A stretch of 64,000 bases of DNA, taken from assembly GCF_001577775.1 (NCBI RefSeq), contig NZ_CP010835.1:1302001-1366000 (forward strand). The letters are read 5' to 3'. Within the stretch, counting starts at the first letter, position 1, and every line of letters starts with the position of its first letter. This document shows positions 1-64,000 of the stretch, piece by piece. Source of the DNA: Pyrococcus kukulkanii (lineage in GTDB: Archaea > Methanobacteriota_B > Thermococci > Thermococcales > Thermococcaceae). Made by a program: the position numbers and the translations under genes. Below the pieces are notes generated by a model, which saw nothing but the letters and a program-made list of their open reading frames with translations, made no database searches and was not told the origin of the DNA.

Positions 1-474
1 ACCTTTGACTTCAACGCTCTGATAATTAGGCTCGCAAACATAATAGGGAGGAGATCTAACCATGGAGTTATATATGACTTCATAAACAAGCTGAGGAGGA
101 ATCCTGAGGAGCTTGAGATTTTAGGGGATGGAACGCAGAGGAAGAGCTACCTTCACGTGAGTGATACAATTGAGGGCATGCTTACGATATTCGAGCACTT
201 CAGAAAGGAGGGTAAGAGGGTCGACTTCTATAACTTGGGTAACGAGGACTGGATAACCGTTAGGGAGATAGCCGAGATAGTCAGCGAAGAGATGGGCCTA
301 AGTCCCGAGTTCAAGTTCACGGGCGGTGTCGATGGCGGAAGGGGCTGGAAGGGAGATGTTAAGTTGATGCTCCTCGATATAAGCAAGGCTAAGAGAACTG
401 GCTGGAGGCCGAGGCTGAACAGCTACGAAGCCGTGAGGAGAACCGTTCGGGAGTTGCTAGGGAAAGATTTATAA
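1..474 (+). CDS. NAD-dependent nucleotide-sugar epimerase/dehydratase, C-terminal part
   Basis: The reading frame is open from base 1, so the gene starts upstream of the window; about 157 residues of the C-terminal half are visible. They match the extended short-chain dehydrogenase family (UDP-glucose 4-epimerase / dTDP-glucose dehydratase type). The visible segment RLANIIGRRSNHG is followed by LEILGDGTQRKSYLHVSDT, the usual substrate-loop and 'YLHVSD' signature, and by NLGNEDWITVREIAEI of the substrate-binding domain. The N-terminal Rossmann glycine motif and the YxxxK catalytic pair lie outside the window, so the exact sugar substrate cannot be judged. The frame ends 61 bp before the next gene. 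Confidence 0.85.
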   Translation, partial: TFDFNALIIRLANIIGRRSNHGVIYDFINKLRRNPEELEILGDGTQRKSYLHVSDTIEGMLTIFEHFRKEGKRVDFYNLGNEDWITVREIAEIVSEEMGLSPEFKFTGGVDGGRGWKGDVKLMLLDISKAKRTGWRPRLNSYEAVRRTVRELLGKDL

Positions 475-535
475 GTGCCCTCTTTAACCCGATGACAGTT
501 AAAAAGAAAAACCTTCCCTTCTGGAGGTGTGGGAG

Positions 536-727
536 TTGGCACAGGCGGTTGAGATGAAGTTTGAGATACCTGTATGTACCTCATGCGGAAGGGAGATCAC
601 GCCTAGGGAGCATGCCACTCACTTCGTCTGCCCCAACTGCGGCGAAGTGGTAATCTGGAGATGTGAAACCTGCAGGCTTCTAGCGAAGCCTTACAAGTGC
701 CCGAAGTGCGGATGGGAGGGACCCTGA
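536..727 (+). CDS. Small zinc-ribbon protein (putative RNA-binding, COG2888 type)
   Basis: This is a protein of about 63 residues with four CxxC knuckles in order (CTSC, CPNC, CETC, CPKC), enough to bind two zinc ions; the family is described as a Zn-ribbon RNA-binding protein conserved in euryarchaea. Start choice: GGAGGTG at 523-529 sits 6 nt before a TTG at 536. A GTG at 527 lies inside that ribosome binding site, and an ATG at 554 is also possible. The stop codon directly abuts the ATG of aEF-1beta, so the two are surely co-transcribed, which supports a role in translation. The exact function is unknown. Confidence 0.8.
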
Positions 728-1003
728 ATGAGCGATTTCAACCTTGTTGGAGTTATTAGGGTAATGCCAAGCGATCCGGAGGTAAACCTTGACGAGCTAG
801 AGGAGAAGCTTAAGGCAGTGATCCCAGAGAAGTACGGCCTTGCAAAGGTCGAGAGGGAACCAATAGCCTTCGGTTTGGTGGCCCTAAAGTTCTACGTTCT
901 TGGAAAGGATGAAGAGGGCTACTCATTTGATGAGGTCGCAGAGAAGTTCAAAGAAGTAGAGAACGTAGAGAGCGCTGAAGTTGAGACGGTATCGAGGATT
1001 TAG
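728..1003 (+). CDS. ef1b: Elongation factor 1-beta (aEF-1B)
   Basis: This 91-residue protein has the compact alpha/beta fold sequence of archaeal EF-1beta, the guanine-nucleotide exchange factor that reloads EF-1alpha with GTP. It begins MSDFNLVGVIRVMPSDPEV, includes the conserved PIAFGLVALK strand and ends with VENVESAEVETVSRI, as in Thermococcales orthologues. Its length equals the family norm. It follows the zinc-ribbon gene without a gap. Its last 4 bp overlap the stop of the convergent TPR gene. Confidence 0.95.
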   Translation: MSDFNLVGVIRVMPSDPEVNLDELEEKLKAVIPEKYGLAKVEREPIAFGLVALKFYVLGKDEEGYSFDEVAEKFKEVENVESAEVETVSRI

Positions 1004-2019
1004 AGACTTAGGCCTAAACTCAGTTTGGGCCTCTTCCACTCGTCGAGCATCGCCTTTAGATCTTCGTTCTCTATTTTTCCATAGAGCTCCTCGAACTCCT
1101 TCTTTGCCTCTTCATTTCCAAGCCTCCACTCTGCAAGCTTTTCTATCGCCTGGAAGAACTGTCTAGTGTCGTCCTCGAATAGTTCAGCAAATACTGGGGC
1201 TACATCTTTTAGGGCCTGATAGTTTGATTCGTTGAAGAGTCCTTCAATGAACTCGATGACAGACTCAAATGCAATCCCATATAGATCCTCATCGCTCTCT
1301 GCCCTCTGGAGGGCCTTTCTTAAGCTTAAGGCAGCTTTCTTATTCTCTCCTCTTCCCGCGTATATCTCGCTCTCGACGAGCCTTGAGTGAACCTCTATCT
1401 CTTCATCTATGGGATTCCTTAGGACTTCCTGTATAAGCTCCATGGCCTTCTCATAATTTCCCAGCTCGTAGTGGAAGTGAGCTAAGTCAATTAGGCTTAT
1501 AAGGTAGTTCTTCTCGTCATTCAGCTTTGCGAATATATCCCTGGCCTTCTCCATTATTCTTATTGCCTCTTCCGTCTCTTCAAGCTCATCCTTAACGATT
1601 GCAATGTTCGCAAGGGTAAGTGCCTTCTCCTTCTCATTTCCTAGTTCTTCCTCTACCCTGAGAAGTTTTTCATAAGTTTTGAGAGCTTCCTCGGGCATTC
1701 CAAAGTGCTCATATGCATCGGCTAGATAATAGAGGGCTTCCGCATATTCCTCTTTATCTCTATCTCTTCTTTTTTCGACGACACTCTTGTATAACTCTAT
1801 TCCTTTTTCTGTTTCTCCTAAGTGCTCGTACGTGTGTGCAATTTCGTGAATTAGCTCGAAGTTCTCGCAGTCTATTGCAACCTGTCCTGCTCTCTCTAGC
1901 TCTCTTTTCAGCTGTTCTTCATCTTCTATTGTGTCTAGGTAATCTTCAATAATCTCAAGAAGCTTTTCACAGTTCTTTTCCTTTATCGCGTTTTCCCACT
2001 CTCTTGTAATCTCTTTCAT
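1000..2019 (-). CDS. Tetratricopeptide repeat protein
   Basis: The 339-residue protein is made of consecutive TPR-like helix pairs from about residue 40 to 300; examples are AEALYYLADAYEHFGMPEEAL and NYLISLIDLAHFHYELGNYEKAM, with the A/G-Y-P spacing typical of TPR. There is no signal peptide or membrane segment, so it is probably a cytosolic scaffold for protein contacts. The partner is unknown. The start has GGGGGTAAAG directly before the ATG. A 14-bp perfect palindrome lies between the start and an upstream TATA-like box, suggesting repression by a dimeric regulator. Low-complexity acidic helices make exact repeat borders uncertain. Confidence 0.85.
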   Translation of the reverse strand: MKEITREWENAIKEKNCEKLLEIIEDYLDTIEDEEQLKRELERAGQVAIDCENFELIHEIAHTYEHLGETEKGIELYKSVVEKRRDRDKEEYAEALYYLADAYEHFGMPEEALKTYEKLLRVEEELGNEKEKALTLANIAIVKDELEETEEAIRIMEKARDIFAKLNDEKNYLISLIDLAHFHYELGNYEKAMELIQEVLRNPIDEEIEVHSRLVESEIYAGRGENKKAALSLRKALQRAESDEDLYGIAFESVIEFIEGLFNESNYQALKDVAPVFAELFEDDTRQFFQAIEKLAEWRLGNEEAKKEFEELYGKIENEDLKAMLDEWKRPKLSLGLSL

Positions 2020-2031
2020 CTTTACCCCCGT

Positions 2032-2060
2032 TTAGGCTAGCCTAATAGGTATTAAAAATG
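2032..2060 (-). promoter_or_regulatory. Promoter with perfect 14-bp palindrome upstream of TPR gene
   Basis: TTAGGCTAGCCTAA at 2032-2045 is a perfect inverted repeat centred on CTAG. On the minus strand it lies just downstream of a TATA-like AT stretch (plus-strand 2048-2060, ggtattaaaaatg) and 13-26 nt upstream of the TPR start codon. It would therefore cover the expected transcription start. The position is typical of an archaeal repressor operator; the regulator is unknown. Confidence 0.55.
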
Positions 2061-2172
2061 TTAGGATTTATGTCAAAAATCAAGAGTTAAGTTTTTCAGA
2101 TTGAAATTGACATGTCTAAGGCTTATTTCAAAGAATTGGGTTCTATGAGAGAAAAATAAATAAAGGTGTGTA

Positions 2173-2192
2173 TGTTTTATATACCTTGGTGA
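2173..2192 (+). promoter_or_regulatory. TATA box and RBS of sugar ABC operon
   Basis: TTTTATATA at 2173-2181 is a strong TATA element only about 20 bp before the ATG at 2199, and GGTGA at 2188-2192 is the ribosome binding site. The close spacing implies a very short leader, or that the true TATA element lies further upstream (AAATAAATAAAG near 2154-2165). I did not find the TATCAC-N5-GTGATA Thermococcales glycolytic motif here. Confidence 0.45.
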
Positions 2193-2198
2193 GTAAAC

Positions 2199-3485
2199 AT
2201 GAGGAAGGCCGTTGGGATTTTGGCGGCCCTTCTCTTAGCTGTGGCAGTATTTGCCAGTGGATGTATTGGCGGAGGAGGGCCAACGAAAATAGTATGGGCA
2301 TCTACCCAACTAAACCCACCAGAAGAGAGGGCCTTTGTCCTTAATGAGCTCATACCACCTTTCAAAGATGAGGCAGGAATTGATGTTGAATTCGTACCTA
2401 TAAGTTACTCTGACTTAGCAACGAGGCTTGAGGGTGAGGAGCAGTCAGGCAAAGTGACAATTGATGTAGTTGCCGATCTTCACGGAGGTCTCGATTACTT
2501 TAATGCAAAGGGTTGGCTAACTGACTTGAGCGATAAGGTAAAGACCCTCCAAGGAAGGACGTTCATAGAGAGCTATATGAACTACGCCACCGATAAGAAC
2601 GGTAAGGTCTTCTACGTTCCATGGATGAGTGCGACCTATGTGATGGTTGTCAACAAGGAAGCCTTTAAGTACCTCCCATCGGGACTTACCGAGCAGGATG
2701 TTATCCAGGGAACTGAGAAGTGGACATATGATGCTTTACTTGCTTGGGTTAAGAACATATATGAAAAGACTGGAAAGAAAGCCTTTGGGCTTCCGGCTGG
2801 GCCAAAAGGGTTATTACACAGGTTCATACATGGTTACCTCTACCCAAGCTTTACTGGATATGAAGCTAAGAAGTTCGACAGCTCTGAGGCAATAGATATG
2901 TGGAACTACTTCAAGGAGCTCTGGAAGTACACCAATCCAGCATCAACAACTTGGGATGCTATGGCAGACCCACTCTTACAGGGTGAGGTTCTAATTGCCT
3001 GGGATCACACAGCTAGAATAAAGAATGCCATTGTGACTAAGCCTGACCAATTCGTGGTAGTCCCTGTTCCAAGAGGGCCAGAAGGCAGGGGATTCATCGT
3101 TGTCTTAGCAGGACTTGCAATTCCGAAGAATGCTCCACACCCAGATGAAGCATGGAAACTTATTGACTACCTGACCAAGCCAGAGACCCAAGTAAAGGTT
3201 CTTGAGAAGGTGGGATTCTTCCCAACAGTGAAAGAAGCCGCTAATGCTGTTCCAGAGGGGCCACTTAAGATTCTAGTTGAGGGAGTAACTGCACAATCAT
3301 CAACAAAGGATGCTTTAATTGTTATGATTCCAAACCTTGGTGAGAAGGGTGGTGAGTTCAGCGGGCTCTATAGAGAGGCCTTCAAGAGAATTGTACTCCA
3401 GGGAGAGGATCCACAGAAGGTTCTCGGTGAATTAGGACCGAAGCTTCACAACCTCTTCAAGGAGAAGGGAATACCTGAGCCGTGA
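2199..3485 (+). CDS. Sugar ABC transporter substrate-binding lipoprotein (CUT1 family)
   Basis: The 428-residue protein starts with a hydrophobic signal and the lipobox ASGCIGGGG (Cys near 22), followed by a glycine-rich linker and a family-1 extracellular solute-binding fold. Typical marks are LNELIPPFKDEAGIDVEFVPI near the N-terminus, FYVPWMSATYVMVVNKEAF in lobe 2 and the late HPDEAWKLIDYLTKPETQ helix. It is the membrane-anchored receptor of an importer with two permeases and an ATPase encoded downstream in the same direction. The substrate is probably an oligosaccharide, but specificity (maltose, trehalose or other) cannot be read from the sequence. Confidence 0.92.
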   Translation: MRKAVGILAALLLAVAVFASGCIGGGGPTKIVWASTQLNPPEERAFVLNELIPPFKDEAGIDVEFVPISYSDLATRLEGEEQSGKVTIDVVADLHGGLDYFNAKGWLTDLSDKVKTLQGRTFIESYMNYATDKNGKVFYVPWMSATYVMVVNKEAFKYLPSGLTEQDVIQGTEKWTYDALLAWVKNIYEKTGKKAFGLPAGPKGLLHRFIHGYLYPSFTGYEAKKFDSSEAIDMWNYFKELWKYTNPASTTWDAMADPLLQGEVLIAWDHTARIKNAIVTKPDQFVVVPVPRGPEGRGFIVVLAGLAIPKNAPHPDEAWKLIDYLTKPETQVKVLEKVGFFPTVKEAANAVPEGPLKILVEGVTAQSSTKDALIVMIPNLGEKGGEFSGLYREAFKRIVLQGEDPQKVLGELGPKLHNLFKEKGIPEP

Positions 3486-3533
3486 AGTCTTTCTTTTTCT
3501 TCCTTTAACTTTGACTGCTTTGGAGGGATTAAC

Positions 3534-4382
3534 ATGGAAGTAAGACATATTCCCTATTTGCTTCTCTTACCAGCAATAGCGTATCTTTTGTTTTTTATTG
3601 GATATCCATTAATCCAGGCCTTGTATCTGGCTTTTACAAAGAATGGGGCTTTTTCTCTTGAGACAGTTAGAAGGGCGACTTCTGATCCCACTTTTTGGCA
3701 GGCTCTCAAGTATACAATATCACTTGCAATAGCTATAGTGCCGATTCAGCTAATCCTGGCATTAATATTGGCCCTAGCAGTTAATAGAGCATTTAAAGGT
3801 AAGGATTTTACAATTTATGCTTTAATAATTCCTCTTACTATTAGTGATGTTGCTGCGGGCTTAATCTGGTACACAATGCTTTCTGATTATGGTTTTATGA
3901 ACAAGCTACTTTTGAACTTGGGTCTCATCTCTCAGCCAATCCACTTCTTTGGCTATGAATACAGAACGATGGAGTTCCTGGCTATAGTTATAGCAGAGGT
4001 GTGGAGGGCTACTGCCATAGTCTTTGTCATAATACTTGCAGGATTGCAGATGATTAGTAGAGAGTATCTTGAAGCTGCTGAAGTCTTTGGTGCTGGCTAT
4101 TGGACAAGACTTAGGAAGATAGTCATTCCAATGCTTAAGCCGAGCATTCAGAGTGCTCTAATCATTAGAACGCTATTTGCAATGCAGGTATTCGGTATCG
4201 TCTGGATATTAGCGGGGAGGGATATTCCAGTTCTGGCTGGAGAAGGGTTCTATCAGCTGATGGAGATCAAGGATTATGGGGTTGCATCAATCTATGCATT
4301 AACTATCGCGTTGCTTTCGATAATCCTGGGGGCACTATATGTCAAGTTTCTGAAGGCTGAATACTTGGAGGTGAGAACATGA
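3534..4382 (+). CDS. Sugar ABC transporter permease (MalF-like)
   Basis: This 282-residue inner permease has six predicted membrane helices, beginning with YLLLLPAIAYLLFFIGYPLI and ending with SIYALTIALLSIILGALYV. The cytoplasmic EAA loop that docks the ATPase is visible around residues 180-205 (YLEAAEVFGAGYWTRLRKI then VIPML). Length and topology fit CUT1 MalF/UgpA-type subunits lacking the extra N-terminal helices of E. coli MalF. It follows the binding protein by 48 bp and overlaps the second permease by 4 bp, so translation is coupled. Confidence 0.92.
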   Translation: MEVRHIPYLLLLPAIAYLLFFIGYPLIQALYLAFTKNGAFSLETVRRATSDPTFWQALKYTISLAIAIVPIQLILALILALAVNRAFKGKDFTIYALIIPLTISDVAAGLIWYTMLSDYGFMNKLLLNLGLISQPIHFFGYEYRTMEFLAIVIAEVWRATAIVFVIILAGLQMISREYLEAAEVFGAGYWTRLRKIVIPMLKPSIQSALIIRTLFAMQVFGIVWILAGRDIPVLAGEGFYQLMEIKDYGVASIYALTIALLSIILGALYVKFLKAEYLEVRT

Positions 4383-5212
4383 ACGACAAAACCAAATTCA
4401 TGCTCAAGAAAATAGCATTTTACGCATTCATTTTCACGATTGTTGCATGGATCCTTATTCCGATAATAGTCTCGGCTCTCTATGCTTTCTCGACTAAGCA
4501 GGACTACTATGATCCTCACAAGGTAATCCCAACGCATTTTACAACCGAATGGGTTAGGACGATACTCTTCACGTTGGGGGCTTGGGATGGCATAAAGAAT
4601 AGCGTTATCGTGGCGGTACTTACAATCATAATAAGCTTTGTCTTGGGCATTCCAGCTGGATATGCAATCGCAAGATTTGCTTTTAGAGGTAAAGACACTA
4701 TAAAACTATCAATTATTGCCCTGAGGATGTTTCCCATTCCCGTAATGGCAATTCCCTTGGTTGTGTTGTATATAAAACTCAACCTAATTGACACACTATT
4801 GGGTGTTGCCTTGGCCCACACGGCAATGGCCCTGCCTTTCGTGGTTTTAATAACCTCAAGCATCTTTGCAGGAGTTGAGAAGGAGTTAGAGGAGGCGGCA
4901 ATGGTATTCGGCCTGACGAGGTTTGGTGCCTTCAGGAGTATTACCCTTCCTTTGGCTCTTCCAGGATTGGCTGCTGCCGCAATGTTTACGTTCGTCATGA
5001 GCTGGAATGAGGTGTTCGTGGCATCGATACTAACCCTAAAGAATAGAACACTTCCAGCTCAGATACTCTCCATAGTTGCGGGAGTTGCTGGAGGTGCTGC
5101 CCCTGCCTACTACAAATTTGCAGCTGCATTCATAATGGTACTTCCGGCGATGCTCTTCATATTCTTCGCGAGGAGGTATCTCATAACGATGTGGGGAATA
5201 ACCTTGAGGTGA
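4379..5212 (+). CDS. Sugar ABC transporter permease (MalG-like)
   Basis: The 277-residue second permease of the CUT1 importer has six predicted membrane helices. Its EAA loop reads ELEEAAMVFGLTRFGAFRSI with TLPLALPGL following, and AARRYLI-type basic residues lie near the C-terminus (FFARRYLITMWG), as in MalG-like subunits. It begins in an ATGA overlap with the preceding permease gene and ends 5 bp before the ATPase start. It would pair with the upstream permease to form the channel. Confidence 0.92.
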   Translation: MNDKTKFMLKKIAFYAFIFTIVAWILIPIIVSALYAFSTKQDYYDPHKVIPTHFTTEWVRTILFTLGAWDGIKNSVIVAVLTIIISFVLGIPAGYAIARFAFRGKDTIKLSIIALRMFPIPVMAIPLVVLYIKLNLIDTLLGVALAHTAMALPFVVLITSSIFAGVEKELEEAAMVFGLTRFGAFRSITLPLALPGLAAAAMFTFVMSWNEVFVASILTLKNRTLPAQILSIVAGVAGGAAPAYYKFAAAFIMVLPAMLFIFFARRYLITMWGITLR

Positions 5213-5217
5213 TAAAA

Positions 5218-6312
5218 ATGGTTGAAGTTAGACTTGAAAACTTAACGAAGAAGTTTGGAGATTTTACTGCTGTTAACAAGCTCAACTTGACGATTAAAGA
5301 TGGCGAGTTCTTAGTTCTTCTGGGACCGAGCGGTTGCGGAAAGACAACAACGTTAAGAATGATAGCCGGCTTAGAGGAGCCAACCGAGGGGAAGATATAC
5401 TTTGGTGATAGGGACGTGACCTACCTTCCACCCAAGGACAGGAACATAAGCATGGTCTTCCAGAGCTATGCGGTTTGGCCTCACATGACGGTTTATGATA
5501 ACATAGCCTTCCCCCTGAGGATAAAGAAAGTTCCTAAAGAAGAAATTGACAAAAAAGTTAGATGGGCTGCTGAGCTTCTCCAGATAGAGAACCTCCTTGA
5601 CAGGTATCCTGCCCAGCTTTCTGGAGGGCAGAGACAGAGAGTAGCAGTTGCAAGGGCAATAGTAGTTGAGCCTGACGTTCTCCTAATGGACGAACCCTTA
5701 AGCAACCTTGACGCTAAGTTAAGGGTCGCGATGAGGGCCGAGATAAAGAAGCTCCAGCAAAGGCTCAAGGTTACCACGATTTACGTGACTCACGATCAAG
5801 TGGAGGCAATGACGATGGGGGACAGGATTGCCGTGATGAACCAAGGAAGGTTGCTCCAAGTTGGTCCGCCAACGGAGGTTTACCTTAATCCAAAGTCGGT
5901 GTTCGTTGCGACGTTCATTGGTGCCCCTGAGATGAATATACTTGAGGTGTCAGTTAGGGAAAACTACTTAGAGGGTAGAGGATTTAAGATAGAGCTACCC
6001 CAGGATATAATGGATCTATTAAAGGACTACATGGGCAAGGACGTGCTATTTGGAATAAGGCCGGAACACATGATAATTGAGGGAATCGGCGAGATGGCTC
6101 ACATGAAGAGAACCACCAAAGTCAAAGGTAGGGTTGATTTCGTTGAGGCTCTAGGTACGGACACTATAGTCCATGTAGTCCTTGGTGATGAACTCATCAA
6201 GGTTAAGCTCCCAGGACACATTCCAGTGGAGGTCGGGAAAGAAGTTAACGTGGTTATGGATGTTGACAGGATCCACATATTTGACAAATCCACAGAAGAG
6301 ACTATAATCTAG
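5218..6312 (+). CDS. Sugar ABC transporter ATP-binding protein (MalK/UgpC type)
   Basis: Starting at ATG 5218 this is a 364-residue ATPase: Walker [10 protein letters not shown] at about residue 37, Q-loop [10 protein letters not shown], signature [14 protein letters not shown], Walker [13 protein letters not shown], and switch histidine in VTHDQVEAM. The C-terminal 130 residues form the MOP/TOBE regulatory domain (FGIRPEHM, then a VDRIHIFD end) typical of CUT1 ATPases. An in-frame GTG at 5191 would overlap the permease gene. GAGGTGAT at 5206-5213 directly before ATG 5218 makes that start preferable. It energises uptake through the two permeases. Confidence 0.93.
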
Positions 6313-6481
6313 TTGTCAGAATGACATTAGATTCTTCTTTAGATTTTTCGTTTTCCACGTTTAACTTCTATTATGTTGTCAAATTGGCAGTTCTCTTCTT
6401 CATATTTGACATTGTGATGTATCCTTGTCTCAATTCTCGATAATTTGTTGGTTATTTTATCCATAACTCCTATAACTGGAG

Positions 6482-6524
6482 GATTAAATACTAAGAACTT
6501 GGACAAAATATCCAAGAGGAGGGT
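6482..6524 (+). promoter_or_regulatory. nrdD promoter with inverted repeat
   Basis: A TATA-like ATTAAATAC lies at 6483-6491. Downstream, CTTGGA (6498-6503) and TCCAAG (6511-6516) form a 6-7-6 inverted repeat that would span the transcription start, followed by RBS GAGGAGGG before ATG 6530. The arrangement suggests a repressor site or a short mRNA hairpin close to the RBS. The rest of the 217-bp gap (6313-6481) is AT-rich and holds TGTCAAAT and ATTTGACA near 6378-6410, a second possible inverted pair; no gene is seen. Confidence 0.45.
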
Positions 6525-6529
6525 AAAAT

Positions 6530-8371
6530 ATGGAAAAAGTTTCAGACATGATTCATGAATACGCAAGGTGGGGGAGCCTAGACGTCTTGGAAAACGCAAA
6601 TAGATACCCTGGGCCGAGCGGTTTCTTTGCCTATGTTATGGAAGAAGCATTAAAGGACAGCATAAACCTGATTCCAGAGGTTGGGAGAAAGGCCCACTTT
6701 AATGGAGACATCTACATCCACAAGCTCCCGTACAGTCTCTACATCCCCTACTGCACGGGCCACAGCATATCTAGGCTGCTTAAGAAAGGCTTAAAGACGC
6801 CCACCATAATCTCAAGGCCCGCGAGGCACTTCGACACCTTCGTTGACCACATGGCAAATTACCTGATAACCCTTCAGCACTACTTCTCTGGAGCTCAGGC
6901 CTTTAGTAGCGTTGAGTGGTATGCTGGGCCGTTCATAAGGAAGGAAAACCTTGACAGAAGGAAGATAAGGCAGAACATTCAAAGATTAGTCTACAACCTA
7001 AACTATCCAACGAGGATTGGCCTCCAGACACCTTTCACGAACTTCACGGTAACGCTCGATGCCCCAAAGAAAATGCTCGATGGTGATCATGCTGTTTACG
7101 AGGGGAGGGAAGTTGAGCCTTTGGGAGAGTACGAAAAGGAAGCTAAGGAATTCTTCATAGCATTGACCGAAGTTCTTAGGGAGGGAGACGCCATAGGTCA
7201 GCCCTTTACGTTCCCTATCCCAACGCTCATGGTTACCGCTGACATGATATGGAATGACCCAGAGGTGTTCGAGGCTGTCTTCACAACCGCAGCGAAAAGG
7301 GGAAGCTTCTATTGGCTGAATACGAACGTTGTAGACCCCGATGCGAGCTACTCGATGTGCTGCAGGTTGAATATCGATAAAAACGAGTTCTTATATGCTT
7401 TTGGCCTAAGCGGGAAGAGCGTTGAGGAAGAGGCCCTTAAAAAACTTGAGAGACAGCGTTTCGGCGGATTATGGGCCATGCCAGACGTTACCGGCTCGGT
7501 AAACGTCACCACAGTTAACCTTCCAAGGATAGCCCTTAAGGCGAGGGATGACGATAAGTTCTGGGAGGAGTACGAGAGGGTTCTAGAGGTAGTTAAGATA
7601 ACCACGGACTGGTTTAGGGAGAGATATCTGACCCTCATAAAGAACTATCCTCACATGTACAGCATGATAGTCAACTACCTCAAGGAGTTCCCCTCAAGCC
7701 ACTTCAACACGATTGGAATTTTGGGCCTTCCCGAGGCCGCGGCAATCTACCTTAACGATCCAAAGCTCTGGACAGAAGGTTCAAGACGGGACTGGCTCAA
7801 GGCAGCTGAGCTTATGAAGGAAATGGTTGAGTTTGCAACTTCAAAGGCTAGGGAATGGATGAGAAAAACGGGAACTCCTTGGAACGTTGAGGAGGTTCCT
7901 GGGGAAAGTGCTGCAGCTAAACTCGCCATAAAAGACCTGAGGGAGTTTCCAGAGCTTAGGGAATACCTCAGCGATCCGGAGAATCCAATTTATTCAACGA
8001 GCATCGCCCCGTACTACGGCTCCCTTGAGCTTGGCGACAGGATAAGGATAGAGGAGAAAGTCCAGAAGAGCTTCACGGGAGGAGTAATGATGCACATATT
8101 CCTGGGGGAGGAACCAGATCCTGAAGCCCTCGCGAAGCTGACCAAGAGGCTCATGAGAACTGAGCTCGTTTACTGGAGCTACACTCCAGCGATAACCGTC
8201 TGCAACAAGTGCGGCTACTCCACCACGGGTCTGCACACACACTGCCCTAAGTGTGGAAGCGAGGACGTTGAGATCTGGAGCAGGATCATCGGCTACTATA
8301 GGCCCTTGAAGAACTGGAATCCCTTCAGGAAGAAGGAGTTCTGGACGAGGAGGCACTACAGGGGTGGTTAA
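6530..8371 (+). CDS. nrdD: Anaerobic (class III) ribonucleoside-triphosphate reductase
   Basis: This 613-residue glycyl-radical enzyme reduces ribonucleotides to deoxyribonucleotides without oxygen. The C-terminus shows the zinc site CNKC (558-561) and CPKC (572-575), followed by SRIIGYYR, in which Gly about 588 should carry the radical. Active-site cysteines are visible as PYCTGHS (Cys75) and SMCCRLN (Cys277/278). The usual N-terminal ATP-cone allosteric domain is absent: the catalytic barrel starts almost at residue 1, making it about the size of phage T4 NrdD. It is followed with no gap by its activase gene, as expected. The ATG has a strong AGGAGGG. Confidence 0.93.
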   Translation: MEKVSDMIHEYARWGSLDVLENANRYPGPSGFFAYVMEEALKDSINLIPEVGRKAHFNGDIYIHKLPYSLYIPYCTGHSISRLLKKGLKTPTIISRPARHFDTFVDHMANYLITLQHYFSGAQAFSSVEWYAGPFIRKENLDRRKIRQNIQRLVYNLNYPTRIGLQTPFTNFTVTLDAPKKMLDGDHAVYEGREVEPLGEYEKEAKEFFIALTEVLREGDAIGQPFTFPIPTLMVTADMIWNDPEVFEAVFTTAAKRGSFYWLNTNVVDPDASYSMCCRLNIDKNEFLYAFGLSGKSVEEEALKKLERQRFGGLWAMPDVTGSVNVTTVNLPRIALKARDDDKFWEEYERVLEVVKITTDWFRERYLTLIKNYPHMYSMIVNYLKEFPSSHFNTIGILGLPEAAAIYLNDPKLWTEGSRRDWLKAAELMKEMVEFATSKAREWMRKTGTPWNVEEVPGESAAAKLAIKDLREFPELREYLSDPENPIYSTSIAPYYGSLELGDRIRIEEKVQKSFTGGVMMHIFLGEEPDPEALAKLTKRLMRTELVYWSYTPAITVCNKCGYSTTGLHTHCPKCGSEDVEIWSRIIGYYRPLKNWNPFRKKEFWTRRHYRGG

Positions 8372-9085
8372 ATGCTTACCAGCGGGTGGAAAGCGGTAAG
8401 CATGGTCGACGTCCACGGGAAGGTCACCTTTACGCTTTGGCTCTGCGGGTGCAACCTCAAGTGCCCATTCTGCCACAACTGGCGGATAGCCGAAAGAAGG
8501 GGGTGCTTCGAATTGCCCAGGGATGCAATGCTCGAGGAGCTTTCCTCACACTCTTTCCTAATTGATTACTTCCACGTTACAGGTGGAGAACCTTTAATGC
8601 AGTGGAGGGAACTGAAGGGTCTTTTGGAGGACGTGAAACCCTTAGCGGATGTCAGCTTGAACACCAACCTAACGATAGTGAGGCCGTTGGAGGAGCTATT
8701 AAGGTTTGACCTTGTGGATCATATTGCCACTGATATAAAGGCGCCACCCCAGGAACTTTATGGTCTACCAAAAAACGCCAGCGAGAAGCTTTGGGGGATA
8801 TTTCTTAGGGGCCTTGAGGTGGTTTCTGATTATAAAATTCCAATGGAGCTTAGAATTCCAATTCCCAAAGGATTTAATGTTATTCCGTGGGTTGAAGAGG
8901 CCCTTAAACACGTGAACACGGACTTTTACGTTGTCCTAAATCCCTTGGTTGGTAGGCCCTTAACAAATCCCAGGGACGGAAAATGGTGTTCTCAACATTG
9001 CTGGCCACGTCAGGAACTTTTGGAGATAGAAAATGAATTAAAAAACAGGGGAATAAAAGTTTTCGTTAATAAATGGGCTATGTAG
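8372..9085 (+). CDS. nrdG: Anaerobic RNR activating protein, radical SAM
   Basis: This 237-residue radical-SAM activase generates the glycyl radical on NrdD. The [4Fe-4S] motif is CGCNLKCPFC, with the CxxxCxxC cysteines at 27, 31 and 34, and the SAM-binding GGE motif appears as VTGGEPLMQ at about residue 70. The ATG immediately follows the nrdD stop codon, with GGGGTGG just upstream. A second ATG at 8402 is possible but has a poorer RBS and would come close to the cluster. Its last 8 bp overlap the convergent lipoprotein gene. Confidence 0.92.
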   Translation: MLTSGWKAVSMVDVHGKVTFTLWLCGCNLKCPFCHNWRIAERRGCFELPRDAMLEELSSHSFLIDYFHVTGGEPLMQWRELKGLLEDVKPLADVSLNTNLTIVRPLEELLRFDLVDHIATDIKAPPQELYGLPKNASEKLWGIFLRGLEVVSDYKIPMELRIPIPKGFNVIPWVEEALKHVNTDFYVVLNPLVGRPLTNPRDGKWCSQHCWPRQELLEIENELKNRGIKVFVNKWAM

Positions 9086-9818
9086 CGTAATTCCTATAAA
9101 TTTCCTCGAGCTCCTCCCTTATACTTTCAATGGTCTCTTTATCCCTATGGAATATTATTTCAACTTTTTCCTTGAATTTTTCGCTAGTTCTCATGTAAAT
9201 ACTAGCCTCAATAATTTTCTTTGTCGCTGGGTCGTAGGTTATGTTGGCTTCCACTACCTCAATCCTCCACGTGTTTGGATAAAACCCGAAGACGTCTTCC
9301 CCGTCGATTCTCTTTATGTGTATTGTGCACTTATCATTACATTTTTCTGAGACTTTCGTCTCATTAAACTTGAACTCATCCGAAAGGGCAAGGGCTATTT
9401 CTCCATACGGAATAGCAACTCTCTTTGCTATTGTATAATTAAACTGCCTAACATCTTTATACGGTCTGGTGACGTTTCCTACTGTCATCTTTATGATCAT
9501 TTTGCCAGTTCCATTTTCCCATAGAATTATTGAGGATGAGCTCCAATTTACATCTTTGAATCCCTTAGCTTCCCTGTATGATAGCACCTTATCTTCTAGT
9601 ACCACAGCCTTTCCTGTGGAGATACTAACAAGTGAGCTTTCATTTCCTAACCTTAAAACCCACGTGACAGCGTACTGGGATTCATTCTCTAGGATATCAT
9701 AGAGAGTTTCCCTTTGAATATGTGGAGTTGTTGGAGTTTGAGTAGCTTTTTCTCCAATACATCCACTAATGGAGATTGCTAGAACGAGAAGGAATACCAA
9801 CCAAAATTTGTATCTCAT
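9078..9818 (-). CDS. Predicted lipoprotein of unknown function
   Basis: The 246-residue product has an N-terminal signal with lipobox (FLLVLAISISGCIGEKAT), a Thr/Pro-rich linker (TQTPTTPH) and a beta-rich extracellular domain of alternating polar strands ending in a charged helix. I recognise no enzymatic motif; one pair of cysteines (EKCNDKC) might form a disulphide or metal site. Start: GGTGG sits 5 nt before the ATG at 9818. An in-frame GTG at 9827 lies inside that RBS and is rejected. It is divergent from the thermosome gene and may belong to the small secreted-lipoprotein families common in Thermococcales. Confidence 0.8.
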   Translation of the reverse strand: MRYKFWLVFLLVLAISISGCIGEKATQTPTTPHIQRETLYDILENESQYAVTWVLRLGNESSLVSISTGKAVVLEDKVLSYREAKGFKDVNWSSSSIILWENGTGKMIIKMTVGNVTRPYKDVRQFNYTIAKRVAIPYGEIALALSDEFKFNETKVSEKCNDKCTIHIKRIDGEDVFGFYPNTWRIEVVEANITYDPATKKIIEASIYMRTSEKFKEKVEIIFHRDKETIESIREELEEIYRNYAT

Positions 9819-9882
9819 TACTTCCACCCATCCTTACAGTGTCGTTCGAGGTTATTAATGTATCCTTTTTCTTGACCGAAAA

Positions 9883-9892
9883 CTTTATAAGC
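9883..9892 (+). promoter_or_regulatory. TATA box of thermosome gene
   Basis: CTTTATAAGC preceded by purine-rich GAAAA (BRE-like) lies about 90 bp before the ATG at 9980, implying a leader of about 65 nt. The leader includes a small possible hairpin CCCC-TCCT-GGGG at 9938-9949 and ends with RBS GGGAGGTGG. I looked for a Phr heat-shock operator around the start and saw no convincing match. Confidence 0.6.
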
Positions 9893-9979
9893 AACACTAA
9901 GGAACCTATGGGTGGAAGATACAAGTGGTAACTAAAACCCCTCCTGGGGCCAAATAAAAAATATGGGAGGTGGTCGGAA

Positions 9980-11623
9980 ATGGCTCAGTTAGCAGGCCAA
10001 CCAATTCTAATTTTACCCGAAGGAACCCAGAGGTACGTTGGTAGAGATGCTCAGAGAATGAACATTCTTGCCGCAAGGATAATTGCTGAGACCGTTAGAA
10101 CAACTCTTGGTCCAAAGGGCATGGACAAGATGCTCGTTGACAGCCTTGGTGACATCGTCATCACTAACGACGGTGCAACGATCCTCGACGAGATGGACAT
10201 CCAGCACCCAGCAGCTAAGATGATGGTTGAGGTTGCCAAGACCCAGGATAAGGAGGCTGGTGATGGAACAACCACCGCAGTAGTAATCGCCGGTGAGCTT
10301 CTCAAGAAGGCTGAGGAGTTACTCGACCAGAACATTCACCCAAGCATAATAATTAAGGGTTACATGCTTGCAGCTCAGAAGGCCCAGGAGATCCTTGACA
10401 GCATAGCCAAGGAGGTTAAGCCAGACGATGAAGAGATACTACTCAAGGCTGCAATGACGGCGATTACTGGTAAGGCTGCTGAGGAGGAGAGGGAATACCT
10501 CGCTAAGCTCGCAGTTGAGGCAGTTAAGCTCGTTGCCGAGGAGAAAGACGGCAAGTACAAGGTTGACATTGACAACATTAAGTTCGAGAAGAAGGAAGGA
10601 GGAGCAGTAAGCGACACTAAGCTCATCAGGGGTGTTGTAATCGACAAGGAGGTTGTCCACCCAGGAATGCCCAAGAGGGTTGAGAATGCTAAGATCGCTC
10701 TCATAAACGACGCCCTCGAGGTAAAGGAGACTGAGACTGATGCAGAGATAAGGATCACCAGCCCAGAACAGCTCCAGGCCTTCCTCGAGCAGGAGGAGAG
10801 GATGCTCAAGGAGATGGTCGACAAGATCAAGGAGGTCGGAGCTAACGTAGTCTTCGTCCAGAAGGGTATCGATGACCTCGCACAACACTACCTGGCCAAG
10901 TACGGAATCCTCGCAGTGAGGAGGGTCAAGAAGAGCGACATGGAGAAGCTCGCCAAGGCTACTGGAGCTAAGATCGTCACCAACATCAGGGACCTCACAC
11001 CAGAGGACCTCGGTGAGGCTGAGCTCGTCGAGGAGAGGAAGGTTGCCGGAGAGAACATGATCTTCGTCGAGGGCTGCAAGAACCCCAAGGCAGTAACGAT
11101 CCTCATCAGGGGTGGAACTGAGCACGTCGTTGACGAAGTCGAGAGGGCCCTTGAGGACGCAGTCAAGGTCGTCAAGGACATCCTCGAGGACGGCAAGATC
11201 ATCGCCGGTGGAGGTGCAGCTGAGATCGAACTTAGCATCAAGCTCGACGAGTACGCTAAGGAAGTCGGTGGCAAGGAGCAGCTTGCAATTGAGGCGTTCG
11301 CTGAGGCCCTCAAGGTCATACCAAGAACCTTAGCAGAGAACGCAGGTCTTGATCCAATTGAGACCCTCGTGAAGGTCATCGCTGCCCACAAGGAGAAGGG
11401 ACCAACCATCGGAATTGACGTCTACGAGGGCGAACCAGCTGACATGATGGAGAGGGGCGTCATCGAGCCAGTGAGGGTTAAGAAGCAGGCCATCAAGAGC
11501 GCCAGTGAGGCAGCAATAATGATCCTCAGAATTGACGACGTCATCGCAGCCCAGAAACTCGAGAAGGAGAAGGAAGGGGAGAAGGGCGGAGAGTCAGGAA
11601 CTGACACCGACACTGAATTCTGA
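9980..11623 (+). CDS. thsB: Thermosome subunit (group II chaperonin)
   Basis: This 547-residue subunit builds the double-ring, ATP-driven archaeal chaperonin that folds proteins in the cytosol and is heat-inducible in the family. Nucleotide-site motifs are visible: [10 protein letters not shown] (43-52), NDGATIL (63-69) and the catalytic GDGTTT (94-99). The apical/intermediate region contains [10 protein letters not shown] near 410, and the C-terminal ATPase signature is [21 protein letters not shown]. The tail ends in an acidic, Gly/Ser/Thr-rich stretch ([11 protein letters not shown]) without GGM repeats. Codon use is strongly biased to C/G third positions, as expected for a very highly expressed gene. 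Confidence 0.97.
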
Positions 11624-11798
11624 AGACTCTTCCTGATTCTTTCAAAATTTCTTGATTTTAATTTTACACATAAAGTTCTTTTATTCTTGGACTAGTATTT
11701 GGGAGAAGGGGACAATGATTGAGCTTGTTTAAATTAAGGGTTTCTAAGATAACGAAAGTCGTATAAGTCTCATTCAAACTTTTATTTGGGACGGGGGG

Positions 11799-13193
11799 AT
11801 GAGAGTCGCTGTAATCGGTGGTGGTTTAGCTGGATTAGCTGCCTCAATATCCTTGGCGAGGAGAGGCGTTGATGTAACAGTTATAGGTCCAAAATCAAAG
11901 GATTCAAATTCCTATTTAGCTCAAGCCGGGATAGCCTTTCCAATACTCGAGGGTGATTCTCCATATTCTCACTTCATCGATACTATACGGGCGGGCAAAT
12001 GTCTAAATGATGAAGCAGCGGTTTGGAGTGTTATCTCTAAGGCTCCCGAGGCTTACGACTTCTTAATTTCCCTAGGAGTTACGTTTACAGGGAATGAGCT
12101 TGAGGGAGGACATTCTTATCCGAGGGTGTTTACGATAAAAAGCGAGACCGGAAAGCACATAATTCCAGTCCTTGAAAAGCACGCTAAGGAGCTTGGAGTA
12201 AACTTCGTGAGGAAGTTCGCCGAGGAAGTTGGGATTAAGGGGGAGAAACTGGCAGGGGTGTTTGTTGAAGGAGAGTTGCTGAAGTTCGATGCAGTTGTTA
12301 TAGCGACTGGTGGATTTTCGGGCCTCTATAGATTCACCGCTGGAGTTCAATCTAATTTGGGCCTTCTAATAGGAGATGTTGCAATGAAGGGCGTTCCTTT
12401 AAGGGATATTGAGTTTGTGCAGTTCCATCCTACGGGCTTCGTTGGCAGGAGGACTTATCTAATAAGCGAGGCCGTGAGGGGGGCTGGGGCCAAGCTTGTT
12501 ACTGGAGACGGGGAGAGGTTCGTTAATGAGCTTGAAACAAGGGATATAGTTGCTAGGGCGATTTATTTAAAAATGTTAGAAGGGAAGGGTGTTTTCTTGG
12601 ATGCAAGGGGAATAGAAGACTTCAAGGAGAGGTTTCCCTACATATATTCATTCTTAAGGAAGGAAGGAATAGACCCCAGGAAAGATCCGATACCCATAAC
12701 ACCCGTCGCCCACTACAGCATGGGTGGGATAAGTGTTGATGTATTTTATAGGACAAGGATAAGGGGTCTGTATGCAATAGGAGAAGCAGCTTGCAATGGT
12801 TTCCATGGGGCCAATAGACTGGCCAGCAACTCTCTCCTTGAGTGCGTAGTTTCTGGTTTGGAGGTGGCTAGGACTATTCTAAGGGAGAAGCCCGCGAGAG
12901 AGGTAAGTGATGCCCCCTACGGGGGTTATGAGCTTGGAGACATTGATTCCTTAAGGGCCTTGATGTGGGATCATGCTGGGATAGTTAGGGACTCTGATAG
13001 CCTAAGGGAAGGCCTCAAGAAGCTTGAGAGCATTGAGGTTGATCCCAGACTGAAGTTGCTTGCTAGAGCAGTTCTGAAGTGTGCCTTGAAAAGAGAGGAA
13101 AGCAGGGGTGCTCACTACAGGAGGGATTATCCCAGGATGAGGGAAGAGTTCAGGAGACCAAGCTTTTACTTCGAAAATGAGTGTTCCTTATGA
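11799..13193 (+). CDS. nadB: L-aspartate oxidase
   Basis: This 464-residue flavoprotein oxidises L-aspartate to iminoaspartate, the first step of de novo NAD synthesis. The FAD-binding motif GGGLAGLAAS starts at residue 7; PVAHYSMGGI and GANRLASNSLLE are the succinate-dehydrogenase/NadB active-site signatures. It is shorter than bacterial NadB (about 540), because the C-terminal three-helix domain is reduced. The ATG follows GGGACGGGGGG. The next gene encodes NadA, which uses its product, so channelling or co-regulation is likely. In anaerobes fumarate is the probable electron acceptor. Confidence 0.94.
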   Translation: MRVAVIGGGLAGLAASISLARRGVDVTVIGPKSKDSNSYLAQAGIAFPILEGDSPYSHFIDTIRAGKCLNDEAAVWSVISKAPEAYDFLISLGVTFTGNELEGGHSYPRVFTIKSETGKHIIPVLEKHAKELGVNFVRKFAEEVGIKGEKLAGVFVEGELLKFDAVVIATGGFSGLYRFTAGVQSNLGLLIGDVAMKGVPLRDIEFVQFHPTGFVGRRTYLISEAVRGAGAKLVTGDGERFVNELETRDIVARAIYLKMLEGKGVFLDARGIEDFKERFPYIYSFLRKEGIDPRKDPIPITPVAHYSMGGISVDVFYRTRIRGLYAIGEAACNGFHGANRLASNSLLECVVSGLEVARTILREKPAREVSDAPYGGYELGDIDSLRALMWDHAGIVRDSDSLREGLKKLESIEVDPRLKLLARAVLKCALKREESRGAHYRRDYPRMREEFRRPSFYFENECSL

Positions 13194-13255
13194 GGATTCA
13201 TTAATGTCCAGCAAGGTTTTAATGTGGGGCATTGACATTAACTTCAGGTGAGCTC

Positions 13256-14164
13256 ATGAATCTGAAGGAGCTAATGGAAGAAGTTGAGAGGTTAAAAAAG
13301 GAGAGAAACGCCGTAATTCTCGCTCACAACTATCAATTGCCAGAAGTTCAGGATGTTGCGGACTTTGTTGGGGACAGCTTGGAGCTGGCAAGGAAGGCAA
13401 CAAAGGTTGATGCCAATGTAATAGTGTTTGCTGGGGTAGACTTCATGGCTGAAACCGCGAAGATACTTAATCCGGACAAGACGGTTTTGATCCCCACGAG
13501 AAAGGCAACATGTGCAATGGCAAACATGCTCAAGGTTAGACACATACTTGAGGCCAAGAAAAAGTATCCCAATGCTCCAGTAGTCTTGTACGTTAACAGT
13601 ACCGCCGAGGCTAAAGCTTACGCCGACGTTACGGTTACCTCGGCCAACGCCGTTGAGATAGTGAGAAAGCTTGATTCAGATGTTGTTATATTTGGGCCTG
13701 ATAAAAACTTAGCTCACTACGTCGCCAAGGTTACGGGTAAGAAGATCATACCCGTTCCTCCGAATGGCCACTGCTACGTTCATCAGAAGTTTACCGTTGA
13801 AGACGTCGAGAGGGCTAAGAAACTTCACCCAAACGCCAAGCTGATGGTTCATCCCGAGTGCATTCCGGAAGTTCAGGAGAGAGCTGACATAATAGTTTCG
13901 ACGGGCGGGATGATAAGGAGGGCCTGCGAGCACGACGAGTGGGTCGTCTTTACCGAGAGGGAGATGGTCTATAGGCTGAAGAAGCTTTACCCAGAGAAGA
14001 AGTTCTATCCTGCCAGGATAGATGCGGTCTGCATCGGGATGAAGGCGATAACCCTAAGGCACGTCTATGAATCATTGAGGGATATGAAGTTTGAGGTTAC
14101 GGTTCCAGAGGACATAGCTGAAAAGGCAAGAAGGGCCATAGAGAGAATGCTTGAAATGAGCTAG
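13256..14164 (+). CDS. nadA: Quinolinate synthase
   Basis: NadA condenses iminoaspartate with dihydroxyacetone phosphate to quinolinate using a [4Fe-4S] cluster. From ATG 13256 the protein has 302 residues; the three ligands expected for the family are visible as Cys86 (RKATCAMAN), Cys173 (PNGHCYVH) and Cys259 (IDAVCIGM). The three-fold pseudo-repeat of the NadA fold is evident from [20 protein letters not shown] and [15 protein letters not shown] upstream fixes the ATG; a TTG at 13232 would add eight unconserved residues. Its 3' end overlaps the convergent ATPase gene by 4 bp. Confidence 0.95.
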
Positions 14165-15318
14165 CCAAGCCAGTATAAAAACTCTGGAATTTTCGATCCT
14201 TTTATAATCTTAACATCCTTTGGATAATGCCCTCTTTTTTCTCCAGACTTGACTTCTACTTTCAAATTCCCGGCTATTGCATCTATCTCATATGAGTTCC
14301 TATAGTAGAAAATTTCCCCGAATTTTCTATAGAGATGCTCCTGAACCAACCATTCGTAGAGTGTGGCCCTCTCAACCTCTCGTCTGGACCACATTTCCAA
14401 CGCCTTTGCTATTAGCGGATCCCTTATCACTATCTTTCTCTCCTTCCGCGGGTATATCTTTCCATCAGGGCCCAGGTACTGTACTTGAAGTATTAAGCGG
14501 AGGGCTTCAAGTATCTCGATGTAGTCCCTTACGGTGTGAGGAGAAATGCCCACGGCTTTTGCTATCGTGTTGAAAGAAATTGGGGAGGGTGCTCTTTCTA
14601 TTATCTCCCCTACTATATCTCTGGCTAGCTCTGTAGAGCGGTTGAGGGTTTTCAAATCAGCTTTTAAAAAGCCTATGAGATCCTCGAGTTTTAGTGTCCC
14701 GTTAAGGTACGCTAGATAACCTCCAGTTTCAAGGTACTGGTGAAATATGTCTTCTCCTTTTGAGGGAAAGAACTCATCGTAGAATATCCGATAGTAGTCA
14801 TGGAAGCTTAGCGGCATAACTTCAATAGTCTTTCCATGACCTCTTCTCCCTCCAAACGTCTCAAAGTATCGTCCGAGAGTTATTCCCACTGAGCCCGTTA
14901 CCGTGATGACATCAGTGATAACTTTCCCCCTATCTATGAGGAACTTTATCGCTCTCCACCAGTCTTCGACGAGAGCCACCTCGTCAAGGAAAATGAAAGC
15001 GGTCTTTACTCTTTTCTTTTTCTTCAGCTTTAAATAGGATGTTAGGATATCAAGGAGGTCTTTGTAGTCCTCCAGAACATCGCAACTAAAGTAAAAGATT
15101 GCATAGCGATTTTCAACCCTTTTCACTAGTTCCTTAATTAGGAGCTTTACTCCAAGTGTTTTTCCAACCCTCCTTGGGCCGATAATGAAATTTAGGGAGA
15201 AGGGTTTCAGAGATATTTCATTAAGCCATTTCGGTTTAATTCTATATGTAAGCTTCTCAAAGAACTCCCAGTCTCTGTCCGGTTCGTTAAACCACCATGG
15301 GTTTTGCAACTCGAGCAT
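14161..15318 (-). CDS. Archaeal AAA-type ATPase with winged-helix and nuclease-like C-terminus (DUF4143 class)
   Basis: The 385-residue protein starts with an ATPase domain: Walker A GPRRVGKT near residue 51, Walker B-like [10 protein letters not shown] near 130, and sensor region [12 protein letters not shown]. It continues with a winged-helix segment ([23 protein letters not shown], about 250-275) and a C-terminal segment with [18 protein letters not shown], which resembles the D...ExK core of restriction-endonuclease-like folds. Such ATPases are multi-copy and mobile in Thermococcales; their function is not established. It is inserted between nadA and nadC in the opposite direction. It appears leaderless, with the TATA box about 24 bp upstream inside a tandem operator array. 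Confidence 0.82.
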
Positions 15319-15319
15319 G

Positions 15320-15402
15320 TGCAGTTATACTGCAAACATATTTATAAAAATTGTGTAGTGCTACTGCAAGGATATTTATAAATACTTTGCAGTCATGATG
15401 CA
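15320..15402. promoter_or_regulatory. Tandem 34-bp operator/TATA array between ATPase gene and nadC
   Basis: Three dyads start exactly 34 bp apart: TGCAGT-TAT-ACTGCA (15320-15334, perfect 6-3-6), TGTAGT-GCT-ACTGCA (15354-15368, one mismatch) and TGCAGT-CAT-GATGCA (15388-15402, two mismatches). Between them lie nearly identical AT stretches with TTTATAAA-type TATA boxes (15340-15348 and 15374-15382). The minus-oriented TATA fits the ATPase gene; the second fits nadC, placing its start near 15405. The layout implies cooperative binding by a dimeric regulator shared by divergent promoters. Confidence 0.75.
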
Positions 15403-15457
15403 AAAATCTCGGAAAGCATGATAAAGCTCCTGGCTTGTAGATGGTTTGGGTGGTGCG

Positions 15458-16291
15458 ATGATTCCTCTTCAGTACCTCCTAAGGTTCCTTGAAGAAGATG
15501 CTCCCTACGGAGATGTTACAAGTGAAGCGGTAATTCCAGAGAATGTAAACGCTAAGGCGGTAATTATCGCTAAGCAGGACGGAATTATTGCCGGAGTTGA
15601 GGAGGCTAAAGCCCTGTTTGAGTACTTCGGTATTAAGGTTTCTGTGAAGAAGAAGGATGGTGAAGAAGTAAAGGAAGGGGATGTAATCCTAGAACTTGAG
15701 GGCAACGCTAGAGCCATACTTTTGGTTGAGAGGACGGCCCTAAACATAATGGGCAGGATGAGTGGTATAGCCACAGAGACCAGGAAGTTAGTTGAGAAAG
15801 TTAGAAAAGTGAATCCCAATGTGAAGGTTGCAGGGACTAGAAAAAGTCTTCTTAGGCCTTTGGATAAGAAGGCAATAATGATTGGGGGAGGAGAACCTCA
15901 CAGGTTTTCTCTTAGTGATGCGATACTAATAAAGGATAACCATCTGGCCTTAGTTCCACTTGACGAGGCTATAAAGAGAGCCAAAGCCTTCAGCGTTTAC
16001 AAAATGGTGGAGGTAGAGGTCGAGAGCTTAAATGATGCGGTTAGAGCGGCAGAGTTAGGGGCTGATATTATAATGCTTGACAACATGAAACCCCAGGAAA
16101 TAGAAAAGGTAATTGAAGAGTTGAAGAGAAGGGGGCTGAGAGATAGTATTAAGATAGAGGTTTCTGGTGGAATAACACCCGAAAATATTGAGGAGTACGC
16201 TAAGCTTGATATAGATGTTATAAGCCTTGGCTACCTGACTCATTCAGTCAAGAACTTTGATGTTAGCTTAGAAATCGTCGAGGCTTTTTGA
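15458..16291 (+). CDS. nadC: Nicotinate-nucleotide pyrophosphorylase (quinolinate phosphoribosyltransferase)
   Basis: NadC converts quinolinate and PRPP to nicotinate mononucleotide, CO2 and PPi, completing the pathway begun by NadB and NadA upstream. The 277-residue protein shows the N-terminal FLEEDAPYGDVTSEAVIP, the catalytic VAGTRKSLLRPLDKKA segment (TRK-type basic residues), IKDNHLAL, and the barrel strands VEVEVES, IIMLDNM and IEVSGGI that bind phosphoribose. GGTGGTG upstream of ATG 15458 supports that start over TTG 15446. It is downstream of the tandem operator array. Confidence 0.95.
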   Translation: MIPLQYLLRFLEEDAPYGDVTSEAVIPENVNAKAVIIAKQDGIIAGVEEAKALFEYFGIKVSVKKKDGEEVKEGDVILELEGNARAILLVERTALNIMGRMSGIATETRKLVEKVRKVNPNVKVAGTRKSLLRPLDKKAIMIGGGEPHRFSLSDAILIKDNHLALVPLDEAIKRAKAFSVYKMVEVEVESLNDAVRAAELGADIIMLDNMKPQEIEKVIEELKRRGLRDSIKIEVSGGITPENIEEYAKLDIDVISLGYLTHSVKNFDVSLEIVEAF

Positions 16292-16324
16292 CAATTATTT
16301 TTACACTCTTCTTTTGAGGTAAAA

Positions 16325-16783
16325 TTACTTAAAAGCCACCCACTGGGTCGTTAATGCACAAATGAATGCTGGTATCATTAGGAAAGTTATAGCCAGCACG
16401 GCAATTAGTTTTGGAATTCTCTCAGTGCCCCTAAGAGATACCATCCCAGTAAGGGAAATTAAGGCCCATATAGTGAACACTATTAGCAGTAGAGGCGTCT
16501 CTGGATACTTTACTTTGGCTACTACCACTATAGAACCCACTAGACCAAGGGAAAAGTACGCATAACCGAGAAGCCTGCCTTTTTTAAGTTCAGGTGTCTG
16601 AAGGTAGTATAGGGAGATTGCTCCGAGTGAGAAGTATCCTAGAACTAGGAATGGAAGAAGCCAACTAAGTTGGAGAGCATCTGGAATAATTGCGGAGAAC
16701 ATTACGGCGGGGAGACCACAAAAAGCTAAGGTAATAAGGGCTTGAGCTACAAAGCATCCAATGGAGATGTAGGCCCTAGACAA
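16325..16783 (-). CDS. Small integral membrane protein, unknown function
   Basis: The 152-residue protein consists almost entirely of hydrophobic segments; about five helices can be drawn ([92 protein letters not shown]). There are no charged or catalytic motifs beyond short basic loops (ELKKGR). It overlaps the upstream AMMECR1 gene by 8 bp on the same strand, so it is translationally coupled and last in a three-gene operon. No family is recognised. Confidence 0.75.
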
Positions 16784-17393
16784 GGGGTTTCCTCCTCACG
16801 GGGCCTCTTGGATATTCCTCCTCAAATATCTCTGCAGTGAACTTATACACCTTTGTATCTGGATCGAGCCAGCAGTCTGGAGGTAGTCCTGCCTTCCAGC
16901 AAGTCTCCGCGAGGAACTCCTCCTCATCCCAGCCCCATTCCACAGGAACTTGAGGTAATAGTAGGCCCGAGTATATGCCCTTCTCCACTATTAGCCCGTC
17001 CCTCCCAACCTTTATCTTTTTGGGCCTCTCCTGGGGTGGGCCCTCTATCAGCTCTGGAGGTGTTAGAACGCTAACCTCAACGATAAGGTTGTCCATCTCC
17101 TCCAGCTTTACTGGGGGAAACCTGGGATCATCTACAGCTGCATATATTGCAGCTTTTATCGTGGCCTTAACGAGGGGATATATTGGTAGGGGAAAACCTA
17201 TGCATCCCCTCAGGGCTGCTTGGTGGGGAACTCCATGCCTATTCAATGTAACGAAGACCCCCATCTTTTCCCACAGCTCTGGTGGAGTGTCCTCTGGAGG
17301 TTCTATCTCTCTTCCAGTTTTGAGATATTCCTCTATTGCCCTACGAGCGAGTCTGACGAGGAATTTACCCCACTCATCTTTAATCCTGTACAT
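16776..17393 (-). CDS. AMMECR1 domain protein
   Basis: The 205-residue protein is a full-length AMMECR1 domain, a fold found in all three domains of life and named after the human gene in the AMME deletion syndrome. The invariant LRGCIGF motif is visible at about residues 61-67, followed by [10 protein letters not shown] and [27 protein letters not shown] near the C-terminus. The biochemical function is unresolved. It sits between two co-directional genes that overlap it on both sides (14 bp upstream, 8 bp downstream). Confidence 0.93.
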
Positions 17394-17901
17394 CGCAACA
17401 CCTCAGTAGCTCTATTACCTCCTCTACCTTATTAACTTCCCTACCCAGAATTTTCTGGATTTCACTCTTATTCTCACCAAGATCTCCTGATTTAAGGTTG
17501 TACAGGAAGAGGTTTGTTATGTCTATTGCTAGAATATCATTACCCAGGGGGAGCAAATCTAGGGCTGGAGATGGAAAAACTGGGATTATAGTAGTCTCTT
17601 CTCCCTTAACGTCCTTTATATAGTTGTACAGCTCTCTGAGCTCCTTTTCATGTTCTTCCCAGGTATCTATAACTTCAAGTATAACGTCCGGATCTCTGAG
17701 GTTTATCGCAATATTAAAATCCACTAAAATTGACCTTGGCAAGTTTTTGGCAAGCTCATACAGCTTTTCTGCATCTTCCTTCCTTAACTTTGTTGCAATG
17801 GCCGAGCACGTAATGTCTCCTTCAATGTCAGATACCTCGAGCACTACGAACAATGAGTGGTCGGTGTCGAGTATGTAGTAGTAAGTAAAGTCTCCACGCA
17901 T
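17380..17901 (-). CDS. Conserved hypothetical protein, first gene of AMMECR1 operon
   Basis: I do not recognise this 173-residue protein. It is soluble with alternating strands and helices, including [19 protein letters not shown], a helix rich in Glu/Lys ([17 protein letters not shown]) and a C-terminal helix ending LLRCCDVQD, with adjacent cysteines. Base composition resembles its neighbours and its 3' end overlaps the AMMECR1 start by 14 bp, so it is real and co-translated. Its link to AMMECR1 is only contextual. Confidence 0.75.
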
Positions 17902-17942
17902 CCCATAGTAGAGGGTTTGACTAAATTCTTCCTAGATAAGTC

Positions 17943-18198
17943 TCATTCCAACTCTCTCCTTTCAATTTCTTCAAGTATATTTTCTCTTGCAACCCTCCTT
18001 AATATTACTTCGGGATGGAGATATCTGCAGGATCTTCCAAAAATTTTCCTGGGATCGTTAGCCTCCTCTTTATTAGTTTACCTATGCTACTTAGTAATAG
18101 TAGAATTTCTGCCATGACATCTTATACTTGGCCTCGAGTCTGTTGAGAGTGAGAGTATTCTCCTTTAATAGAAGGGTCTCCTTTCCTGTTTCCTGACA
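17943..18198 (-). pseudogene. Decayed coding region between AMMECR1 operon and tRNA-Pro
   Basis: The 410-bp gap between 17902 and tRNA-Pro holds broken minus-strand coding. Segment one (18198-18091) reads ETGKETLLLKEN...LEAKYKMSWQKF with no start codon. Segment two starts at ATG 18115 (MAEILLLLSSIGKLIKRR). If one base is missing in the AATAAAGAGG run near 18066, it continues in another frame as EEANDPRKIFGRS, CRYLHPEVILRRV and ARENILEEIERRELE to a stop at 17943. The KYxMSxxxF pattern resembles small archaeal antitoxins, but this is weak. The rest of the gap (18199-18311) shows nothing recognisable. Confidence 0.35.
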
Positions 18199-18311
18199 TT
18201 ATATTATAATTGCATCTCTCATTGGAGTCTTTTAGACAATAGCCATGTATGTACCATTATACCTCTAGGGAGAACCCGGGATCCGAGGATAAGCCTCCCG
18301 AAGAACTATTC

Positions 18312-18389
18312 TGGTGGGGCCGCCGGGATTTGAACCCGGGTCACGGGCTCCCGAAGCCCGCAGGATAGACCAAGCTACCCTACGGCCCC
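18312..18389 (-). tRNA. tRNA-Pro (anticodon CGG)
   Basis: Reading the minus strand, acceptor GGGGCCG pairs with CGGCCCC; the D arm contains TAGCTTGGTCTA; the anticodon stem CGGGC/GCCCG encloses loop TTCGGGA, giving anticodon CGG (codon CCG); the T arm is CCGGG-TTCAAAT-CCCGG; and discriminator A is followed by an encoded CCA (18314-18312). No intron is present. Stems are G+C-rich as in hyperthermophiles. Confidence 0.95.
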
Positions 18390-18414
18390 GCTCGGGAGGA
18401 ACATTTTTCGGTGA

Positions 18415-18424
18415 GATTATAAAC
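18415..18424 (-). promoter_or_regulatory. TATA box of tRNA-Pro
   Basis: On the minus strand GTTTATAATC lies about 30 bp before the tRNA 5' end at 18389, the expected archaeal spacing. It is only 6 bp beyond the stop codon of the upstream nucleotidyltransferase gene. Confidence 0.6.
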
Positions 18425-18429
18425 TTTTC

Positions 18430-19128
18430 TCATAAGCTTTCCCTAACCCTCCTTCTTATGTTGGGATCTCTATCCGCAAGTTCCTTTAGGAACTCTTCAA
18501 AGCTCTTCCAATCCGGTACTTCCTCGTCGAGGTAAATTCCAGTCCTTCCAATTCTGTCCCTCCTCGTAAGGACTTTAACCCTCTCTTCCACAATATCTAT
18601 GCTAACTCCCAAGATTTTAGCGACCTCGGGCTCCCTTCCAACTACTTCCCTCTCTATATGGCCCTCCTCTGTAGGAATTATTAGGATAAGCTTTTTATTC
18701 ACTCCAGGAACTCTCTGCTTGGTCTTCACTCCCCACAAGTCTAACATCCCTCCCCATTTATAAAATTCCAGTTCTCTATCCGTTGGGTTTACAAGAAAGA
18801 ATGTAACTGTTGTCTCTTCATCTATTTCTATATGTCCCTTAATTAAGTGCCATGGAGTAGCCATCACTATCCTTCTCCTCTGGATCAAATCACCTAGGGC
18901 CAGCTCTATCATGTAGCTTGGCACCCTGTACGGAATTACTATGTCTATATCACTGTCCTTCCTTACATCTCCTCTCGCAACGCTACCATAGACGTGGGGG
19001 TCAAAGTCTTTTAGGAGCTCCATTATTTTGAGAGCTTTTTCCCTCTTCTCCCAAAGAATCCTCCATCTCTTTGGGGGGTACACAACTTCCCTTTCATCCC
19101 AGACTCTAACGACTTTCTCCCTGGGCAT
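18430..19128 (-). CDS. Nucleotidyltransferase-domain protein with C-terminal winged-helix-like segment
   Basis: The protein has 232 residues from ATG 19128. The polymerase-beta-type motif is clear: HVYGSVARGDVRKDSDIDIVI (GS...DxD, about residues 46-66). The rest includes FFLVNPTDRELEFYKWGGML and a helical C-terminus with AKILGVSIDIVEERVKVLTRRDRIGR, resembling a winged helix. Catalytic domain size suggests a stand-alone nucleotidyltransferase (possibly acting on RNA or protein) rather than a small MNT antitoxin, and no HEPN partner is adjacent. The longer ORF to 19161 would begin inside a transposon remnant. A TATA-like CTTATATG (19159-19166 region) then allows a nearly leaderless mRNA from 19128. 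Confidence 0.8.
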   Translation of the reverse strand: MPREKVVRVWDEREVVYPPKRWRILWEKREKALKIMELLKDFDPHVYGSVARGDVRKDSDIDIVIPYRVPSYMIELALGDLIQRRRIVMATPWHLIKGHIEIDEETTVTFFLVNPTDRELEFYKWGGMLDLWGVKTKQRVPGVNKKLILIIPTEEGHIEREVVGREPEVAKILGVSIDIVEERVKVLTRRDRIGRTGIYLDEEVPDWKSFEEFLKELADRDPNIRRRVRESL

Positions 19129-19151
19129 CAAGAGAGTGTGGTTATTTTGGA

Positions 19152-19361
19152 TTAAAAACATATAAGGTTCTGAGCTCTTCTTCGGCTTGAGGGGGTAGGG
19201 TTCCTCTTAGGCGTCATAACTGACCCTTCAAGAGTTTTCATTGGTTTGCAGCCCCATTTCAGGATTATCGTTGGGAGCTCACTCCAAGAGTTCCAACAGC
19301 CAAGAAGAGGTTTGAAAGAACGCTCACCGGCGTTTTCTCTCCCAATACGATGAGAGTCACT
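19152..19361 (-). mobile_element. TnpB (IS605/IS200 group) C-terminal remnant
   Basis: A 69-codon open frame on the minus strand, without its own start and preceded by an in-frame TAG, reads IGRENAGERSF near its beginning and KPMKTLEG...MTPKRNPTPSSRRRAQN near its end. These match the tail expected for Thermococcales TnpB proteins (the RNA-guided nuclease of IS605/IS607 elements), downstream of the catalytic zinc ribbon. The catalytic residues and the rest of the gene are gone, so it is a dead fragment. It fills most of the gap 19129-19455 and abuts the nucleotidyltransferase promoter. The remaining bases up to 19455 show only a T/A-rich terminator-like stretch. Confidence 0.55.
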
Positions 19362-19455
19362 CTAAGAACTACCTCCGAATTACCTCTACTCCGTCCCCCT
19401 AAAGAGCGAGGCTTTCAAAAGAAAAATGTATAAAGGAAAGAAAGTTGTTCTAAAC

Positions 19456-21750
19456 TCACTTAATATTGGGCTTTGTCCCTTTTCTTCTCTGGATAGCGAA
19501 GAGTATCCCGAGGATCACTATTCCTATTCCCACCGGTATTTGGTTGAGTGACGCTGCAAATAGTGCAACTACTATTAGTGCTATTCTCTCTAACTTCCCT
19601 AGGTTACCTTTGAGCCATCCCGTGAGACCTATCGAAAGCATGTATAACACTAAGATCGTCGCGAATAAGTCGTAAACCACTGTTGCAACCATCTTGACAC
19701 TCCACTCTTGGACGGTTATTATGAACATTTCTGGATGGGTGAAGTAGATATAGGGTCCTATGTATCCCGCGGCGGCGTATCTTACAGCGTTTAATGCTGT
19801 CTTCCAGAAGTCACCACCTGCTAAAGCTGAGCCTGCGTAACTAGCTAATGCAACTGGCGGTGTTATATCAGCGAGTATTCCAAAGTAGAATACAAATAGG
19901 TGTGCTGCTAAAAGAGCTATAGCTGTTCCAAACCCTGGGACGTTCTGGTTGTAGGGATAAACGTTGCTAACGGCTTGGTATATTGCTGGGGCCATTACAA
20001 GTGAAGTTATAATATAGTTTGCCGTTGTTGGTACTCCCATTCCGAGTATTAAGCTAAAGATCATTGTCACCATCAATAATAACCATAGGTTCCCTCCAGT
20101 TAGATCTGCGAGCTTGTAACCTAATGAGTTGGCAAGACCAGTAATGGTTAGTGATCCTTGAATCAAACCAGCACTCGCTGCGGCTAGCATTACCGCTGTG
20201 CTCGTTTTCCCGGCTTCTATCATTGACTCATATGTTGCGGAAAACATAGTTTTTCCATCTTTAGTCTTTGATATTGATCCCACTATTAGAGAAAACAGGA
20301 TCCCCATTATGCCAGTTAGGAATAGCAGGTTCTCCTTAGTCATCCCTATTGCTTGGTTTAGAGCGATGAATAGGAGGAACATTAGTGTTATATACATTTT
20401 TTCATTGAATCTCACGCCTCTTCCTAGTACTCCTAGAACAACGAGTGCCATGACAGCTCCGAGTAAGATTGGATAACCCCTGCCAGAAAACATTGCGAGT
20501 GTTCCTAAGATCACTACTGCAACGTATAGGGCTTCATTTCCATAAATCTCATCTTTTGAAATCCACGCAACCCATATTGCTACACCCAGGGAAGATATTG
20601 CCGAGATATGTGCAGGTATTCCCCAGACCAAGGCTATCGTTATTACGACTATTGGTAGCAGGATGTAGCTCTTTCTTAAGAAGTATTTTAGTGGTTTAAA
20701 TCCTTCCTTTGGCATTCCCCTCAATCCTAATCTCTTGGTTTCTCTGTCTATGAACAGATAAACTCCAGCGTAATAAACTATAGCCGGGATAACCGCGGCG
20801 ATTATTATCTTATTATAGGGTATACCCAAAAATTCTGCCATTATGAATGCTGCCGCTCCCATAATTGGTGGCATTAGCTGTCCGCCCGTGGAAGCTACAG
20901 GCTCCACGGCTCCAGCTATCTCTGGAGGGTAACCTGCCCTCTTCATTAGGGGGATCGTGAACGTTCCAGTGGTGAGGACATTTGCAACACTCGAGCCACT
21001 TACAGTTCCCATGAGACCACTCGCTATTACTGCTGCCTTTGCTGGTCCTCCGGGTCTTGCACCAAAGAGGGTTATCATGAACTCTGTTATGTAGTCACTT
21101 ATCCCTATCTTCAGGAGGAAAGCCCCAAAGAATATGAAGGCAAAAACGTAGATCGTCATGACGTAAAGGGGGGTTGCGAATAGTCCTTCACTTGCAAGGT
21201 ACATATGTTCCGCGAAGACCTCCCAATTAAATCCAATGTTATAGAGAGCATAGCTCAAGAATACAAGAACTATCAGCGGCAAAACCCAACCTATAACTCT
21301 CCTTGTTGCTTCAAGGACTACTAAAATCGACATAAGGGCAAATATAACATCTTTAGGATAGACTGTTGCCATTTCAGCGTAGCTGGGGTATCTAAAGAAT
21401 AGATAGAACATCGCTATTAGGGATAGACCTATGAGGGTATAGTCGAGGACTGAAATTTTCTTCATGAATCTTTTGGTTCTCTTCGCCGGATACAAGAGAT
21501 ACGCTATTAGGAGGATCATTCCTAGGACGAAGGCTTCTCCTTGTTGGCTTTGGAGTGTATACAGTAAGAACTTGGGCTTTATTCCTAGTCTCGAGAGCAT
21601 GTCGTAAAGTGCGCCGTTAAAGTTAAAAATGAACAAAATCTCATAAATTCCGATTAAGATCGCCGCTATGCTAACTATTCTCTCTAATTTTCTTGGTAGC
21701 TCTCTTGTCCGTGTAATAATCTCGAGTTTTTCTAGCTTGTTGTCCTCCAT
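19456..21750 (-). CDS. TRAP transporter fused permease (4TM/12TM, DctQM type)
   Basis: This 764-residue integral membrane protein fuses the small (DctQ-like, first about 170 residues) and large (DctM-like) subunits of a TRAP transporter. Some 16-18 hydrophobic helices are visible. Family marks include GLMGTVSGSSVANVLTTGTFTIPLM and STGGQLMPPIMGAAAFIMAEF, repeated in the second half as LILGMGVPTTANYIITSL and FGILADITPPVALASYAG. It catalyses Na+- or H+-driven uptake using the TAXI binding protein encoded upstream; substrates of TAXI systems are often dicarboxylates or amino acids, but this one is unknown. Confidence 0.93.
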   Translation of the reverse strand: MEDNKLEKLEIITRTRELPRKLERIVSIAAILIGIYEILFIFNFNGALYDMLSRLGIKPKFLLYTLQSQQGEAFVLGMILLIAYLLYPAKRTKRFMKKISVLDYTLIGLSLIAMFYLFFRYPSYAEMATVYPKDVIFALMSILVVLEATRRVIGWVLPLIVLVFLSYALYNIGFNWEVFAEHMYLASEGLFATPLYVMTIYVFAFIFFGAFLLKIGISDYITEFMITLFGARPGGPAKAAVIASGLMGTVSGSSVANVLTTGTFTIPLMKRAGYPPEIAGAVEPVASTGGQLMPPIMGAAAFIMAEFLGIPYNKIIIAAVIPAIVYYAGVYLFIDRETKRLGLRGMPKEGFKPLKYFLRKSYILLPIVVITIALVWGIPAHISAISSLGVAIWVAWISKDEIYGNEALYVAVVILGTLAMFSGRGYPILLGAVMALVVLGVLGRGVRFNEKMYITLMFLLFIALNQAIGMTKENLLFLTGIMGILFSLIVGSISKTKDGKTMFSATYESMIEAGKTSTAVMLAAASAGLIQGSLTITGLANSLGYKLADLTGGNLWLLLMVTMIFSLILGMGVPTTANYIITSLVMAPAIYQAVSNVYPYNQNVPGFGTAIALLAAHLFVFYFGILADITPPVALASYAGSALAGGDFWKTALNAVRYAAAGYIGPYIYFTHPEMFIITVQEWSVKMVATVVYDLFATILVLYMLSIGLTGWLKGNLGKLERIALIVVALFAASLNQIPVGIGIVILGILFAIQRRKGTKPNIK

Positions 21751-21751
21751 A

Positions 21752-22189
21752 TTAGCACCTCCTTAAGTAGAACATTAATAATGGGCACTTCTTAATTTCA
21801 AGTTTTATTAAACCCTCCCTTATTCTAATTGTTGTGTTATCCACTATTATAGTGGCGTTATTTCTTGGAATGAACCAGTACTGTACTACCTTTCCCAAAT
21901 TCTCATCAACGTTTTTGTAGTAAAACTGTCCTTTTATCCCCTGGATATCCTCGGGAAGTCCAGCTCCAAAATCTTGCCACTCCATGTTCTTAATTATTAT
22001 TCCACGTGGTGTTACGGTATACCTTTCGATTATTGTACTTAGTTCAACACTATGATTATATTTGATTTCTAAGGGGATATTGCCTAATTTGGCCTCATAA
22101 TGGATGCCGGGCCCGTTAATTGTAAGTGCATCAATTGGATAAAATAAGAATAGGGCAACAAAAAACAAAATCAAAAAGCCTTTCCTCAA
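21752..22189 (-). CDS. DUF1850 protein of TRAP-TAXI operon
   Basis: The 145-residue protein has an N-terminal signal/anchor (FLILFFVALFLFYPIDALTI) followed by a small beta-sandwich-like domain with IKYNHSVELSTIIERYTV and TPRGIIIKNMEWQDFGAGLP, the conserved core of DUF1850. This family occurs between TAXI binding proteins and fused TRAP permeases in many prokaryotes, as here (1 bp before the permease, 6 bp after the TAXI gene). It is probably extracytoplasmic and may assist the transporter; its mechanism is not known. Confidence 0.85.
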   Translation of the reverse strand: MRKGFLILFFVALFLFYPIDALTINGPGIHYEAKLGNIPLEIKYNHSVELSTIIERYTVTPRGIIIKNMEWQDFGAGLPEDIQGIKGQFYYKNVDENLGKVVQYWFIPRNNATIIVDNTTIRIREGLIKLEIKKCPLLMFYLRRC

Positions 22190-22195
22190 AAACTA

Positions 22196-23197
22196 TCACC
22201 CACTTGGTGGCTTGATATCGTCTGGGACTTGGAGCCCTTTTTCCTCATAATACTTGTACGCTCCTGGGTGGAGTGGAATGCTCATACCATCTAAAGCTGT
22301 ATCGAGGCTTATATACTTGGCCTTCTGGTGAACGGCACGCAATTGATCCACGTTGTCAAAGAGGGTCTTTGTCATCTGGTAAACTACGTCCTCGGGAAGG
22401 TCTGCACTAACAACGAGAATAGCTTTAACGGCGACGGTTGGCGTATCCTCGGTCATTCCTTTATAAGTGTTTTTGGGCAAGATTTGTCTGACATAGAATA
22501 TATATCCTTGAGACTTTAACTTTTGAAGAATGTCATCGGGTATTGGCAAAACTCTAACGGGGGTCGTCGTTGCAATTTGCGTTATTGCTGGAGTTGGTGC
22601 ACCTGAAACTATGACTGCTGCGTCTATCTGCCCTAACTTTAGGGCTTGTGCCGCTTGGCTAAACTTTTGATTAACCTTTTGAATACTGTTCCAAACTCCT
22701 GCGGCCTTTAGAATTTGTTCCGCTGCAACGGCTGTTCCACTTCCAGGAGCTCCAATTGCAACCTTCTTTCCTGCAAGATCCTTTAGGGATTTTATATCAC
22801 TGTCAGCTCTAACAACAAACTGAACGGTCTCAGGATAGAGGGCGGCTACTCCTCTAAGGTTCTTAATTGGACTATCTTTGAACATGTAGAGTCCATTGTA
22901 GGCGTAATAGGCTATATCGTTCTGCATGATTGCTGCTTGTGCATTTTCTTCTCCGATTGCCTTTGCGTTTGAAACGCTTGCTCCACTAGTGACAGCTTTT
23001 GCATTTATCCCCGCTTTTGTTAATATCTCTGCATATTTAGAACCTAATGGGTAATAGACTCCGCTTGTTCCACCAGTGTAGATTGTTATTGTTCCGGAGA
23101 ATGTCTTTGTCTCTTGCTCTCCACCAATACAACCTGCAACGACCACTAGCATGCCTAAAACAACACTTAGAATTCCTAATACTAGCTCCTTCCTCAT
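22196..23197 (-). CDS. TAXI-family TRAP substrate-binding lipoprotein
   Basis: The 333-residue binding protein has signal plus lipobox LGMLVVVAGCIGGEQE (Cys near 23). The TAXI family pattern follows: ITIYTGGTSGVYYPLGSKYAE, TSGASVSNAKAIGEENAQAA, DLAGKKVAIGAPGSGTAVAAEQIL and the C-terminal PLHPGAYKYYEEKG. It delivers substrate to the fused permease downstream in the same operon. It is anchored by lipid rather than free, as expected for an archaeon without a periplasm. An AT-rich TATA-like region (plus-strand 23238-23262) precedes it. Confidence 0.93.
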   Translation of the reverse strand: MRKELVLGILSVVLGMLVVVAGCIGGEQETKTFSGTITIYTGGTSGVYYPLGSKYAEILTKAGINAKAVTSGASVSNAKAIGEENAQAAIMQNDIAYYAYNGLYMFKDSPIKNLRGVAALYPETVQFVVRADSDIKSLKDLAGKKVAIGAPGSGTAVAAEQILKAAGVWNSIQKVNQKFSQAAQALKLGQIDAAVIVSGAPTPAITQIATTTPVRVLPIPDDILQKLKSQGYIFYVRQILPKNTYKGMTEDTPTVAVKAILVVSADLPEDVVYQMTKTLFDNVDQLRAVHQKAKYISLDTALDGMSIPLHPGAYKYYEEKGLQVPDDIKPPSG

Positions 23198-23325
23198 ATC
23201 CCTAAACCTCCATGGTTCTGGATATCTTATGATGTAAAAATTTACAAACTTAAATACTTTGTTTTACTGGCCTGAAAACGATGAACCTTAATAAACTGAA
23301 GATTGTTCAGTGAGTGGGTGGTAGA

Positions 23326-24150
23326 ATGAGGATCATCATGACGACAAAGATAGATAAGGCATCGATAAATATAAAAGACAAACTGATAGAGTATTTTAAA
23401 TTCAGTGAAATTGACTTAAATTTTGACGGAAATAAAGTTTACAAATATAAAGATATTTTGATATTGACAACTAATGGTGAGACGATATATTATGATTATC
23501 TCGACAGGGAGATTGAAAAGCAGCTCGGTTTTAAACCTGAGATAATAGTCTTTGCTTCAAGACATTCAAGCAAGCAGAAACTTCCGGCTCTGACTACTCA
23601 CGTCACGGGCAACTGGGGTAAGGCAATGTACGGAGGAAAAGATGAGAGCTTTGCCATGGCCTTGCCTACGGCAATGAAGCTGGCTTTACTTAAGATGAAC
23701 GAGCTGAATGATCTAGGTTGGACGGTCTGCTATGAGGCAACTCATCACGGGCCGAGCGAAATAGAAGTCCCAAGCTTTTTCATCGAGATAGGATCTAGCG
23801 AGGAGGAGTGGGTAAATGATAGGGCTGGCGAGATAATAGCAGAGACTATAATGTACGTTTTGAATGAATACGAAAGACACCTTGGAAAGTTTAAAGTCGC
23901 TCTTGGGGTTGGCGGGGGGCATTACGCTCCCAAGCAAACCAAGAGAGCTTTAGAAACTGATATTGCCTTTGGTCATATACTTCCAAAGTATGCTCAGCCT
24001 GTGTCTAAAGATGTGGTGCTAAGAGCCCTTAATAGGTTTGCAGAGAACGTTGAGGTCATATACGTTGACTGGAAAGGGAGTAGGGGAGAGACAAGACAAT
24101 TGGCGAGGTCTATAGCCCAGGAACTTGATTTAGAATTTATTAAAGATTAA
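23326..24150 (+). CDS. dtdA: D-aminoacyl-tRNA deacylase (archaeal DTD2)
   Basis: This enzyme removes D-amino acids wrongly attached to tRNA. From ATG 23326 (GGTGGT six bases upstream) it has 274 residues, the usual size of archaeal/plant DTD2. Conserved stretches include [43 protein letters not shown], and [19 protein letters not shown], containing the His and Lys residues typical of the family's metal site. A GTG at 23314 precedes the RBS and is rejected. Two unknown genes follow in the same direction. Confidence 0.93.
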
Positions 24151-24196
24151 ACGCAAACTTAATTTACTTGTACTTCCAATTTTAATTTGATGTGTC

Positions 24197-24469
24197 ATGA
24201 CGGATATAATGTTGATGATAAACGATAGGAAAGTCATAGTTGCGAAAAGTAAGATGTTTGAAATATTAGCTGAATTTGAAGTGGATGAGCTTGCAGAGTT
24301 ACTTCAGTATAGGTATGCAACCCCCTGGAATCACGGCAAAGACATCTTAGAGAAGCTCTTGTATATCTTGGAGGACATCCTCTATCTGTATTCTAAGGAT
24401 CCCGAGTTGCCTAAGGAAGAAGTCGTTAGGGATGTTAAGCTGAGGATCCATGCAAAGGTTAATAAGTAG
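24197..24469 (+). CDS. Conserved hypothetical protein, 90 residues
   Basis: I do not recognise a named family. The protein is small and acidic with a short N-terminal beta-hairpin (IMLMINDRKVIVAKSK) and then mainly helices (MFEILAEFEVDELAELLQ; ILEKLLYILEDILYLY). It could be a compact adaptor or dimerisation module. The gene lies 46 bp after dtdA and 29 bp before the next gene, all on the plus strand and upstream of ftsZ. Composition is like its neighbours, so it is probably genuine. Confidence 0.7.
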   Translation: MTDIMLMINDRKVIVAKSKMFEILAEFEVDELAELLQYRYATPWNHGKDILEKLLYILEDILYLYSKDPELPKEEVVRDVKLRIHAKVNK

Positions 24470-24498
24470 ATGGCATTTCCTAAGTTCGGTGACAGAAA

Positions 24499-24915
24499 GT
24501 GCCAATACTTGGTCACAATATCGTCAGGATAGAGGTAGAAAAAGTACAAAGTGGCAGTGGAAAAGTAGAGGTATCAATAAATCCAAAGATAGAGGAGTTG
24601 AGATTGGGTGAGCTTCAATTGCCTACGGGTAGGGTAAAAGGGATAGAGGTAATTGTTAACTACATAATTAACTATTCCCCTGAAATTGCTAAAGCCTCCG
24701 TAAGGCTTCTTGTGTTCTATGTTCCACGGGTTAAAGAGGATATAGATAAGATATTGGACGAGTGGGAGGAAAAGAAGCAACTTCCTGGGGAGCTAGTTGC
24801 TGAAGTAGTTAACTTTACAACTTCTGAACTAATGCCCCTTATGATGATGATCTCCAAAGAGATGAGAATACCTTACCCAATTCCACTTCCAAGAGTTGTC
24901 GTTAGGCAGGAGTGA
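24499..24915 (+). CDS. Conserved hypothetical protein, 138 residues (SecB/DUF-like beta fold possible)
   Basis: A GTG start preceded by GGTGA gives 138 residues. The N-terminal half is all strands (NIVRIEVEKVQSGSGKVEVSINP; GIEVIVNYIINYSPEIAKASVRLLVFYV), the C-terminal half helical, with EWEEKKQLPGELVAEVVNFTTSELMPLMMMIS and a proline-rich end (PYPIPLPRVVV). The strand-rich first half followed by helices recalls the SecB-like fold, but this is inference from pattern only. It precedes ftsZ by 66 bp, separated by a clear promoter. Confidence 0.7.
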   Translation: MPILGHNIVRIEVEKVQSGSGKVEVSINPKIEELRLGELQLPTGRVKGIEVIVNYIINYSPEIAKASVRLLVFYVPRVKEDIDKILDEWEEKKQLPGELVAEVVNFTTSELMPLMMMISKEMRIPYPIPLPRVVVRQE

Positions 24916-24917
24916 AG

Positions 24918-24925
24918 TTTATATA
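24918..24925 (+). promoter_or_regulatory. TATA box of ftsZ operon
   Basis: TTTATATA at 24918-24925 lies 57 bp before the ftsZ ATG; transcription should start near 24950, giving a leader of about 30 nt that contains the strong RBS GGGAGGGTTGAGG. It begins 3 bp after the preceding stop codon. Confidence 0.65.
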
Positions 24926-24981
24926 TTTCTTCCCTCCAAATCCTCTCTTAGACTTTAGCCACCGCCAGGGAGGGTTGAGGC

Positions 24982-26103
24982 ATGCTGAAGCTTGTAGAGA
25001 ACGTTGTTGAAAGGGTCGCTAATGAAGAGAATAAGGTCCAGGAAGTTCAAGTTCCTCAGTCAAGTATTGATGAGGAGCTTAAAAAGATAGTAGAGCAGAT
25101 TAAGGCTAGAATTTATGTTGTGGGTGTTGGTGGGGCTGGAGGAAATACCGTTAATAGAATGATGGAGGTTGGCGTTACCGGAGCAAAGATAATAGCTGTG
25201 AACACTGATGCCCAAGATCTCCTTAAGATTAAGGCTCATCAGAAGATCCTCATTGGTAAAGAGCTTACCAAGGGATTAGGAGCGGGTAACGATCCAAAAG
25301 TTGGTGAGGAAGCAGCTAAAGAGAGCGAGAGGGAGATCCGGGAGGCCTTAGAAGGGGCGGACATGGTATTCATTACCTGCGGTCTTGGTGGAGGAACTGG
25401 AACCGGTGCTGCTCCGGTGATAGCCGAGATAGCGAAGAAGATGGGAGCTTTGACGGTTTCAGTCGTTACACTACCGTTCACAATGGAGGGTATTAGAAGG
25501 GCAAAGAACGCTGAGTACGGACTCAAGAGACTAGCGAAGAATTCAGATACAGTCATTGTCATTCCAAACGATAAACTCCTCGAAGTAGCTCCTAAGTTGC
25601 CAATCCAGATGGCTTTCAAAGTCGCTGATGAAATCCTTGTACAGGCCGTTAAGGGAATCACCGAGCTGATAACCAAGCCTGGCTTAGTCAACCTTGACTT
25701 CAACGACGTTAGGGCGGTAATGAAGGATGGAGGAGTTGCGATGATTGGCATTGGGGAGAGCGACAGTGAGAAGAGGGCATTGGAGGCTGCTGAGCAAGCA
25801 TTGAACAGCCCACTCCTCGATGTTGACATAAGCGGTGCTAAGGGAGCATTGATTAGCATAAGCGGTGCCGATGTCAAGCTAGAAGAGGCCCAGCAGATAA
25901 TTGAGTACGTCACTCGGAACGTAGATCCAAAAGCTCAGGTTATTTGGGGAATTCAGCTTGAGCCAGAGCTTGAGAAGACGATTAGGGTCATGATAATAGT
26001 TACAGGTGTTACCTCTAGGTATGTGACTCTTCAGGAAGAGACTCCAGCCCCCCCTGAAGAGGAGGAAACTAGGAGGGTAACCATAAGCATACCTGAACTT
26101 TGA
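24982..26103 (+). CDS. ftsZ: Cell division protein FtsZ
   Basis: This tubulin-family GTPase forms the division ring. The 373 residues begin with a 40-residue variable extension, then [23 protein letters not shown], the GTP signature [10 protein letters not shown] (136-145), the T7-loop-like segment [17 protein letters not shown], and the C-terminal domain ending in an acidic linker ([11 protein letters not shown]) and [10 protein letters not shown], a likely conserved tail for SepF-type anchors. Upstream of secE-nusG-ribosomal protein genes, a linkage common in Thermococcales. Its third-position C/G use is high. Confidence 0.96.
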
Positions 26104-26156
26104 GCCTTTTCTTAAAATTTTTAAATTATTCACCTATCAAGTGGTGGGGGTAGAGA

Positions 26157-26342
26157 ATGGCAACGTTTCAAGAGAAGGTCAAGGAATTCTGGAAGGAGTC
26201 AAAGAGGGTCTTCCTTGTGACCAAAAAACCAAGATGGGACGAGTATAAAAAGGCTGCAAAGATAACGGGCCTTGGAATTATCCTAATAGGACTAATTGGC
26301 ATGCTTATAAGGATTGTGGGAATCCTCGCCCTTGGAGGTTGA
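26157..26342 (+). CDS. secE: Protein translocase subunit SecE/Sec61-gamma
   Basis: The 61-residue single-span protein has a charged amphipathic N-terminal helix ([27 protein letters not shown]) followed by one membrane helix ([20 protein letters not shown]), the classic archaeal SecE layout. It clamps SecY in the Sec translocon. GGTGGGGG upstream marks the ATG. It is followed after 4 bp by nusG, a coupling widely conserved in archaea and bacteria. Confidence 0.95.
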
Positions 26343-26346
26343 GGGA

Positions 26347-26805
26347 ATGGGTGGGAAGATATTTGCCGTGAGAGTTACCCAGGGGCAAGAAGAGAACACT
26401 GCGAGGTTAATCTATAGTAAGGTTAGGACGTATAATCTTCCAATCTATGCTATTCTTGCTCCTTCAAAGGTTAAGGGCTATATATTTGTTGAAGCTCCCA
26501 ATAAGAGTGCAGTTGATGAAGCTATTAGGGGGATAAGGCACGCTAGGGGTGTTCTTCCTGGGGAGATTCCTTTTAGTGAGATAGAGCACTTCCTTGAGGA
26601 GAAGCCTGCCGTTAGCGGTCTCGAGCCTGGAGATATCGTTGAGCTGATCTCAGGCCCGTTCAAGGGTGAAAAGGCTAAGGTCGTCAGGGTCGACGAGGCC
26701 AAGGATGAAATCGTCGTTGAGCTTATAGGAGCAATAGTTCCCATTCCCGTTACCGTTAGGGGAGAATACGTTAGGCTTATAAGCAAGCGTCAGAAGGAGG
26801 AGTGA
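26347..26805 (+). CDS. spt5: Transcription elongation factor Spt5 (NusG)
   Basis: The 152-residue archaeal Spt5 has an NGN domain ([21 protein letters not shown] ... [16 protein letters not shown]) and a C-terminal KOW motif ([25 protein letters not shown]). It clamps RNA polymerase together with Spt4 for processive elongation. Start: ATG 26347 is preceded by GGAGGTTGAGG within the end of secE. A longer frame from 26314 would overlap secE and add no conserved sequence. Confidence 0.95.
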
Positions 26806-26816
26806 GGTGAGAAAAG

Positions 26817-27311
26817 ATGCCAAAGCAAGTTGTTGAAGTTCTCGTTGAGGGAGGTAAGGCAACTCCCGGTCCTCCACTTGGTCCCGCCATAGGTCCTCTC
26901 GGCTTAAACGTTAAACAGGTAGTTGACAAGATCAACGAGGCGACCAAGGACTTCGCGGGGATGCAGGTTCCAGTGAAGATCATAGTTGACCCAGTGACAA
27001 AGCAGTTCGAGATTGAGGTCGGTGTTCCACCCACGAGCCAGCTCATAAAGAAAGAGCTTGGCCTTGAGAAGGGGAGTGGTGAGCCCAGGCACAATATCGT
27101 TGGTAACTTAACTATGGAGCAGGTAATCAAGATCGCCAAGATGAAGAAGGATCAGATGCTCGCTCTAACCCTAAAGGCAGCAGCTAAGGAAGTCATTGGG
27201 ACGGCTTTGAGCATGGGAGTAACAGTTGAAGGCAAAGACCCCAGGGTTGTTCAGAAGGAGATTGATGAGGGAGTTTACGACGAGCTCTTCGAGAAGGCTG
27301 AGAAAGAGTGA
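26817..27311 (+). CDS. rpl11: 50S ribosomal protein L11
   Basis: L11 binds the GTPase-associated region of 23S rRNA. The 164 residues show the expected [21 protein letters not shown] near the N-terminus, [21 protein letters not shown] in the linker region and a C-terminal RNA-binding domain ([19 protein letters not shown]) with the longer archaeal tail. It lies 11 bp after spt5 and begins the L11-L1-L10-L12 series. Confidence 0.97.
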
Positions 27312-27388
27312 GGATAAAAAAATTTAAAAATATCTCTTTTTACCCCCACTTGATTTTTAATTAAAAACCTAAAGGAGGGAGGGCTCTA

Positions 27389-28039
27389 ATGCCCTTTGAC
27401 AGGCAGAAAATCGTGGAAGCGGTGAAGGAGGCTAAAGCCCGGGCCAAGCCGCGTAACTTCACACAGAGTGTCGAGGTGGCAGTGAACCTCAAGGATATTG
27501 ACCTAAAACGTCCCGAGAATAGGTTTAAGCTTGAGGTAGTCCTTCCCCATGGGAGAGGGAAGGATGTAAAGATCGCGGTCATCGCTGACGGTGCAGTTGC
27601 TGAAGCGGCGAGGAGGCTCGGGCTTGATGTTATTAGTAGTGCCGAGTTAGAGGAGATAGCCCAAAGCCCGAGGCAGGCGAGAAAGTTAGCTAAGAAGTAC
27701 GACTTCTTCATAGCTGAGGCACCTTTAATGCCCAAGATTGGTAGGTACCTTGGTAAGTACCTCGGTCCCAGGAACAAGATGCCTGTAGTAGTCCCACCAA
27801 CTATGACTAACTTAGAGCCGATAGTCAACAAGCTAAAGAAGACCGTCAGGATCCAGCTCAAGAACAATCCAGTGGTTCATGCTCTCGTCGGCAGTGAGAA
27901 GATGAGTGATGAAGAATTGGCAGAGAACATTGAAGCAGTGCTCAACGCGATAATTGGAAAGCTTGAGAGGGGAGAGAATCAGATAAAGTCAGTGTACGTT
28001 AAGACAACGATGGGCCCAGCTGTGAGGATTGAGGGGTGA
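27389..28039 (+). CDS. rpl1: 50S ribosomal protein L1
   Basis: The 216-residue L1 forms the stalk next to the ribosomal E site. Typical segments are [55 protein letters not shown] and the C-terminal [13 protein letters not shown]. The 77-bp gap after L11 has a poly-A/T TATA-like region (27317-27333) and a symmetric T5-AATT-A5 at 27354-27367 before the RBS GGAGGGAGGG. L1 may thus have a promoter of its own. In some archaea L1 represses its own mRNA; I did not identify such a site here. Confidence 0.97.
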
Positions 28040-28044
28040 GGTAA

Positions 28045-29070
28045 ATGGCCCACGTCGCTGAGTGGAAGAAGAAGGAAGTAGAAGAACTCGCTAATTTGAT
28101 CAAGAGCTACCCAGTAGTTGCCCTAGTTGACGTTTCCTCAATGCCGGCTTATCCCCTCTCACAGATGAGAAGGCTGATTAGAGAGAACGAAGGTTTGCTC
28201 AGGGTTTCAAGGAACACGCTCATTGAATTAGCTATAAAGAAGGCTGCCCAGGAGCTTGGAAAGCCAGAGCTTGAAAAGTTAATTGACTACATTCAGGGTG
28301 GCGCTGGAATTCTAGTTACAAAGATGAACCCATTTAAGCTATACAAGTTCCTCCAGCAGAATAGGCAGCCAGCTCCGGCAAAACCAGGAGCTAAGGTTCC
28401 TAAGGACGTTGTTATTCCAGCAGGTCCAACCCCTCTAGCTCCTGGGCCAATAGTTGGTCAGATGCAGGCTATGGGAATTCCAGCGAGGATTGAGAGGGGT
28501 AAGGTAACAATACAGAAGGACACAACGGTTCTAAAAGCTGGAGAAGTTATAACTCCTGAGCTCGCCAACATACTCAACGCCCTTGGAGTTCAGCCTCTTG
28601 AAGTAGGTCTCGACCTTCTAGCTGCATACGAGGATGGAATAGTTTACACTCCAGAAGTTCTAGCTATTGACGAGCAAGAATATATCAACATGCTCCAGCA
28701 AGCTTATATGCATGCATTCAACCTGGCAGTAAACGTTGCATATCCAACGCCCGAAACAATTGAGGCAATCCTCCAGAAGGCATTCCTTAACGCCAAGGCC
28801 GTTGCGGTTGAGGCTGGCTACATTACAAAGGAGACAATCAACGATATCCTTGGCAGGGCTTTCAGGGCCATGTTATTGCTTGCTCAGCAGTTGCCTGAAG
28901 ACTTACTAGATGAAAAGACCAAAGAACTTTTAAGTGCCCAGGCTCAAGTTGCCGTTGCACAACAGGTAGAGGAGAAGAAGGAAGAGGAGAAGGTTGAAGA
29001 GAAAGAAGAAGAGGAAGAGGAGGCCTCCGAGGAGGAGGCTCTTGCTGGATTAAGTGCCCTGTTTGGATGA
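28045..29070 (+). CDS. rpl10: 50S ribosomal protein L10 (acidic P0)
   Basis: P0 anchors L12 dimers to the ribosome stalk base. The 341 residues include the rRNA-binding N-terminal domain ([33 protein letters not shown]), a middle insertion typical of archaeal/eukaryotic P0 ([19 protein letters not shown] equivalent, [12 protein letters not shown] here) and the long C-terminal spine helices that bind three L12 dimers. The protein ends in a Glu/Lys-rich hinge and [10 protein letters not shown], the same tail as L12. It starts 6 bp after L1 with GAGGTAA upstream. Confidence 0.97.
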
Positions 29071-29116
29071 TTTCACGCGTATTCAATGAATAAAGCTGAT
29101 CGGGAGGTGTGAAGAG

Positions 29117-29440
29117 ATGGAGTACGTGTATGCTGCTCTGCTCCTCCACAGCGTTGGAAAGGAGATAAATGAGGAGAACCTTAAGGCTGTCCTTCAGGCT
29201 GCTGGAGTTACACCAGATGAGGCTAGGATAAAGGCCCTCGTTGCTGCTCTTGAGGGAGTTAACATCGACGAGGTTATAGAGAAGGCTGCAATGCCCGTTG
29301 CAGTTGCCGCCGCCCCAGCAGCAGCTCCAGCAGAGGCTGGCGAAGAGAAGAAGGAAGAGGAGAAGAAGGAAGAAGAGGAGAAAGAGGAAGAGGTCTCAGA
29401 AGAAGAGGCCCTTGCAGGTCTCAGCGCTCTCTTCGGATGA
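29117..29440 (+). CDS. rpl12: 50S ribosomal protein L12 (acidic P1 type)
   Basis: The 107-residue archaeal stalk protein has an N-terminal dimerisation domain ([22 protein letters not shown] ... [11 protein letters not shown]), an Ala/Pro hinge, a Glu/Lys run and the C-terminal factor-binding motif [12 protein letters not shown] that recruits EF-1alpha, EF-2 and aIF5B. GGGAGGTG lies upstream of the ATG. Its tail is nearly identical to that of L10 just upstream, a known feature of the archaeal stalk. Confidence 0.97.
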
Positions 29441-29522
29441 ATTCTTTTCTTTCCAAATTTTTCTATTCAAATTCCGCAATTCTTAAGTATGTTTAGCTCG
29501 TCTCATAAAGTTGGGGGATAAA

Positions 29523-30071
29523 TTGATACGTCTCAAAATTGAAGAGTTCCTTGCACTATTGAAGGAAAATCTTGGCATGTATCTTTCTCCAGAAGAGAGT
29601 GAGTTGTTGGAAGATGCAAAAAAGAAGAATTCTGTGATAATTAAGGGATTAAAATCTGAAGAAAGCTTTGATGTATATTTAACTGGCCATATAGATTTTG
29701 AAACAGTTAGAATGTTTTATGAAATAACTAGGAAATTGGAAGATTTTGGAGTTAAGGTATATCATCCGGCAATGGTAGTCCTTGGCTCAAAAGAAAAAGG
29801 AATCTTTGAATTTAATATTGAAAGGAAGTCAAGGATTTTATTGGTTGTAACTGACACAGCTTCGTTTGGAACTTCTGTTGACGTTGGCTTCTTTACTCAT
29901 AGGAAGCTCTCAGGTGAGGATGTTAAGATAATCTATTGCTATACTGGGCCAAGTTATGAGTTTAAAGAGATAAAGAAACATCCTTCATCCGTATATATTG
30001 ATTACTTTACGGATGATGTAGAAGATGCCCTCAAAAAAGTTTTAGAACTACTTGGAAAGCCTTCTCTTTGA
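29523..30071 (+). CDS. Uncharacterised Rossmann-like protein (possible nucleoside-deoxyribosyltransferase/TIR-like fold)
   Basis: A TTG start with GGGGGAT 5 nt upstream gives 182 residues (a TTG at 29511 lies in the RBS). No family is certain. The central part reads as alternating strands and helices: VYLTGHIDFETVRMFYEI, VKVYHPAMVVLGS, RILLVVTDTASFGTSVDVGFF. The GTSVDVG stretch after an 'LVVTDT' strand recalls the GTxxExG motif of nucleoside 2-deoxyribosyltransferases and TIR-like enzymes, with Asp in place of Glu. Base use is more AT-rich than the ribosomal genes upstream. It overlaps the convergent dcd gene by 24 bp, encoding another nucleotide-metabolism enzyme. Confidence 0.72.
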   Translation: MIRLKIEEFLALLKENLGMYLSPEESELLEDAKKKNSVIIKGLKSEESFDVYLTGHIDFETVRMFYEITRKLEDFGVKVYHPAMVVLGSKEKGIFEFNIERKSRILLVVTDTASFGTSVDVGFFTHRKLSGEDVKIIYCYTGPSYEFKEIKKHPSSVYIDYFTDDVEDALKKVLELLGKPSL

Positions 30072-30521
30072 GAAAACTATTCTTCTGCTTCCCTGATAGT
30101 TCCCCCTGTATGGATTCCTAGCTGGTTCCTCTAGTCTTATGAAAGCTATTTGGACAAATCTCTCACCATAGTTAAGTTCTACTGGTTCATTTGAAGCGTT
30201 ATAGAGCATTAGCGTTAAGTTACCGTCCCACCCGGGATCTACCCAAGCAAAGGAACCGAGAATGCCTTCTCTGGCCAAGCTACTTCTGATCTTCATATCT
30301 CCCATTACATTATCTGGGAGCTTTATCCTTTCCAATGTGAGAACTAAGGCGTATTCCTTTGGTGGGATTATTACCTTCCCTTCTCTTTCTACGTCGATTA
30401 ATTTCCCACGAACATAGGCTTCTCTACCAACTCTGAGGTCATAGCCGGCTGGCTGAAGAGATTCCTCTGAGAAGGGGTCGATAAGTATTTCTTTCCTTAT
30501 TTTCCAGTCTGGGAGGAGCAT
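30048..30521 (-). CDS. dcd: dCTP deaminase
   Basis: This enzyme converts dCTP to dUTP for dTTP synthesis (some archaeal members also hydrolyse dUTP). From ATG 30521, preceded by GGTGGTAAA, the protein has 157 residues. Conserved marks: LQPAGYDLRVG, KIRSSLAREGI (substrate-binding Arg/Ser), FAWVDPGWDGNLTLMLYN and GERFVQIAF. A longer frame to 30548 would place the RBS inside the gene. A TATA-like CTTTAAAAATA on the minus strand (30549-30560) fits its promoter. Confidence 0.94.
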   Translation of the reverse strand: MLLPDWKIRKEILIDPFSEESLQPAGYDLRVGREAYVRGKLIDVEREGKVIIPPKEYALVLTLERIKLPDNVMGDMKIRSSLAREGILGSFAWVDPGWDGNLTLMLYNASNEPVELNYGERFVQIAFIRLEEPARNPYRGNYQGSRRIVFSKRRLSK

Positions 30522-30568
30522 TTTACCACCGCAAGCTTTATTACTCAATTATTTTTAAAGCCTTCTGG

Positions 30569-30645
30569 GGGCCCGTGGCCTAGCAGGATAGGGCGCCGGC
30601 CTTCGGAGCCGGAGATCCCGGGTTCAAATCCCGGCGGGCCCGCCA
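30569..30645 (+). tRNA. tRNA-Arg (anticodon TCG)
   Basis: Acceptor GGGCCCG pairs with CGGGCCC; the D arm is GGCCTAGCAGGATAGGGC; the anticodon stem CCGGC/GCCGG encloses loop CTTCGGA, so the anticodon is TCG (codon CGA, Arg); the T arm is CCGGG-TTCAAAT-CCCGG; discriminator G and an encoded CCA (30643-30645) follow. No intron. A TATA-like CTTTATTAC (30536-30544) precedes it at about the right distance. Confidence 0.95.
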
Positions 30646-30673
30646 TTTCCAGGTGCATTAGAGGGGAAGCCTA

Positions 30674-31348
30674 ATGATAGTAGCCTTCGACTTTGACGGA
30701 ACACTAGTTGACAGCTACTCTTGCATTGAGGAGGCATTTTATAGAGCTCTAAAAAGGGTCTATCCTAGGCTCCCAGGGAAGAAAAGAATAGCTAAGTTGC
30801 TCACAAAAGTAGAGGAACAGTTTGAAAGGCCTAAATTCGGAAAGAGTGCTCGAAGGATTAAGGCCCCGAACATCTTTAGGGGAAAGTTTGCTAGGGCGTG
30901 GTTTGAGGAGAGGGCTAAGCTTACCAAGCCCTTAGACGGGGCAAGGGAAGTTCTTCAAGAGTTAAAAAAGAGGGGCCATATAGTTATCTCTTTTTCAGCT
31001 GAAGATTTTATCCCAGGAATAAAAGAATACAGGCTTAAGCAGAGTGGCCTTTACGAGCTCTTTGACGATGTTATAATTTTTGGCCACAAGTACAGTTTGT
31101 GCGAAGCCTTTTTTATGGTTAGGGAGAAGTACGGAGATGAGTTATTCGTATGGGTTGATGACAAGCCTTGGCGCTTTATAGGAAGGGGAGACGAAAAGAC
31201 TGAGTACGTTTGGATGTACTTTCCCTATACCGCAAGGTTCGTAAGTGACGATATTTTGGCATTAATTCCTCACCTTCACGTTATTCACGACTTGTGGAGT
31301 CTTCTTGATGTAGTAGAAAGGCTTGAAAGGGAATTGAAACTTCGATAA
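30674..31348 (+). CDS. HAD-superfamily hydrolase
   Basis: The 224-residue protein carries HAD motif I DFDGTLVDS at residues 5-13 (nucleophile Asp5), a helical cap (KRVYPRLPGKKRIAKLLTKVEEQFE), motif II VISFSAED (Ser), and an acidic motif IV region FVWVDDKPW. These predict a phosphatase acting on a small phosphorylated metabolite; the substrate is unknown. It begins 29 bp after tRNA-Arg, with GGGGAAGCC before the ATG, and precedes the glycine cleavage genes by 55 bp, which include their own promoter. Confidence 0.88.
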   Translation: MIVAFDFDGTLVDSYSCIEEAFYRALKRVYPRLPGKKRIAKLLTKVEEQFERPKFGKSARRIKAPNIFRGKFARAWFEERAKLTKPLDGAREVLQELKKRGHIVISFSAEDFIPGIKEYRLKQSGLYELFDDVIIFGHKYSLCEAFFMVREKYGDELFVWVDDKPWRFIGRGDEKTEYVWMYFPYTARFVSDDILALIPHLHVIHDLWSLLDVVERLERELKLR

Positions 31349-31362
31349 GGAATTTGGGAAAA

Positions 31363-31372
31363 GATATATATT
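31363..31372 (+). promoter_or_regulatory. TATA box of gcvPA-gcvPB
   Basis: GATATATATT with a purine-rich GGGAAAA just upstream lies about 35-40 bp before the gcvPA start; RBS GGGGGAT follows. An intergenic leader of roughly 10-15 nt is implied. Confidence 0.6.
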
Positions 31373-31403
31373 CCATGGATGTTAAATCCTTTGGGGGATT
31401 ACA

Positions 31404-32750
31404 ATGGTAAAGCACTACATCCCCAATTCTGCCCATAAAGAGGAGATGCTCAAGGAAATTGGCTTTTCATCCATAGAAGAACTTTTTGCAGACGTCCCTA
31501 AAGGCTTCATAAAGGATTTCAATCTCCCAGAGGGCAAGAGTGAGTACGAAGTGTTCTTAGAGATGAACGAAATCCTGGGGAAGAACAAAACCGTCCTTGA
31601 GATGCCTTCCTTCTTAGGAGCTGGGACTTACTTCCACTACATTCCGGCTCATGTGAAATACCTAATTGAGAGAAGCGAGTTCCTAACCTCTTACACCCCC
31701 TATCAGGCAGAGATAAGCCAAGGAATGCTTCAAGCCCTGTTTGAGTATCAAAGCCTAATAGCCGAGCTCGTTGGGCTTCCAGTAGTTAATGCTTCAATGT
31801 ACGATTGGGGAAGTGCAATGGCTGAAGCTGCTTTAATGACGGTAAGACTCCATAGGGGCAAGAGGAAGAAGTTCATCGTTCCAAAGCACACCCACCCGGA
31901 GAGGATGCAAGTCCTAAAAACATACGCCAAGGGCCCAGGGGTTGAAGTTGTAACGGTTAACTGGAACGAGAGGGGACAACTTGACTTGGAGGACTTAAAG
32001 GAGAAGGTTAAGGATGCTGCAGGTGTTTACATTGAGATGCCGAACTTCTTTGGTCTCCTTGAGGAGGAGATACAAGCCGTTGGGGAGATAGCTCACGATG
32101 CAGGGGCTTACTTTGTGGTTGGTGTCGATCCAACTATTCTCGGAATAGTCGAGGCCCCAGGAGAGCTTGGGGCAGACATAGTTGTTGGTGAGGCATCTTA
32201 CTTCGGAAATCCAATGAGCTTTGGTGGACCTAGGGCGGGAATATTCGCGGTCAAGAATGATCCTAAGTTAATCAGACAGATGCCCGGCAGGCTAATAGGA
32301 ATGACCAAGGATGCCGAAGGAAAGAGGGCATTCGTCATGACCTTACAAACGAGAGAACAGCACATAAGGAGGGCTAAAGCTACATCGAACATCTGCTCCA
32401 ATGAAGCGTTGGTTGCCGTTGCAGCTGCGATCCACATAGCCACCCTTGGGCCGAGAGGGATTAGGGAGCTTGGTGAGATCATACTGAAGAACACTGCCTA
32501 CCTGAAGAAGAGGCTTAAGGAAGTTGCTGAGTTGCCTTTCGACGGTGTGAACTTCAAGGATGTTCTGGTTCGCTTCGAGAAGCCCTACAAAGAGATCCAC
32601 GAGCACCTCTTGAGCAAGAACATCCACGGGGGCTACTATGTGAAACCTCACTTCCCGGAGCTTGGGGAAGCGACCCTCTTCGCGGCCACTGAAACGACGA
32701 GGAAAGAATGGGTAGATGCTTTAATCGAGGCTCTCAAGGAGGTGGTTTGA
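31404..32750 (+). CDS. gcvPA: Glycine dehydrogenase (decarboxylating) subunit 1
   Basis: This 448-residue protein is the N-terminal half of the pyridoxal-phosphate P-protein of the glycine cleavage system, encoded as two subunits in archaea. Typical segments: [62 protein letters not shown] and [11 protein letters not shown] at the C-terminus. The stop directly precedes the ATG of gcvPB. No T- or H-protein gene lies in this window, so the other components are elsewhere. Confidence 0.96.
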
Positions 32751-34259
32751 ATGTTCCGCCAAGCAAAGTGGGATGAGCCCCTCATCTTCGAGCTCTCCCA
32801 TCCTGGGAGAGTTGGCTACACTCTGCCAAAGCCAATTGAAGAGGTTGAAGTTGAAATTCCCGAGAAACTCAAGAGGAAGAGCCCTCTAAACCTCCCCGAG
32901 GTCAGCGAGCCTGAGGTCGTTAAGCACTATACAAGGTTGAGTGAGATGAATTACGGCGTTGACTCTGGCATCTATCCTCTTGGGTCATGTACCATGAAGT
33001 ACAATCCAAAGATAAATGAGGAGCTAGCTACTCACCCGAAGGTCAGCTTCATTCACCCATATCAGGATGAGAGGACCGTCCAAGGAGCCCTTAAGATAAT
33101 GTGGGAGCTCGAGCAGTGGCTTAAGGAAATAACTGGAATGGACCGTTTCACCCTCCAGCCAGCTGCGGGTGCAAATGGGGAGTTTACTGGTGTCATGATT
33201 ATCAAGGCCTACCATTTAGACAGGGGAGAGACCCAGAGGACTGAAATGCTCGTTCCAGATTCAGCCCATGGAACTAATCCCGCTTCAGCTGCGATGGCCG
33301 GATTTAAGGTCATTGAGATTCCCTCCAATGAAAACGGAACCGTTGATCTTGAGGCGTTAGAGAATGCCGTCAGCGAGAGAACCGCGGGTTTAATGCTCAC
33401 GAACCCTAACACCTTGGGAATATTTGAAGACGAAATATTGGAGATTGCGAAGATAGTTCACAAGGCTGGGGGGCTGCTTTATTACGATGGAGCAAACTTG
33501 AACGCAGTCCTTGGTAAGATAAGGCCCGGTGATATGGGCTTTGATATAGTCCACTTGAACCTCCACAAGACGTTTTCAACGCCTCACGGCGGTGGCGGTC
33601 CTGGAGCAGGGCCAGTTGGAGTTAAGGATTTCCTGAAGGACTACCTGCCAGTTCCTCTAGTTAGCTATGACGAGGAGAAGGACATGTATTACCTCGACTA
33701 CAACGTTCCAAAGAGCATAGGAAAAGTAAAGGAGCTGTTCGGGAACTTTGCAGTGTTGGTTAGGGCTTTAACGTACCTCAAGATAATGGGCAGGGATGGG
33801 CTTAAGGAGGTAAGTGAAGTTGCCGTGCTTAACGCGAACTACCTCACCCAGAAGCTTAAGGGCACTAGAGGTTATGAGCTGCCTCACAAGGAGCTGAGGA
33901 AGCACGAAGTTGTATTCTCGGCCGAGCCTATGAGGAAAGAGACGGGAGTTAAAGCCTTGGACGTAGCTAAGAGGTTGCTGGACTTTGGAATGCACGCTCC
34001 GACGATATACTTCCCGCTTATAGTGCATGAAGCATTAATGATAGAGCCTACGGAGACCGCAACCAAGGAAGAGCTCGATGCGTACGTTGAGGCGCTTAAG
34101 AGGATAAGTGAAGAAGCTTACACCAATCCAGAAATAGTGAAGTCAGCTCCACACAACACCGCTGTAAGAAGGGTCGACGATGTCCTGGCTGCAAAGAAGC
34201 CGATAATTACGTGGAGGATGTACAGGGAGCTGAAGGAGAAGGGGGAAGTTGACTACTGA
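32751..34259 (+). CDS. gcvPB: Glycine dehydrogenase (decarboxylating) subunit 2
   Basis: The 502-residue catalytic subunit binds PLP through the Lys in [17 protein letters not shown] (about residue 274). Other marks are [37 protein letters not shown] and [14 protein letters not shown], all standard in P-protein beta subunits. It decarboxylates glycine and transfers the aminomethyl group to the lipoyl H-protein. It immediately follows gcvPA, and its stop codon borders a minus-strand C/D RNA. Confidence 0.96.
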
Positions 34260-34313
34260 GTCAGACAGTGCCGATGTCATCACGGCTCAGACCGGTAAAC
34301 GCTCATCATCCTC
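34258..34313 (-). ncRNA. C/D box guide RNA (sRNA)
   Basis: On the minus strand boxes occur in canonical order: C ATGATGA (34309-34303), 12-nt guide GCGTTTACCGGT, D' CTGA (34290-34287), 3-nt spacer, C' GTGATGA (34283-34277), 12-nt guide CATCGGCACTGT, D CTGA (34264-34261). Equal 12-nt guides and a 3-nt D'-C' spacer are the hallmark of archaeal 2'-O-methylation guides. A minus-strand TATA (AAAAATATAAA, plus 34334-34344) is about 25 bp before the 5' end. Its 3' end touches the gcvPB stop. Targets (rRNA or tRNA) were not determined. Confidence 0.88.
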
Positions 34314-34390
34314 AACCTTTTTAACTCTCCCACTTTATATTTTTCTTCCGAAAACCTCACCCTTTAGGGTGGGACAGGTCACTTAGCTTT

Positions 34391-34448
34391 GGCCCATGAT
34401 GACCGTTAGCCACTCTGATCGGTGATGAGAAGAGGGTTAGCTGAGCTC
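34391..34448 (+). ncRNA. C/D box guide RNA (sRNA), divergent neighbour
   Basis: On the plus strand: C ATGATGA (34396-34402), 12-nt guide CCGTTAGCCACT, D' CTGA (34415-34418), spacer TCG, C' GTGATGA (34422-34428), 12-nt guide GAAGAGGGTTAG, D CTGA (34441-34444). The symmetry is the same as in the RNA at 34258-34313, about 80 bp away on the other strand. The short flank AGCTGAGCT could help processing. A clear TATA is not seen upstream; CTTTAGGG near 34362 is weak. Methylation targets remain to be matched. Confidence 0.88.
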
Positions 34449-34485
34449 AAAAACATTTTTATTTCTTTACACATCTTTATATTCC

Positions 34486-35085
34486 ATGAGGAAAATCTTG
34501 GTAAGCTCATTTCTCTTGGCCTTAATTTTCATCCTCCAGGTTCTTGGCCTATTGAGAGGGACTAACGAGAGAATTGACACTCTCTTACCCTCCCCAAATC
34601 CTGGGGTGCTCACGATCTTAACGGCCTTAGGTGGTAATCTATTCTTTTTCGCCTTTGTCTTCTTTGCTATCTATCTGGACGTTAAGAAGCATGGAAAGCT
34701 CTCTAAGGAGACTCTTGTCTTTCTTCTTTCCGCATTTTTGGGCTTGGTAATTGTTGGAATCTTAAAAGTTGCATTAAATGAGCCCAGGCCCAGGGGATAT
34801 GGAGGGTTTTCCTTCCCTTCTGGACATGCATTCAGGGGAGGAATTATAGCTACGTACTCATCCAATCGCTGGAAACGGTTTAGGATAATTGCATGGACAT
34901 ACGCCATTAGTGTTGCCCTTACGAGGCTTCTCCTCCACGTTCACTGGTTTAGCGATGTTCTCTTTAGTTTACTACTAGCTCCATGGATCTATAACGTGGT
35001 AAAGGTGACCCAGGGCACTTGGCTTCATCTCTACAGGAAAATAGTAAGGAAATTAGGAATTAGCTTTCTGGACATTAAGCTTTAG
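34486..35085 (+). CDS. PAP2-family membrane phosphatase
   Basis: The 199-residue protein has five to six membrane helices and the three-part acid-phosphatase signature: KVALNEPRPRG, FPSGHAFRGG and RLLLHVHWFSDVL (catalytic His in each of the last two). Members dephosphorylate lipid phosphates such as phosphatidate-type or polyprenyl pyrophosphates on the outer membrane face. A TATA-like TTTTTATTT (34454-34462) about 28 bp before the ATG indicates a leaderless mRNA. Its 3' end overlaps the convergent DUF2334 gene by 33 bp. Confidence 0.9.
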   Translation: MRKILVSSFLLALIFILQVLGLLRGTNERIDTLLPSPNPGVLTILTALGGNLFFFAFVFFAIYLDVKKHGKLSKETLVFLLSAFLGLVIVGILKVALNEPRPRGYGGFSFPSGHAFRGGIIATYSSNRWKRFRIIAWTYAISVALTRLLLHVHWFSDVLFSLLLAPWIYNVVKVTQGTWLHLYRKIVRKLGISFLDIKL

Positions 35086-35784
35086 CCACTCAAGGAATTT
35101 CCTTAAGAACTCCATTCCGCATCCGTGGTTCACGGCCTTTGGATGTATTGAGAGCATAAAGTTATCTGAGTGAAGCCTGTAATTTAATTTTGCAATGAAG
35201 AGCCTAATTCCGAGGCTCCAGTTACTTGCGTACCACGTGTACTCCCTATTTGCAATTTTGGCACAGCTTCCGTTTGGATAGTAAATTTTATCCTTCAGGA
35301 TGACTGTGAAGTTGTTCTTTAGGAGAACCTTAAGGGCGTCCTGGGATATGGAGTACTGGGGAGGGATGAATACCCTCTCAAAGGTTATGTTTGCCTTGTG
35401 CATCTCCTCAATTGCCTCCTCTATTTTAGCCTCCGCAAGTGAAGAATTGCAGTTGAACTCATCCATTGAATGGGTGTAACCGTGAATTCCAACCTTAAAG
35501 CCTTCTTTCTCCAGCCCCCGTATTAGCTTAGTAAAGTTTTCATCCTTGCTTATCGGGTGGTTGCCTGCATGGTTCGGTATTATAAAAAGCATGGTTGAGT
35601 TTTGGTAGCCGAGATCTTTCAATAGCTCGGCTATCTCCCGAACATTTGAGGTGTACACAGGGCTAACGTCGTGAACTAGAACCATGAAGCCTCCTGTATA
35701 CCTCGTTTGGCAGGGGGAATAGGTAAGCTCAATGAGGAATGTAATTAAGAGTCCGGTGAGCATTAGTAGGATAACTTTTCTCAT
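35053..35784 (-). CDS. DUF2334 polysaccharide-deacetylase-like membrane-anchored protein
   Basis: The 243-residue protein has an N-terminal anchor (MRKVILLMLTGLLITFLIEL) and an extracellular (beta/alpha) barrel like family-4 carbohydrate esterases. Metal/catalytic-site motifs are VLVHDVSPVY (Asp-rich first motif), IIPNHAG and GIHGYTHSMDEF, the HxxxH motif. DUF2334 members are thought to be deacetylases; no archaeal substrate is known. It overlaps the convergent PAP2 gene, hinting at an envelope-related pair. Confidence 0.85.
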   Translation of the reverse strand: MRKVILLMLTGLLITFLIELTYSPCQTRYTGGFMVLVHDVSPVYTSNVREIAELLKDLGYQNSTMLFIIPNHAGNHPISKDENFTKLIRGLEKEGFKVGIHGYTHSMDEFNCNSSLAEAKIEEAIEEMHKANITFERVFIPPQYSISQDALKVLLKNNFTVILKDKIYYPNGSCAKIANREYTWYASNWSLGIRLFIAKLNYRLHSDNFMLSIHPKAVNHGCGMEFLRKFLEWLKLNVQKANS

Positions 35785-35846
35785 GCTCTCACTCTGTATT
35801 CCAGAACTTCCTCACCCCTTTTAAGCCTCGGGTTTAACTAACTAAC

Positions 35847-36728
35847 ATGTACGCTATAGAAGTTGTCAATCTAGTAAAAAGATATGGAGACTTTGAAGCT
35901 CTCAAAGGAGTAACACTCAGGATAAAGGAAAATGAGATTTTTGCTCTCCTTGGTCCCAATGGTGCCGGGAAAACAACGGTCCTCAGGATAATCGCTGAGG
36001 GGCTTTCCTATGATTCTGGCGAAGTCAAAGTATTTGGAAGGAAACTTTCGCGAGAAGCTTTGAGGTTTATTGGCTACGTTCCCCAGGAAGATATACTTTA
36101 CAACCTCCTAACAGTCGAGGAGAACCTCCAGTTTTACGCTGATTTATTCGACGCGCCGGCCGAGAGAATTGATGATTTAATTGAGAGATTTAGTCTGCCG
36201 AGGAAGAAGAAGGTTAGGGAACTGAGCGGGGGATTCAGGAAGAGACTCAGCATTGCAGTAACGCTCCTTCATGATCCGAGGATAATAATACTCGACGAGC
36301 CTTCCACAGGTTTGGATGTTCCCTCGAGGAGGGAGCTTTGGAGGATAATAAGGGAGCTGAAGGAGGAGGGCAAAACAATAATCCTAGCCACTCATTACAT
36401 GGAGGAAGCTGAGGTTCTCTCCGATAGGGTCGCCATAATGAATGAGGGCAGAGTCATTGCTGTCGGCACAGTTGAAGAGCTTAAAAGGCTGGCCGGTCAG
36501 TCCAGCGTACTTCACATTGAGGGAACCATAGTGGGGGCTGAGAACCTCGGTAGCAACGTTCTGGTGAAGGAAAACTACGTTAGAATACCTGTGGAGGATC
36601 CCAGGAAGGAGTTGCCTAAGGTTATAGATGTTCTCCTAAAAAGCGGGAGTGAAATCAGGCTTGTGCGGGTGGAGGAGCCCACGTTGGAGGATGTTTTTCT
36701 GAAGCTCACTGGGAGGGGGCTGGAATGA
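35847..36728 (+). CDS. ABC-2 type transporter ATP-binding protein
   Basis: The 293-residue ATPase has Walker A GPNGAGKTT at about residue 38, Q-loop YVPQEDILYN, signature LSGGFRKRLSIAVTL, Walker B RIIILDEPSTGLD and H-loop ATHYMEEAE. A C-terminal extension after residue 220 (RLVRVEEPTLEDVFLKLTG) is typical of DrrA/NodI-type exporters. It overlaps the permease gene by 4 bp. Such pairs export drugs, lipids or polysaccharide; the substrate here is not evident. Confidence 0.92.
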   Translation: MYAIEVVNLVKRYGDFEALKGVTLRIKENEIFALLGPNGAGKTTVLRIIAEGLSYDSGEVKVFGRKLSREALRFIGYVPQEDILYNLLTVEENLQFYADLFDAPAERIDDLIERFSLPRKKKVRELSGGFRKRLSIAVTLLHDPRIIILDEPSTGLDVPSRRELWRIIRELKEEGKTIILATHYMEEAEVLSDRVAIMNEGRVIAVGTVEELKRLAGQSSVLHIEGTIVGAENLGSNVLVKENYVRIPVEDPRKELPKVIDVLLKSGSEIRLVRVEEPTLEDVFLKLTGRGLE

Positions 36729-37903
36729 AGTTTAGGGCGGTAAAGGGGATATTCATCAAGGAGGTAAAGGAGTTCTCTCGAGAGAAAATGGCGATATTTT
36801 GGGTCTTTATATTCCCCATTCTATGGCTACTGATCCTTGGGGGAATATGGGGAAATGAAAATCCAACGCTGAACGTTAAGGTCGGCTACTATTCTCGGGA
36901 AAATGTCTCTTGGATAATTCACGCTATAGAGAGCGTTGAGGTAAACGGGGAGAGGATGTTCACGATTTACCACTATTCAAGCTGGGAAGGTGGAATTAAC
37001 GCCTTGAAGAAGGGAAAGATAGATGCTTTTTTGGTGTTCCCCAATGGCTTTACCGTAAACTTGACGAAGGGATATCCTACCTATGTTGAGGTGTACTACG
37101 ATAAAAGCGATCCTCAAACTTATCAGATCGTGAAGGGTGCTATAACCGGCTTCTTCACGGAATTGAGCTCAAGACTTCAGGAGGAGAGGCTTAATATGGT
37201 GGGGAAGTACGTCCCCAGGAACGCCCTCCCATATATTCTTGGCTTCGCTAAGCCGGTAACCCTCGAGGAGAAGACAGTTGAGGGGACAAAGGTAACTCCA
37301 ATGGAATTCTACGTTACAAGCTTTATAGGAATTCAGTTCCTCTTCGCCACGATGCTCATGATGTCTTCTTCAGTCTTGGAGGAAATCGAGAAGGGAACTC
37401 TCAGGAGGATAGCTTCTTCTCCAGCTTCGCCCTGGGACTTTTTGATTGGTAAGATGAGCGCAACGTTCGCGATAATCTTGGTTAGCATATTCACGGGCCT
37501 TGCGTTTGCCTTTCTAGCCTTCCATGTTAGGTTCTTTCCTTCTCCTTTGGGTTGGGTTGTAATAGTCCTTGCCTCGATATTCTCGATGTCCTTGGGGTTG
37601 GCTATAGGCATGCTCACGGGGAGTATAAAGACAACTAATGCCGTTGTGAATTTAATATCGATGCCTCTCCTGTTCTTCGCTGCCGTCGTCGTTCCAGAGT
37701 CTTTACTTCCTTCCTGGGCGAGGCCAATAGCTAAGTACTTCCCCCTGGGGGCGGCTTTAAAGGCACTGAGGAAGCTTGAGATATACCACTTGAGTGTGAG
37801 CGAGGTTAGGGTAGAGCTGTCGATAGTCACCCTGGGGGCATTAATGATGCTTGCCGTTGCACTCTTTAGCTACAGGTGGAGGATAAGGAGACTTAGCGCT
37901 TAG
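36725..37903 (+). CDS. ABC-2 type transporter permease
   Basis: This 392-residue ABC-2 permease has one N-terminal helix (MAIFWVFIFPILWLLILGGIW), a large extracytoplasmic loop of about 150 residues, and five C-terminal helices ending LGALMMLAVALFSYRWRIRR. The loop layout matches YhhJ/DrrB-like exporters; SSVLEEIEKGTLRRIASSPASPWDFLIGK is the conserved coupling segment. It begins within the ATPase gene stop (ATGA overlap). Confidence 0.92.
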   Translation: MKFRAVKGIFIKEVKEFSREKMAIFWVFIFPILWLLILGGIWGNENPTLNVKVGYYSRENVSWIIHAIESVEVNGERMFTIYHYSSWEGGINALKKGKIDAFLVFPNGFTVNLTKGYPTYVEVYYDKSDPQTYQIVKGAITGFFTELSSRLQEERLNMVGKYVPRNALPYILGFAKPVTLEEKTVEGTKVTPMEFYVTSFIGIQFLFATMLMMSSSVLEEIEKGTLRRIASSPASPWDFLIGKMSATFAIILVSIFTGLAFAFLAFHVRFFPSPLGWVVIVLASIFSMSLGLAIGMLTGSIKTTNAVVNLISMPLLFFAAVVVPESLLPSWARPIAKYFPLGAALKALRKLEIYHLSVSEVRVELSIVTLGALMMLAVALFSYRWRIRRLSA

Positions 37904-37924
37904 TGTTTATGGGTGGTGGAGAAG

Positions 37925-38185
37925 ATGAGCGGGAAGGTGCAAATAGAGGTTGATGAAGATCTATACGACATGTTACGCATTATTGCGCTGAAAAAGAGGC
38001 TCTCCCTGGAGGAGACTATAAAAGAGGCATTGGAAAACTACATTGAATTAGAAAACAGGAGAATTAGAGGGGAGGTAAAGAAAGATTCCATTTGGAAGAT
38101 GATGGGGAAAGGAACGCTGGATCAAGATGCGAGTCAAGACGAAGCTTGGGGACTCGCTGAGTGGCTGGAAAATGAATTAGAGTGA
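37925..38185 (+). CDS. Ribbon-helix-helix protein (antitoxin-like)
   Basis: From ATG 37925 (GGTGGTGGAG upstream; GTG 37913 rejected) the protein has 86 residues. The N-terminal part KVQIEVDEDLYDMLRIIALKK then RLSLEETIKEALENYIE is a ribbon-helix-helix DNA-binding domain of the CopG/VapB type. The C-terminal acidic helix (QDEAWGLAEWLENELE) would be the toxin-binding part in an antitoxin. No PIN, RelE or MazF toxin gene is adjacent: the flanking genes are an ABC permease and, overlapping by 9 bp, a convergent hydrolase. It is either an orphan antitoxin or a local repressor of the exporter. Confidence 0.8.
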   Translation: MSGKVQIEVDEDLYDMLRIIALKKRLSLEETIKEALENYIELENRRIRGEVKKDSIWKMMGKGTLDQDASQDEAWGLAEWLENELE

Positions 38186-39031
38186 CCCCTTTAGGAACCT
38201 CACGACCCTTTCCTTCCACTCCTCTGGATTTTCCACTATAGTCCTCACGTGTGGAGCTTCCGTAATCCACAGTTCAACTCTCTCGTTAATCCTCTTGTTC
38301 CTCTCGTAAAATTCCCTGACTTCCTCGACTTTCACGAGCGGATCCTTCTTGCCCGCTATTAGTAGAAGTGGCTTTCTGATCTTGTCTGCGTACTCTATGA
38401 CGTTCACAACTTTGCCTCCACTGAAAATGAGGGTGAATGGCTTTATCAGGGGATAAAGGAATTCGGGTAGGTTTGCGAAGTACTTCAATCCCCTAGCCCC
38501 CGTCCTGCCCAAGTATATTGGTGGACTGTCCGCAACACCGCAGGTTATCCTTTCATCTTCACCAAGTCCCCTTATCGTAACTATTGCACCCATTGAAAAG
38601 CCAACGACTCCAACCCTCTTTATCCCTCTTCTCTCAAGCCAATCAACAGCTGAAATTAAGTCTATGAGCTCTTTGTCTCCAACGGTTGTTCTGTTGCCTT
38701 CGCTCTCTCCGTGAGCCCTGAAGTCGAAGAGGAGAACATTGAAGCCGGCATCAAGGAGGAACTTTAAGGCGGGTTTTATGTAAGTTTCATTCCACTTACT
38801 TGCCGTGTAGCCATGGAGCAGGATTACCGTCTTATCTCCTTCCTGATTAATCCACCAGCCCTTGAGCTTAAGCCCGTCCCTAGTCTCTATAGTCACATCA
38901 TCGTACTCGTAGCCGAGATCTTTGGGTGTCCACTGGCCTTTTTGCCTCGGAGGTGTGACCATTTTATAGCCCACGAACGCTGAAAATGCCAAAAGTGCAA
39001 AGATGATAAATGAAAGGATTGCAACTATCAT
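38177..39031 (-). CDS. Membrane-anchored alpha/beta hydrolase
   Basis: The 284-residue enzyme begins with one membrane helix (IVAILSFIIFALLAFSAFVGYKM), then an alpha/beta-hydrolase domain: VILLHGYTAS (oxyanion strand), DFRAHGES, nucleophile elbow GFSMGA (Ser), an acid in GKKDPLV and His in TEAPHVRT. It probably acts on esters outside or at the membrane. It overlaps the upstream MFS gene by 4 bp (ATGA) and is third in a minus-strand operon with two sugar-type MFS transporters, suggesting it processes or deacylates their cargo. Confidence 0.88.
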   Translation of the reverse strand: MIVAILSFIIFALLAFSAFVGYKMVTPPRQKGQWTPKDLGYEYDDVTIETRDGLKLKGWWINQEGDKTVILLHGYTASKWNETYIKPALKFLLDAGFNVLLFDFRAHGESEGNRTTVGDKELIDLISAVDWLERRGIKRVGVVGFSMGAIVTIRGLGEDERITCGVADSPPIYLGRTGARGLKYFANLPEFLYPLIKPFTLIFSGGKVVNVIEYADKIRKPLLLIAGKKDPLVKVEEVREFYERNKRINERVELWITEAPHVRTIVENPEEWKERVVRFLKGSL

Positions 39032-40317
39032 TCTTCCACCTCCAGGTTCCTCATCATCCAGATCATAGGCATGGCAATTAACACTAGTAAGGCTCCAATT
39101 GGGAAGAGTATTCTGTAGTTCTCTCCCGCTAAGTCAACTATTGCCCCTCCAATGACTCCGGCAAGGAGAACTGGTAGTGACCTTGTGGCCTCGAAGAAGC
39201 CGTAATATCTCCCTGTGAAGGCTTCCCTTTCGAACTTAGTCAATAGATCTCCTATGACTGGGTAGGATGCTGCCATTAAAATCCCCCATCCAATTCCCGC
39301 GATGGCAAGGGCTATTATTATCTCAGTCCTCGAGCTTATGAACCAGCCCCACAGCTGGGGTAGAGCAAAGATGATTCCTCCCAGGATTATACTTAACCTC
39401 CTCCCAAGCTTGTCGTAGATTATTCCCCCTGGGAGCGCTCCTATTAGGACTGTGACGTTGAAGAGAGCCATTAACATTAACCCAAGGGATGTTACCGCCT
39501 TGACGTTTGCCTCGCTTGCTGAGCCGTAGAGGATGTACGCTAGTATTCCATAGAGGAAGATAGCTATGAACTCGAAGCTCATCCACCACAGCGTTTGAGC
39601 CGCATAGAACTTAAGGAAGTCCCTGTTCTCGACTATGCTCTTAAGGTACTCGAATAATCCCTCATTTTCTTCAATTTCAGGGGCTTTTGGTTCTCTAATG
39701 ACGAAGTACACGAATAACGCGGCACCTATTAAGAATATTGCAGTTATTATGAACGGTATCTTGAGGTATGGGGTTTGGGCTAACGCCTTTATCCCTTCTC
39801 CTCCTGTTACTGCGACTGCTTTAGCTATCAGGTAACCTGCGAGGCCGAAGAGGAATAAATTCCCTGCCCACTCAAAGAGCGTTATCACACCACTAGCCTT
39901 TCCTCTCTGCCCGCTTTCAATTGTATCAGGCATTAATGCCCTGAACTGTGCTGTATATAAGTGCATTGAAAGGTAGAAAAAGGCAAGGGTTAGGGCGAAT
40001 CCCGCAAGTGGGATGCCAAAAGAGTACGCTGTGTAAATTGTGAGGGCAGCTATACCTGCCAATAGGCCTCCGGCCATGATGAACGGCCTTCTCCTCCCGT
40101 GCCTTGATTTTAGGGTGTCGCTGTAGTACCCGAGGAGTGGTGGAATTATTAGGCCAATTATCCCCTCGCTTGCAAGGATAGTTCCTTTGATGAATGCCGA
40201 TCTTGAATAACTTGTGAGGAGGGGGAATGAGAGTCCCTTGTTGAGGGCCCATCCAACGCTCCTGCTGAATCCCAATAGGGCCAACCCTAGGACTATCTTC
40301 CAGCTAAACTTCTTCAT
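39028..40317 (-). CDS. MFS transporter (sugar/GPH-like)
   Basis: From ATG 40317 (GAGGTGGT upstream; GTG 40326 sits in the RBS) this is a 429-residue protein with twelve membrane helices. The loop after TM2 has PPLLGYYSDTLKSRHGRRRPFI, the MFS-specific D-x-R-x-GRR/KP motif, seen in modified form after TM8 (GIIYDKLGRRLSI). The D-x-RGRRRP sequence resembles SLC45/sucrose and GPH-type sugar carriers. It is second of two MFS genes 10 bp apart, so perhaps the pair forms a heteromeric or dual-specificity system. Confidence 0.88.
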   Translation of the reverse strand: MKKFSWKIVLGLALLGFSRSVGWALNKGLSFPLLTSYSRSAFIKGTILASEGIIGLIIPPLLGYYSDTLKSRHGRRRPFIMAGGLLAGIAALTIYTAYSFGIPLAGFALTLAFFYLSMHLYTAQFRALMPDTIESGQRGKASGVITLFEWAGNLFLFGLAGYLIAKAVAVTGGEGIKALAQTPYLKIPFIITAIFLIGAALFVYFVIREPKAPEIEENEGLFEYLKSIVENRDFLKFYAAQTLWWMSFEFIAIFLYGILAYILYGSASEANVKAVTSLGLMLMALFNVTVLIGALPGGIIYDKLGRRLSIILGGIIFALPQLWGWFISSRTEIIIALAIAGIGWGILMAASYPVIGDLLTKFEREAFTGRYYGFFEATRSLPVLLAGVIGGAIVDLAGENYRILFPIGALLVLIAMPMIWMMRNLEVEE

Positions 40318-40327
40318 TCTTACCACC

Positions 40328-41659
40328 TCAGTCTAAATCGGGAATATATTCGTGGGCATCAAGCTTGCTCTTCACAATGTCACCTCTCCTCACGAACCTC
40401 ATTGTTATCAAGGCCAACAAGAAGAATACCGCAGCGAATGGTAGTAAGGTCTTGTAGCCTGCGACGTCTATGAATGCTCCCGAAAGCGGGGGAGCAACTA
40501 AGTTTGCGGCTTGGCTGAAGAAGTAGTATAACCCAGTATAACCACCGAGCTTCTCTTCCGTTGTCATGTCAACGACCATGGGGAGGGAGTTGACGTTTAT
40601 CATCGCCCATCCAATACCCCCAACGAAGAATAGGCCCATGAAGCTCATGACAACTGGATCGCTCAGGGAACTACTTGCCGGCTTCGAAGTCTCCCCTATA
40701 TAGAAGGCCACCAGAACTATTGCAGTGGTTATCAGGAGACCCAGGCTTATTGTTTTCCTCCTCCCCAACCTTGCCCCGACAAATCCCGCTGGAATCGCGA
40801 AGAGCATGAAGCTCAGGCTGAACACTCCGAGCATGAACGCTCCAGTGCTCTCCTCTATGCCTAGATGGTACTTAGCGTAGCTCGTGAAGAAAGTCTCTAA
40901 TGAGTTAAAGGCTATGAACCAGAAGAATATTGCGAGCAGTATTGCTAGGAGGCTCTTCTCCCTGCTTGCAAAGACATCCTTCAGGTTCTCCTTAAGCTCT
41001 CCAAAGCTCTTCTTTGTTGTTTCCCTCAATATCTTCTTGATGTCAAGTTTTGCCCCAGGCACCCTGTATTGTTCCGGCTCTGGGACGAATATCACAACCA
41101 AAAGGTTTGCTATCAGCATTATCAATGCCCCGAAATAGAAGGGATAGGCATAATTCATGTCATACAAAATTTTACCGCCAAAGTACGCGAGGAGTGCTCC
41201 TAAACCTCCCATGAAGTTTATTATTCCATTCGCTTGACTTCTCTTTTCGCTGGGCGTTATGTCCGGCATGAAGGCAATTACTGGTGACCTGAAGAGGGCC
41301 ATGAAGAAGTTCATGAAGACTATCGTCCCCATGAAGAGGGCTAAGTTTTCATATCTCCTAGCGACGGGTATAAGGGCGAACATTATAGCAGCTGAGGGGG
41401 CTCCCAAGAGAATATAAGGTTTTCTCCTTCCAAGCCTCGTTCGCGTCATGTCACTCAAAGCCCCAAGGAACGGCAAGAGTAAGACTGCAAAGAGGTTGTC
41501 TATCGTCATTATAAAGCCCGTGATAGTTTTGCTGAGGTGGAACGTGTCCTGAAGGAATATTGGAACGTACGCGTTGTAGAGGGCCCATATTATGCTTATT
41601 CCGAAGAATCCGAAGCCGAGGAGAAATATCATCGAGTATCTGAACTTTCCTTGGTTCAT
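40328..41659 (-). CDS. MFS transporter (sugar/GPH-like)
   Basis: From ATG 41659 with GGAGGTGA upstream the protein has 443 residues (a longer frame to 41707 ignores this RBS). Twelve helices are predicted; loop 2-3 reads PFLGALSDMTRTRLGRRKPYI and loop 8-9 FVGARLGRRKTISLG. These resemble the melibiose/sucrose-carrier branch. It is first in the operon, 10 bp ahead of the paralogous MFS gene. A minus-strand TATA (TTTTTATAAACA, plus 41709-41720) and a 10-bp palindrome lie upstream, shared with the divergent GDPD gene. Confidence 0.88.
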   Translation of the reverse strand: MNQGKFRYSMIFLLGFGFFGISIIWALYNAYVPIFLQDTFHLSKTITGFIMTIDNLFAVLLLPFLGALSDMTRTRLGRRKPYILLGAPSAAIMFALIPVARRYENLALFMGTIVFMNFFMALFRSPVIAFMPDITPSEKRSQANGIINFMGGLGALLAYFGGKILYDMNYAYPFYFGALIMLIANLLVVIFVPEPEQYRVPGAKLDIKKILRETTKKSFGELKENLKDVFASREKSLLAILLAIFFWFIAFNSLETFFTSYAKYHLGIEESTGAFMLGVFSLSFMLFAIPAGFVGARLGRRKTISLGLLITTAIVLVAFYIGETSKPASSSLSDPVVMSFMGLFFVGGIGWAMINVNSLPMVVDMTTEEKLGGYTGLYYFFSQAANLVAPPLSGAFIDVAGYKTLLPFAAVFFLLALITMRFVRRGDIVKSKLDAHEYIPDLD

Positions 41660-41737
41660 CTTTTCACCTCCGGAGAATTTGTCATGGTGACTAAATGTGT
41701 TCATCAATGTTTATAAAAATTGTTTCGGAGTTCATTG

Positions 41738-41747
41738 GACAATTGTC
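41738..41747. promoter_or_regulatory. Palindrome GACAATTGTC in divergent MFS/GDPD promoter region
   Basis: GACAATTGTC is a perfect 10-bp inverted repeat lying between the minus-strand TATA of the MFS operon (plus 41709-41720) and a plus-strand TATA-like TTTAATATC (41752-41760) before the GDPD gene. It is centrally placed for a regulator of both units. Short palindromes of this size can arise by chance. Confidence 0.35.
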
Positions 41748-41814
41748 AACATTTAATATCGCTTAAAGAAAGGTGTTTAACTTCAAGTTACAATCGTCAT
41801 ATTGGGGAATTAGG

Positions 41815-42561
41815 ATGTGGGAGAAGGAGAGGGTCATAGTCTTAGGCCATAGGGGTTGGATTGGCAAGTACCCAGAGAATACCTTACTGGCCTTCCAGAA
41901 GGCAATAGAGAGTGGGGCGGATGGTGTAGAATTTGATGTGTGGCTTACCAAGGATGGTGAAGCAATAATTATGCACGATGAAACCATAGATAGGACGAGC
42001 AATATGAGGGGAAAGCAGAAGGATATGACACTTGAAGAGCTGAAGAAAGCAGATTTAGGGATGGGACAGAGGATTCCAACGCTGGAGGAGGCTGTTGAAG
42101 CCCTACCAAGAGATGCTTTAATTAACGTTGAGATTAAGGACGTTGATGCTGTGGAGAGGGTTTATGAAATCGTTAGCAAGAACAATCCAGAAAGATTCAT
42201 GATATCCTCCTTCGAGGTTGAGGCCCTAAAGAGGTATAGGGAGCTGGACAATGAAACCACAATGGGGTTACTCATAGACAATGAGGAGATAGTCCCAAAG
42301 ATACCTCAGCTAAAGGAGGAGCTTAACTTATGGTCTGTAAACGTTCCTATGGAAGCAATTCCAATAATAGGCTTCGAGAGAACCGTAGAAGCAATAAAGT
42401 GGGCCCGCTCGTTGGGCCTTAAAGTCGTTTTATGGACCGAGAATGATGAGCTGTTCTACCAGAACGATAACCTTGCCAAGATGAAGGGCCTCTTTGAGGT
42501 CGTCATAGCTAACGATGTTGAGAGGATGATCAATTACCTCAGAAAATTGGGATTAAGATAA
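41815..42561 (+). CDS. Glycerophosphodiester phosphodiesterase
   Basis: This 248-residue TIM-barrel enzyme hydrolyses glycerophosphodiesters to glycerol phosphate and an alcohol. Active-site pattern: [18 protein letters not shown] (HR...ENT), [25 protein letters not shown] (ExD, HD), VEIKD, and the late VVLWTEND. The ATG at 41815 follows a GGGGAATTAGG; a GTG at 41773 would add 14 unconserved residues. It may feed the glycerol kinase/dehydrogenase cluster 1.2 kb downstream. Confidence 0.92.
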
Positions 42562-42591
42562 TTTTATAAAGTTCCTCTGCAATCTAATTTC

Positions 42592-43728
42592 ATGAAGTTT
42601 GAAGACGTGTTAATTTGGTTTGCATTGCTACTCCTTATCTTTGGAATATTCTTCCCGGCTACAGCTCCTTCCCACCTTCCGGATTATGTAGATAAGAAGG
42701 GGACGAGACCTAGCACGCTAATTGATGCTGGAGCTGTGGTGTGTCTTTTCTCCGATTTTGAATACTTTGTTAAGGAACTAAAAAAGCTTGAGAGCTATCA
42801 TGTAAGCTCTCAAGGTAATTTTGTCTTTGGAGATGTATACACCAAAAACCCGGAGGAGCTAAAACGACTTAGGGGATGTATGGTTTACTTCACTAAGCCT
42901 GGGATTGAGGAATATATAGAATTCCTGGATGAAATTGGAAGTTGCAAAAACTGTTCTCTCCCTGAGAACTTCGCGTATGTACTCCGGCTATATGCCTTCC
43001 CCAGGGAAATCCCGGTTAAGGATCTCACTTTGGCCTACACGATAATTTGGGCTCTTTCCTTAGGGTTGGTTGGCTTGTCCACGAAGTTTAATAGAAAGAT
43101 GATTGTGGTGTTTGCAATTCTCTTCTTGATATCAATGCACTTTCTCTATCCCTATTGGAAAGTTAGGGTTGGATACGAAAAGGAGAAAGAGTTAATTGAC
43201 ACGCTTATCTCCCTTGGGGGGAGGGGTGAAGTTCACAGGACTTGCGACGTAATTTATGGTAATGTGATCCTTACGGAAGAAAATTACAGGGTATTGCTGT
43301 CTCTCATGAACTCTTCCATTGTGAACTTCACGGTAATGGGCGAGCCCTATGGCTCAATAACGATTGAAGGGGTCATCAAGAACGAGGATATTAACAGATT
43401 AAAGAGTCTTAGAGGCAACTTCAATTTTGACAAACCTGGATGTGAAAAGGGTGATTACACCGGGAAGATCAAACTTCTGGAAGAACACTTACAAGAAGTT
43501 CCTGGGTGTTGCAAGTACTACTACCTAAGTTACCTTAACTCCCTTAAGTCATTCCAAGCCGAGAAAGAAGCTTGCGAAAAATTATGTGGGAATTACACTT
43601 ACGTGTGGCTATTTATCAGTCCAAGGATGTACTATTGGCCTGAGATGTGGCGGGATACTGCCAGGGATTCGTTCATCCTTGGAGCGGTGGTTCTCTCACT
43701 GACGCTATTGATTAGGAGAAAGTTATAA
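42592..43728 (+). CDS. Membrane protein of unknown function, 378 residues
   Basis: I do not recognise this protein. Helices: N-terminal [19 protein letters not shown], a central pair ([16 protein letters not shown] and [20 protein letters not shown]) and a C-terminal [15 protein letters not shown]. Two extracytoplasmic domains of about 100 residues separate them; both contain Cys-rich stretches ([18 protein letters not shown]...CEKLCGN). They share a similar plan (a Cys-containing head followed by LKRLRG...), which suggests internal duplication. A TATA-like TTTTATAAAG (42562-42571) directly upstream predicts a leaderless mRNA. It sits between the GDPD and glycerol kinase genes. Confidence 0.75.
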
Positions 43729-43762
43729 AGAAGCTATATACCGGAATAAAGTAGGTGGTGTC

Positions 43763-45235
43763 ATGAAGGCGGTTCTCGCCTTGGACGAGGGGACGACCTC
43801 CGCTAGGGCTATTCTGTTTGACAAAGAGAGTAATGTGCTAGGCATTGGACAGTTCGAGTTCCCTCAATACTATCCAAGGCCTGGTTGGGTCGAGCATAAC
43901 CCTGAGGAAATATGGGAGGCGCAGGTAAAAGCAATAAAGGTTGCGATTGAGAAAGCCAAGCTTTCTCCCAATGATATAGTTGCGATAGGAATCACTAATC
44001 AAAGGGAAACCACGATAATCTGGGATAAGAATGGGAAGCCTGTTTATAATGCTATAGTTTGGCAGTGTAGAAGGACAGCTGAAATGATCGAGGAAATAAA
44101 GAGAGAATACGGGGATGTAATAAGGGAGAAAACAGGCCTCGTTCCAGATGCTTATTTCTCGGCTAGTAAAATTAAGTGGTTACTCGACAATGTTCCTGGG
44201 TTAAGAGAAAAGGCAGAAAGGGGAGAAGTATACTTTGGAACTGTTGATACATTCCTTATCTATAGGCTTACGGGCGAGCACGTAACGGATTATTCAAACG
44301 CTTCAAGAACTATGCTCTTTAACATTAGGAAGCTTGAGTGGGATGAAGACCTTTTAGAAATTTTTGATATTCCTCTAGACATTTTGCCTGAAGTCCGAAA
44401 TTCTAGTGAGATTTATGGTTATACAAAGATTTTAGGGCGTGAAATTCCAGTCAGTGGAGACGCTGGAGATCAGCAGGCAGCTCTGTTTGGACAGGCTGGA
44501 TTTGAGACGGGAATAGTGAAAGCTACTTACGGGACTGGAAACTTCATCTTAGTTAATACCGGAAAGACTGTTCGCTACTCTAAGAATCTGCTCACAACTA
44601 TAGCCTGGGGTATCAATGGAAAGATAACCTATGCTCTTGAGGGGAGCATTTTTGTGACAGGTGCAGCTGTTCAATGGCTTCGTGATGGAATAAAGATTAT
44701 AAAACACGTTGCCGAGACAGAGGAGCTTGCAAGAAAGCTTGAAAGCAATGAGGGGGTTTACTTCGTGCCTGCGTTTGTTGGACTTGGAGCTCCATACTGG
44801 GATCAGTTTGCACGTGGTCTGATAATTGGCATAACCCGCGGAACGGGAAGGGAGCACCTTGCCAGAGCGACGCTCGAAGCTATAGCGTATCTAACACGTG
44901 ATGTCATAGAAGAAATGGAGAAACTTGTTGGAATAAAGGAGCTTCGTGTCGATGGTGGAGCGACAGCAAATGACTTCTTAATGCAATTCCAGGCTGACAT
45001 TCTCAACAGGCGCGTTGTAAGACCAGTTGTTAAAGAGACAACAGCCTTAGGTGCAGCATACTTGGCGGGATTAGCGGTTGATTACTGGGAGAGTCTTGAT
45101 GAAATAAGAGCTCTCTGGAAGGCTGAAAGAGTTTTTGAACCAGAAATGGATGAAGAAACAAGGGAAAGATTATATAAAGGGTGGAAAGAAGCCGTAAGAA
45201 GGGCAATGGAGTGGGCAAAAATAGTGGGAAGTTAA
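43763..45235 (+). CDS. glpK: Glycerol kinase
   Basis: The 490-residue FGGY-family kinase phosphorylates glycerol to sn-glycerol-3-phosphate. Marks: [16 protein letters not shown] (phosphate-binding), [23 protein letters not shown], the central [28 protein letters not shown] and the C-terminal [20 protein letters not shown]. Length is normal. TATA boxes AGTTATAAAG (43721) and CTATATACC (43734) precede it, RBS GGTGGTG. The substrate for the GlpA-like dehydrogenase encoded just downstream is its product. Confidence 0.96.
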
Positions 45236-45253
45236 TGTAATCCTTTAAAATAA

Positions 45254-45271
45254 ATGAACACATATGTTCAT
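45254..45271. repeat. Inverted repeat after glpK
   Basis: ATGAACA (45254-45260), CATA, TGTTCAT (45265-45271) form a perfect 7-4-7 inverted repeat 18 bp after the glpK stop and about 85 bp before the glpA TATA. It could act as a hairpin at the glpK mRNA end, or as an operator. Downstream T-rich GTTCTTTTATGTTCTTTC repeats fit archaeal termination. Confidence 0.4.
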
Positions 45272-45356
45272 CTAGGCCACGTTCTTTTATGTTCTTTCTT
45301 TTAATGTCCAAAGAAGTTCTTTCCTTGCCTTTTTGCCAGACTGGAGGTTAAAGAAA

Positions 45357-45401
45357 CCTTTAAAACATCTAACGCCGACGTAGATGTCAAAATTGAGGTG
45401 G
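45357..45401 (+). promoter_or_regulatory. Promoter and RBS of glpA operon
   Basis: TATA-like CCTTTAAAAC at 45357-45366, predicted start near 45388, and RBS GAGGTGG at 45395-45401 followed by ATG 45407. An in-frame GTG at 45398 lies within that RBS and is rejected. The operon therefore has a promoter separate from glpK. Confidence 0.5.
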
Positions 45402-45406
45402 AAATT

Positions 45407-46891
45407 ATGAAAATAAGGGTAGCAATAATAGGGGCTGGTATCACTGGAGCGAGCATTGCTAGGGTTCTAAGCAAATATGAGAACCTCGAGGTTCATCTAA
45501 TTGACAAGAATCCAGATGTGGGCTGGGGTGTAAGTAAGGCCAACACTGCAATAATCCATGGAGGCTATGATGATGACCCTGACAAATACCCAATGAGGGC
45601 CAAGCTCTGCATTAGAGGGAATAGGCTTTGGCACCAGTGGGTTAAAGAGCTTGAGATCCCTCATGTCTGGAATGGGGCATTGATAGTTGCCTTAAAGGAT
45701 GAAGATTTCAAGGAGCTAGAAGTTCTCTTGGAGAGGGGAATTAGAAATGGAGTTCCGGAGATGAGGATCGTCGACAGGGATGAGCTCTTTAGGCTTGAGC
45801 CTGGATTAACTAGGGAGGCCCTTGGTGCTTTATGGGTTCCAATAGTTGGACAGATAGGTCCAATTCCCGCTGTAATAGCGATCGTGGAGAATGCTGTAGC
45901 TAACGGGGTTAAGACTCATTTGGAAACTGAAGTTAGGGGAATAAAGGTTGAGAATGGGGAGGTTAAGGGTGTAGAGACTAATAGTGGCTTCATAGAGGCT
46001 GACATAATAATCAATGCCGCCGGCCTTTACGCTGATGAAATTTCGAGGATGGCTGGCATAGACTACTTTGAAATTCATCCCAGGAAAGGTGAATATTGGA
46101 TATTTGATGAGGGAATTCCTGGGCCGAAAAGGGTTCTCTTCCCTACACCAACACCAATAAGCAAGGGAATAGTCGTTACGACTGAGATTTCTGGGCACTT
46201 GATGATAGGGCCGAATGCTCAGGATCTACCTCCTGAAGAGAAGGAGAATACTGCAACGACGAGGGAGGGGCTTGAAGAGGTCTGGGAGGGAGCTAAAAAG
46301 CTCTGGCCTCAGCTGCCTCCTAGAAGCAAGGTAATAAGAACATTTGCCGGCTTAAGACCAGAGCCCACAGGTGGAGATTTCATAATAAAGGCTGAAGAGG
46401 AAGTTTGGGGCTTCATAAATGTTGCAGGAATCCGCTCTCCTGGCCTAACGAGCGCCCCGGCAATAGCTTACGAGGTTGCTGAGATAATTCAGAGGGATCT
46501 TGGGATTGAGTTAGTTGAGAAGAAAAAGTGGAACCCCTACAGAAGGGAGATTACCCACTTCTTCGCCCTAAGCTATGATAAGGTGAACGAGCTAGTGAAG
46601 AAGAATCCTGCCTATGGAAAGATAGTCTGCAGGTGTAACAAGGTCAGCGAAGGAGACATCCTTGAGGCCATAGAGAGGATGAAGTTCATAGGGGTCAAGA
46701 CTCCAAGTATAGATTCAGTAAAGTTTAGGACGAAGGCTGCAACTGGAACCTGTCAGGGTTCCTTCTGTAGGCCCAGGATAATCCAGATACTTGCCAGAGA
46801 GTATGGGGTTCCTCCATGGGAAGTTACGCTAAAAGGTAAGGGGAGTGAAATAGGAATTGGGGATGTTAAGGTTCTCGTGAGGGGTGAGTAA
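45407..46891 (+). CDS. glpA: Anaerobic glycerol-3-phosphate dehydrogenase, FAD subunit A-like
   Basis: The 494-residue flavoprotein has an N-terminal Rossmann motif IIGAGITGASIARVL for FAD, a DAO-type oxidase domain (GVSKANTAIIHGGYDDDP, NAAGLYADEISRM, AGLRPEPTGGDFII), and a C-terminal BFD-like [2Fe-2S] domain with ligands Cys408, Cys410, Cys449 and Cys454 (CRC...; CQGSFC). This is the GlpA arrangement: it oxidises glycerol-3-phosphate to dihydroxyacetone phosphate. It is followed by a GlpB-like flavoprotein and DUF1667, with 8-bp or smaller spacing. Confidence 0.9.
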   Translation: MKIRVAIIGAGITGASIARVLSKYENLEVHLIDKNPDVGWGVSKANTAIIHGGYDDDPDKYPMRAKLCIRGNRLWHQWVKELEIPHVWNGALIVALKDEDFKELEVLLERGIRNGVPEMRIVDRDELFRLEPGLTREALGALWVPIVGQIGPIPAVIAIVENAVANGVKTHLETEVRGIKVENGEVKGVETNSGFIEADIIINAAGLYADEISRMAGIDYFEIHPRKGEYWIFDEGIPGPKRVLFPTPTPISKGIVVTTEISGHLMIGPNAQDLPPEEKENTATTREGLEEVWEGAKKLWPQLPPRSKVIRTFAGLRPEPTGGDFIIKAEEEVWGFINVAGIRSPGLTSAPAIAYEVAEIIQRDLGIELVEKKKWNPYRREITHFFALSYDKVNELVKKNPAYGKIVCRCNKVSEGDILEAIERMKFIGVKTPSIDSVKFRTKAATGTCQGSFCRPRIIQILAREYGVPPWEVTLKGKGSEIGIGDVKVLVRGE

Positions 46892-46892
46892 A

Positions 46893-48125
46893 GTGTATGA
46901 CGTTGTTGTTGTCGGGGGAGGCCCCGCTGGAATGGCCGCTGCAATAAGGGCGAAGGAGCTTGGGTTGAAGGTTCTTCTCCTCGATGACAATGATTATCTT
47001 GGTGGGATACTTCCCCAGTGTATTCATCCTGGCTTTGGAATTCACTACTTCAAAGAAGAACTTACAGGTCCTGAATTCGCCTACAGGCTAATGAATAAGC
47101 TGGATGGGGTTGAAGTAAAGACATCCGCAAGAGTCCTTGAAATAATAAACTATTCTGACTTAGAGAAGTTCGTAGTCTTTACATCCCCGCAGGGAGTCCA
47201 AAAAGTTCCAACGAAAACGATAATCTACGCTGCAGGAGCTAGGGAGAGGCATGCTTTTGAAATAGGGATCGTTGGGGACAGGGTTGCTGGGATTTACACG
47301 GCTGGAGAGGCTCAAACTTTAATGGACATTTATGGAATAATGCCAGGTAAGGAGATAGTGATAGTAGGTTCTGGCGATGTCGGGTTGATAATGGCGAGGA
47401 GGTTCTCGCTAGAGGGGGCGAAGGTAAAGGCCGTTATAGAGCTAATGCCTTATCCCGGGGGCTTGGCTAGGAATATAATGATATTGAAGGATTTCAACAT
47501 ACCTTTGTATTTGAGCCATAAAGTCGTTGAAGTCAGGGGAAAGGGTAGGGTCGAGAAAATTAAGGTAGTCAAGGTCGATGAAAACCTAAGGGAAATTCCG
47601 GGAACGGAGTTTTGGATAGAGGCAGATACATTGGTAATCTCTGCTGGGTTAATACCGAACGTCAAGCTTCTAACTGAAATTGGGGTTGTAATCGATCCTT
47701 CAACTGGCGGGCCTATCGTTAATGATAGGCTAGAAACTTCAGTTCCTGGTATCTTCGTGGCTGGAAATGCTCTCCTAATAAACGATCTAGTGGATTACGT
47801 TGCGGAACAAGGTGAGTTGGCCGCTGAAGGTGCTAGGGAGTTTATAGAGAACGGAGGAATCCCGAGTAGGAGATGGATAAGACTGGTAAAGGGAGAGAAC
47901 GTTAGGTTGCTTGCTCCTCATTACCTAAGCGGTGAGAGGGATGTATGGATATATGCCAGAGTAAGGAGGCCTATGGAGGATGTGGTAGTTGAGTTCCCTG
48001 AAATAGGCAAAAAGATCAAGCTTCCAGTAGTAAAACCCGCAGAGATGCTTAGAATTAAGCTAAAGGCTGAGGAGATATCGAAGGCCGAAGATAAGATAAC
48101 TATGAGGGTGGTAAAGCATGGGTAA
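46893..48125 (+). CDS. FAD-dependent NAD(P)-linked oxidoreductase, GlpB-like subunit
   Basis: This protein of about 410 residues has two dinucleotide folds: VVVVGGGPAGMAAAIRAKE at the N-terminus and IVIVGSGDVGLIMARRF near residue 150. LGGILPQCIHPGFG is a Cys-containing flavin-proximal motif common in this family, and VPGIFVAGNALLI near the C-terminus is the FAD-closing strand. A GTG at 46893, 5 nt after GAGGGGTGA, is preferred over the GTG at 46884 that overlaps the RBS. It probably passes electrons from GlpA to an acceptor; it overlaps the DUF1667 gene by 8 bp. Confidence 0.88.
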   Translation: MYDVVVVGGGPAGMAAAIRAKELGLKVLLLDDNDYLGGILPQCIHPGFGIHYFKEELTGPEFAYRLMNKLDGVEVKTSARVLEIINYSDLEKFVVFTSPQGVQKVPTKTIIYAAGARERHAFEIGIVGDRVAGIYTAGEAQTLMDIYGIMPGKEIVIVGSGDVGLIMARRFSLEGAKVKAVIELMPYPGGLARNIMILKDFNIPLYLSHKVVEVRGKGRVEKIKVVKVDENLREIPGTEFWIEADTLVISAGLIPNVKLLTEIGVVIDPSTGGPIVNDRLETSVPGIFVAGNALLINDLVDYVAEQGELAAEGAREFIENGGIPSRRWIRLVKGENVRLLAPHYLSGERDVWIYARVRRPMEDVVVEFPEIGKKIKLPVVKPAEMLRIKLKAEEISKAEDKITMRVVKHG

Positions 48126-48468
48126 GGTCTACCGCTTCACGTGTATAGTCTGCCCCCTAAGTTGCACGATTGAAGTTGAAGTCGAAAACGGTAAGGTCAA
48201 GGATGTAAAAGGCTATACCTGCCCCAGGGGAAAGGAATGGGCCATTAAAGAGGTCACGAACCCTAGGAGGGTTGTGATGAGCGTTATTCCTGTAGAAGGA
48301 GGAAAGTTACCGACGGTTAGCGTTAAAACCGAGAAACCAGTGCCAAAGGATAAGATCCCCGAGCTCATGAAGTTCTTGGCGGGAATTAAGGTGAAGCCTC
48401 CGGTTAAGGTTGGTGATGTGATTGCGGAATTTGAAGGAGTAAGGATAGTAGCCACGAGGGATGCTTAA
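48118..48468 (+). CDS. DUF1667 Fe-S/zinc cysteine protein of glycerol operon
   Basis: The 116-residue protein belongs to DUF1667 (COG3862). Its N-terminal Cys9, Cys12, Cys16 (TCIVCPLSC) and Cys35 (YTCPRGKEW) resemble the molybdopterin-oxidoreductase Fe4S4 domain and could bind one [4Fe-4S] cluster. The C-terminal half is a beta domain (VKVGDVIAEFEGVRIVATR). It is always found with GlpA/GlpB-like flavoproteins, apparently replacing the bacterial GlpC subunit as electron conduit, but this is an inference. It ends 10 nt before an L37Ae TATA box. Confidence 0.88.
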   Translation: MGKVYRFTCIVCPLSCTIEVEVENGKVKDVKGYTCPRGKEWAIKEVTNPRRVVMSVIPVEGGKLPTVSVKTEKPVPKDKIPELMKFLAGIKVKPPVKVGDVIAEFEGVRIVATRDA

Positions 48469-48525
48469 ACTTTATAAAGCCTACTCCCCCTACACCCTTC
48501 AGCTCACGATTATGAGGTGATGCTC

Positions 48526-48777
48526 ATGAGCGGCACCAAAAAGGTAGGTTCAGCTGGAAGGTTTGGGGCTAGGTACGGTCTTAAGATCAGGAGAAGAGTT
48601 GCGGCAGTAGAGGCAAAGATGAGACAGAAGCATGTCTGCCCAGTCTGTGGAAGAAGGGCAGTGAAGAGGATTAGCACTGGAATATGGCAGTGCCAGAAGT
48701 GCGGAGCTATCTTTGCCGGAGGAGCTTACCTCCCAGTTACTCCGGCTGGTAAGGTCGCTAAGAGGGTAACAGAGTGA
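48526..48777 (+). CDS. rpl37ae: 50S ribosomal protein L37Ae
   Basis: The 83-residue zinc-ribbon ribosomal protein reads [18 protein letters not shown] then CPVC and CQKC. GAGGTGA at 48514-48520 precedes ATG 48526, so upstream GTG 48517 and ATG 48520 are rejected. A TATA box AACTTTATAAAG lies at 48468-48479, giving a short leader. It begins an informational operon with rpoP, a Brix protein and Pcc1. Confidence 0.96.
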
Positions 48778-48783
48778 TGCCTC

Positions 48784-48933
48784 ATGGTTGAGGCCATATA
48801 CAGGTGCGCCAAGTGTGGTAGGGAGGTAAAGCTTGATCTCTCGATTACTAGAGATCTCCGTTGCCCCTACTGCGGTAGCAAGATACTTTACAAGCCAAGG
48901 CCCAAGGTTCCGAGAAGGGTAAAGGCCATCTAG
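48784..48933 (+). CDS. rpoP: RNA polymerase subunit P (Rpb12/RpoP)
   Basis: This 49-residue protein begins MVEAIYRCAKCG and ends PRPKVPRRVKAI. Its CAKC and CPYC pairs hold one zinc, and the basic C-terminal tail contacts the polymerase core; both are typical of archaeal Rpb12. It starts 6 bp after the L37Ae stop codon, an adjacency conserved among euryarchaea. Confidence 0.94.
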   Translation: MVEAIYRCAKCGREVKLDLSITRDLRCPYCGSKILYKPRPKVPRRVKAI

Positions 48934-48976
48934 CTAAGCTTTTTAACTTCTTCTCTTTAACTTCGAAGGGATAGCT

Positions 48977-49648
48977 ATGATGCTCATTACGACATCCCAT
49001 AGACCTACAAGAAGAACTAGGAGCTTTGGTCATGACTTGGAGAAAGTTTTCCCTAATTCTCTATATATGACTAGGGGGAAGAAGACCATTCAGGAGCTTT
49101 TAATGGAGGCTTACGATAGGGGTTATGAAAGGTTACTAATTCTCAATGTTTGGAAGGGCAATCCCCTGAAGATGACATTCATTAAGGTTGACCCTAAGGA
49201 CTGGGGCTATCTAGGCTACTTGTACCTCCATGGCATAAAGCTTCAGAGGGAGATGGGATTTAAGGGGCTTAATCCGATAAGGGAGGATATGCCTCTTATC
49301 GTTACAACGGCCAAAAGAGTGGGTTTGGATCACTTGGCTTTTGCCCAGGTTTTCGCTGAGCTCACAACTGGAAAGTTCGTCCCCAGGGGAGATAAAAGCT
49401 TAACCTCGATAGCCGACCGCTACAACACGGATGTTCTGGCCGTTATAGAACGACACCCAAGGGGCATGTCGATAAACTTCTATAGGCTTGACGTTACGAA
49501 GGAAAGGCCAGTCGGCCCTTTAATCAACGTTAAGATATGGATAATGGAGGACGGGAGAAGGTGGGACTATAAGGAGGCCTTGAGAATTAAAGTTCCTAGG
49601 AGGAGGGAAGGTGAAGGCAAAGAAGGTAAGAGGGAGAATAGTGATTGA
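48977..49648 (+). CDS. Brix-domain ribosome biogenesis protein
   Basis: The 223-residue protein has an archaeal Brix (Imp4-like, 'Mil') domain: MLITTSHRPTRRTRSFGHDLEKV opening, TIQELLMEAYDRGYERLLIL, and ADRYNTDVLAVIERHPRG in the second half, with a basic tail. Brix proteins help assemble the large ribosomal subunit. The start at 48977 has GGGAT upstream; ATG 48980 follows directly. It overlaps the Pcc1 gene by 38 bp. Confidence 0.92.
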   Translation: MMLITTSHRPTRRTRSFGHDLEKVFPNSLYMTRGKKTIQELLMEAYDRGYERLLILNVWKGNPLKMTFIKVDPKDWGYLGYLYLHGIKLQREMGFKGLNPIREDMPLIVTTAKRVGLDHLAFAQVFAELTTGKFVPRGDKSLTSIADRYNTDVLAVIERHPRGMSINFYRLDVTKERPVGPLINVKIWIMEDGRRWDYKEALRIKVPRRREGEGKEGKRENSD

Positions 49649-49859
49649 GTTTCCTTCTGAAGACATAGCTAAAGTAGTTTATGAGGCCGTCCTTTACGAG
49701 CATTTGAGCGTTCCCTACAGGAGGAGCGAGATAAAGTTTAAGCTGGAGGGGAAGAAGATAATTATCGATATAAAAGCCACCGATTCTTCTGCCATGCGTG
49801 GAACTGTAAACTCCTACTTAAGGTGGATTAAGGTTGCTATGGATGCCATAGACCTTTGA
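49611..49859 (+). CDS. pcc1: KEOPS complex subunit Pcc1
   Basis: The 82-residue protein (GTG start, AGGAGGG upstream) has the Pcc1 fold pattern: RGRIVIEFPSEDIAKVVYEAVLYE, then IKFKLEGKKIIIDIKATDSSAMRGTVNSYLRWIKVAMDAI. Pcc1 dimerises and scaffolds Kae1 in the KEOPS complex that makes t6A37 in tRNAs. It is nested against the Brix gene (38-bp overlap). The preceding RpoP-Brix-Pcc1 order supports the assignment. Confidence 0.92.
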   Translation: MKAKKVRGRIVIEFPSEDIAKVVYEAVLYEHLSVPYRRSEIKFKLEGKKIIIDIKATDSSAMRGTVNSYLRWIKVAMDAIDL

Positions 49860-49946
49860 TCCAACTAGGTTCTCTCAATGTGTAATTTCTCGCCTATGGC
49901 ATGGCATCGGCATAAAACTAAAAAAGCTTTTAACAGTTGGGAAAAG

Positions 49947-49956
49947 CTTTATAACC
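49947..49956 (+). promoter_or_regulatory. TATA box of EF-2 gene
   Basis: CTTTATAACC at 49947-49956, preceded by GAAAAG, sits 46-55 bp before the EF-2 ATG. A near copy (AAAAGCTTTTAACAG) occurs 20 bp upstream at 49922-49936, giving two tandem TATA-like elements, consistent with very strong expression. Confidence 0.65.
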
Positions 49957-50001
49957 CTACCTTTTAAGTAAACCCGAGCAAGCTCATCGAGGGTGGTGGA
50001 A

Positions 50002-52200
50002 ATGGGTAGGAGAGAGGAAATGATCGCAAAAATTAAGGAACTCATGCTCCAGCCCGAAAGGATTAGAAATATCGGTATAGCCGCTCACATTGACCATGGT
50101 AAAACCACACTGAGCGATAACCTCTTGGCTGGAGCTGGAATGATCAGTGAGGAGCTCGCAGGAAAGCAGCTCGTCCTTGACTTCGACGAACAGGAGCAGG
50201 CGAGAGGTATTACCATTAACGCAGCAAACGTTTCGATGGTTCACAACTACGAGGGGAAGGACTACCTGATTAACCTCATTGACACCCCAGGACACGTTGA
50301 TTTCGGTGGTGACGTTACTAGAGCAATGAGGGCCATCGACGGAGTTATCATCGTGGTTGATGCAGTTGAGGGAGTCATGCCTCAGACTGAAACTGTCGTC
50401 AGGCAGGCATTAAGGGAGTACGTTAAGCCCGTCCTATTCATCAACAAGGTTGACAGGCTTATTAGGGAGCTTAAGCTCACTCCACAGCAAATGATGGAAA
50501 GGTTTTCGAAGATAATCATGGACGTTAACAGGCTCATCCAGAGGTATGCACCTGAGGAGTACAAGAAGAAGTGGATGGTTAGGGTTGAGGACGGTAGCGT
50601 TGCCTTTGGTTCAGCATACTACAACTGGGCGCTGAGCGTTCCGTTCATGCAGAGGACCGGTGTTAAGTTCAACGAGATAATTGACCTCACACTCAAGGGC
50701 GACAACAAGACCTTAAGGCAGAAGGCTCCGCTCCACGTTGTTGTCCTCGACATGGTCGTCAGGCACCTGCCAAATCCGATTGAGGCCCAGAAGTACAGAA
50801 TTCCACACCTTTGGCAGGGAGACATTAACAGTGATATCGGACAGGCGATGCTCAACTGTGATCCAAAGGGTAAGATGGTTATGGTCGTTACCAAAATCAT
50901 CATCGACAAGCACGCTGGAGAGGTTGCAACTGGTAGAGTCTGGAGCGGAACCGTGAAGAGTGGTATGGAGGTTTACCTAATCAATAGCAAGAGGAAGGCA
51001 AGGATCCAGCAGGTCGGTATCTACATGGGTCCAGAGAGGATAAACATGGATGCAGTTCCTGCAGGAAACATCGTAGCGGTTACCGGTTTGAGGGATGCTA
51101 TGGCTGGTGAGACTGTAGCTCAGGAACAGATCGAGCCGTTTGAGGCCCTCCACTATGTTAGTGAGCCTGTAGTTACCGTTGCAATTGAGGCTAAGAACGT
51201 TAAGGATCTTCCGAGGCTCATTGAAGCCCTAAGGCAGTTAGCTAAGGAAGACCCAACACTCCACGTTAAGATTGACGAAGAGACCGGTCAGCACCTCCTC
51301 AGCGGTATGGGTGAGCTACACCTTGAGGTTAAGCTCCACAAGCTCAAGAGGGACTGGGGAATTGACATAGAGGTTTCAGAGCCAATAGTCGTTTACAGGG
51401 AGAGCATAACCAAACCAAGTCCAATGGTTGAGGGTAAGTCACCTAACAAGCACAACAGGTTCTACATAGTGGTTGAACCAATGCCTGACGAGATCTACAA
51501 TGCAATCAAGGAGGGAATAATTCCAGAGGGTAGGATCAAGAATCCAAAGGAAGTTGCCAAGAAGTTGGCCGAGCTTGGTATGGATTATGAGATCGCGAGG
51601 GGTATCGTTGATGTTTACAACGGTAACATGTTCCTCGACAACACCAAGGGTATCCAGTATCTCAACGAGGTAATGGATCTCCTAATCGATGGATTCCACC
51701 AGGCCATGGATGAGGGTCCACTCGCTAGGGAGCCAGTAATGAAGGTCATCGTTAGGCTGCTCGATGCCCAGGTGCACGAGGACAACGTCCACAGAGGCCC
51801 AGCCCAGATTTACCCGGCAATTAGAACTGCAATTCACTGTGCAATGATGAAGGCTGGTCCAGTCCTCTACGAGCCATACCAGAAGGTTATCATAAACATT
51901 CCCTATGAATACATGGGTGCCGTTAGCAGGGAGATCAGCCAGAGAAGGGGTCAGCTCGTCGACATGAGGCAGGAAGGAGAGGTCATGACGATAATCGCGG
52001 AGGCCCCAGTGGCTGAGATGTTCGGATTCGCTGGTGCAATAAGGAGCGCAACGAGCGGTAGAGCCTTGTGGAGCACTGAGCATGCCGGATTCAAGAAAGT
52101 GCCTAATGAATTAGCAATTCAGATCATAAGGCAGATCAGACAGAGGAAGGGCCTCAACCCAGAACCACCAACGGAGAAAGATGTTTGTCCAATGTTCTGA
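50002..52200 (+). CDS. fusA: Translation elongation factor 2
   Basis: EF-2 drives GTP-dependent translocation. From ATG 50002 it has 732 residues, the Pyrococcus size; GGTGGTGG is upstream and the GTG 49993 frame is rejected. G1 AHIDHGKT (28-35), [24 protein letters not shown] and NKVDRL are visible; the diphthamide loop [15 protein letters not shown] contains the expected modified His about 597. High third-position C/G use shows strong expression. Confidence 0.97.
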
Positions 52201-52251
52201 TTTCTTCAAAAATCTTTTTAATTCCCTTGCCTCTTTCTTATCGGTGGTGGA

Positions 52252-53055
52252 ATGTTAAAAGAGTTCTTTGAAAAATACTTTGTAAACCCGATAAAATACA
52301 ACACCGGTTATAATCCTGTTAACACTCTTGTTTATGCAATAATCCTGGGAATAGCAACACTTATCGTGTACAAGGTTCTTAAGAGGATGAAGATAAAAAT
52401 TGACAACGCGTTTTTCAGAGCTTTGATCCCCTACATGGTCTTTGGGGCATTCACAAGGGCCTTAACTGACGCTGGTGTTTATCCTAGGACTTACATAACC
52501 GTTTCTCCAGGAATATACTTCTTGGTGTTCTCGATAGCGTTCCCTGCTCTGATCATATGTAAAAAGTCCTTTAAGGACTGGAGAGGCGTGTTTCTTTGGT
52601 TTGGCTGGGGCCTAGTTATGGTGGATTTCGCGGCTATGGGGGCGAATCTTGAGAAGATGAACTTCAACTTTACCGTTTTGAAGTACTTCATTCCCTTCTT
52701 GATACTGGCCGAGCTTGCAGTTTACCTGATGACAAAGAAACTGTCGATAGTCAGGGAAAACTCTTACCTTTTCTATGTTCACTTCTACGATGCAACAACT
52801 ACGTTCGTTGGAGTAGACTTTATGGGATACTGGGAGCAGCACGTCTTGCCTAGGCTTTTGATAGGTTTAACAGGGACTGCTGCCGTAATGTACGTTCTTA
52901 AGTTTACCGTTCTCTACTTGGCTCTTTGGATTATGAAGAAGCTTGAAGAGGAGGGTGAAGATAAAGAGTTATTAGACTTCATTAGAATGGTGATATTTAT
53001 CCTGGGATTTGCCCCAGGAACGAGGAATTTGTTAAGAATGCTCTTGGGGGCTTAG
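52252..53055 (+). CDS. DUF63 family membrane protein
   Basis: The 267-residue protein has about seven membrane helices (NTLVYAIILGIATLIVYKVL, YFLVFSIAFPALIIC, LFLWFGWGLVMVDFAAM, KYFIPFLILAELAVYLM among them) and the DUF63 consensus FFRALIPYMVFGAFTRALTDAG. The family is restricted to archaea and often annotated as a probable sortase-like or lipid-associated membrane protein, but its role is not demonstrated. It precedes the phosphatase gene by 2 bp, so they share an operon. Confidence 0.88.
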   Translation: MLKEFFEKYFVNPIKYNTGYNPVNTLVYAIILGIATLIVYKVLKRMKIKIDNAFFRALIPYMVFGAFTRALTDAGVYPRTYITVSPGIYFLVFSIAFPALIICKKSFKDWRGVFLWFGWGLVMVDFAAMGANLEKMNFNFTVLKYFIPFLILAELAVYLMTKKLSIVRENSYLFYVHFYDATTTFVGVDFMGYWEQHVLPRLLIGLTGTAAVMYVLKFTVLYLALWIMKKLEEEGEDKELLDFIRMVIFILGFAPGTRNLLRMLLGA

Positions 53056-53057
53056 CC

Positions 53058-53822
53058 ATGGATGTGAAGTGGTGGAGAAAGGTTGCCCTTGACATAATCC
53101 ACGAAGTTGAAACTAACGTTATGGCGCTGTTTGGTGATCCTAGGGCGTCTGAAACTATAGCAATAAGTCCTAGTGGTGATGAGACTAAGCTAATAGATAA
53201 GGTGGCCGAGGATTCCATACTTGCAAAGCTTAGGGGGTTGGGCGTTAACATAGTTAGTGAAGAAGTTGGCACTATAGATAAGGGAAGTAAGTATACGGTT
53301 CTTGTAGATCCTCTTGATGGATCCTATAATTTCATAGCTGGAATCCCCTTCTTTGCAGTAAGTGTGGCGGTATTTGAAGGTAAAGAACCTGTTTACGCCT
53401 TTATATACGAGCCCGTGATGGATAGGCTATTTGAAGGAATTCCTGGGGAAGGTGCATATCTAAATGGCAGAAAAATTAGGGTTAGGGAGCCTAGTGAAAA
53501 GTCAGCAATAAGCTTTTACACGAGAGGAAGGGGGATAGAACTTGTGAATAAGGTGAAGAGAACGAGAACTTTAGGGGCTATAGCCCTTGAACTTGCATAC
53601 TTGGCCATGGGGGCATTGGATGGTGTTATAGACATAAGGAAATATGTGAGGCCAACTGACATAGCAGCTGGAGTTATAATAGCTAGGGAAGCGGGTGCAT
53701 TAGTCAAAGATTCAGATGGTAGGGACATAGAAGTTTCGTTTAGTGCCACCGAGAAGCTTGACATAATAGCAGTTAACAGTGAAGAGCTCTTAAATACCAT
53801 TCTCACAGAACTAAAGAAGTGA
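53058..53822 (+). CDS. Inositol-1-monophosphatase / fructose-1,6-bisphosphatase family enzyme
   Basis: The 254-residue Mg2+-dependent phosphatase has SPSGDETKLIDKVAE, SEEVG, the metal site DPLDGSYNFIAGIPFFAVSVAVFE, and the C-terminal YVRPTDIAAGVIIAREAGALV. Archaeal members act both on myo-inositol-1-phosphate and on fructose-1,6-bisphosphate. That gives two plausible roles: synthesis of inositol (for phospholipid or DIP osmolyte) and gluconeogenesis. It starts 2 bp after DUF63, and hef follows after 4 bp. Confidence 0.93.
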   Translation: MDVKWWRKVALDIIHEVETNVMALFGDPRASETIAISPSGDETKLIDKVAEDSILAKLRGLGVNIVSEEVGTIDKGSKYTVLVDPLDGSYNFIAGIPFFAVSVAVFEGKEPVYAFIYEPVMDRLFEGIPGEGAYLNGRKIRVREPSEKSAISFYTRGRGIELVNKVKRTRTLGAIALELAYLAMGALDGVIDIRKYVRPTDIAAGVIIAREAGALVKDSDGRDIEVSFSATEKLDIIAVNSEELLNTILTELKK

Positions 53823-53826
53823 TAGA

Positions 53827-56103
53827 ATGTACCTGAAAAAGGAGTTACTGCAGCCAAGGTTGTATCAGGAGGTCATATACGCTAAGTGCAAGGAGAGAAA
53901 CTGCCTAATAGTCCTCCCAACCGGGTTAGGTAAGACGATAATAGCCATGATGATCGCAGATTATAGGTTAAGTAAGTACGGTGGTAAAGTCTTAATGTTG
54001 GCCCCCACTAAGCCTCTCGTCCTTCAGCATGCTGAAACGTTCAGGAAGTTCTTTAATCTTCCCCAGGATAAGATAGTTGCCCTTACGGGTGAAAAAAGCC
54101 CAAGTGATAGGCAGAGGGCTTGGGCTAGGGCTAAGGTTATAGTAGCAACTCCTCAAACTATTGAAAATGATCTCCTCGTTGGTAGGATAAGTTTAGAGGA
54201 TGTAGTTCTGTTGGTATTCGATGAAGCCCACAGGGCAGTGGGCAACTACGCCTATGTGTACATAGCTAAGGAGTACAGAGGGCAGGCAAAGAATCCCCTT
54301 GTTATAGGGCTAACGGCCTCTCCTGGGAGCACTCCTGAGAAAATTATAGAAGTCCTGAATAACCTGGGGATAGAGCATGTTGAGTACCGTTCGGAAAGCT
54401 CTCCCGATGTTAGGCCCTACGTCCAGGGGATAAAGTTTGAGTGGATGAGGGTTGAGCTTCCCGAACTGTACAAAGAAGTTAGGAAGCTGTTGAGGGAAAT
54501 GCTTAAGGACGCCTTAAAACCCTTGGCTGAGGCTGCCCTCATAGATTCCTCTTCTCCCGATATACCTAAGAAAGAAATTTTGCGGGCTGGGCAGATAATA
54601 AACGAGGAGATGGCCAAAGGCAATCACGACATGAGGAAGTATCTCCTGTTCCATGCGATGGCCCTGAAGCTCCATCATGCTATAGAGCTGTTGGAAACTC
54701 AGGGTTTATCGGCCCTGAGGGCTTACCTAAAGAAGCTCTATGAGGAGGCAAGGTCAGGATCAACCAAAGCGAGCAAAGAACTATTTTCAGACAAGAGGAT
54801 GAAGAAGGCAATAAGTTTGCTTGTCCAAGCTAGGGAGCTTGGGCTTGACCATCCAAAAATGGACAAGCTAAAGGAGCTAATAAAAGAACAGATCAAGGAA
54901 AAGCCAAATTCAAAGGTAATAGTATTTACGAACTATAGGGAAACTGCAAAGAAGCTTGTTGAAGAACTGAGTAAAGAAGGATTTAAGGTGAAGAGATTCG
55001 TCGGTCAGGCAAGTAAGGAAAACGATAGGGGAATGAGTCAAAGGGAGCAAAAGCTCGTTCTTGACGCCTTTGCAAGAGGAGAGTTCAACGTTTTAGTTGC
55101 GACGAGCGTGGGGGAGGAAGGATTGGATGTTCCAGAGGTTGACCTTGTGGTATTCTACGAGCCTGTTCCCTCCGCAATAAGGAGTATACAAAGGAGGGGA
55201 AGGACTGGAAGGCACAGGCCGGGTAGGGTTGTAATTCTTATGGCTAAGGGAACTAGGGATGAGGCCTACTACTGGAGCTCAAGGCAGAAAGAAAAGATAA
55301 TGCAGGAGACAATAAGAAAGGTAAGTCAGATGATAAAGAAACAGAGGCAGACATCTCTTGAAGCTTTTGTTCAAAAGGTTGAAAGTGAGAAGAAGGGGCT
55401 TGAGGCTTGGCTCTCTCGGGAAGAACCTAAGGAGAAGAAGGGTAGGGAAGAAAAGAAAGGGATTAGGGTCGTCGTTGATAGCAGGGAATTAAGGAGTGAA
55501 GTTGTTAAGAGATTGAAAACCCTGGGCATTAAGCTTGAGTTTAAAACTTTGGATGTTGGGGATTACATAGTTAGCGAGGACGTTGCGATAGAGAGGAAAT
55601 CAGCTAATGATTTTATTCAGTCCATCATAGATGGAAGGCTTTTCGATCAAGTTAAGAGGCTTAAAGAGGCCTACCCCAGGCCCATAATGATCATCGAAGG
55701 TCAGCTCTATGGAATAAGGAACGTTCATCCAAACGCGATAAGGGGTGCAATTGCCGCGGTAACAGTTGATTTTGGCGTCCCGGTAATATTCTCCTCAAAC
55801 CCTGAAGAGACTGCCCAGTACATATTCCTGATAGCGAAGAGGGAGCAGGAGGAAAAGGAGAGGGAAGTGAGGATAAGGAGCGAGAAAAAGGCATTAACGT
55901 TGGCCGAGAGGCAGAGGCTCATAGTTGAAGGACTACCCCACGTTTCAGCAACATTAGCAAAGAGGTTACTCAGACATTTTGGGACGGTTGAGAGGGTTTT
56001 TACAGCGAGTGAAGCTGAATTGATGAAGGTTGAGGGGATAGGGGAAAAGATAGCGAGAGAAATTAGAAAAGTTATTACGGCACCATACAGGGAGGAGGGC
56101 TAG
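53827..56103 (+). CDS. hef: Hef helicase-nuclease (XPF/FANCM family)
   Basis: The 758-residue fork-processing enzyme has an N-terminal SF2 helicase: PTGLGKT (31-37), a DEAH-box FDEAHRAVG near 130, TASPGSTP (motif III) and RSIQRRGRTGR (motif VI). A charged linker (about 495-545) leads to an XPF-type nuclease with VVDSRELRSEV, GDYIVSEDVAIERKSANDF near 577-595 and C-terminal helix-hairpin-helix repeats (VEGIGEKIAREIRKV). P. furiosus Hef, the characterised orthologue, cleaves stalled forks and branched DNA. The preceding gene stop is 4 bp away. Confidence 0.96.
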   Translation: MYLKKELLQPRLYQEVIYAKCKERNCLIVLPTGLGKTIIAMMIADYRLSKYGGKVLMLAPTKPLVLQHAETFRKFFNLPQDKIVALTGEKSPSDRQRAWARAKVIVATPQTIENDLLVGRISLEDVVLLVFDEAHRAVGNYAYVYIAKEYRGQAKNPLVIGLTASPGSTPEKIIEVLNNLGIEHVEYRSESSPDVRPYVQGIKFEWMRVELPELYKEVRKLLREMLKDALKPLAEAALIDSSSPDIPKKEILRAGQIINEEMAKGNHDMRKYLLFHAMALKLHHAIELLETQGLSALRAYLKKLYEEARSGSTKASKELFSDKRMKKAISLLVQARELGLDHPKMDKLKELIKEQIKEKPNSKVIVFTNYRETAKKLVEELSKEGFKVKRFVGQASKENDRGMSQREQKLVLDAFARGEFNVLVATSVGEEGLDVPEVDLVVFYEPVPSAIRSIQRRGRTGRHRPGRVVILMAKGTRDEAYYWSSRQKEKIMQETIRKVSQMIKKQRQTSLEAFVQKVESEKKGLEAWLSREEPKEKKGREEKKGIRVVVDSRELRSEVVKRLKTLGIKLEFKTLDVGDYIVSEDVAIERKSANDFIQSIIDGRLFDQVKRLKEAYPRPIMIIEGQLYGIRNVHPNAIRGAIAAVTVDFGVPVIFSSNPEETAQYIFLIAKREQEEKEREVRIRSEKKALTLAERQRLIVEGLPHVSATLAKRLLRHFGTVERVFTASEAELMKVEGIGEKIAREIRKVITAPYREEG

Positions 56104-56111
56104 CATTTTAT

Positions 56112-56885
56112 TTAAAACTGCTCAGCTAGCCATTTTTCAAGTGACAATGGCTCAATTGACACTATTCTTTTACCCTGGGAAACAAGCCTGTTTATCTCTC
56201 CTACATTATTGATGATAACTGTTCCATCTTCAAATACTGCTCTAAACCCACTTATGTTTTTCAATTCGTTTTTCATCAAGTTTCTTATCACTTTGCCATT
56301 GTGTAAAACTACAATGCTGTTGACTTTGTCTATGTTAATGAAAACGTGGGATACAATGATTATGTTAATTTTCTTCTTTAGTTCGAGGAATGTTTCCATC
56401 ATTTTCTTCTTTGCAATTATATCTACGTTGCTGAAGGGCTCGTCAAGAAAAACCACTTTCGGAAAGCCAACAAAAGCACTGGCTACTAGAAATCTTCTTT
56501 TGTATCCTTGAGAAAGTTCTCCAAATTTCTTTGTCTTGACGCTTTCTAAGTCAAAGAGTGAGAGAATTTCATCTGTGTTATCATTTCCTCGAAATTCTCC
56601 AATCGTGCGGAGGTAGTCAATGATCCTGATTGAAGATGGAAACACAGTTTTTTCATAAGAAAAAGATATATCGTTGGGCTTAAGGTTAAGATAGTGTTTT
56701 TTAAGGATCTTTATCTCTCCTGAGTCAGGAGGTATTATATTGCTGACTATCTTGATAAAAGTTGTTTTTCCACTCCCGTTGGGGCCAAGTATATATGAAA
56801 TGCCTTTCTCGAGAGTAAAACTGACGTTGTCAAGGGCTTTGATTTTTCCATATGATTTACTCAAGTTTGAACACTCTAATAGCAT
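56112..56885 (-). CDS. ABC transporter ATP-binding protein of AT-rich exporter operon
   Basis: The 257-residue ATPase has Walker A GPNGSGKTT (about 36), a Q-loop-like segment ISFSYEKTVFP, signature LSQGYKRRFLVASAFVG, Walker B KVVFLDEPFSNVD and H-loop VSHVFINID. The Walker B lysine environment and short length fit ABC-2 export ATPases. It is the last gene of a five-gene minus-strand operon; its ATG lies 29 bp inside the preceding small membrane-protein gene. The region is AT-richer than its surroundings, with many AAA and ATT codons. Confidence 0.9.
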   Translation of the reverse strand: MLLECSNLSKSYGKIKALDNVSFTLEKGISYILGPNGSGKTTFIKIVSNIIPPDSGEIKILKKHYLNLKPNDISFSYEKTVFPSSIRIIDYLRTIGEFRGNDNTDEILSLFDLESVKTKKFGELSQGYKRRFLVASAFVGFPKVVFLDEPFSNVDIIAKKKMMETFLELKKKINIIIVSHVFINIDKVNSIVVLHNGKVIRNLMKNELKNISGFRAVFEDGTVIINNVGEINRLVSQGKRIVSIEPLSLEKWLAEQF

Positions 56886-57267
56886 ATGTCATTCCCCCTC
56901 CTGCAATTAATACTAATACCACGTAGAACAGCGGGAACTCTATTTCAGGTTTCAGTATGATGGTAGTTTTTCCCTTATTCTTTATAACTGCTGCTACTCC
57001 GACGGCACGAATACTTGTGCTGAAATTTTTGCCAAATCTGCCTTCTGCGGTAAAGACTGTGACATTAGTCCCCTCTATTTTATACTTTCCGGCGAAAGGG
57101 AGAACAACTTCTTCCATACAAACGGAATAAAGATTTTGATTTTCGTCGTTAAAAGTAAGAAATTGCACTTCTACGATTTTGTTAGATGCATGGTAAAAGA
57201 GACCCGATAGCGTCAGTATGAAGAGTATAGTTGATATCAAAAAAGCTTTTTTAATGCTTACTTTCAA
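56857..57267 (-). CDS. Small bitopic/two-span membrane protein of exporter operon
   Basis: This 136-residue protein begins at a TTG preceded by GGGGGGA, within the permease stop (TTGA overlap). It has an N-terminal helix (AFLISTILFILTLSGLFYHA), an extracytoplasmic beta domain of about 80 residues with EVVLPFAGKYKIEGTNVTVFTAEG and SIRAVGVAAVIKNKGKTTIILKPE, and a C-terminal helix (FYVVLVLIAGGGMTYAIRVF). No family recognised. Genes of this kind beside ABC-2 exporters may be accessory subunits or immunity-like factors; this is only inference. Confidence 0.75.
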   Translation of the reverse strand: MKVSIKKAFLISTILFILTLSGLFYHASNKIVEVQFLTFNDENQNLYSVCMEEVVLPFAGKYKIEGTNVTVFTAEGRFGKNFSTSIRAVGVAAVIKNKGKTTIILKPEIEFPLFYVVLVLIAGGGMTYAIRVFKLE

Positions 57268-58055
57268 TAGTAATCCCCCCTTTCAAATGCCTTTAAGGAC
57301 AAAGCTGGAGACACTGCAAACAAAGTCGTTCCAATTAATCCCCATTTTCCGAGGGGTATTTGTCCTGAGGTTGATAACCAAACGAGTAGTCTGAAGAAGG
57401 GGAAAACAAGGTCACCAACGTTCTCTAATGTAAGGAAGATACCAGCTATTAAAAAAGACATTAGAATTGAATACGCATACTCCTTAGATATAGCACTTAA
57501 TGTTGCAGAAAGGAAAACTCCCCAAAGAGAGGAGAGGACTATTACCAAAAGCAAGATCACAAGATCGGACTTTAGGGCTTTAACTCCCGTAAGGGGAAAT
57601 ATTGCTGCGAGTCCTATGGTCAGTATAGAGGCTAGGAAGAGAGAGTACAATATAAGTGGAGCTATTCTATGAAAGAACACCTTCTTCTTGTTTCTTACTA
57701 GTCCTATGTCGTAAATTATTGTGCCCGTTGACAATGCTTTCCCGAAAGTTAGTGCGGTCAAAACAGATGTTACAAGAAAAGCTCCTATGAGAGACGTCCT
57801 AATCCCCCTGTTAAACGCTTTCACCTGCTCTGTGGAGACATCCTGAATAAATTGAGCTAGAGAAGTTTCGAATTGAGCGAGAGTTTCTTCAACGTCGGCT
57901 AGGGGGGCAGTTTTCAAAAGTTTAGCTCCACCAATTCCTGAAAGATTGAGGTCAATAAACGCACTCCAAGAGAGGTACAGGAGTAAGGAAGGGGCTAAAA
58001 TTATTAGGGCAATTATTCCAGTGCTTGAACTAATTTCTAGACTTACATGCTTCAT
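57264..58055 (-). CDS. ABC-2 type permease of exporter operon
   Basis: The 263-residue permease has about six membrane helices: TGIIALIILAPSLLLYLSWSAF near the start, then SLIGAFLVTSVLTALTFG, LILYSLFLASILTIGLAAIF, LVILLLVIVLSSLWGVFLSATL, YSILMSFLIAGIFLTL and a final IGTTLFAVSPALS. One long extracytoplasmic loop (ADVEETLAQFETSLAQFIQD) precedes the second helix, as in NatB/ABC-2 proteins. It would pair with the ATPase encoded last in the operon. The start has GAGGTGATAAA upstream. Confidence 0.83.
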   Translation of the reverse strand: MKHVSLEISSSTGIIALIILAPSLLLYLSWSAFIDLNLSGIGGAKLLKTAPLADVEETLAQFETSLAQFIQDVSTEQVKAFNRGIRTSLIGAFLVTSVLTALTFGKALSTGTIIYDIGLVRNKKKVFFHRIAPLILYSLFLASILTIGLAAIFPLTGVKALKSDLVILLLVIVLSSLWGVFLSATLSAISKEYAYSILMSFLIAGIFLTLENVGDLVFPFFRLLVWLSTSGQIPLGKWGLIGTTLFAVSPALSLKAFERGDYY

Positions 58056-58059
58056 TTTA

Positions 58060-58875
58060 TCACCTCGACTTGGCTATTATAAAGAGCCCTACCCCGAGTA
58101 ACACAATAAGACCTAACAACACACTTTCATTCCCCGAATTATCGCTTTTCAGAAATTCTAAGATTTTATCTGAAGGCTGGATTTCGAACCCAAGTAAAAC
58201 TGGCCCTTCATATATCCCAAGCGGGTCTTTGGGATAAAGCAACTCACTACCCACGACATATGGCGGCTTTGTTAGAAGGTTTGCATATTTTATTCTGACT
58301 GGACTATCACAAGTTGTGTTACTTGAGGGGAGGAGGGTCCCGTAACAGAAAACGTACGTAAACTCTCTAGTTGACATAATGTCAATTGGTTTGGGAATTG
58401 CTATCTTAGTGTTATTTGTTAGGCATACATCTGCTCTTTCCATTTTTTCAACCTTAAGAAATTCAAAAATGTGGAAGGGCTTGAGCTCCTTCTTATCTCC
58501 AAATATGTAGAATGGAAATAGTACCCTTGTATTGTTAAGCTTGAAGGTATTAGTCTCCTTGTCGACAATAAAATTAACTATAAACTTCTTCTGTGTTAAA
58601 TTAAATCCAGAAAAATCCCTTATGAAGAGCTCTACAGAAACGTTTACGGACTTTCCTAGGTCTTGACAGCTTAATATTCTGACATCCCCTACATATCTCG
58701 TGTTTCCAGCTCCCTTCGGAGTTATATAGGCAACAGTCTCATAGGTATCTGAGTCAACTTGACGTAATGGGATTATTGAAACAGATCCCGTTATTCTGCA
58801 GTCCTCAGTAGCGATTACACTATCCGTGATCAGGAGTGAAAGAAAGAATAATAAGACGAGCACAGCTTTTTTCAA
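58060..58875 (-). CDS. Membrane-anchored secreted protein of exporter operon, unknown
   Basis: A TTG start with GGGGGGAATATTA gives 271 residues. There is a signal peptide (MKKAVLVLLFFLSLLITDSVIA), a long extracytoplasmic region of beta-strand pattern with several cysteines (DCRITG, SCQDLG, DVCLTNN, FCYGTLLPSSNTTCD), and a C-terminal membrane anchor (SVLLGLIVLLGVGLFIIAKSR). Six or so cysteines suggest disulphides outside the cell. No domain recognised. It is placed between the putative secreted product gene and the permease. Confidence 0.75.
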   Translation of the reverse strand: MKKAVLVLLFFLSLLITDSVIATEDCRITGSVSIIPLRQVDSDTYETVAYITPKGAGNTRYVGDVRILSCQDLGKSVNVSVELFIRDFSGFNLTQKKFIVNFIVDKETNTFKLNNTRVLFPFYIFGDKKELKPFHIFEFLKVEKMERADVCLTNNTKIAIPKPIDIMSTREFTYVFCYGTLLPSSNTTCDSPVRIKYANLLTKPPYVVGSELLYPKDPLGIYEGPVLLGFEIQPSDKILEFLKSDNSGNESVLLGLIVLLGVGLFIIAKSR

Positions 58876-58887
58876 TAATATTCCCCC

Positions 58888-59415
58888 CTATTCATGAATA
58901 TAAATTCTGCCACCAACATCCACATTGGGGTTGTAGATTACCACTTCTGTGTAGTCTTTCCAGAGGCTGTGTATTATTTTTCTGACGACTTTTACATACG
59001 CCACAGCGTTGACTCTGTACCCATAGTCAGTTTTTTCCATGACCTTTTTCTTCCAGTAGTATGTCTTGTAGTATCTAACATCCTTTTCAAGCCCGTCAAG
59101 TTCTTTGGCTTTCACTTGGAGGAGATACTTTGGACTAACAGCTACTTTCCCATTGGAAAGGTGAGCAATACTGTACCCTGATGCTGCTCCAGCGGCAACT
59201 CCATATTCTCCAGATATAACTACCTTGAAAGTAAGGTACGCACTCCCATACCTGGCTGTAAGCTCTATGTTGGCAGAGGTTACGCCATCTGCCGTATCGA
59301 TCCATTCTCCTAGAATGGCAGCTGATACGGGTTCATATCCCATGACGAAGTTCGTTGGGAATATACTTCCAAAAACAAGTATTATTATAAACAGTAATTT
59401 AGTTTTAGTACTCAT
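58888..59415 (-). CDS. Small secreted protein, first gene of exporter operon, unknown
   Basis: The 175-residue protein has a signal peptide (KLLFIIILVFGSIFPTNFVMG) with likely cleavage near residue 26, a strand-rich region (SANIELTARYGSAYLTFKVVIS), a small-residue helix GVAAGAASGYSIAH, and a Tyr/Lys-rich basic segment (RYYKTYYWKKKVMEKTDYGY) before a strand-rich end. No cysteines and no known domain. It begins with AAGGTGATGAGAG upstream and is followed closely by the other exporter genes. Being first, it may be the exported effector or the substrate receptor. Confidence 0.75.
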   Translation of the reverse strand: MSTKTKLLFIIILVFGSIFPTNFVMGYEPVSAAILGEWIDTADGVTSANIELTARYGSAYLTFKVVISGEYGVAAGAASGYSIAHLSNGKVAVSPKYLLQVKAKELDGLEKDVRYYKTYYWKKKVMEKTDYGYRVNAVAYVKVVRKIIHSLWKDYTEVVIYNPNVDVGGRIYIHE

Positions 59416-59445
59416 CTCTCATCACCTTGATACTATTTAATCTAA

Positions 59446-59460
59446 CTATTTATAATTTTT
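59446..59460 (-). promoter_or_regulatory. TATA box of AT-rich exporter operon
   Basis: Minus strand AAAATTATAAATAG (plus about 59446-59460) lies roughly 30-45 bp before the start at 59415. The region upstream (59461-59624) is strongly AT-rich, with TATATATACAATTTTATAC and no gene. Confidence 0.5.
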
Positions 59461-59624
59461 TCGTTCTATATATACAATTTTATACAATAAAATATTCTAA
59501 TAGAAAAAGTGGATAAAGTTAAAAAGTTAAATAAATGCCCTAGAGTGTGGTGCAATCACGTTAATAATTAGCACGTCATTTCTTACTAATCTGAAAAGAA
59601 AGTTTTTTAAAAAGAAAAGTAATC

Positions 59625-59702
59625 CCATGTGCCCGGGGGGAGCGAAGGGGAGTCATCGCTCGGTCTATCCTTCAGCTCCTCCCCCGCGGTTGCCCCGGGC
59701 AT
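59625..59702 (-). ncRNA. H/ACA guide RNA (single hairpin with K-turn)
   Basis: On the minus strand the lower stem TGCCCGGGG pairs with CCCCGGGCA and is followed at once by ACA (59630-59628). Above a pocket with arms CAACCGCG and TTCGC, the upper stem GGGGAG pairs with CTCCCC and leads to a K-turn/K-loop with CTGA and GATGA on opposite sides. This is the archaeal one-hairpin H/ACA pattern guiding pseudouridylation. Its extreme G+C content stands out from AT-rich flanks. A minus-strand TATA (GTTATATAAAAA, plus 59718-59730) lies about 23 bp upstream. Confidence 0.83.
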
Positions 59703-59717
59703 TTAAAAATTAGCAAG

Positions 59718-59730
59718 GTTTTTATATAAC
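59718..59730. promoter_or_regulatory. TATA element between H/ACA RNA and Sec61-beta
   Basis: GTTTTTATATAAC reads as a TATA box in both directions: on the minus strand it is about 23 bp before the H/ACA RNA 5' end, on the plus strand about 30-40 bp before the Sec61-beta ATG at 59760. A shared or bidirectional promoter is possible; without BRE and start mapping it remains ambiguous. Confidence 0.45.
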
Positions 59731-59759
59731 TTTGACTAGCCTGGAGGTAGGTGAAGAGG

Positions 59760-59930
59760 ATGGCCAAGGAGAAAGCAACGTTACCTCCAACCGGTGCAGG
59801 GTTAATGAGGTTCTTTGATGAAGACACTAGGGCAGTAAAGATAAGTCCAAAGGGAGCAATAGCCCTTGTGTTGATATTTATAATGCTTGAGGTTCTCCTT
59901 CATATCGTTGGCCCAAGGATATTTGGTTAA
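59760..59930 (+). CDS. secG: Protein translocase subunit Sec61-beta
   Basis: The 56-residue, single-span protein starts MAKEKATLPPTGAGLMRFF, includes KISPKGAIALVLIFIMLEVLL, and ends HIVGPRIFG. This is archaeal Sec61-beta, a small accessory subunit of the SecYE channel. GGTGAAGAGG sits immediately before the ATG. The stop overlaps the convergent PRC-barrel/coiled-coil gene by 4 bp. Other translocon genes: secE at 26.2 kb. Confidence 0.93.
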   Translation: MAKEKATLPPTGAGLMRFFDEDTRAVKISPKGAIALVLIFIMLEVLLHIVGPRIFG

Positions 59931-60580
59931 ATTGGTGTCTTCTTTAGTCCTCTAGCATTTAACTCATCATTTACTATCTTCCTCATTATATCCTCTAAGT
60001 AGCCGGAGATAAGTGTCTCAACATTGGCCTTTATGTTGTCTATGTCATGCCTTATTCCCTCAAGCAACTTGATATACTCCCTCGCCATCTCAAGCTGTCC
60101 TTCCTGTTTTAGCAGTTGTTCCTTTAGGTGATCAAAGTCATCTTCAAGCACTTCTAACCTTCTAACTTTCCTTTTGAGTTCCTCTAATTCTCTCTCAAGT
60201 TGTTCTTTTTCGGATTTTAACTTTCTTATCTCCTCTTCTTTCCTTTCTAGTTCCTTCACGAGATTGTTATATTCTTCGGCTATCTGAGCAAGCCTTTCTA
60301 TCTCTCTTAATGGAGGAACTTTTCCGTCTCCCAGGATTATTACATCGGGCCCAACGTTAACTATATCGGAAGGCTTAACCTTTATTTTCTTCTCTGACGA
60401 GAACATTCCTGAATGAAATTCTCCCCTTGAGACATTTTCAAGAGCTTTCATTTTGAATATAAAGACGTATTGATCGCCGGACACTTCAACGTTTATGTCA
60501 GTAACGTAACCCAAGATTCGGCCCTCTGGAAGTGAAATTACGAACTTGTTAACAAGTTGCATTCCTTGACTCTCGTCCAT
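59927..60580 (-). CDS. PRC-barrel-like N-terminus plus coiled coil, CdvA/CdpB-like
   Basis: The 217-residue protein starts with a small beta domain (LVNKFVISLPEGRILGYVTDIN ... VKPSDIVNVGPDVIILGDG, about residues 8-85) that resembles a PRC-barrel, and continues with a long coiled coil (about 95-165; LVKELERKEEEIRKLKSEKEQ) and a short helical C-terminus. PRC-barrel plus coiled coil is the architecture of CdvA, which recruits ESCRT-III in crenarchaea, and PRC-barrel proteins (CdpB) partner SepF in haloarchaea. A role in Pyrococcus cell division or chromosome organisation is an inference. RBS GGGTGA upstream. Confidence 0.8.
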   Translation of the reverse strand: MDESQGMQLVNKFVISLPEGRILGYVTDINVEVSGDQYVFIFKMKALENVSRGEFHSGMFSSEKKIKVKPSDIVNVGPDVIILGDGKVPPLREIERLAQIAEEYNNLVKELERKEEEIRKLKSEKEQLERELEELKRKVRRLEVLEDDFDHLKEQLLKQEGQLEMAREYIKLLEGIRHDIDNIKANVETLISGYLEDIMRKIVNDELNARGLKKTPI

Positions 60581-60626
60581 TAGTTTTCACCCTCTACTTT
60601 TCATAGCTAATTCTACTTAACGTTTT

Positions 60627-61439
60627 CTAGAGCAACTTATAGTAACCTGTTTCTGGTTCGTAAATCTCTCCATCGATCAGCAATTCTGCTATTGCATCTT
60701 CTATGGTCTCTTCGTCGTACTTGCTTCCAAGCTTCTTCATCAGATACTTCCTTGATACTGCAATTTTCTTCTGCCTCAGTATCTTGAGGATCTCCTCTTT
60801 AACTTCTTCTAAGATCTCATTTTCTCCCTTAATCTCCTCTTCGGTGACTTCCTCCTCGAGTAGCTCTTCAACTGGCTCCTCCATTGCCCTCTGCTCCATC
60901 ATTATGCCGTAAAGCTCATCTATTGTCTCAAGTAGCTCCTCATCTATTCCCTTGTTCTTGGCTATTACCTTTGACTTTGCGGTAATTCCGTACTGGTTGT
61001 AGATCTCCAAGGCTATCTTGGCCTTCCTTATGTGCTCTACTTTTTCCTTAAGCGTTTCATAGCGATGAAGTATCCACATGTTCGGGTGGACTTTAGCCAC
61101 ACCCTCGACCAGTATCTGCTTGTCATCTCTCCACTCCGCTATCTTTCCTATCACCTGCACTAGGTCACCCTTCTTCACGAGCTTGGCGAACTTTGTATCA
61201 TCCCTGAATCCAAGAACCCAGATTACCCCTGTACCATCATCTATCTGGAACTTGCCGTAAGTCTCGTCTTCAGCTATAAGAGGCTCCCTAACCACCGTTC
61301 CCACTATCTTTGCCCTGTATATTTTTCTTGCATCCTTGGTTATCAGGTAGTTTGGCTCAAAGTCACCCTCGCTCTTAACGAAGTACCCCTCTAGGATGTC
61401 CTTAATATAAACCCGAGTAGCGGGCATTCTCTTCTTCAT
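60627..61439 (-). CDS. rpa32: Replication protein A 32-kDa subunit
   Basis: From ATG 61439 (GGTGGTCAGA upstream; overlaps RPA14 stop in ATGA) the protein has about 270 residues. An OB-fold follows the N-terminal region (YRAKIVGTVVREPLIAEDETYGKFQIDDGTGVIWV) and a Glu-rich linker leads to a C-terminal winged helix (KILRQKKIAVSRKYLMKKLGSKYDEETIEDAI). This matches Pyrococcus RPA32, one of three subunits of the single-stranded DNA-binding complex. It is the last gene of the RPA operon. Confidence 0.94.
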   Translation of the reverse strand: MKKRMPATRVYIKDILEGYFVKSEGDFEPNYLITKDARKIYRAKIVGTVVREPLIAEDETYGKFQIDDGTGVIWVLGFRDDTKFAKLVKKGDLVQVIGKIAEWRDDKQILVEGVAKVHPNMWILHRYETLKEKVEHIRKAKIALEIYNQYGITAKSKVIAKNKGIDEELLETIDELYGIMMEQRAMEEPVEELLEEEVTEEEIKGENEILEEVKEEILKILRQKKIAVSRKYLMKKLGSKYDEETIEDAIAELLIDGEIYEPETGYYKLL

Positions 61440-61798
61440 TCTGACCACCACATAAGCTCTCTTTCTAATTTAGGCAGAACTTTCCTCTCTAACTCCATAA
61501 TCTCCTCTAAGGCCTCTAAGTCTGCATCGCTAAAGTCTTGAATGATCTCCCCATAAATGTGCATGCCCTCTTCGTTCCTTATTATCCTCCCTATTACCCT
61601 CACCACTTGGCCAACTTTTGGTAGATCTCCTTCGCTCTCAATTATGGCGACCCCAGTTCCATCGTCGAGCCAGAACATGTACTCCATCTTATCAACCTTA
61701 ATCACTCTGCCGATGAGCGAAACCCTAGTGTCATCTTCCCTAATCTCGCTTATTCTTCTCTCCACTGCGGGCTTTCTCCTTTTTACTGGTTGCTCCAT
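61436..61798 (-). CDS. rpa14: Replication protein A 14-kDa subunit
   Basis: The 120-residue single OB-fold protein (RVSLIGRVIKVDKMEYMFWLDDGTGVAIIES; VVRVIGRIIRNEEGMHIYGEII) is the smallest RPA subunit. It starts 1 bp after RPA41 and overlaps RPA32 by 4 bp, so the three subunits are translated together, as in P. furiosus. Confidence 0.94.
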   Translation of the reverse strand: MEQPVKRRKPAVERRISEIREDDTRVSLIGRVIKVDKMEYMFWLDDGTGVAIIESEGDLPKVGQVVRVIGRIIRNEEGMHIYGEIIQDFSDADLEALEEIMELERKVLPKLERELMWWSE

Positions 61799-61799
61799 T

Positions 61800-62876
61800 T
61801 TACATCACCCCCAGCTCTTCAAGCTCCCTCTTAACTCTCTCAATCTCCCTCCTGTAATCAACGTCCTCCCAGGAGGATGCCCTTAGAATTAAGCCCAGGA
61901 ACCTGTCCTCTATCACATTCCCTCTAACCACTATCTCCTTCCCTATTATTCTGTAAAACTCCTCTTCAGCTAACTTTCTTGCTGCCTCTTTCATTGTCAT
62001 TCCCATGCTTTCCATTTCTCTTATCTTCTCGCTGATTTCTTCTGGGCTGACACCCAGTAGCTCTTCGGCATCGTCACCGAAGAGTGTGACCCTTATATAG
62101 CCAGTTCCATCATCGAGACCGAAGTCAAGGATCGTGATCTTTATTGGCTCAACTTCTCCGTGCTCTGGACATATCCACGTTTCTATTCCTGGGTCGTAGT
62201 CGACTTTTCTCTTGCACTCGGGGCATGCATCATAAACTAGAACCCTGTAGACCTTGGCTATTGTTCCTCTGAGCTCTATGAACCTGTCTCCTGACTCAAC
62301 GTCTTTTATCTTCTTTCTCGTGTACGTGGCAATCCTCACTTCCTCAAGTGGTGGAATTGAATCTATCCTGGGATCCTCTGGGTTGAGAATTATTCTAGCC
62401 CTAAAGTTTATGTGCAACTCTGGGAGTCCTGAGAGGCTTTCCCTCACTTGAGCATCTAGAACCTTGATTACATCACCAACTTCGATCTTATTGTAATACT
62501 CGAGGACTTTAGAGTCCCATAGAACTACCCTGGCCCTTCCACTGTCATCGTATATAATTAAGCTGGCAACCCTTCCAACTGAGCCGTCCTTCTTGGTGTA
62601 TTCCCTGGGTGGATACTTCTTAAGAACCCTTCCTACTACGTTTACCTCCCTGGGATCAATTCCTGGGTACAGATCTGAGATCTTCATGAGACTTTCTTCC
62701 CTTTCTTCTAGTAATTCTACTCCCAATCTTTCCGCAAGCAATGCTGCAGCTCCCTGTTCGCTTAGTAATGGATCCTCTTCCATAATCCTTCTTATCTCTT
62801 CCTCGATCTCCTCTCTACTCATTCCTGTTTTCCTTTCGATAATTTCAATTATCTTATCCTTTGTCAGCACCACCAT
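61800..62876 (-). CDS. rpa41: Replication protein A 41-kDa subunit
   Basis: The 358-residue DNA-binding subunit (ATG 62876, GGTGA upstream) has a helical N-terminal region (EEIEEEIRRIMEEDPLLSEQGAAALLAERLG), OB-folds (REVNVVGRVLKKYP...ASLIIYDDSGRARVVLWDS), and a zinc finger CPECKRKVDY...WICPEH before the second OB-fold (RVTLFGDDAEELLG). It binds single-stranded DNA in replication, repair and recombination and interacts with Hjc, RadA and primase in this genus. First gene of the RPA operon. Confidence 0.95.
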   Translation of the reverse strand: MVVLTKDKIIEIIERKTGMSREEIEEEIRRIMEEDPLLSEQGAAALLAERLGVELLEEREESLMKISDLYPGIDPREVNVVGRVLKKYPPREYTKKDGSVGRVASLIIYDDSGRARVVLWDSKVLEYYNKIEVGDVIKVLDAQVRESLSGLPELHINFRARIILNPEDPRIDSIPPLEEVRIATYTRKKIKDVESGDRFIELRGTIAKVYRVLVYDACPECKRKVDYDPGIETWICPEHGEVEPIKITILDFGLDDGTGYIRVTLFGDDAEELLGVSPEEISEKIREMESMGMTMKEAARKLAEEEFYRIIGKEIVVRGNVIEDRFLGLILRASSWEDVDYRREIERVKRELEELGVM

Positions 62877-62901
62877 AATAATCACCTTTCCAATAATTTA
62901 A

Positions 62902-63519
62902 TTAAGTGGGGTTTTTAATACTTTCGTCTGTGGTACTAGAATTGGTAGTAGCGCTCTTTCTTTGAACCTCAGTTTCCTCCAGCTTCTTAACGAGGTCCTC
63001 GTATTCCGCGTGAATAACTTTCTTGAAGGCCTCTCTTATTATCTTAGGATCATTTTCTGGGAATCCATAGAGTTCAGCGAACTTATCGGTAGTGCCGAGA
63101 AGCTTTGTTCTCTCGTAGGGTTCGGCGTATATTAGGCCCATTTCAAGGAGCTTCCTTATGTGCTCATAGGCCTGACTTCCTCTAAGCTTGATTATCTTGC
63201 TCTGTTCTACTGGTTGAAGATATGCAATTAATGCGAGCGTCTTTAGCTCTCCAGCCCTAAGTTCTGGCTTTGGCATTAGGTGGATAACCCTCTGCGAGTA
63301 CTCCTGCTTAACTTGCATGACCCATTTGTCACCCGCAACTTTAACGACCTCTATTGCGCTCTTTCTCTCCGCGTATTCACTTGCTATAAGTTCAATAAGC
63401 TTCTCAAGGTAGTCTAGGGATTTAATGCCAAGGGCCTTGGACAACTCCTTGATACTCAATGGCCTTCCGGCAACAAAAAGCGCAGCTTCGACTAACGCCT
63501 TGTCCTCAAGCAACCCCAT
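62902..63519 (-). CDS. scpB: Segregation and condensation protein B
   Basis: From ATG 63519 (GGTGCAAATC upstream; GTG 63528 rejected) the 205-residue protein has tandem winged-helix domains: LLEDKALVEAALFVAGRPLSIKELSKALG at the start and ELRAGELKTLALIAYLQPVEQSKII with LRGSQAYEHIRKLLEMGLIY in the second. ScpB dimerises and supports SMC-kleisin chromosome organisation. No scpA or smc gene is in the window. It lies 25 bp upstream of the RPA operon and may be co-transcribed with it. Confidence 0.93.
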   Translation of the reverse strand: MGLLEDKALVEAALFVAGRPLSIKELSKALGIKSLDYLEKLIELIASEYAERKSAIEVVKVAGDKWVMQVKQEYSQRVIHLMPKPELRAGELKTLALIAYLQPVEQSKIIKLRGSQAYEHIRKLLEMGLIYAEPYERTKLLGTTDKFAELYGFPENDPKIIREAFKKVIHAEYEDLVKKLEETEVQRKSATTNSSTTDESIKNPT

Positions 63520-63560
63520 GATTTGCACCTAAGAATAAATAGAAAAGGGAAATTAAAAGT

Positions 63561-64000
63561 TCACTCTGAAATTTCGGTTGGGTATATTGGAACCCTTCCA
63601 TGTGGAATGCCGTACTTCTTACCGTACCACTCGCTGAGGAAGTACCATGCAAGAACTAATAGGACGGCGCCTATCGGTAGGAGTATTACTGGACTTCTAA
63701 TGCCTGCAGCGAAGAGGACGTAGAGGACTAAACCTACTGATGCCGCGGTCACCGCGTACGGTATTTGCGTTGTGACGTGGTCGATGTGATCTGAGCCTGA
63801 GAACATTGAGCTCATAATTGTCGTATCACTTATCGGTGAGCAGTGGTCTCCGAAGATACCCCCTGCGAAGACAGCACCTATGCTGGCGAATAATATGTGC
63901 GGATCGTTGGGGGCTAGCTCATGGGCTAGTGGTATTGCAATAGGCATTAGTATTCCGAAGGTTCCCCAGCTCGTTCCAGTTGTGAACGATATGAACATTG
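63561..64000 (-). CDS. Na+/H+ antiporter, NhaC family, C-terminal part
   Basis: The frame is open to the window end, so the N-terminus lies beyond base 64000; 146 residues are visible. GTSWGTFGILMPIAIPLAHEL and AGGIFGDHCSPISDTTIMSS are the hallmark NhaC-family motifs (TM segments with the conserved GDHCSPxSDTT). Three more helices follow, ending YPTEISE. NhaC-type antiporters exchange Na+ for H+ at the membrane; the precise ion and direction cannot be judged from this fragment. Confidence 0.92.
   Translation of the reverse strand, partial: MFISFTTGTSWGTFGILMPIAIPLAHELAPNDPHILFASIGAVFAGGIFGDHCSPISDTTIMSSMFSGSDHIDHVTTQIPYAVTAASVGLVLYVLFAAGIRSPVILLPIGAVLLVLAWYFLSEWYGKKYGIPHGRVPIYPTEISE

What the first reader, a model, noticed from the sequence alone, without database searches (positions are those of the whole stretch)
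19152..19361. Dead TnpB C-terminus upstream of a nucleotidyltransferase gene
The minus frame ends with a typical TnpB tail (MTPKRNPTPSSRRR) but lacks the catalytic part and start. It marks an old IS605/IS607 insertion. Because omega-RNA overlaps the 3' end of tnpB, this stretch might be a surviving guide-RNA scaffold, and its end provides the TATA-like box for the downstream gene.
Basis: partly seen in the sequence, partly recalled or inferred. Interest (0 to 1): 0.5.

Follow-up and report, generated by a model that had tools for sequence, protein, structure and literature searches.

The report
Decayed guide-RNA-only archaeal transposon copy
This stretch is not a dead nuclease gene but the worn-out copy of a short, protein-free mobile element whose better-preserved relatives, found in many heat-loving archaea, seem to encode only a guide RNA and would have to borrow the enzymes of related transposons.

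Summary
The 69-codon minus frame at 19361-19152 exists, but it matches no protein family (0 Pfam, 0 NCBIfam) and, by alignment, is not in the tnpB frame. The stretch is most of a 258-nt decayed mobile element (19427-19170, minus). Better copies are about 410 nt without a protein gene: an IS200/IS605 left end with a BRE/TATA-like box, a 5' RNA domain seen only in these copies, and a TnpB guide-RNA (omega-RNA) scaffold ending in the right end. A model of the 5' domain built without the window copy finds it at E 9e-9 and finds the family in 53 of 94 Thermococcaceae genomes (up to 19 copies). Empty sites in related genomes, for at least 6 of 15 insertions tested, show precise insertion. Helices covary (91.5% of cells paired; 0 of 500 shuffles as good). 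The window copy lost the promoter and many helices and is a relic, not a surviving scaffold. The downstream gene's TATA-like box lies outside it. The family is a new variant of PATEs (protein-free IS605 derivatives). That its members make their own guide RNA and borrow TnpB and TnpA in trans is inferred.

The parts
19170..19427 (-). Decayed protein-free IS200/IS605-derived element (whole, 258 nt)
   Evidence: Three collinear profile hits, covariance-model hit, ends placed by comparison with the family
19428..19434 (-). Left target-site-like TTTATAC directly before the element (family consensus TTAC; here ATAC)
19379..19427 (-). Left end; its near-terminal palindrome is damaged
19259..19378 (-). 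Remains of the 5' RNA domain (model hit 19382-19259); promoter part and first helices lost
19337..19356 (-). Hairpin CTCTC...GAGAG, counterpart of helix H4
   Evidence: Coordinates; helix family; a shifted version is predicted
19319..19334 (-). Hairpin AACGC...GCGTT, counterpart of helix H5; 5 of 6 pairs kept
19170..19258 (-). Remains of the omega-RNA 3' part and right end (...GAGCTCAG); helices H8-H11 deleted
19152..19361 (-).
19151..19158 (-). TATA-like TTTTTAAT of the downstream gene, outside the element
18430..19128 (-). Nucleotidyltransferase gene from its conserved start
19456..21750 (-). Fused TRAP transporter permease gene, upstream neighbour

Best explanation
The stretch is a decayed copy of a protein-free IS200/IS605-derived element of the PATE kind. 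Better copies are about 410 nt: left end plus BRE/TATA-like box, a 5' RNA domain of several hairpins standing where tnpB would be, and a TnpB omega-RNA scaffold that runs into the right end, so that the host DNA just after TCAG would be the guide. Shown here by sequence: family, anatomy, precise insertion between TTAC and ...TCAG without target duplication, wide spread, covariation of helices, decay of the window copy. Inferred: a Y1 TnpA supplied in trans moves the element; its own promoter makes the guide RNA; a TnpB supplied in trans uses that RNA to cut the empty donor site (TTAC plus flank), so that repair restores the element. The window copy no longer does this.
For: Window copy found by models that exclude it. 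53 of 94 genomes, 5 of 6 genera; 30 of 30 fetched loci hold a contiguous protein-free copy, 4 of them Pyrococcus-genus loci related to the training set. Right end GGTCAG in 75 of 78 unique copies; TTAC next to the left end in 50 of 72, control 54 of 1560 pieces. Empty sites for at least 6 of 15 insertions tested, best 180 of 180 nt at 99%. 73 pairs, 91.5% of cells paired, 38 pairs with changes on both sides, 0 of 500 shuffles as high. Same fold as 22 tnpB-borne omega-RNAs except H11, with class-specific compensated pairs in H10. BRE/TATA-like box in 46 of 58 copies, 3.7 expected. Copy number follows cognate TnpB number, rho 0.64. A family copy in G023 sits where a transcribed HgcC RNA outside transposase genes is expected (by inference).
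Against: No RNA or protein data here: transcription, TnpB binding and cutting are not shown. 8 of 53 genomes with the element have no cognate TnpB hit at E 1e-30, the window's own genome among them. Scaffolds of protein-free copies are closer to each other (median 0.76) than to tnpB-borne ones (0.59), and hardly closer to those of their own genome (0.61). The correlation is not corrected for relatedness. The structure was drawn by hand after seeing the alignment; an earlier automatic consensus on 10 copies showed 0 pairs with changes on both sides. One longer copy, L017, folds only slightly better than shuffles (z -0.65). The 5' domain could serve single-stranded DNA rather than RNA.
Confidence: 0.65

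Rival explanations
1. One reading: C-terminal remnant of a dead tnpB whose 3' end may survive as a guide scaffold.
For: The right part is homologous to the stretch where omega-RNA overlaps the 3' end of tnpB.
Against: Frame not tnpB; no significant match to the tnpB 3'-end profile; 5' domain of protein-free copies present; pairing lowest of 59 rows.
Confidence: 0.03
2. A passive PATE: the family moves in trans by TnpA, and its conserved structure serves single-stranded DNA transposition or is inherited; the RNA has no guide role.
For: Terminal palindromes matter for IS605 transposition (established knowledge); scaffold not matched to local TnpB; 8 of 53 genomes lack cognate TnpB.
Against: Covariation throughout about 300 internal nt; BRE/TATA-like box; omega-RNA fold kept with class-specific compensation; G-T cells exceed A-C cells in internal helices (118 to 72 and 103 to 67), a modest sign for the sense strand.
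Confidence: 0.22
3. A decoy: the protein-free RNA occupies TnpB and protects empty sites or hinders tnpB-bearing elements.
For: Same fold as tnpB-borne omega-RNA but a separate sequence class.
Against: A guide-like variable flank follows the scaffold as in real omega-RNAs; nothing here tests binding.
Confidence: 0.07
4. The window copy is kept as a regulatory element of the downstream nucleotidyltransferase gene.
For: It ends 11 nt before the gene's TATA-like box; parts of two hairpins can still form.
Against: No family hit at this site in the other 8 genomes of the genus; fold no better than shuffles; TATA-like box shared with a genome that lacks the element.
Confidence: 0.03

Closest known systems
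PATEs of Haloquadratum (PMC3119063, passages seen)
   Same: Protein-free, near-terminal palindromes like IS605-type elements, no target duplication, a short target oligonucleotide on one side, and terminal-only forms of about 50 nt (fused copies of about 46-50 nt here: L019, L021, L017).
   Different: The passages describe no promoter, no guide scaffold and no conserved internal RNA; here the internal part is a covarying RNA of about 300 nt.
TnpB omega-RNA, sotRNA (Rfam RF02656; PMC12558985 passages)
   Same: Helices H8-H10 and H12 and the right-end position are shared with 22 tnpB-borne 3' ends; below-cut-off matches to sot0042.
   Different: No tnpB in the element; H11 differs; extra 5' domain; separate sequence class.
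HgcC RNA (Rfam RF00062; T. kodakarensis HgcC1-5, PMC4247193 passages)
   Same: Protein-free copies and tnpB 3' ends both give HgcC matches (to 43 bits). In T. kodakarensis HgcC1-3 lie in transposase genes and HgcC4-5 do not; all five are transcribed.
   Different: Matches stay under the gathering score of 50; one tnpB 3' end passes it. HgcC covers only the 3' part; no Rfam match covers the 5' domain.
IS200/IS605 elements (Y1 TnpA with or without TnpB), e.g. L074, L075, L086
   Same: Left end and right end; target TTAC resembles that of IS608 (recalled).
   Different: No tnpA and no tnpB; a roughly 90-position domain instead of tnpB.

Membership tests
PATE | Too short to code for a transposase; no transposase gene inside | tested here: met
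   30 of 30 loci without TnpA or the catalytic part of TnpB inside; only TnpB tail similarity in 4
PATE | Near-terminal palindromes related to IS605-type elements | tested here: met
   Left end shared with L072-L075, right end with these and L086, L096, L101; helices 1-2 and 13-14. In the window copy the left palindrome is damaged
PATE | No target duplication on insertion | tested here: met
   Contiguous empty sites for at least 6 of 15 insertions, length differences 0-8 nt; family-level, not for the window copy
IS200/IS605 family, autonomous element | Encodes Y1 TnpA | tested here: not met
   None inside; none in the window's genome at E 0.001
TnpB omega-RNA | Conserved fold at the right end followed by a variable guide | tested here: met
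   Family. Window copy: not met, H8-H11 missing
TnpB omega-RNA | Bound by TnpB and used to cut TAM plus guide | not testable with these tools
   Needs an experiment
HgcC (RF00062) | Gathering score of 50 bits | tested here: not met
   Protein-free copies reach at most 42.6 bits; no HgcC match at E 0.5 for the window locus L001
MITE with terminal inverted repeats | Terminal inverted repeats and target duplication | tested here: not met
   Ends ATTTTTC... and ...GGTCAG are not inverted repeats; no duplication at empty sites
Dead tnpB | TnpB similarity in a frame | tested here: not met

The most novel reading that the evidence does not exclude
Thermococcaceae carry a widespread, long-lived family of selfish elements that encode nothing but their own guide RNA: a promoter, a new 5' RNA domain in place of tnpB, and an omega-RNA scaffold. 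They borrow TnpA to move and TnpB to be restored at the donor site, the non-autonomous counterpart of the TnpB retention system, and may account for transcribed HgcC RNAs outside transposase genes. The window copy is a fossil of one.
Probability: 0.5. Interest if true: 0.75.

Novelty: new variant of a known kind. Interest (0 to 1): 0.5.

Why it matters
If the mechanism holds, TnpB-type guide RNAs are not only by-products of tnpB mRNA but can be independent, mobile, multi-copy genes that use the nuclease in trans. That would be a natural system in which TnpB meets many different guides in one cell, a candidate identity for some HgcC RNAs, and a testable case of non-autonomous elements kept by RNA-guided cutting. 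The window copy alone is an ordinary relic.

Tried and rejected
Rejected: dead tnpB C-terminus. Rejected: surviving scaffold; the window copy does keep more pairs than a re-deal of its own letters (26 against a mean of 16.8 of 41, about 0.001), as a once-structured copy should. I first took its right-end stem as simply broken; it belongs to a subfamily (L017, L084, L090 and others) with a different long stem, partly still pairable (read by eye). Rejected: IS607 origin; an IS607 element (L018) lies beside a left end of this family, but only the left end was found there. Rejected: element-supplied TATA box.

Weak or negative results: a long-range helix (H7) has longer stems than shuffles (mean 8.3 against 5.1 nt), but mixing copies gives nearly the same (7.9), so it is not claimed; it pairs 55% of cells in the alignment. 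Matching of scaffolds to the local tnpB gave almost no signal (0.61 against 0.59). RNAalifold on 10 copies gave 0 pairs with changes on both sides. The 58 rows were chosen by a script that dropped copies over 88% identical or incomplete.

Literature: 10 searches listed no paper whose title or abstract start describes protein-free omega-RNA elements in Thermococcales; I read passages of PMC4247193, PMC12558985, PMC3119063, PMC10278001 and a find without hits in PMC9956272. The library lacks most subscription papers, so this is weak evidence of absence.

Full report
What was checked. The window is part of a 1,977,126-base single-contig genome, G000. The finding's coordinates are the 69-codon minus frame 19361-19155 plus its stop. 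That frame has no Pfam or NCBIfam match and no similarity to 25 TnpB proteins or tails, three of them from the same genome. Frames of that length are common in the window (221).

What it is. blastn in the window's own genome matched the region piecewise to other places, which include non-coding copies of an element of about 400 nt. A profile from 13 such copies, the window's left out, finds 19430-19379, 19354-19259 and 19257-19162 in order (E 1.2e-6, 1.4e-11, 5e-10); a profile from five tnpB 3' ends gives E 0.16 there. A covariance model (R1) of the 5' domain, from 10 copies without the window's, gives 19382-19259 at E 9.1e-9; the next best place in the window has E 0.15. By comparison with the family the element runs from 19427 (after TTTATAC) to 19170 (ending in TCAG).

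The family. R1 hits 53 of 94 Thermococcaceae genomes, 5 of 6 genera, with 19, 14 and 12 matches in the three richest (strict filters, so lower bounds). All 30 loci fetched with that search hold a contiguous protein-free copy; 4 of the 30 are from the window's genus and related to the training set; one is cut by a contig end; tblastn finds only the TnpB tail region, in 4 of 30. From 83 loci 82 copies were extracted (L080 is split and was dropped), 78 of them unique. 75 of 78 end in GGTCAG. Of 72 with a left end, 50 have TTAC within 18 nt of the anchor, 21 do not and one has no anchor; the control rate is 54 of 1560 pieces. Joined flanks of 15 insertions matched contiguously in sister genomes for at least 6 (L137, L139, L140, L142, L148, L154; length differences 0-8 nt); the best is 180 of 180 nt at 99%; another, L153, matched with 45 nt extra (list cut by the tool). 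Copies at different sites are up to 97.6% identical.

Anatomy. In an 82-copy profile, tnpB-bearing elements share the left part (positions 2-104 in L072 and L073, 2-70 and 2-75 in L074 and L075) and the right part (from 196-245 to 416-417 in L072-L075, L086, L096, L101); positions about 105-195 were found only in protein-free copies. A BRE/TATA-like box occurs in 46 of 58 copies (3.7 expected from shuffles), 16-20 nt before the first helix. On 58 copies plus the window row, 73 pairs drawn by hand are formed in 91.5% of 4042 cells; 38 pairs have changes on both sides; 0 of 500 shuffles reach any of the five measures; slid structures reach 40-53%. The omega part has the fold of 22 tnpB-borne ends: H10 is paired 90% in protein-free and 99% in tnpB-borne rows but 57% when strands are mixed between classes; H11 is not shared (54% in tnpB-borne rows). 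Rfam HgcC and sot0042 match both classes below their cut-offs; one tnpB 3' end passes the HgcC cut-off.

The window copy is dead. It lacks the promoter part and helices H8-H11. Its pairing, 26 of 41 cells, is the lowest of 59 rows (median row 67 of 73) though above a re-deal of its own letters. It folds no better than shuffles (z -0.14), while the copy at G000:C1:507139-507564 has z -5.85; L017, another copy of the genome, has z -0.65. G000 has no Y1 TnpA hit (E 0.001) and no cognate TnpB; its best TnpB match is 29% identical.

Neighbours. The nucleotidyltransferase is found in 9 of 9 genomes of the genus and conserved from the ATG at 19128 on. Its TATA-like TTTTTAAT (19158-19151) lies outside the element; the closest genome, G002, has CTTTTTAAT in the matching place without the element. 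Only G005 showed a match to the TRAP gene next to it; there the distance from the last matched TRAP base to the ATG is 275 nt against 573 nt here, a difference of 298 nt for an element of 258. In the other 8 orthologous loci no family hit lies at this site; G004 has a left-end-like piece about 0.9 kb upstream. No perfect empty site was seen for this copy.

Mechanism. Shown: mobility, precise ends, structural constraint, a promoter-like box. Inferred: movement by TnpA in trans and restoration by TnpB in trans guided by the element's own RNA. For: copy number follows cognate TnpB number (rho 0.64, 94 genomes; 45 of 53 genomes with the element have TnpB, 21 of 41 without it do) and TnpA (rho 0.44; 22 of 53 against 3 of 41); not corrected for relatedness, and TnpB counts reach a ceiling of 18. 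Against: 8 of 53 have no cognate TnpB hit, and scaffolds are not matched to the local tnpB. Transcription: in T. kodakarensis HgcC4 and HgcC5 are transcribed outside transposase genes (PMC4247193, passages). G023, whose contig length of 2,088,737 I recall as that of T. kodakarensis, has a 5'-truncated family copy at 1474300-1474633 overlapping small open frames; by interpolated gene number this fits TK1679, the site given for HgcC4. That link is inference.

What is known. Protein-free IS605 derivatives are known as PATEs, including forms of about 50 nt with fused ends (PMC3119063, passages); fused copies of about 46-50 nt occur in this genome. In 10 searches of an open-access library I saw no description of PATEs with a promoter-driven guide scaffold (calls listed in Tried and rejected). 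No Rfam match covers the 5' domain (window; 14 loci; 20 loci).

Noticed in passing
window 34337-34384, plus strand: Another left-end-like hairpin fused to an AGGTCA end (profile E 5e-4 and 1.7e-5), about 48 nt, between the sR12 and sR34 C/D RNA genes: a terminal-only copy of the same family.
   Followed up: partly
window 18430-19161, minus strand: The nucleotidyltransferase open frame extends to an ATG at 19161, but conservation in 9 genomes points to the ATG at 19128 as the start.
   Followed up: yes
L018 2770-2824, minus strand: A left end of this family lies directly upstream of an IS607 tnpA-tnpB pair, as if the IS607 element sits in or beside an older copy.
   Followed up: no
G000:C1:521158-521265, 585812-585920, 935803-935913: HgcC matches (57.9, 49.4, 37.0 bits) at places where R1 gave no hit; what they belong to was not examined.
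   Followed up: no
L020 with L081; L017 with L052: Copies at the same site in two species (same flanks); L017 and L052 differ strongly in the 5' half and hardly in the 3' half, which suggests exchange between copies.
   Followed up: partly
L120 1290-1319: A CRISPR repeat (CRISPR-DR6 match) lies about 25 nt from the right end of a protein-free copy in G015.
   Followed up: no
family alignment A4, columns 117-141: The GGCCTC/GAGGCC hairpin shares its 3' strand with a possible long-range stem to GTGGCCT; the two exclude each other and could form a switch.
   Followed up: partly
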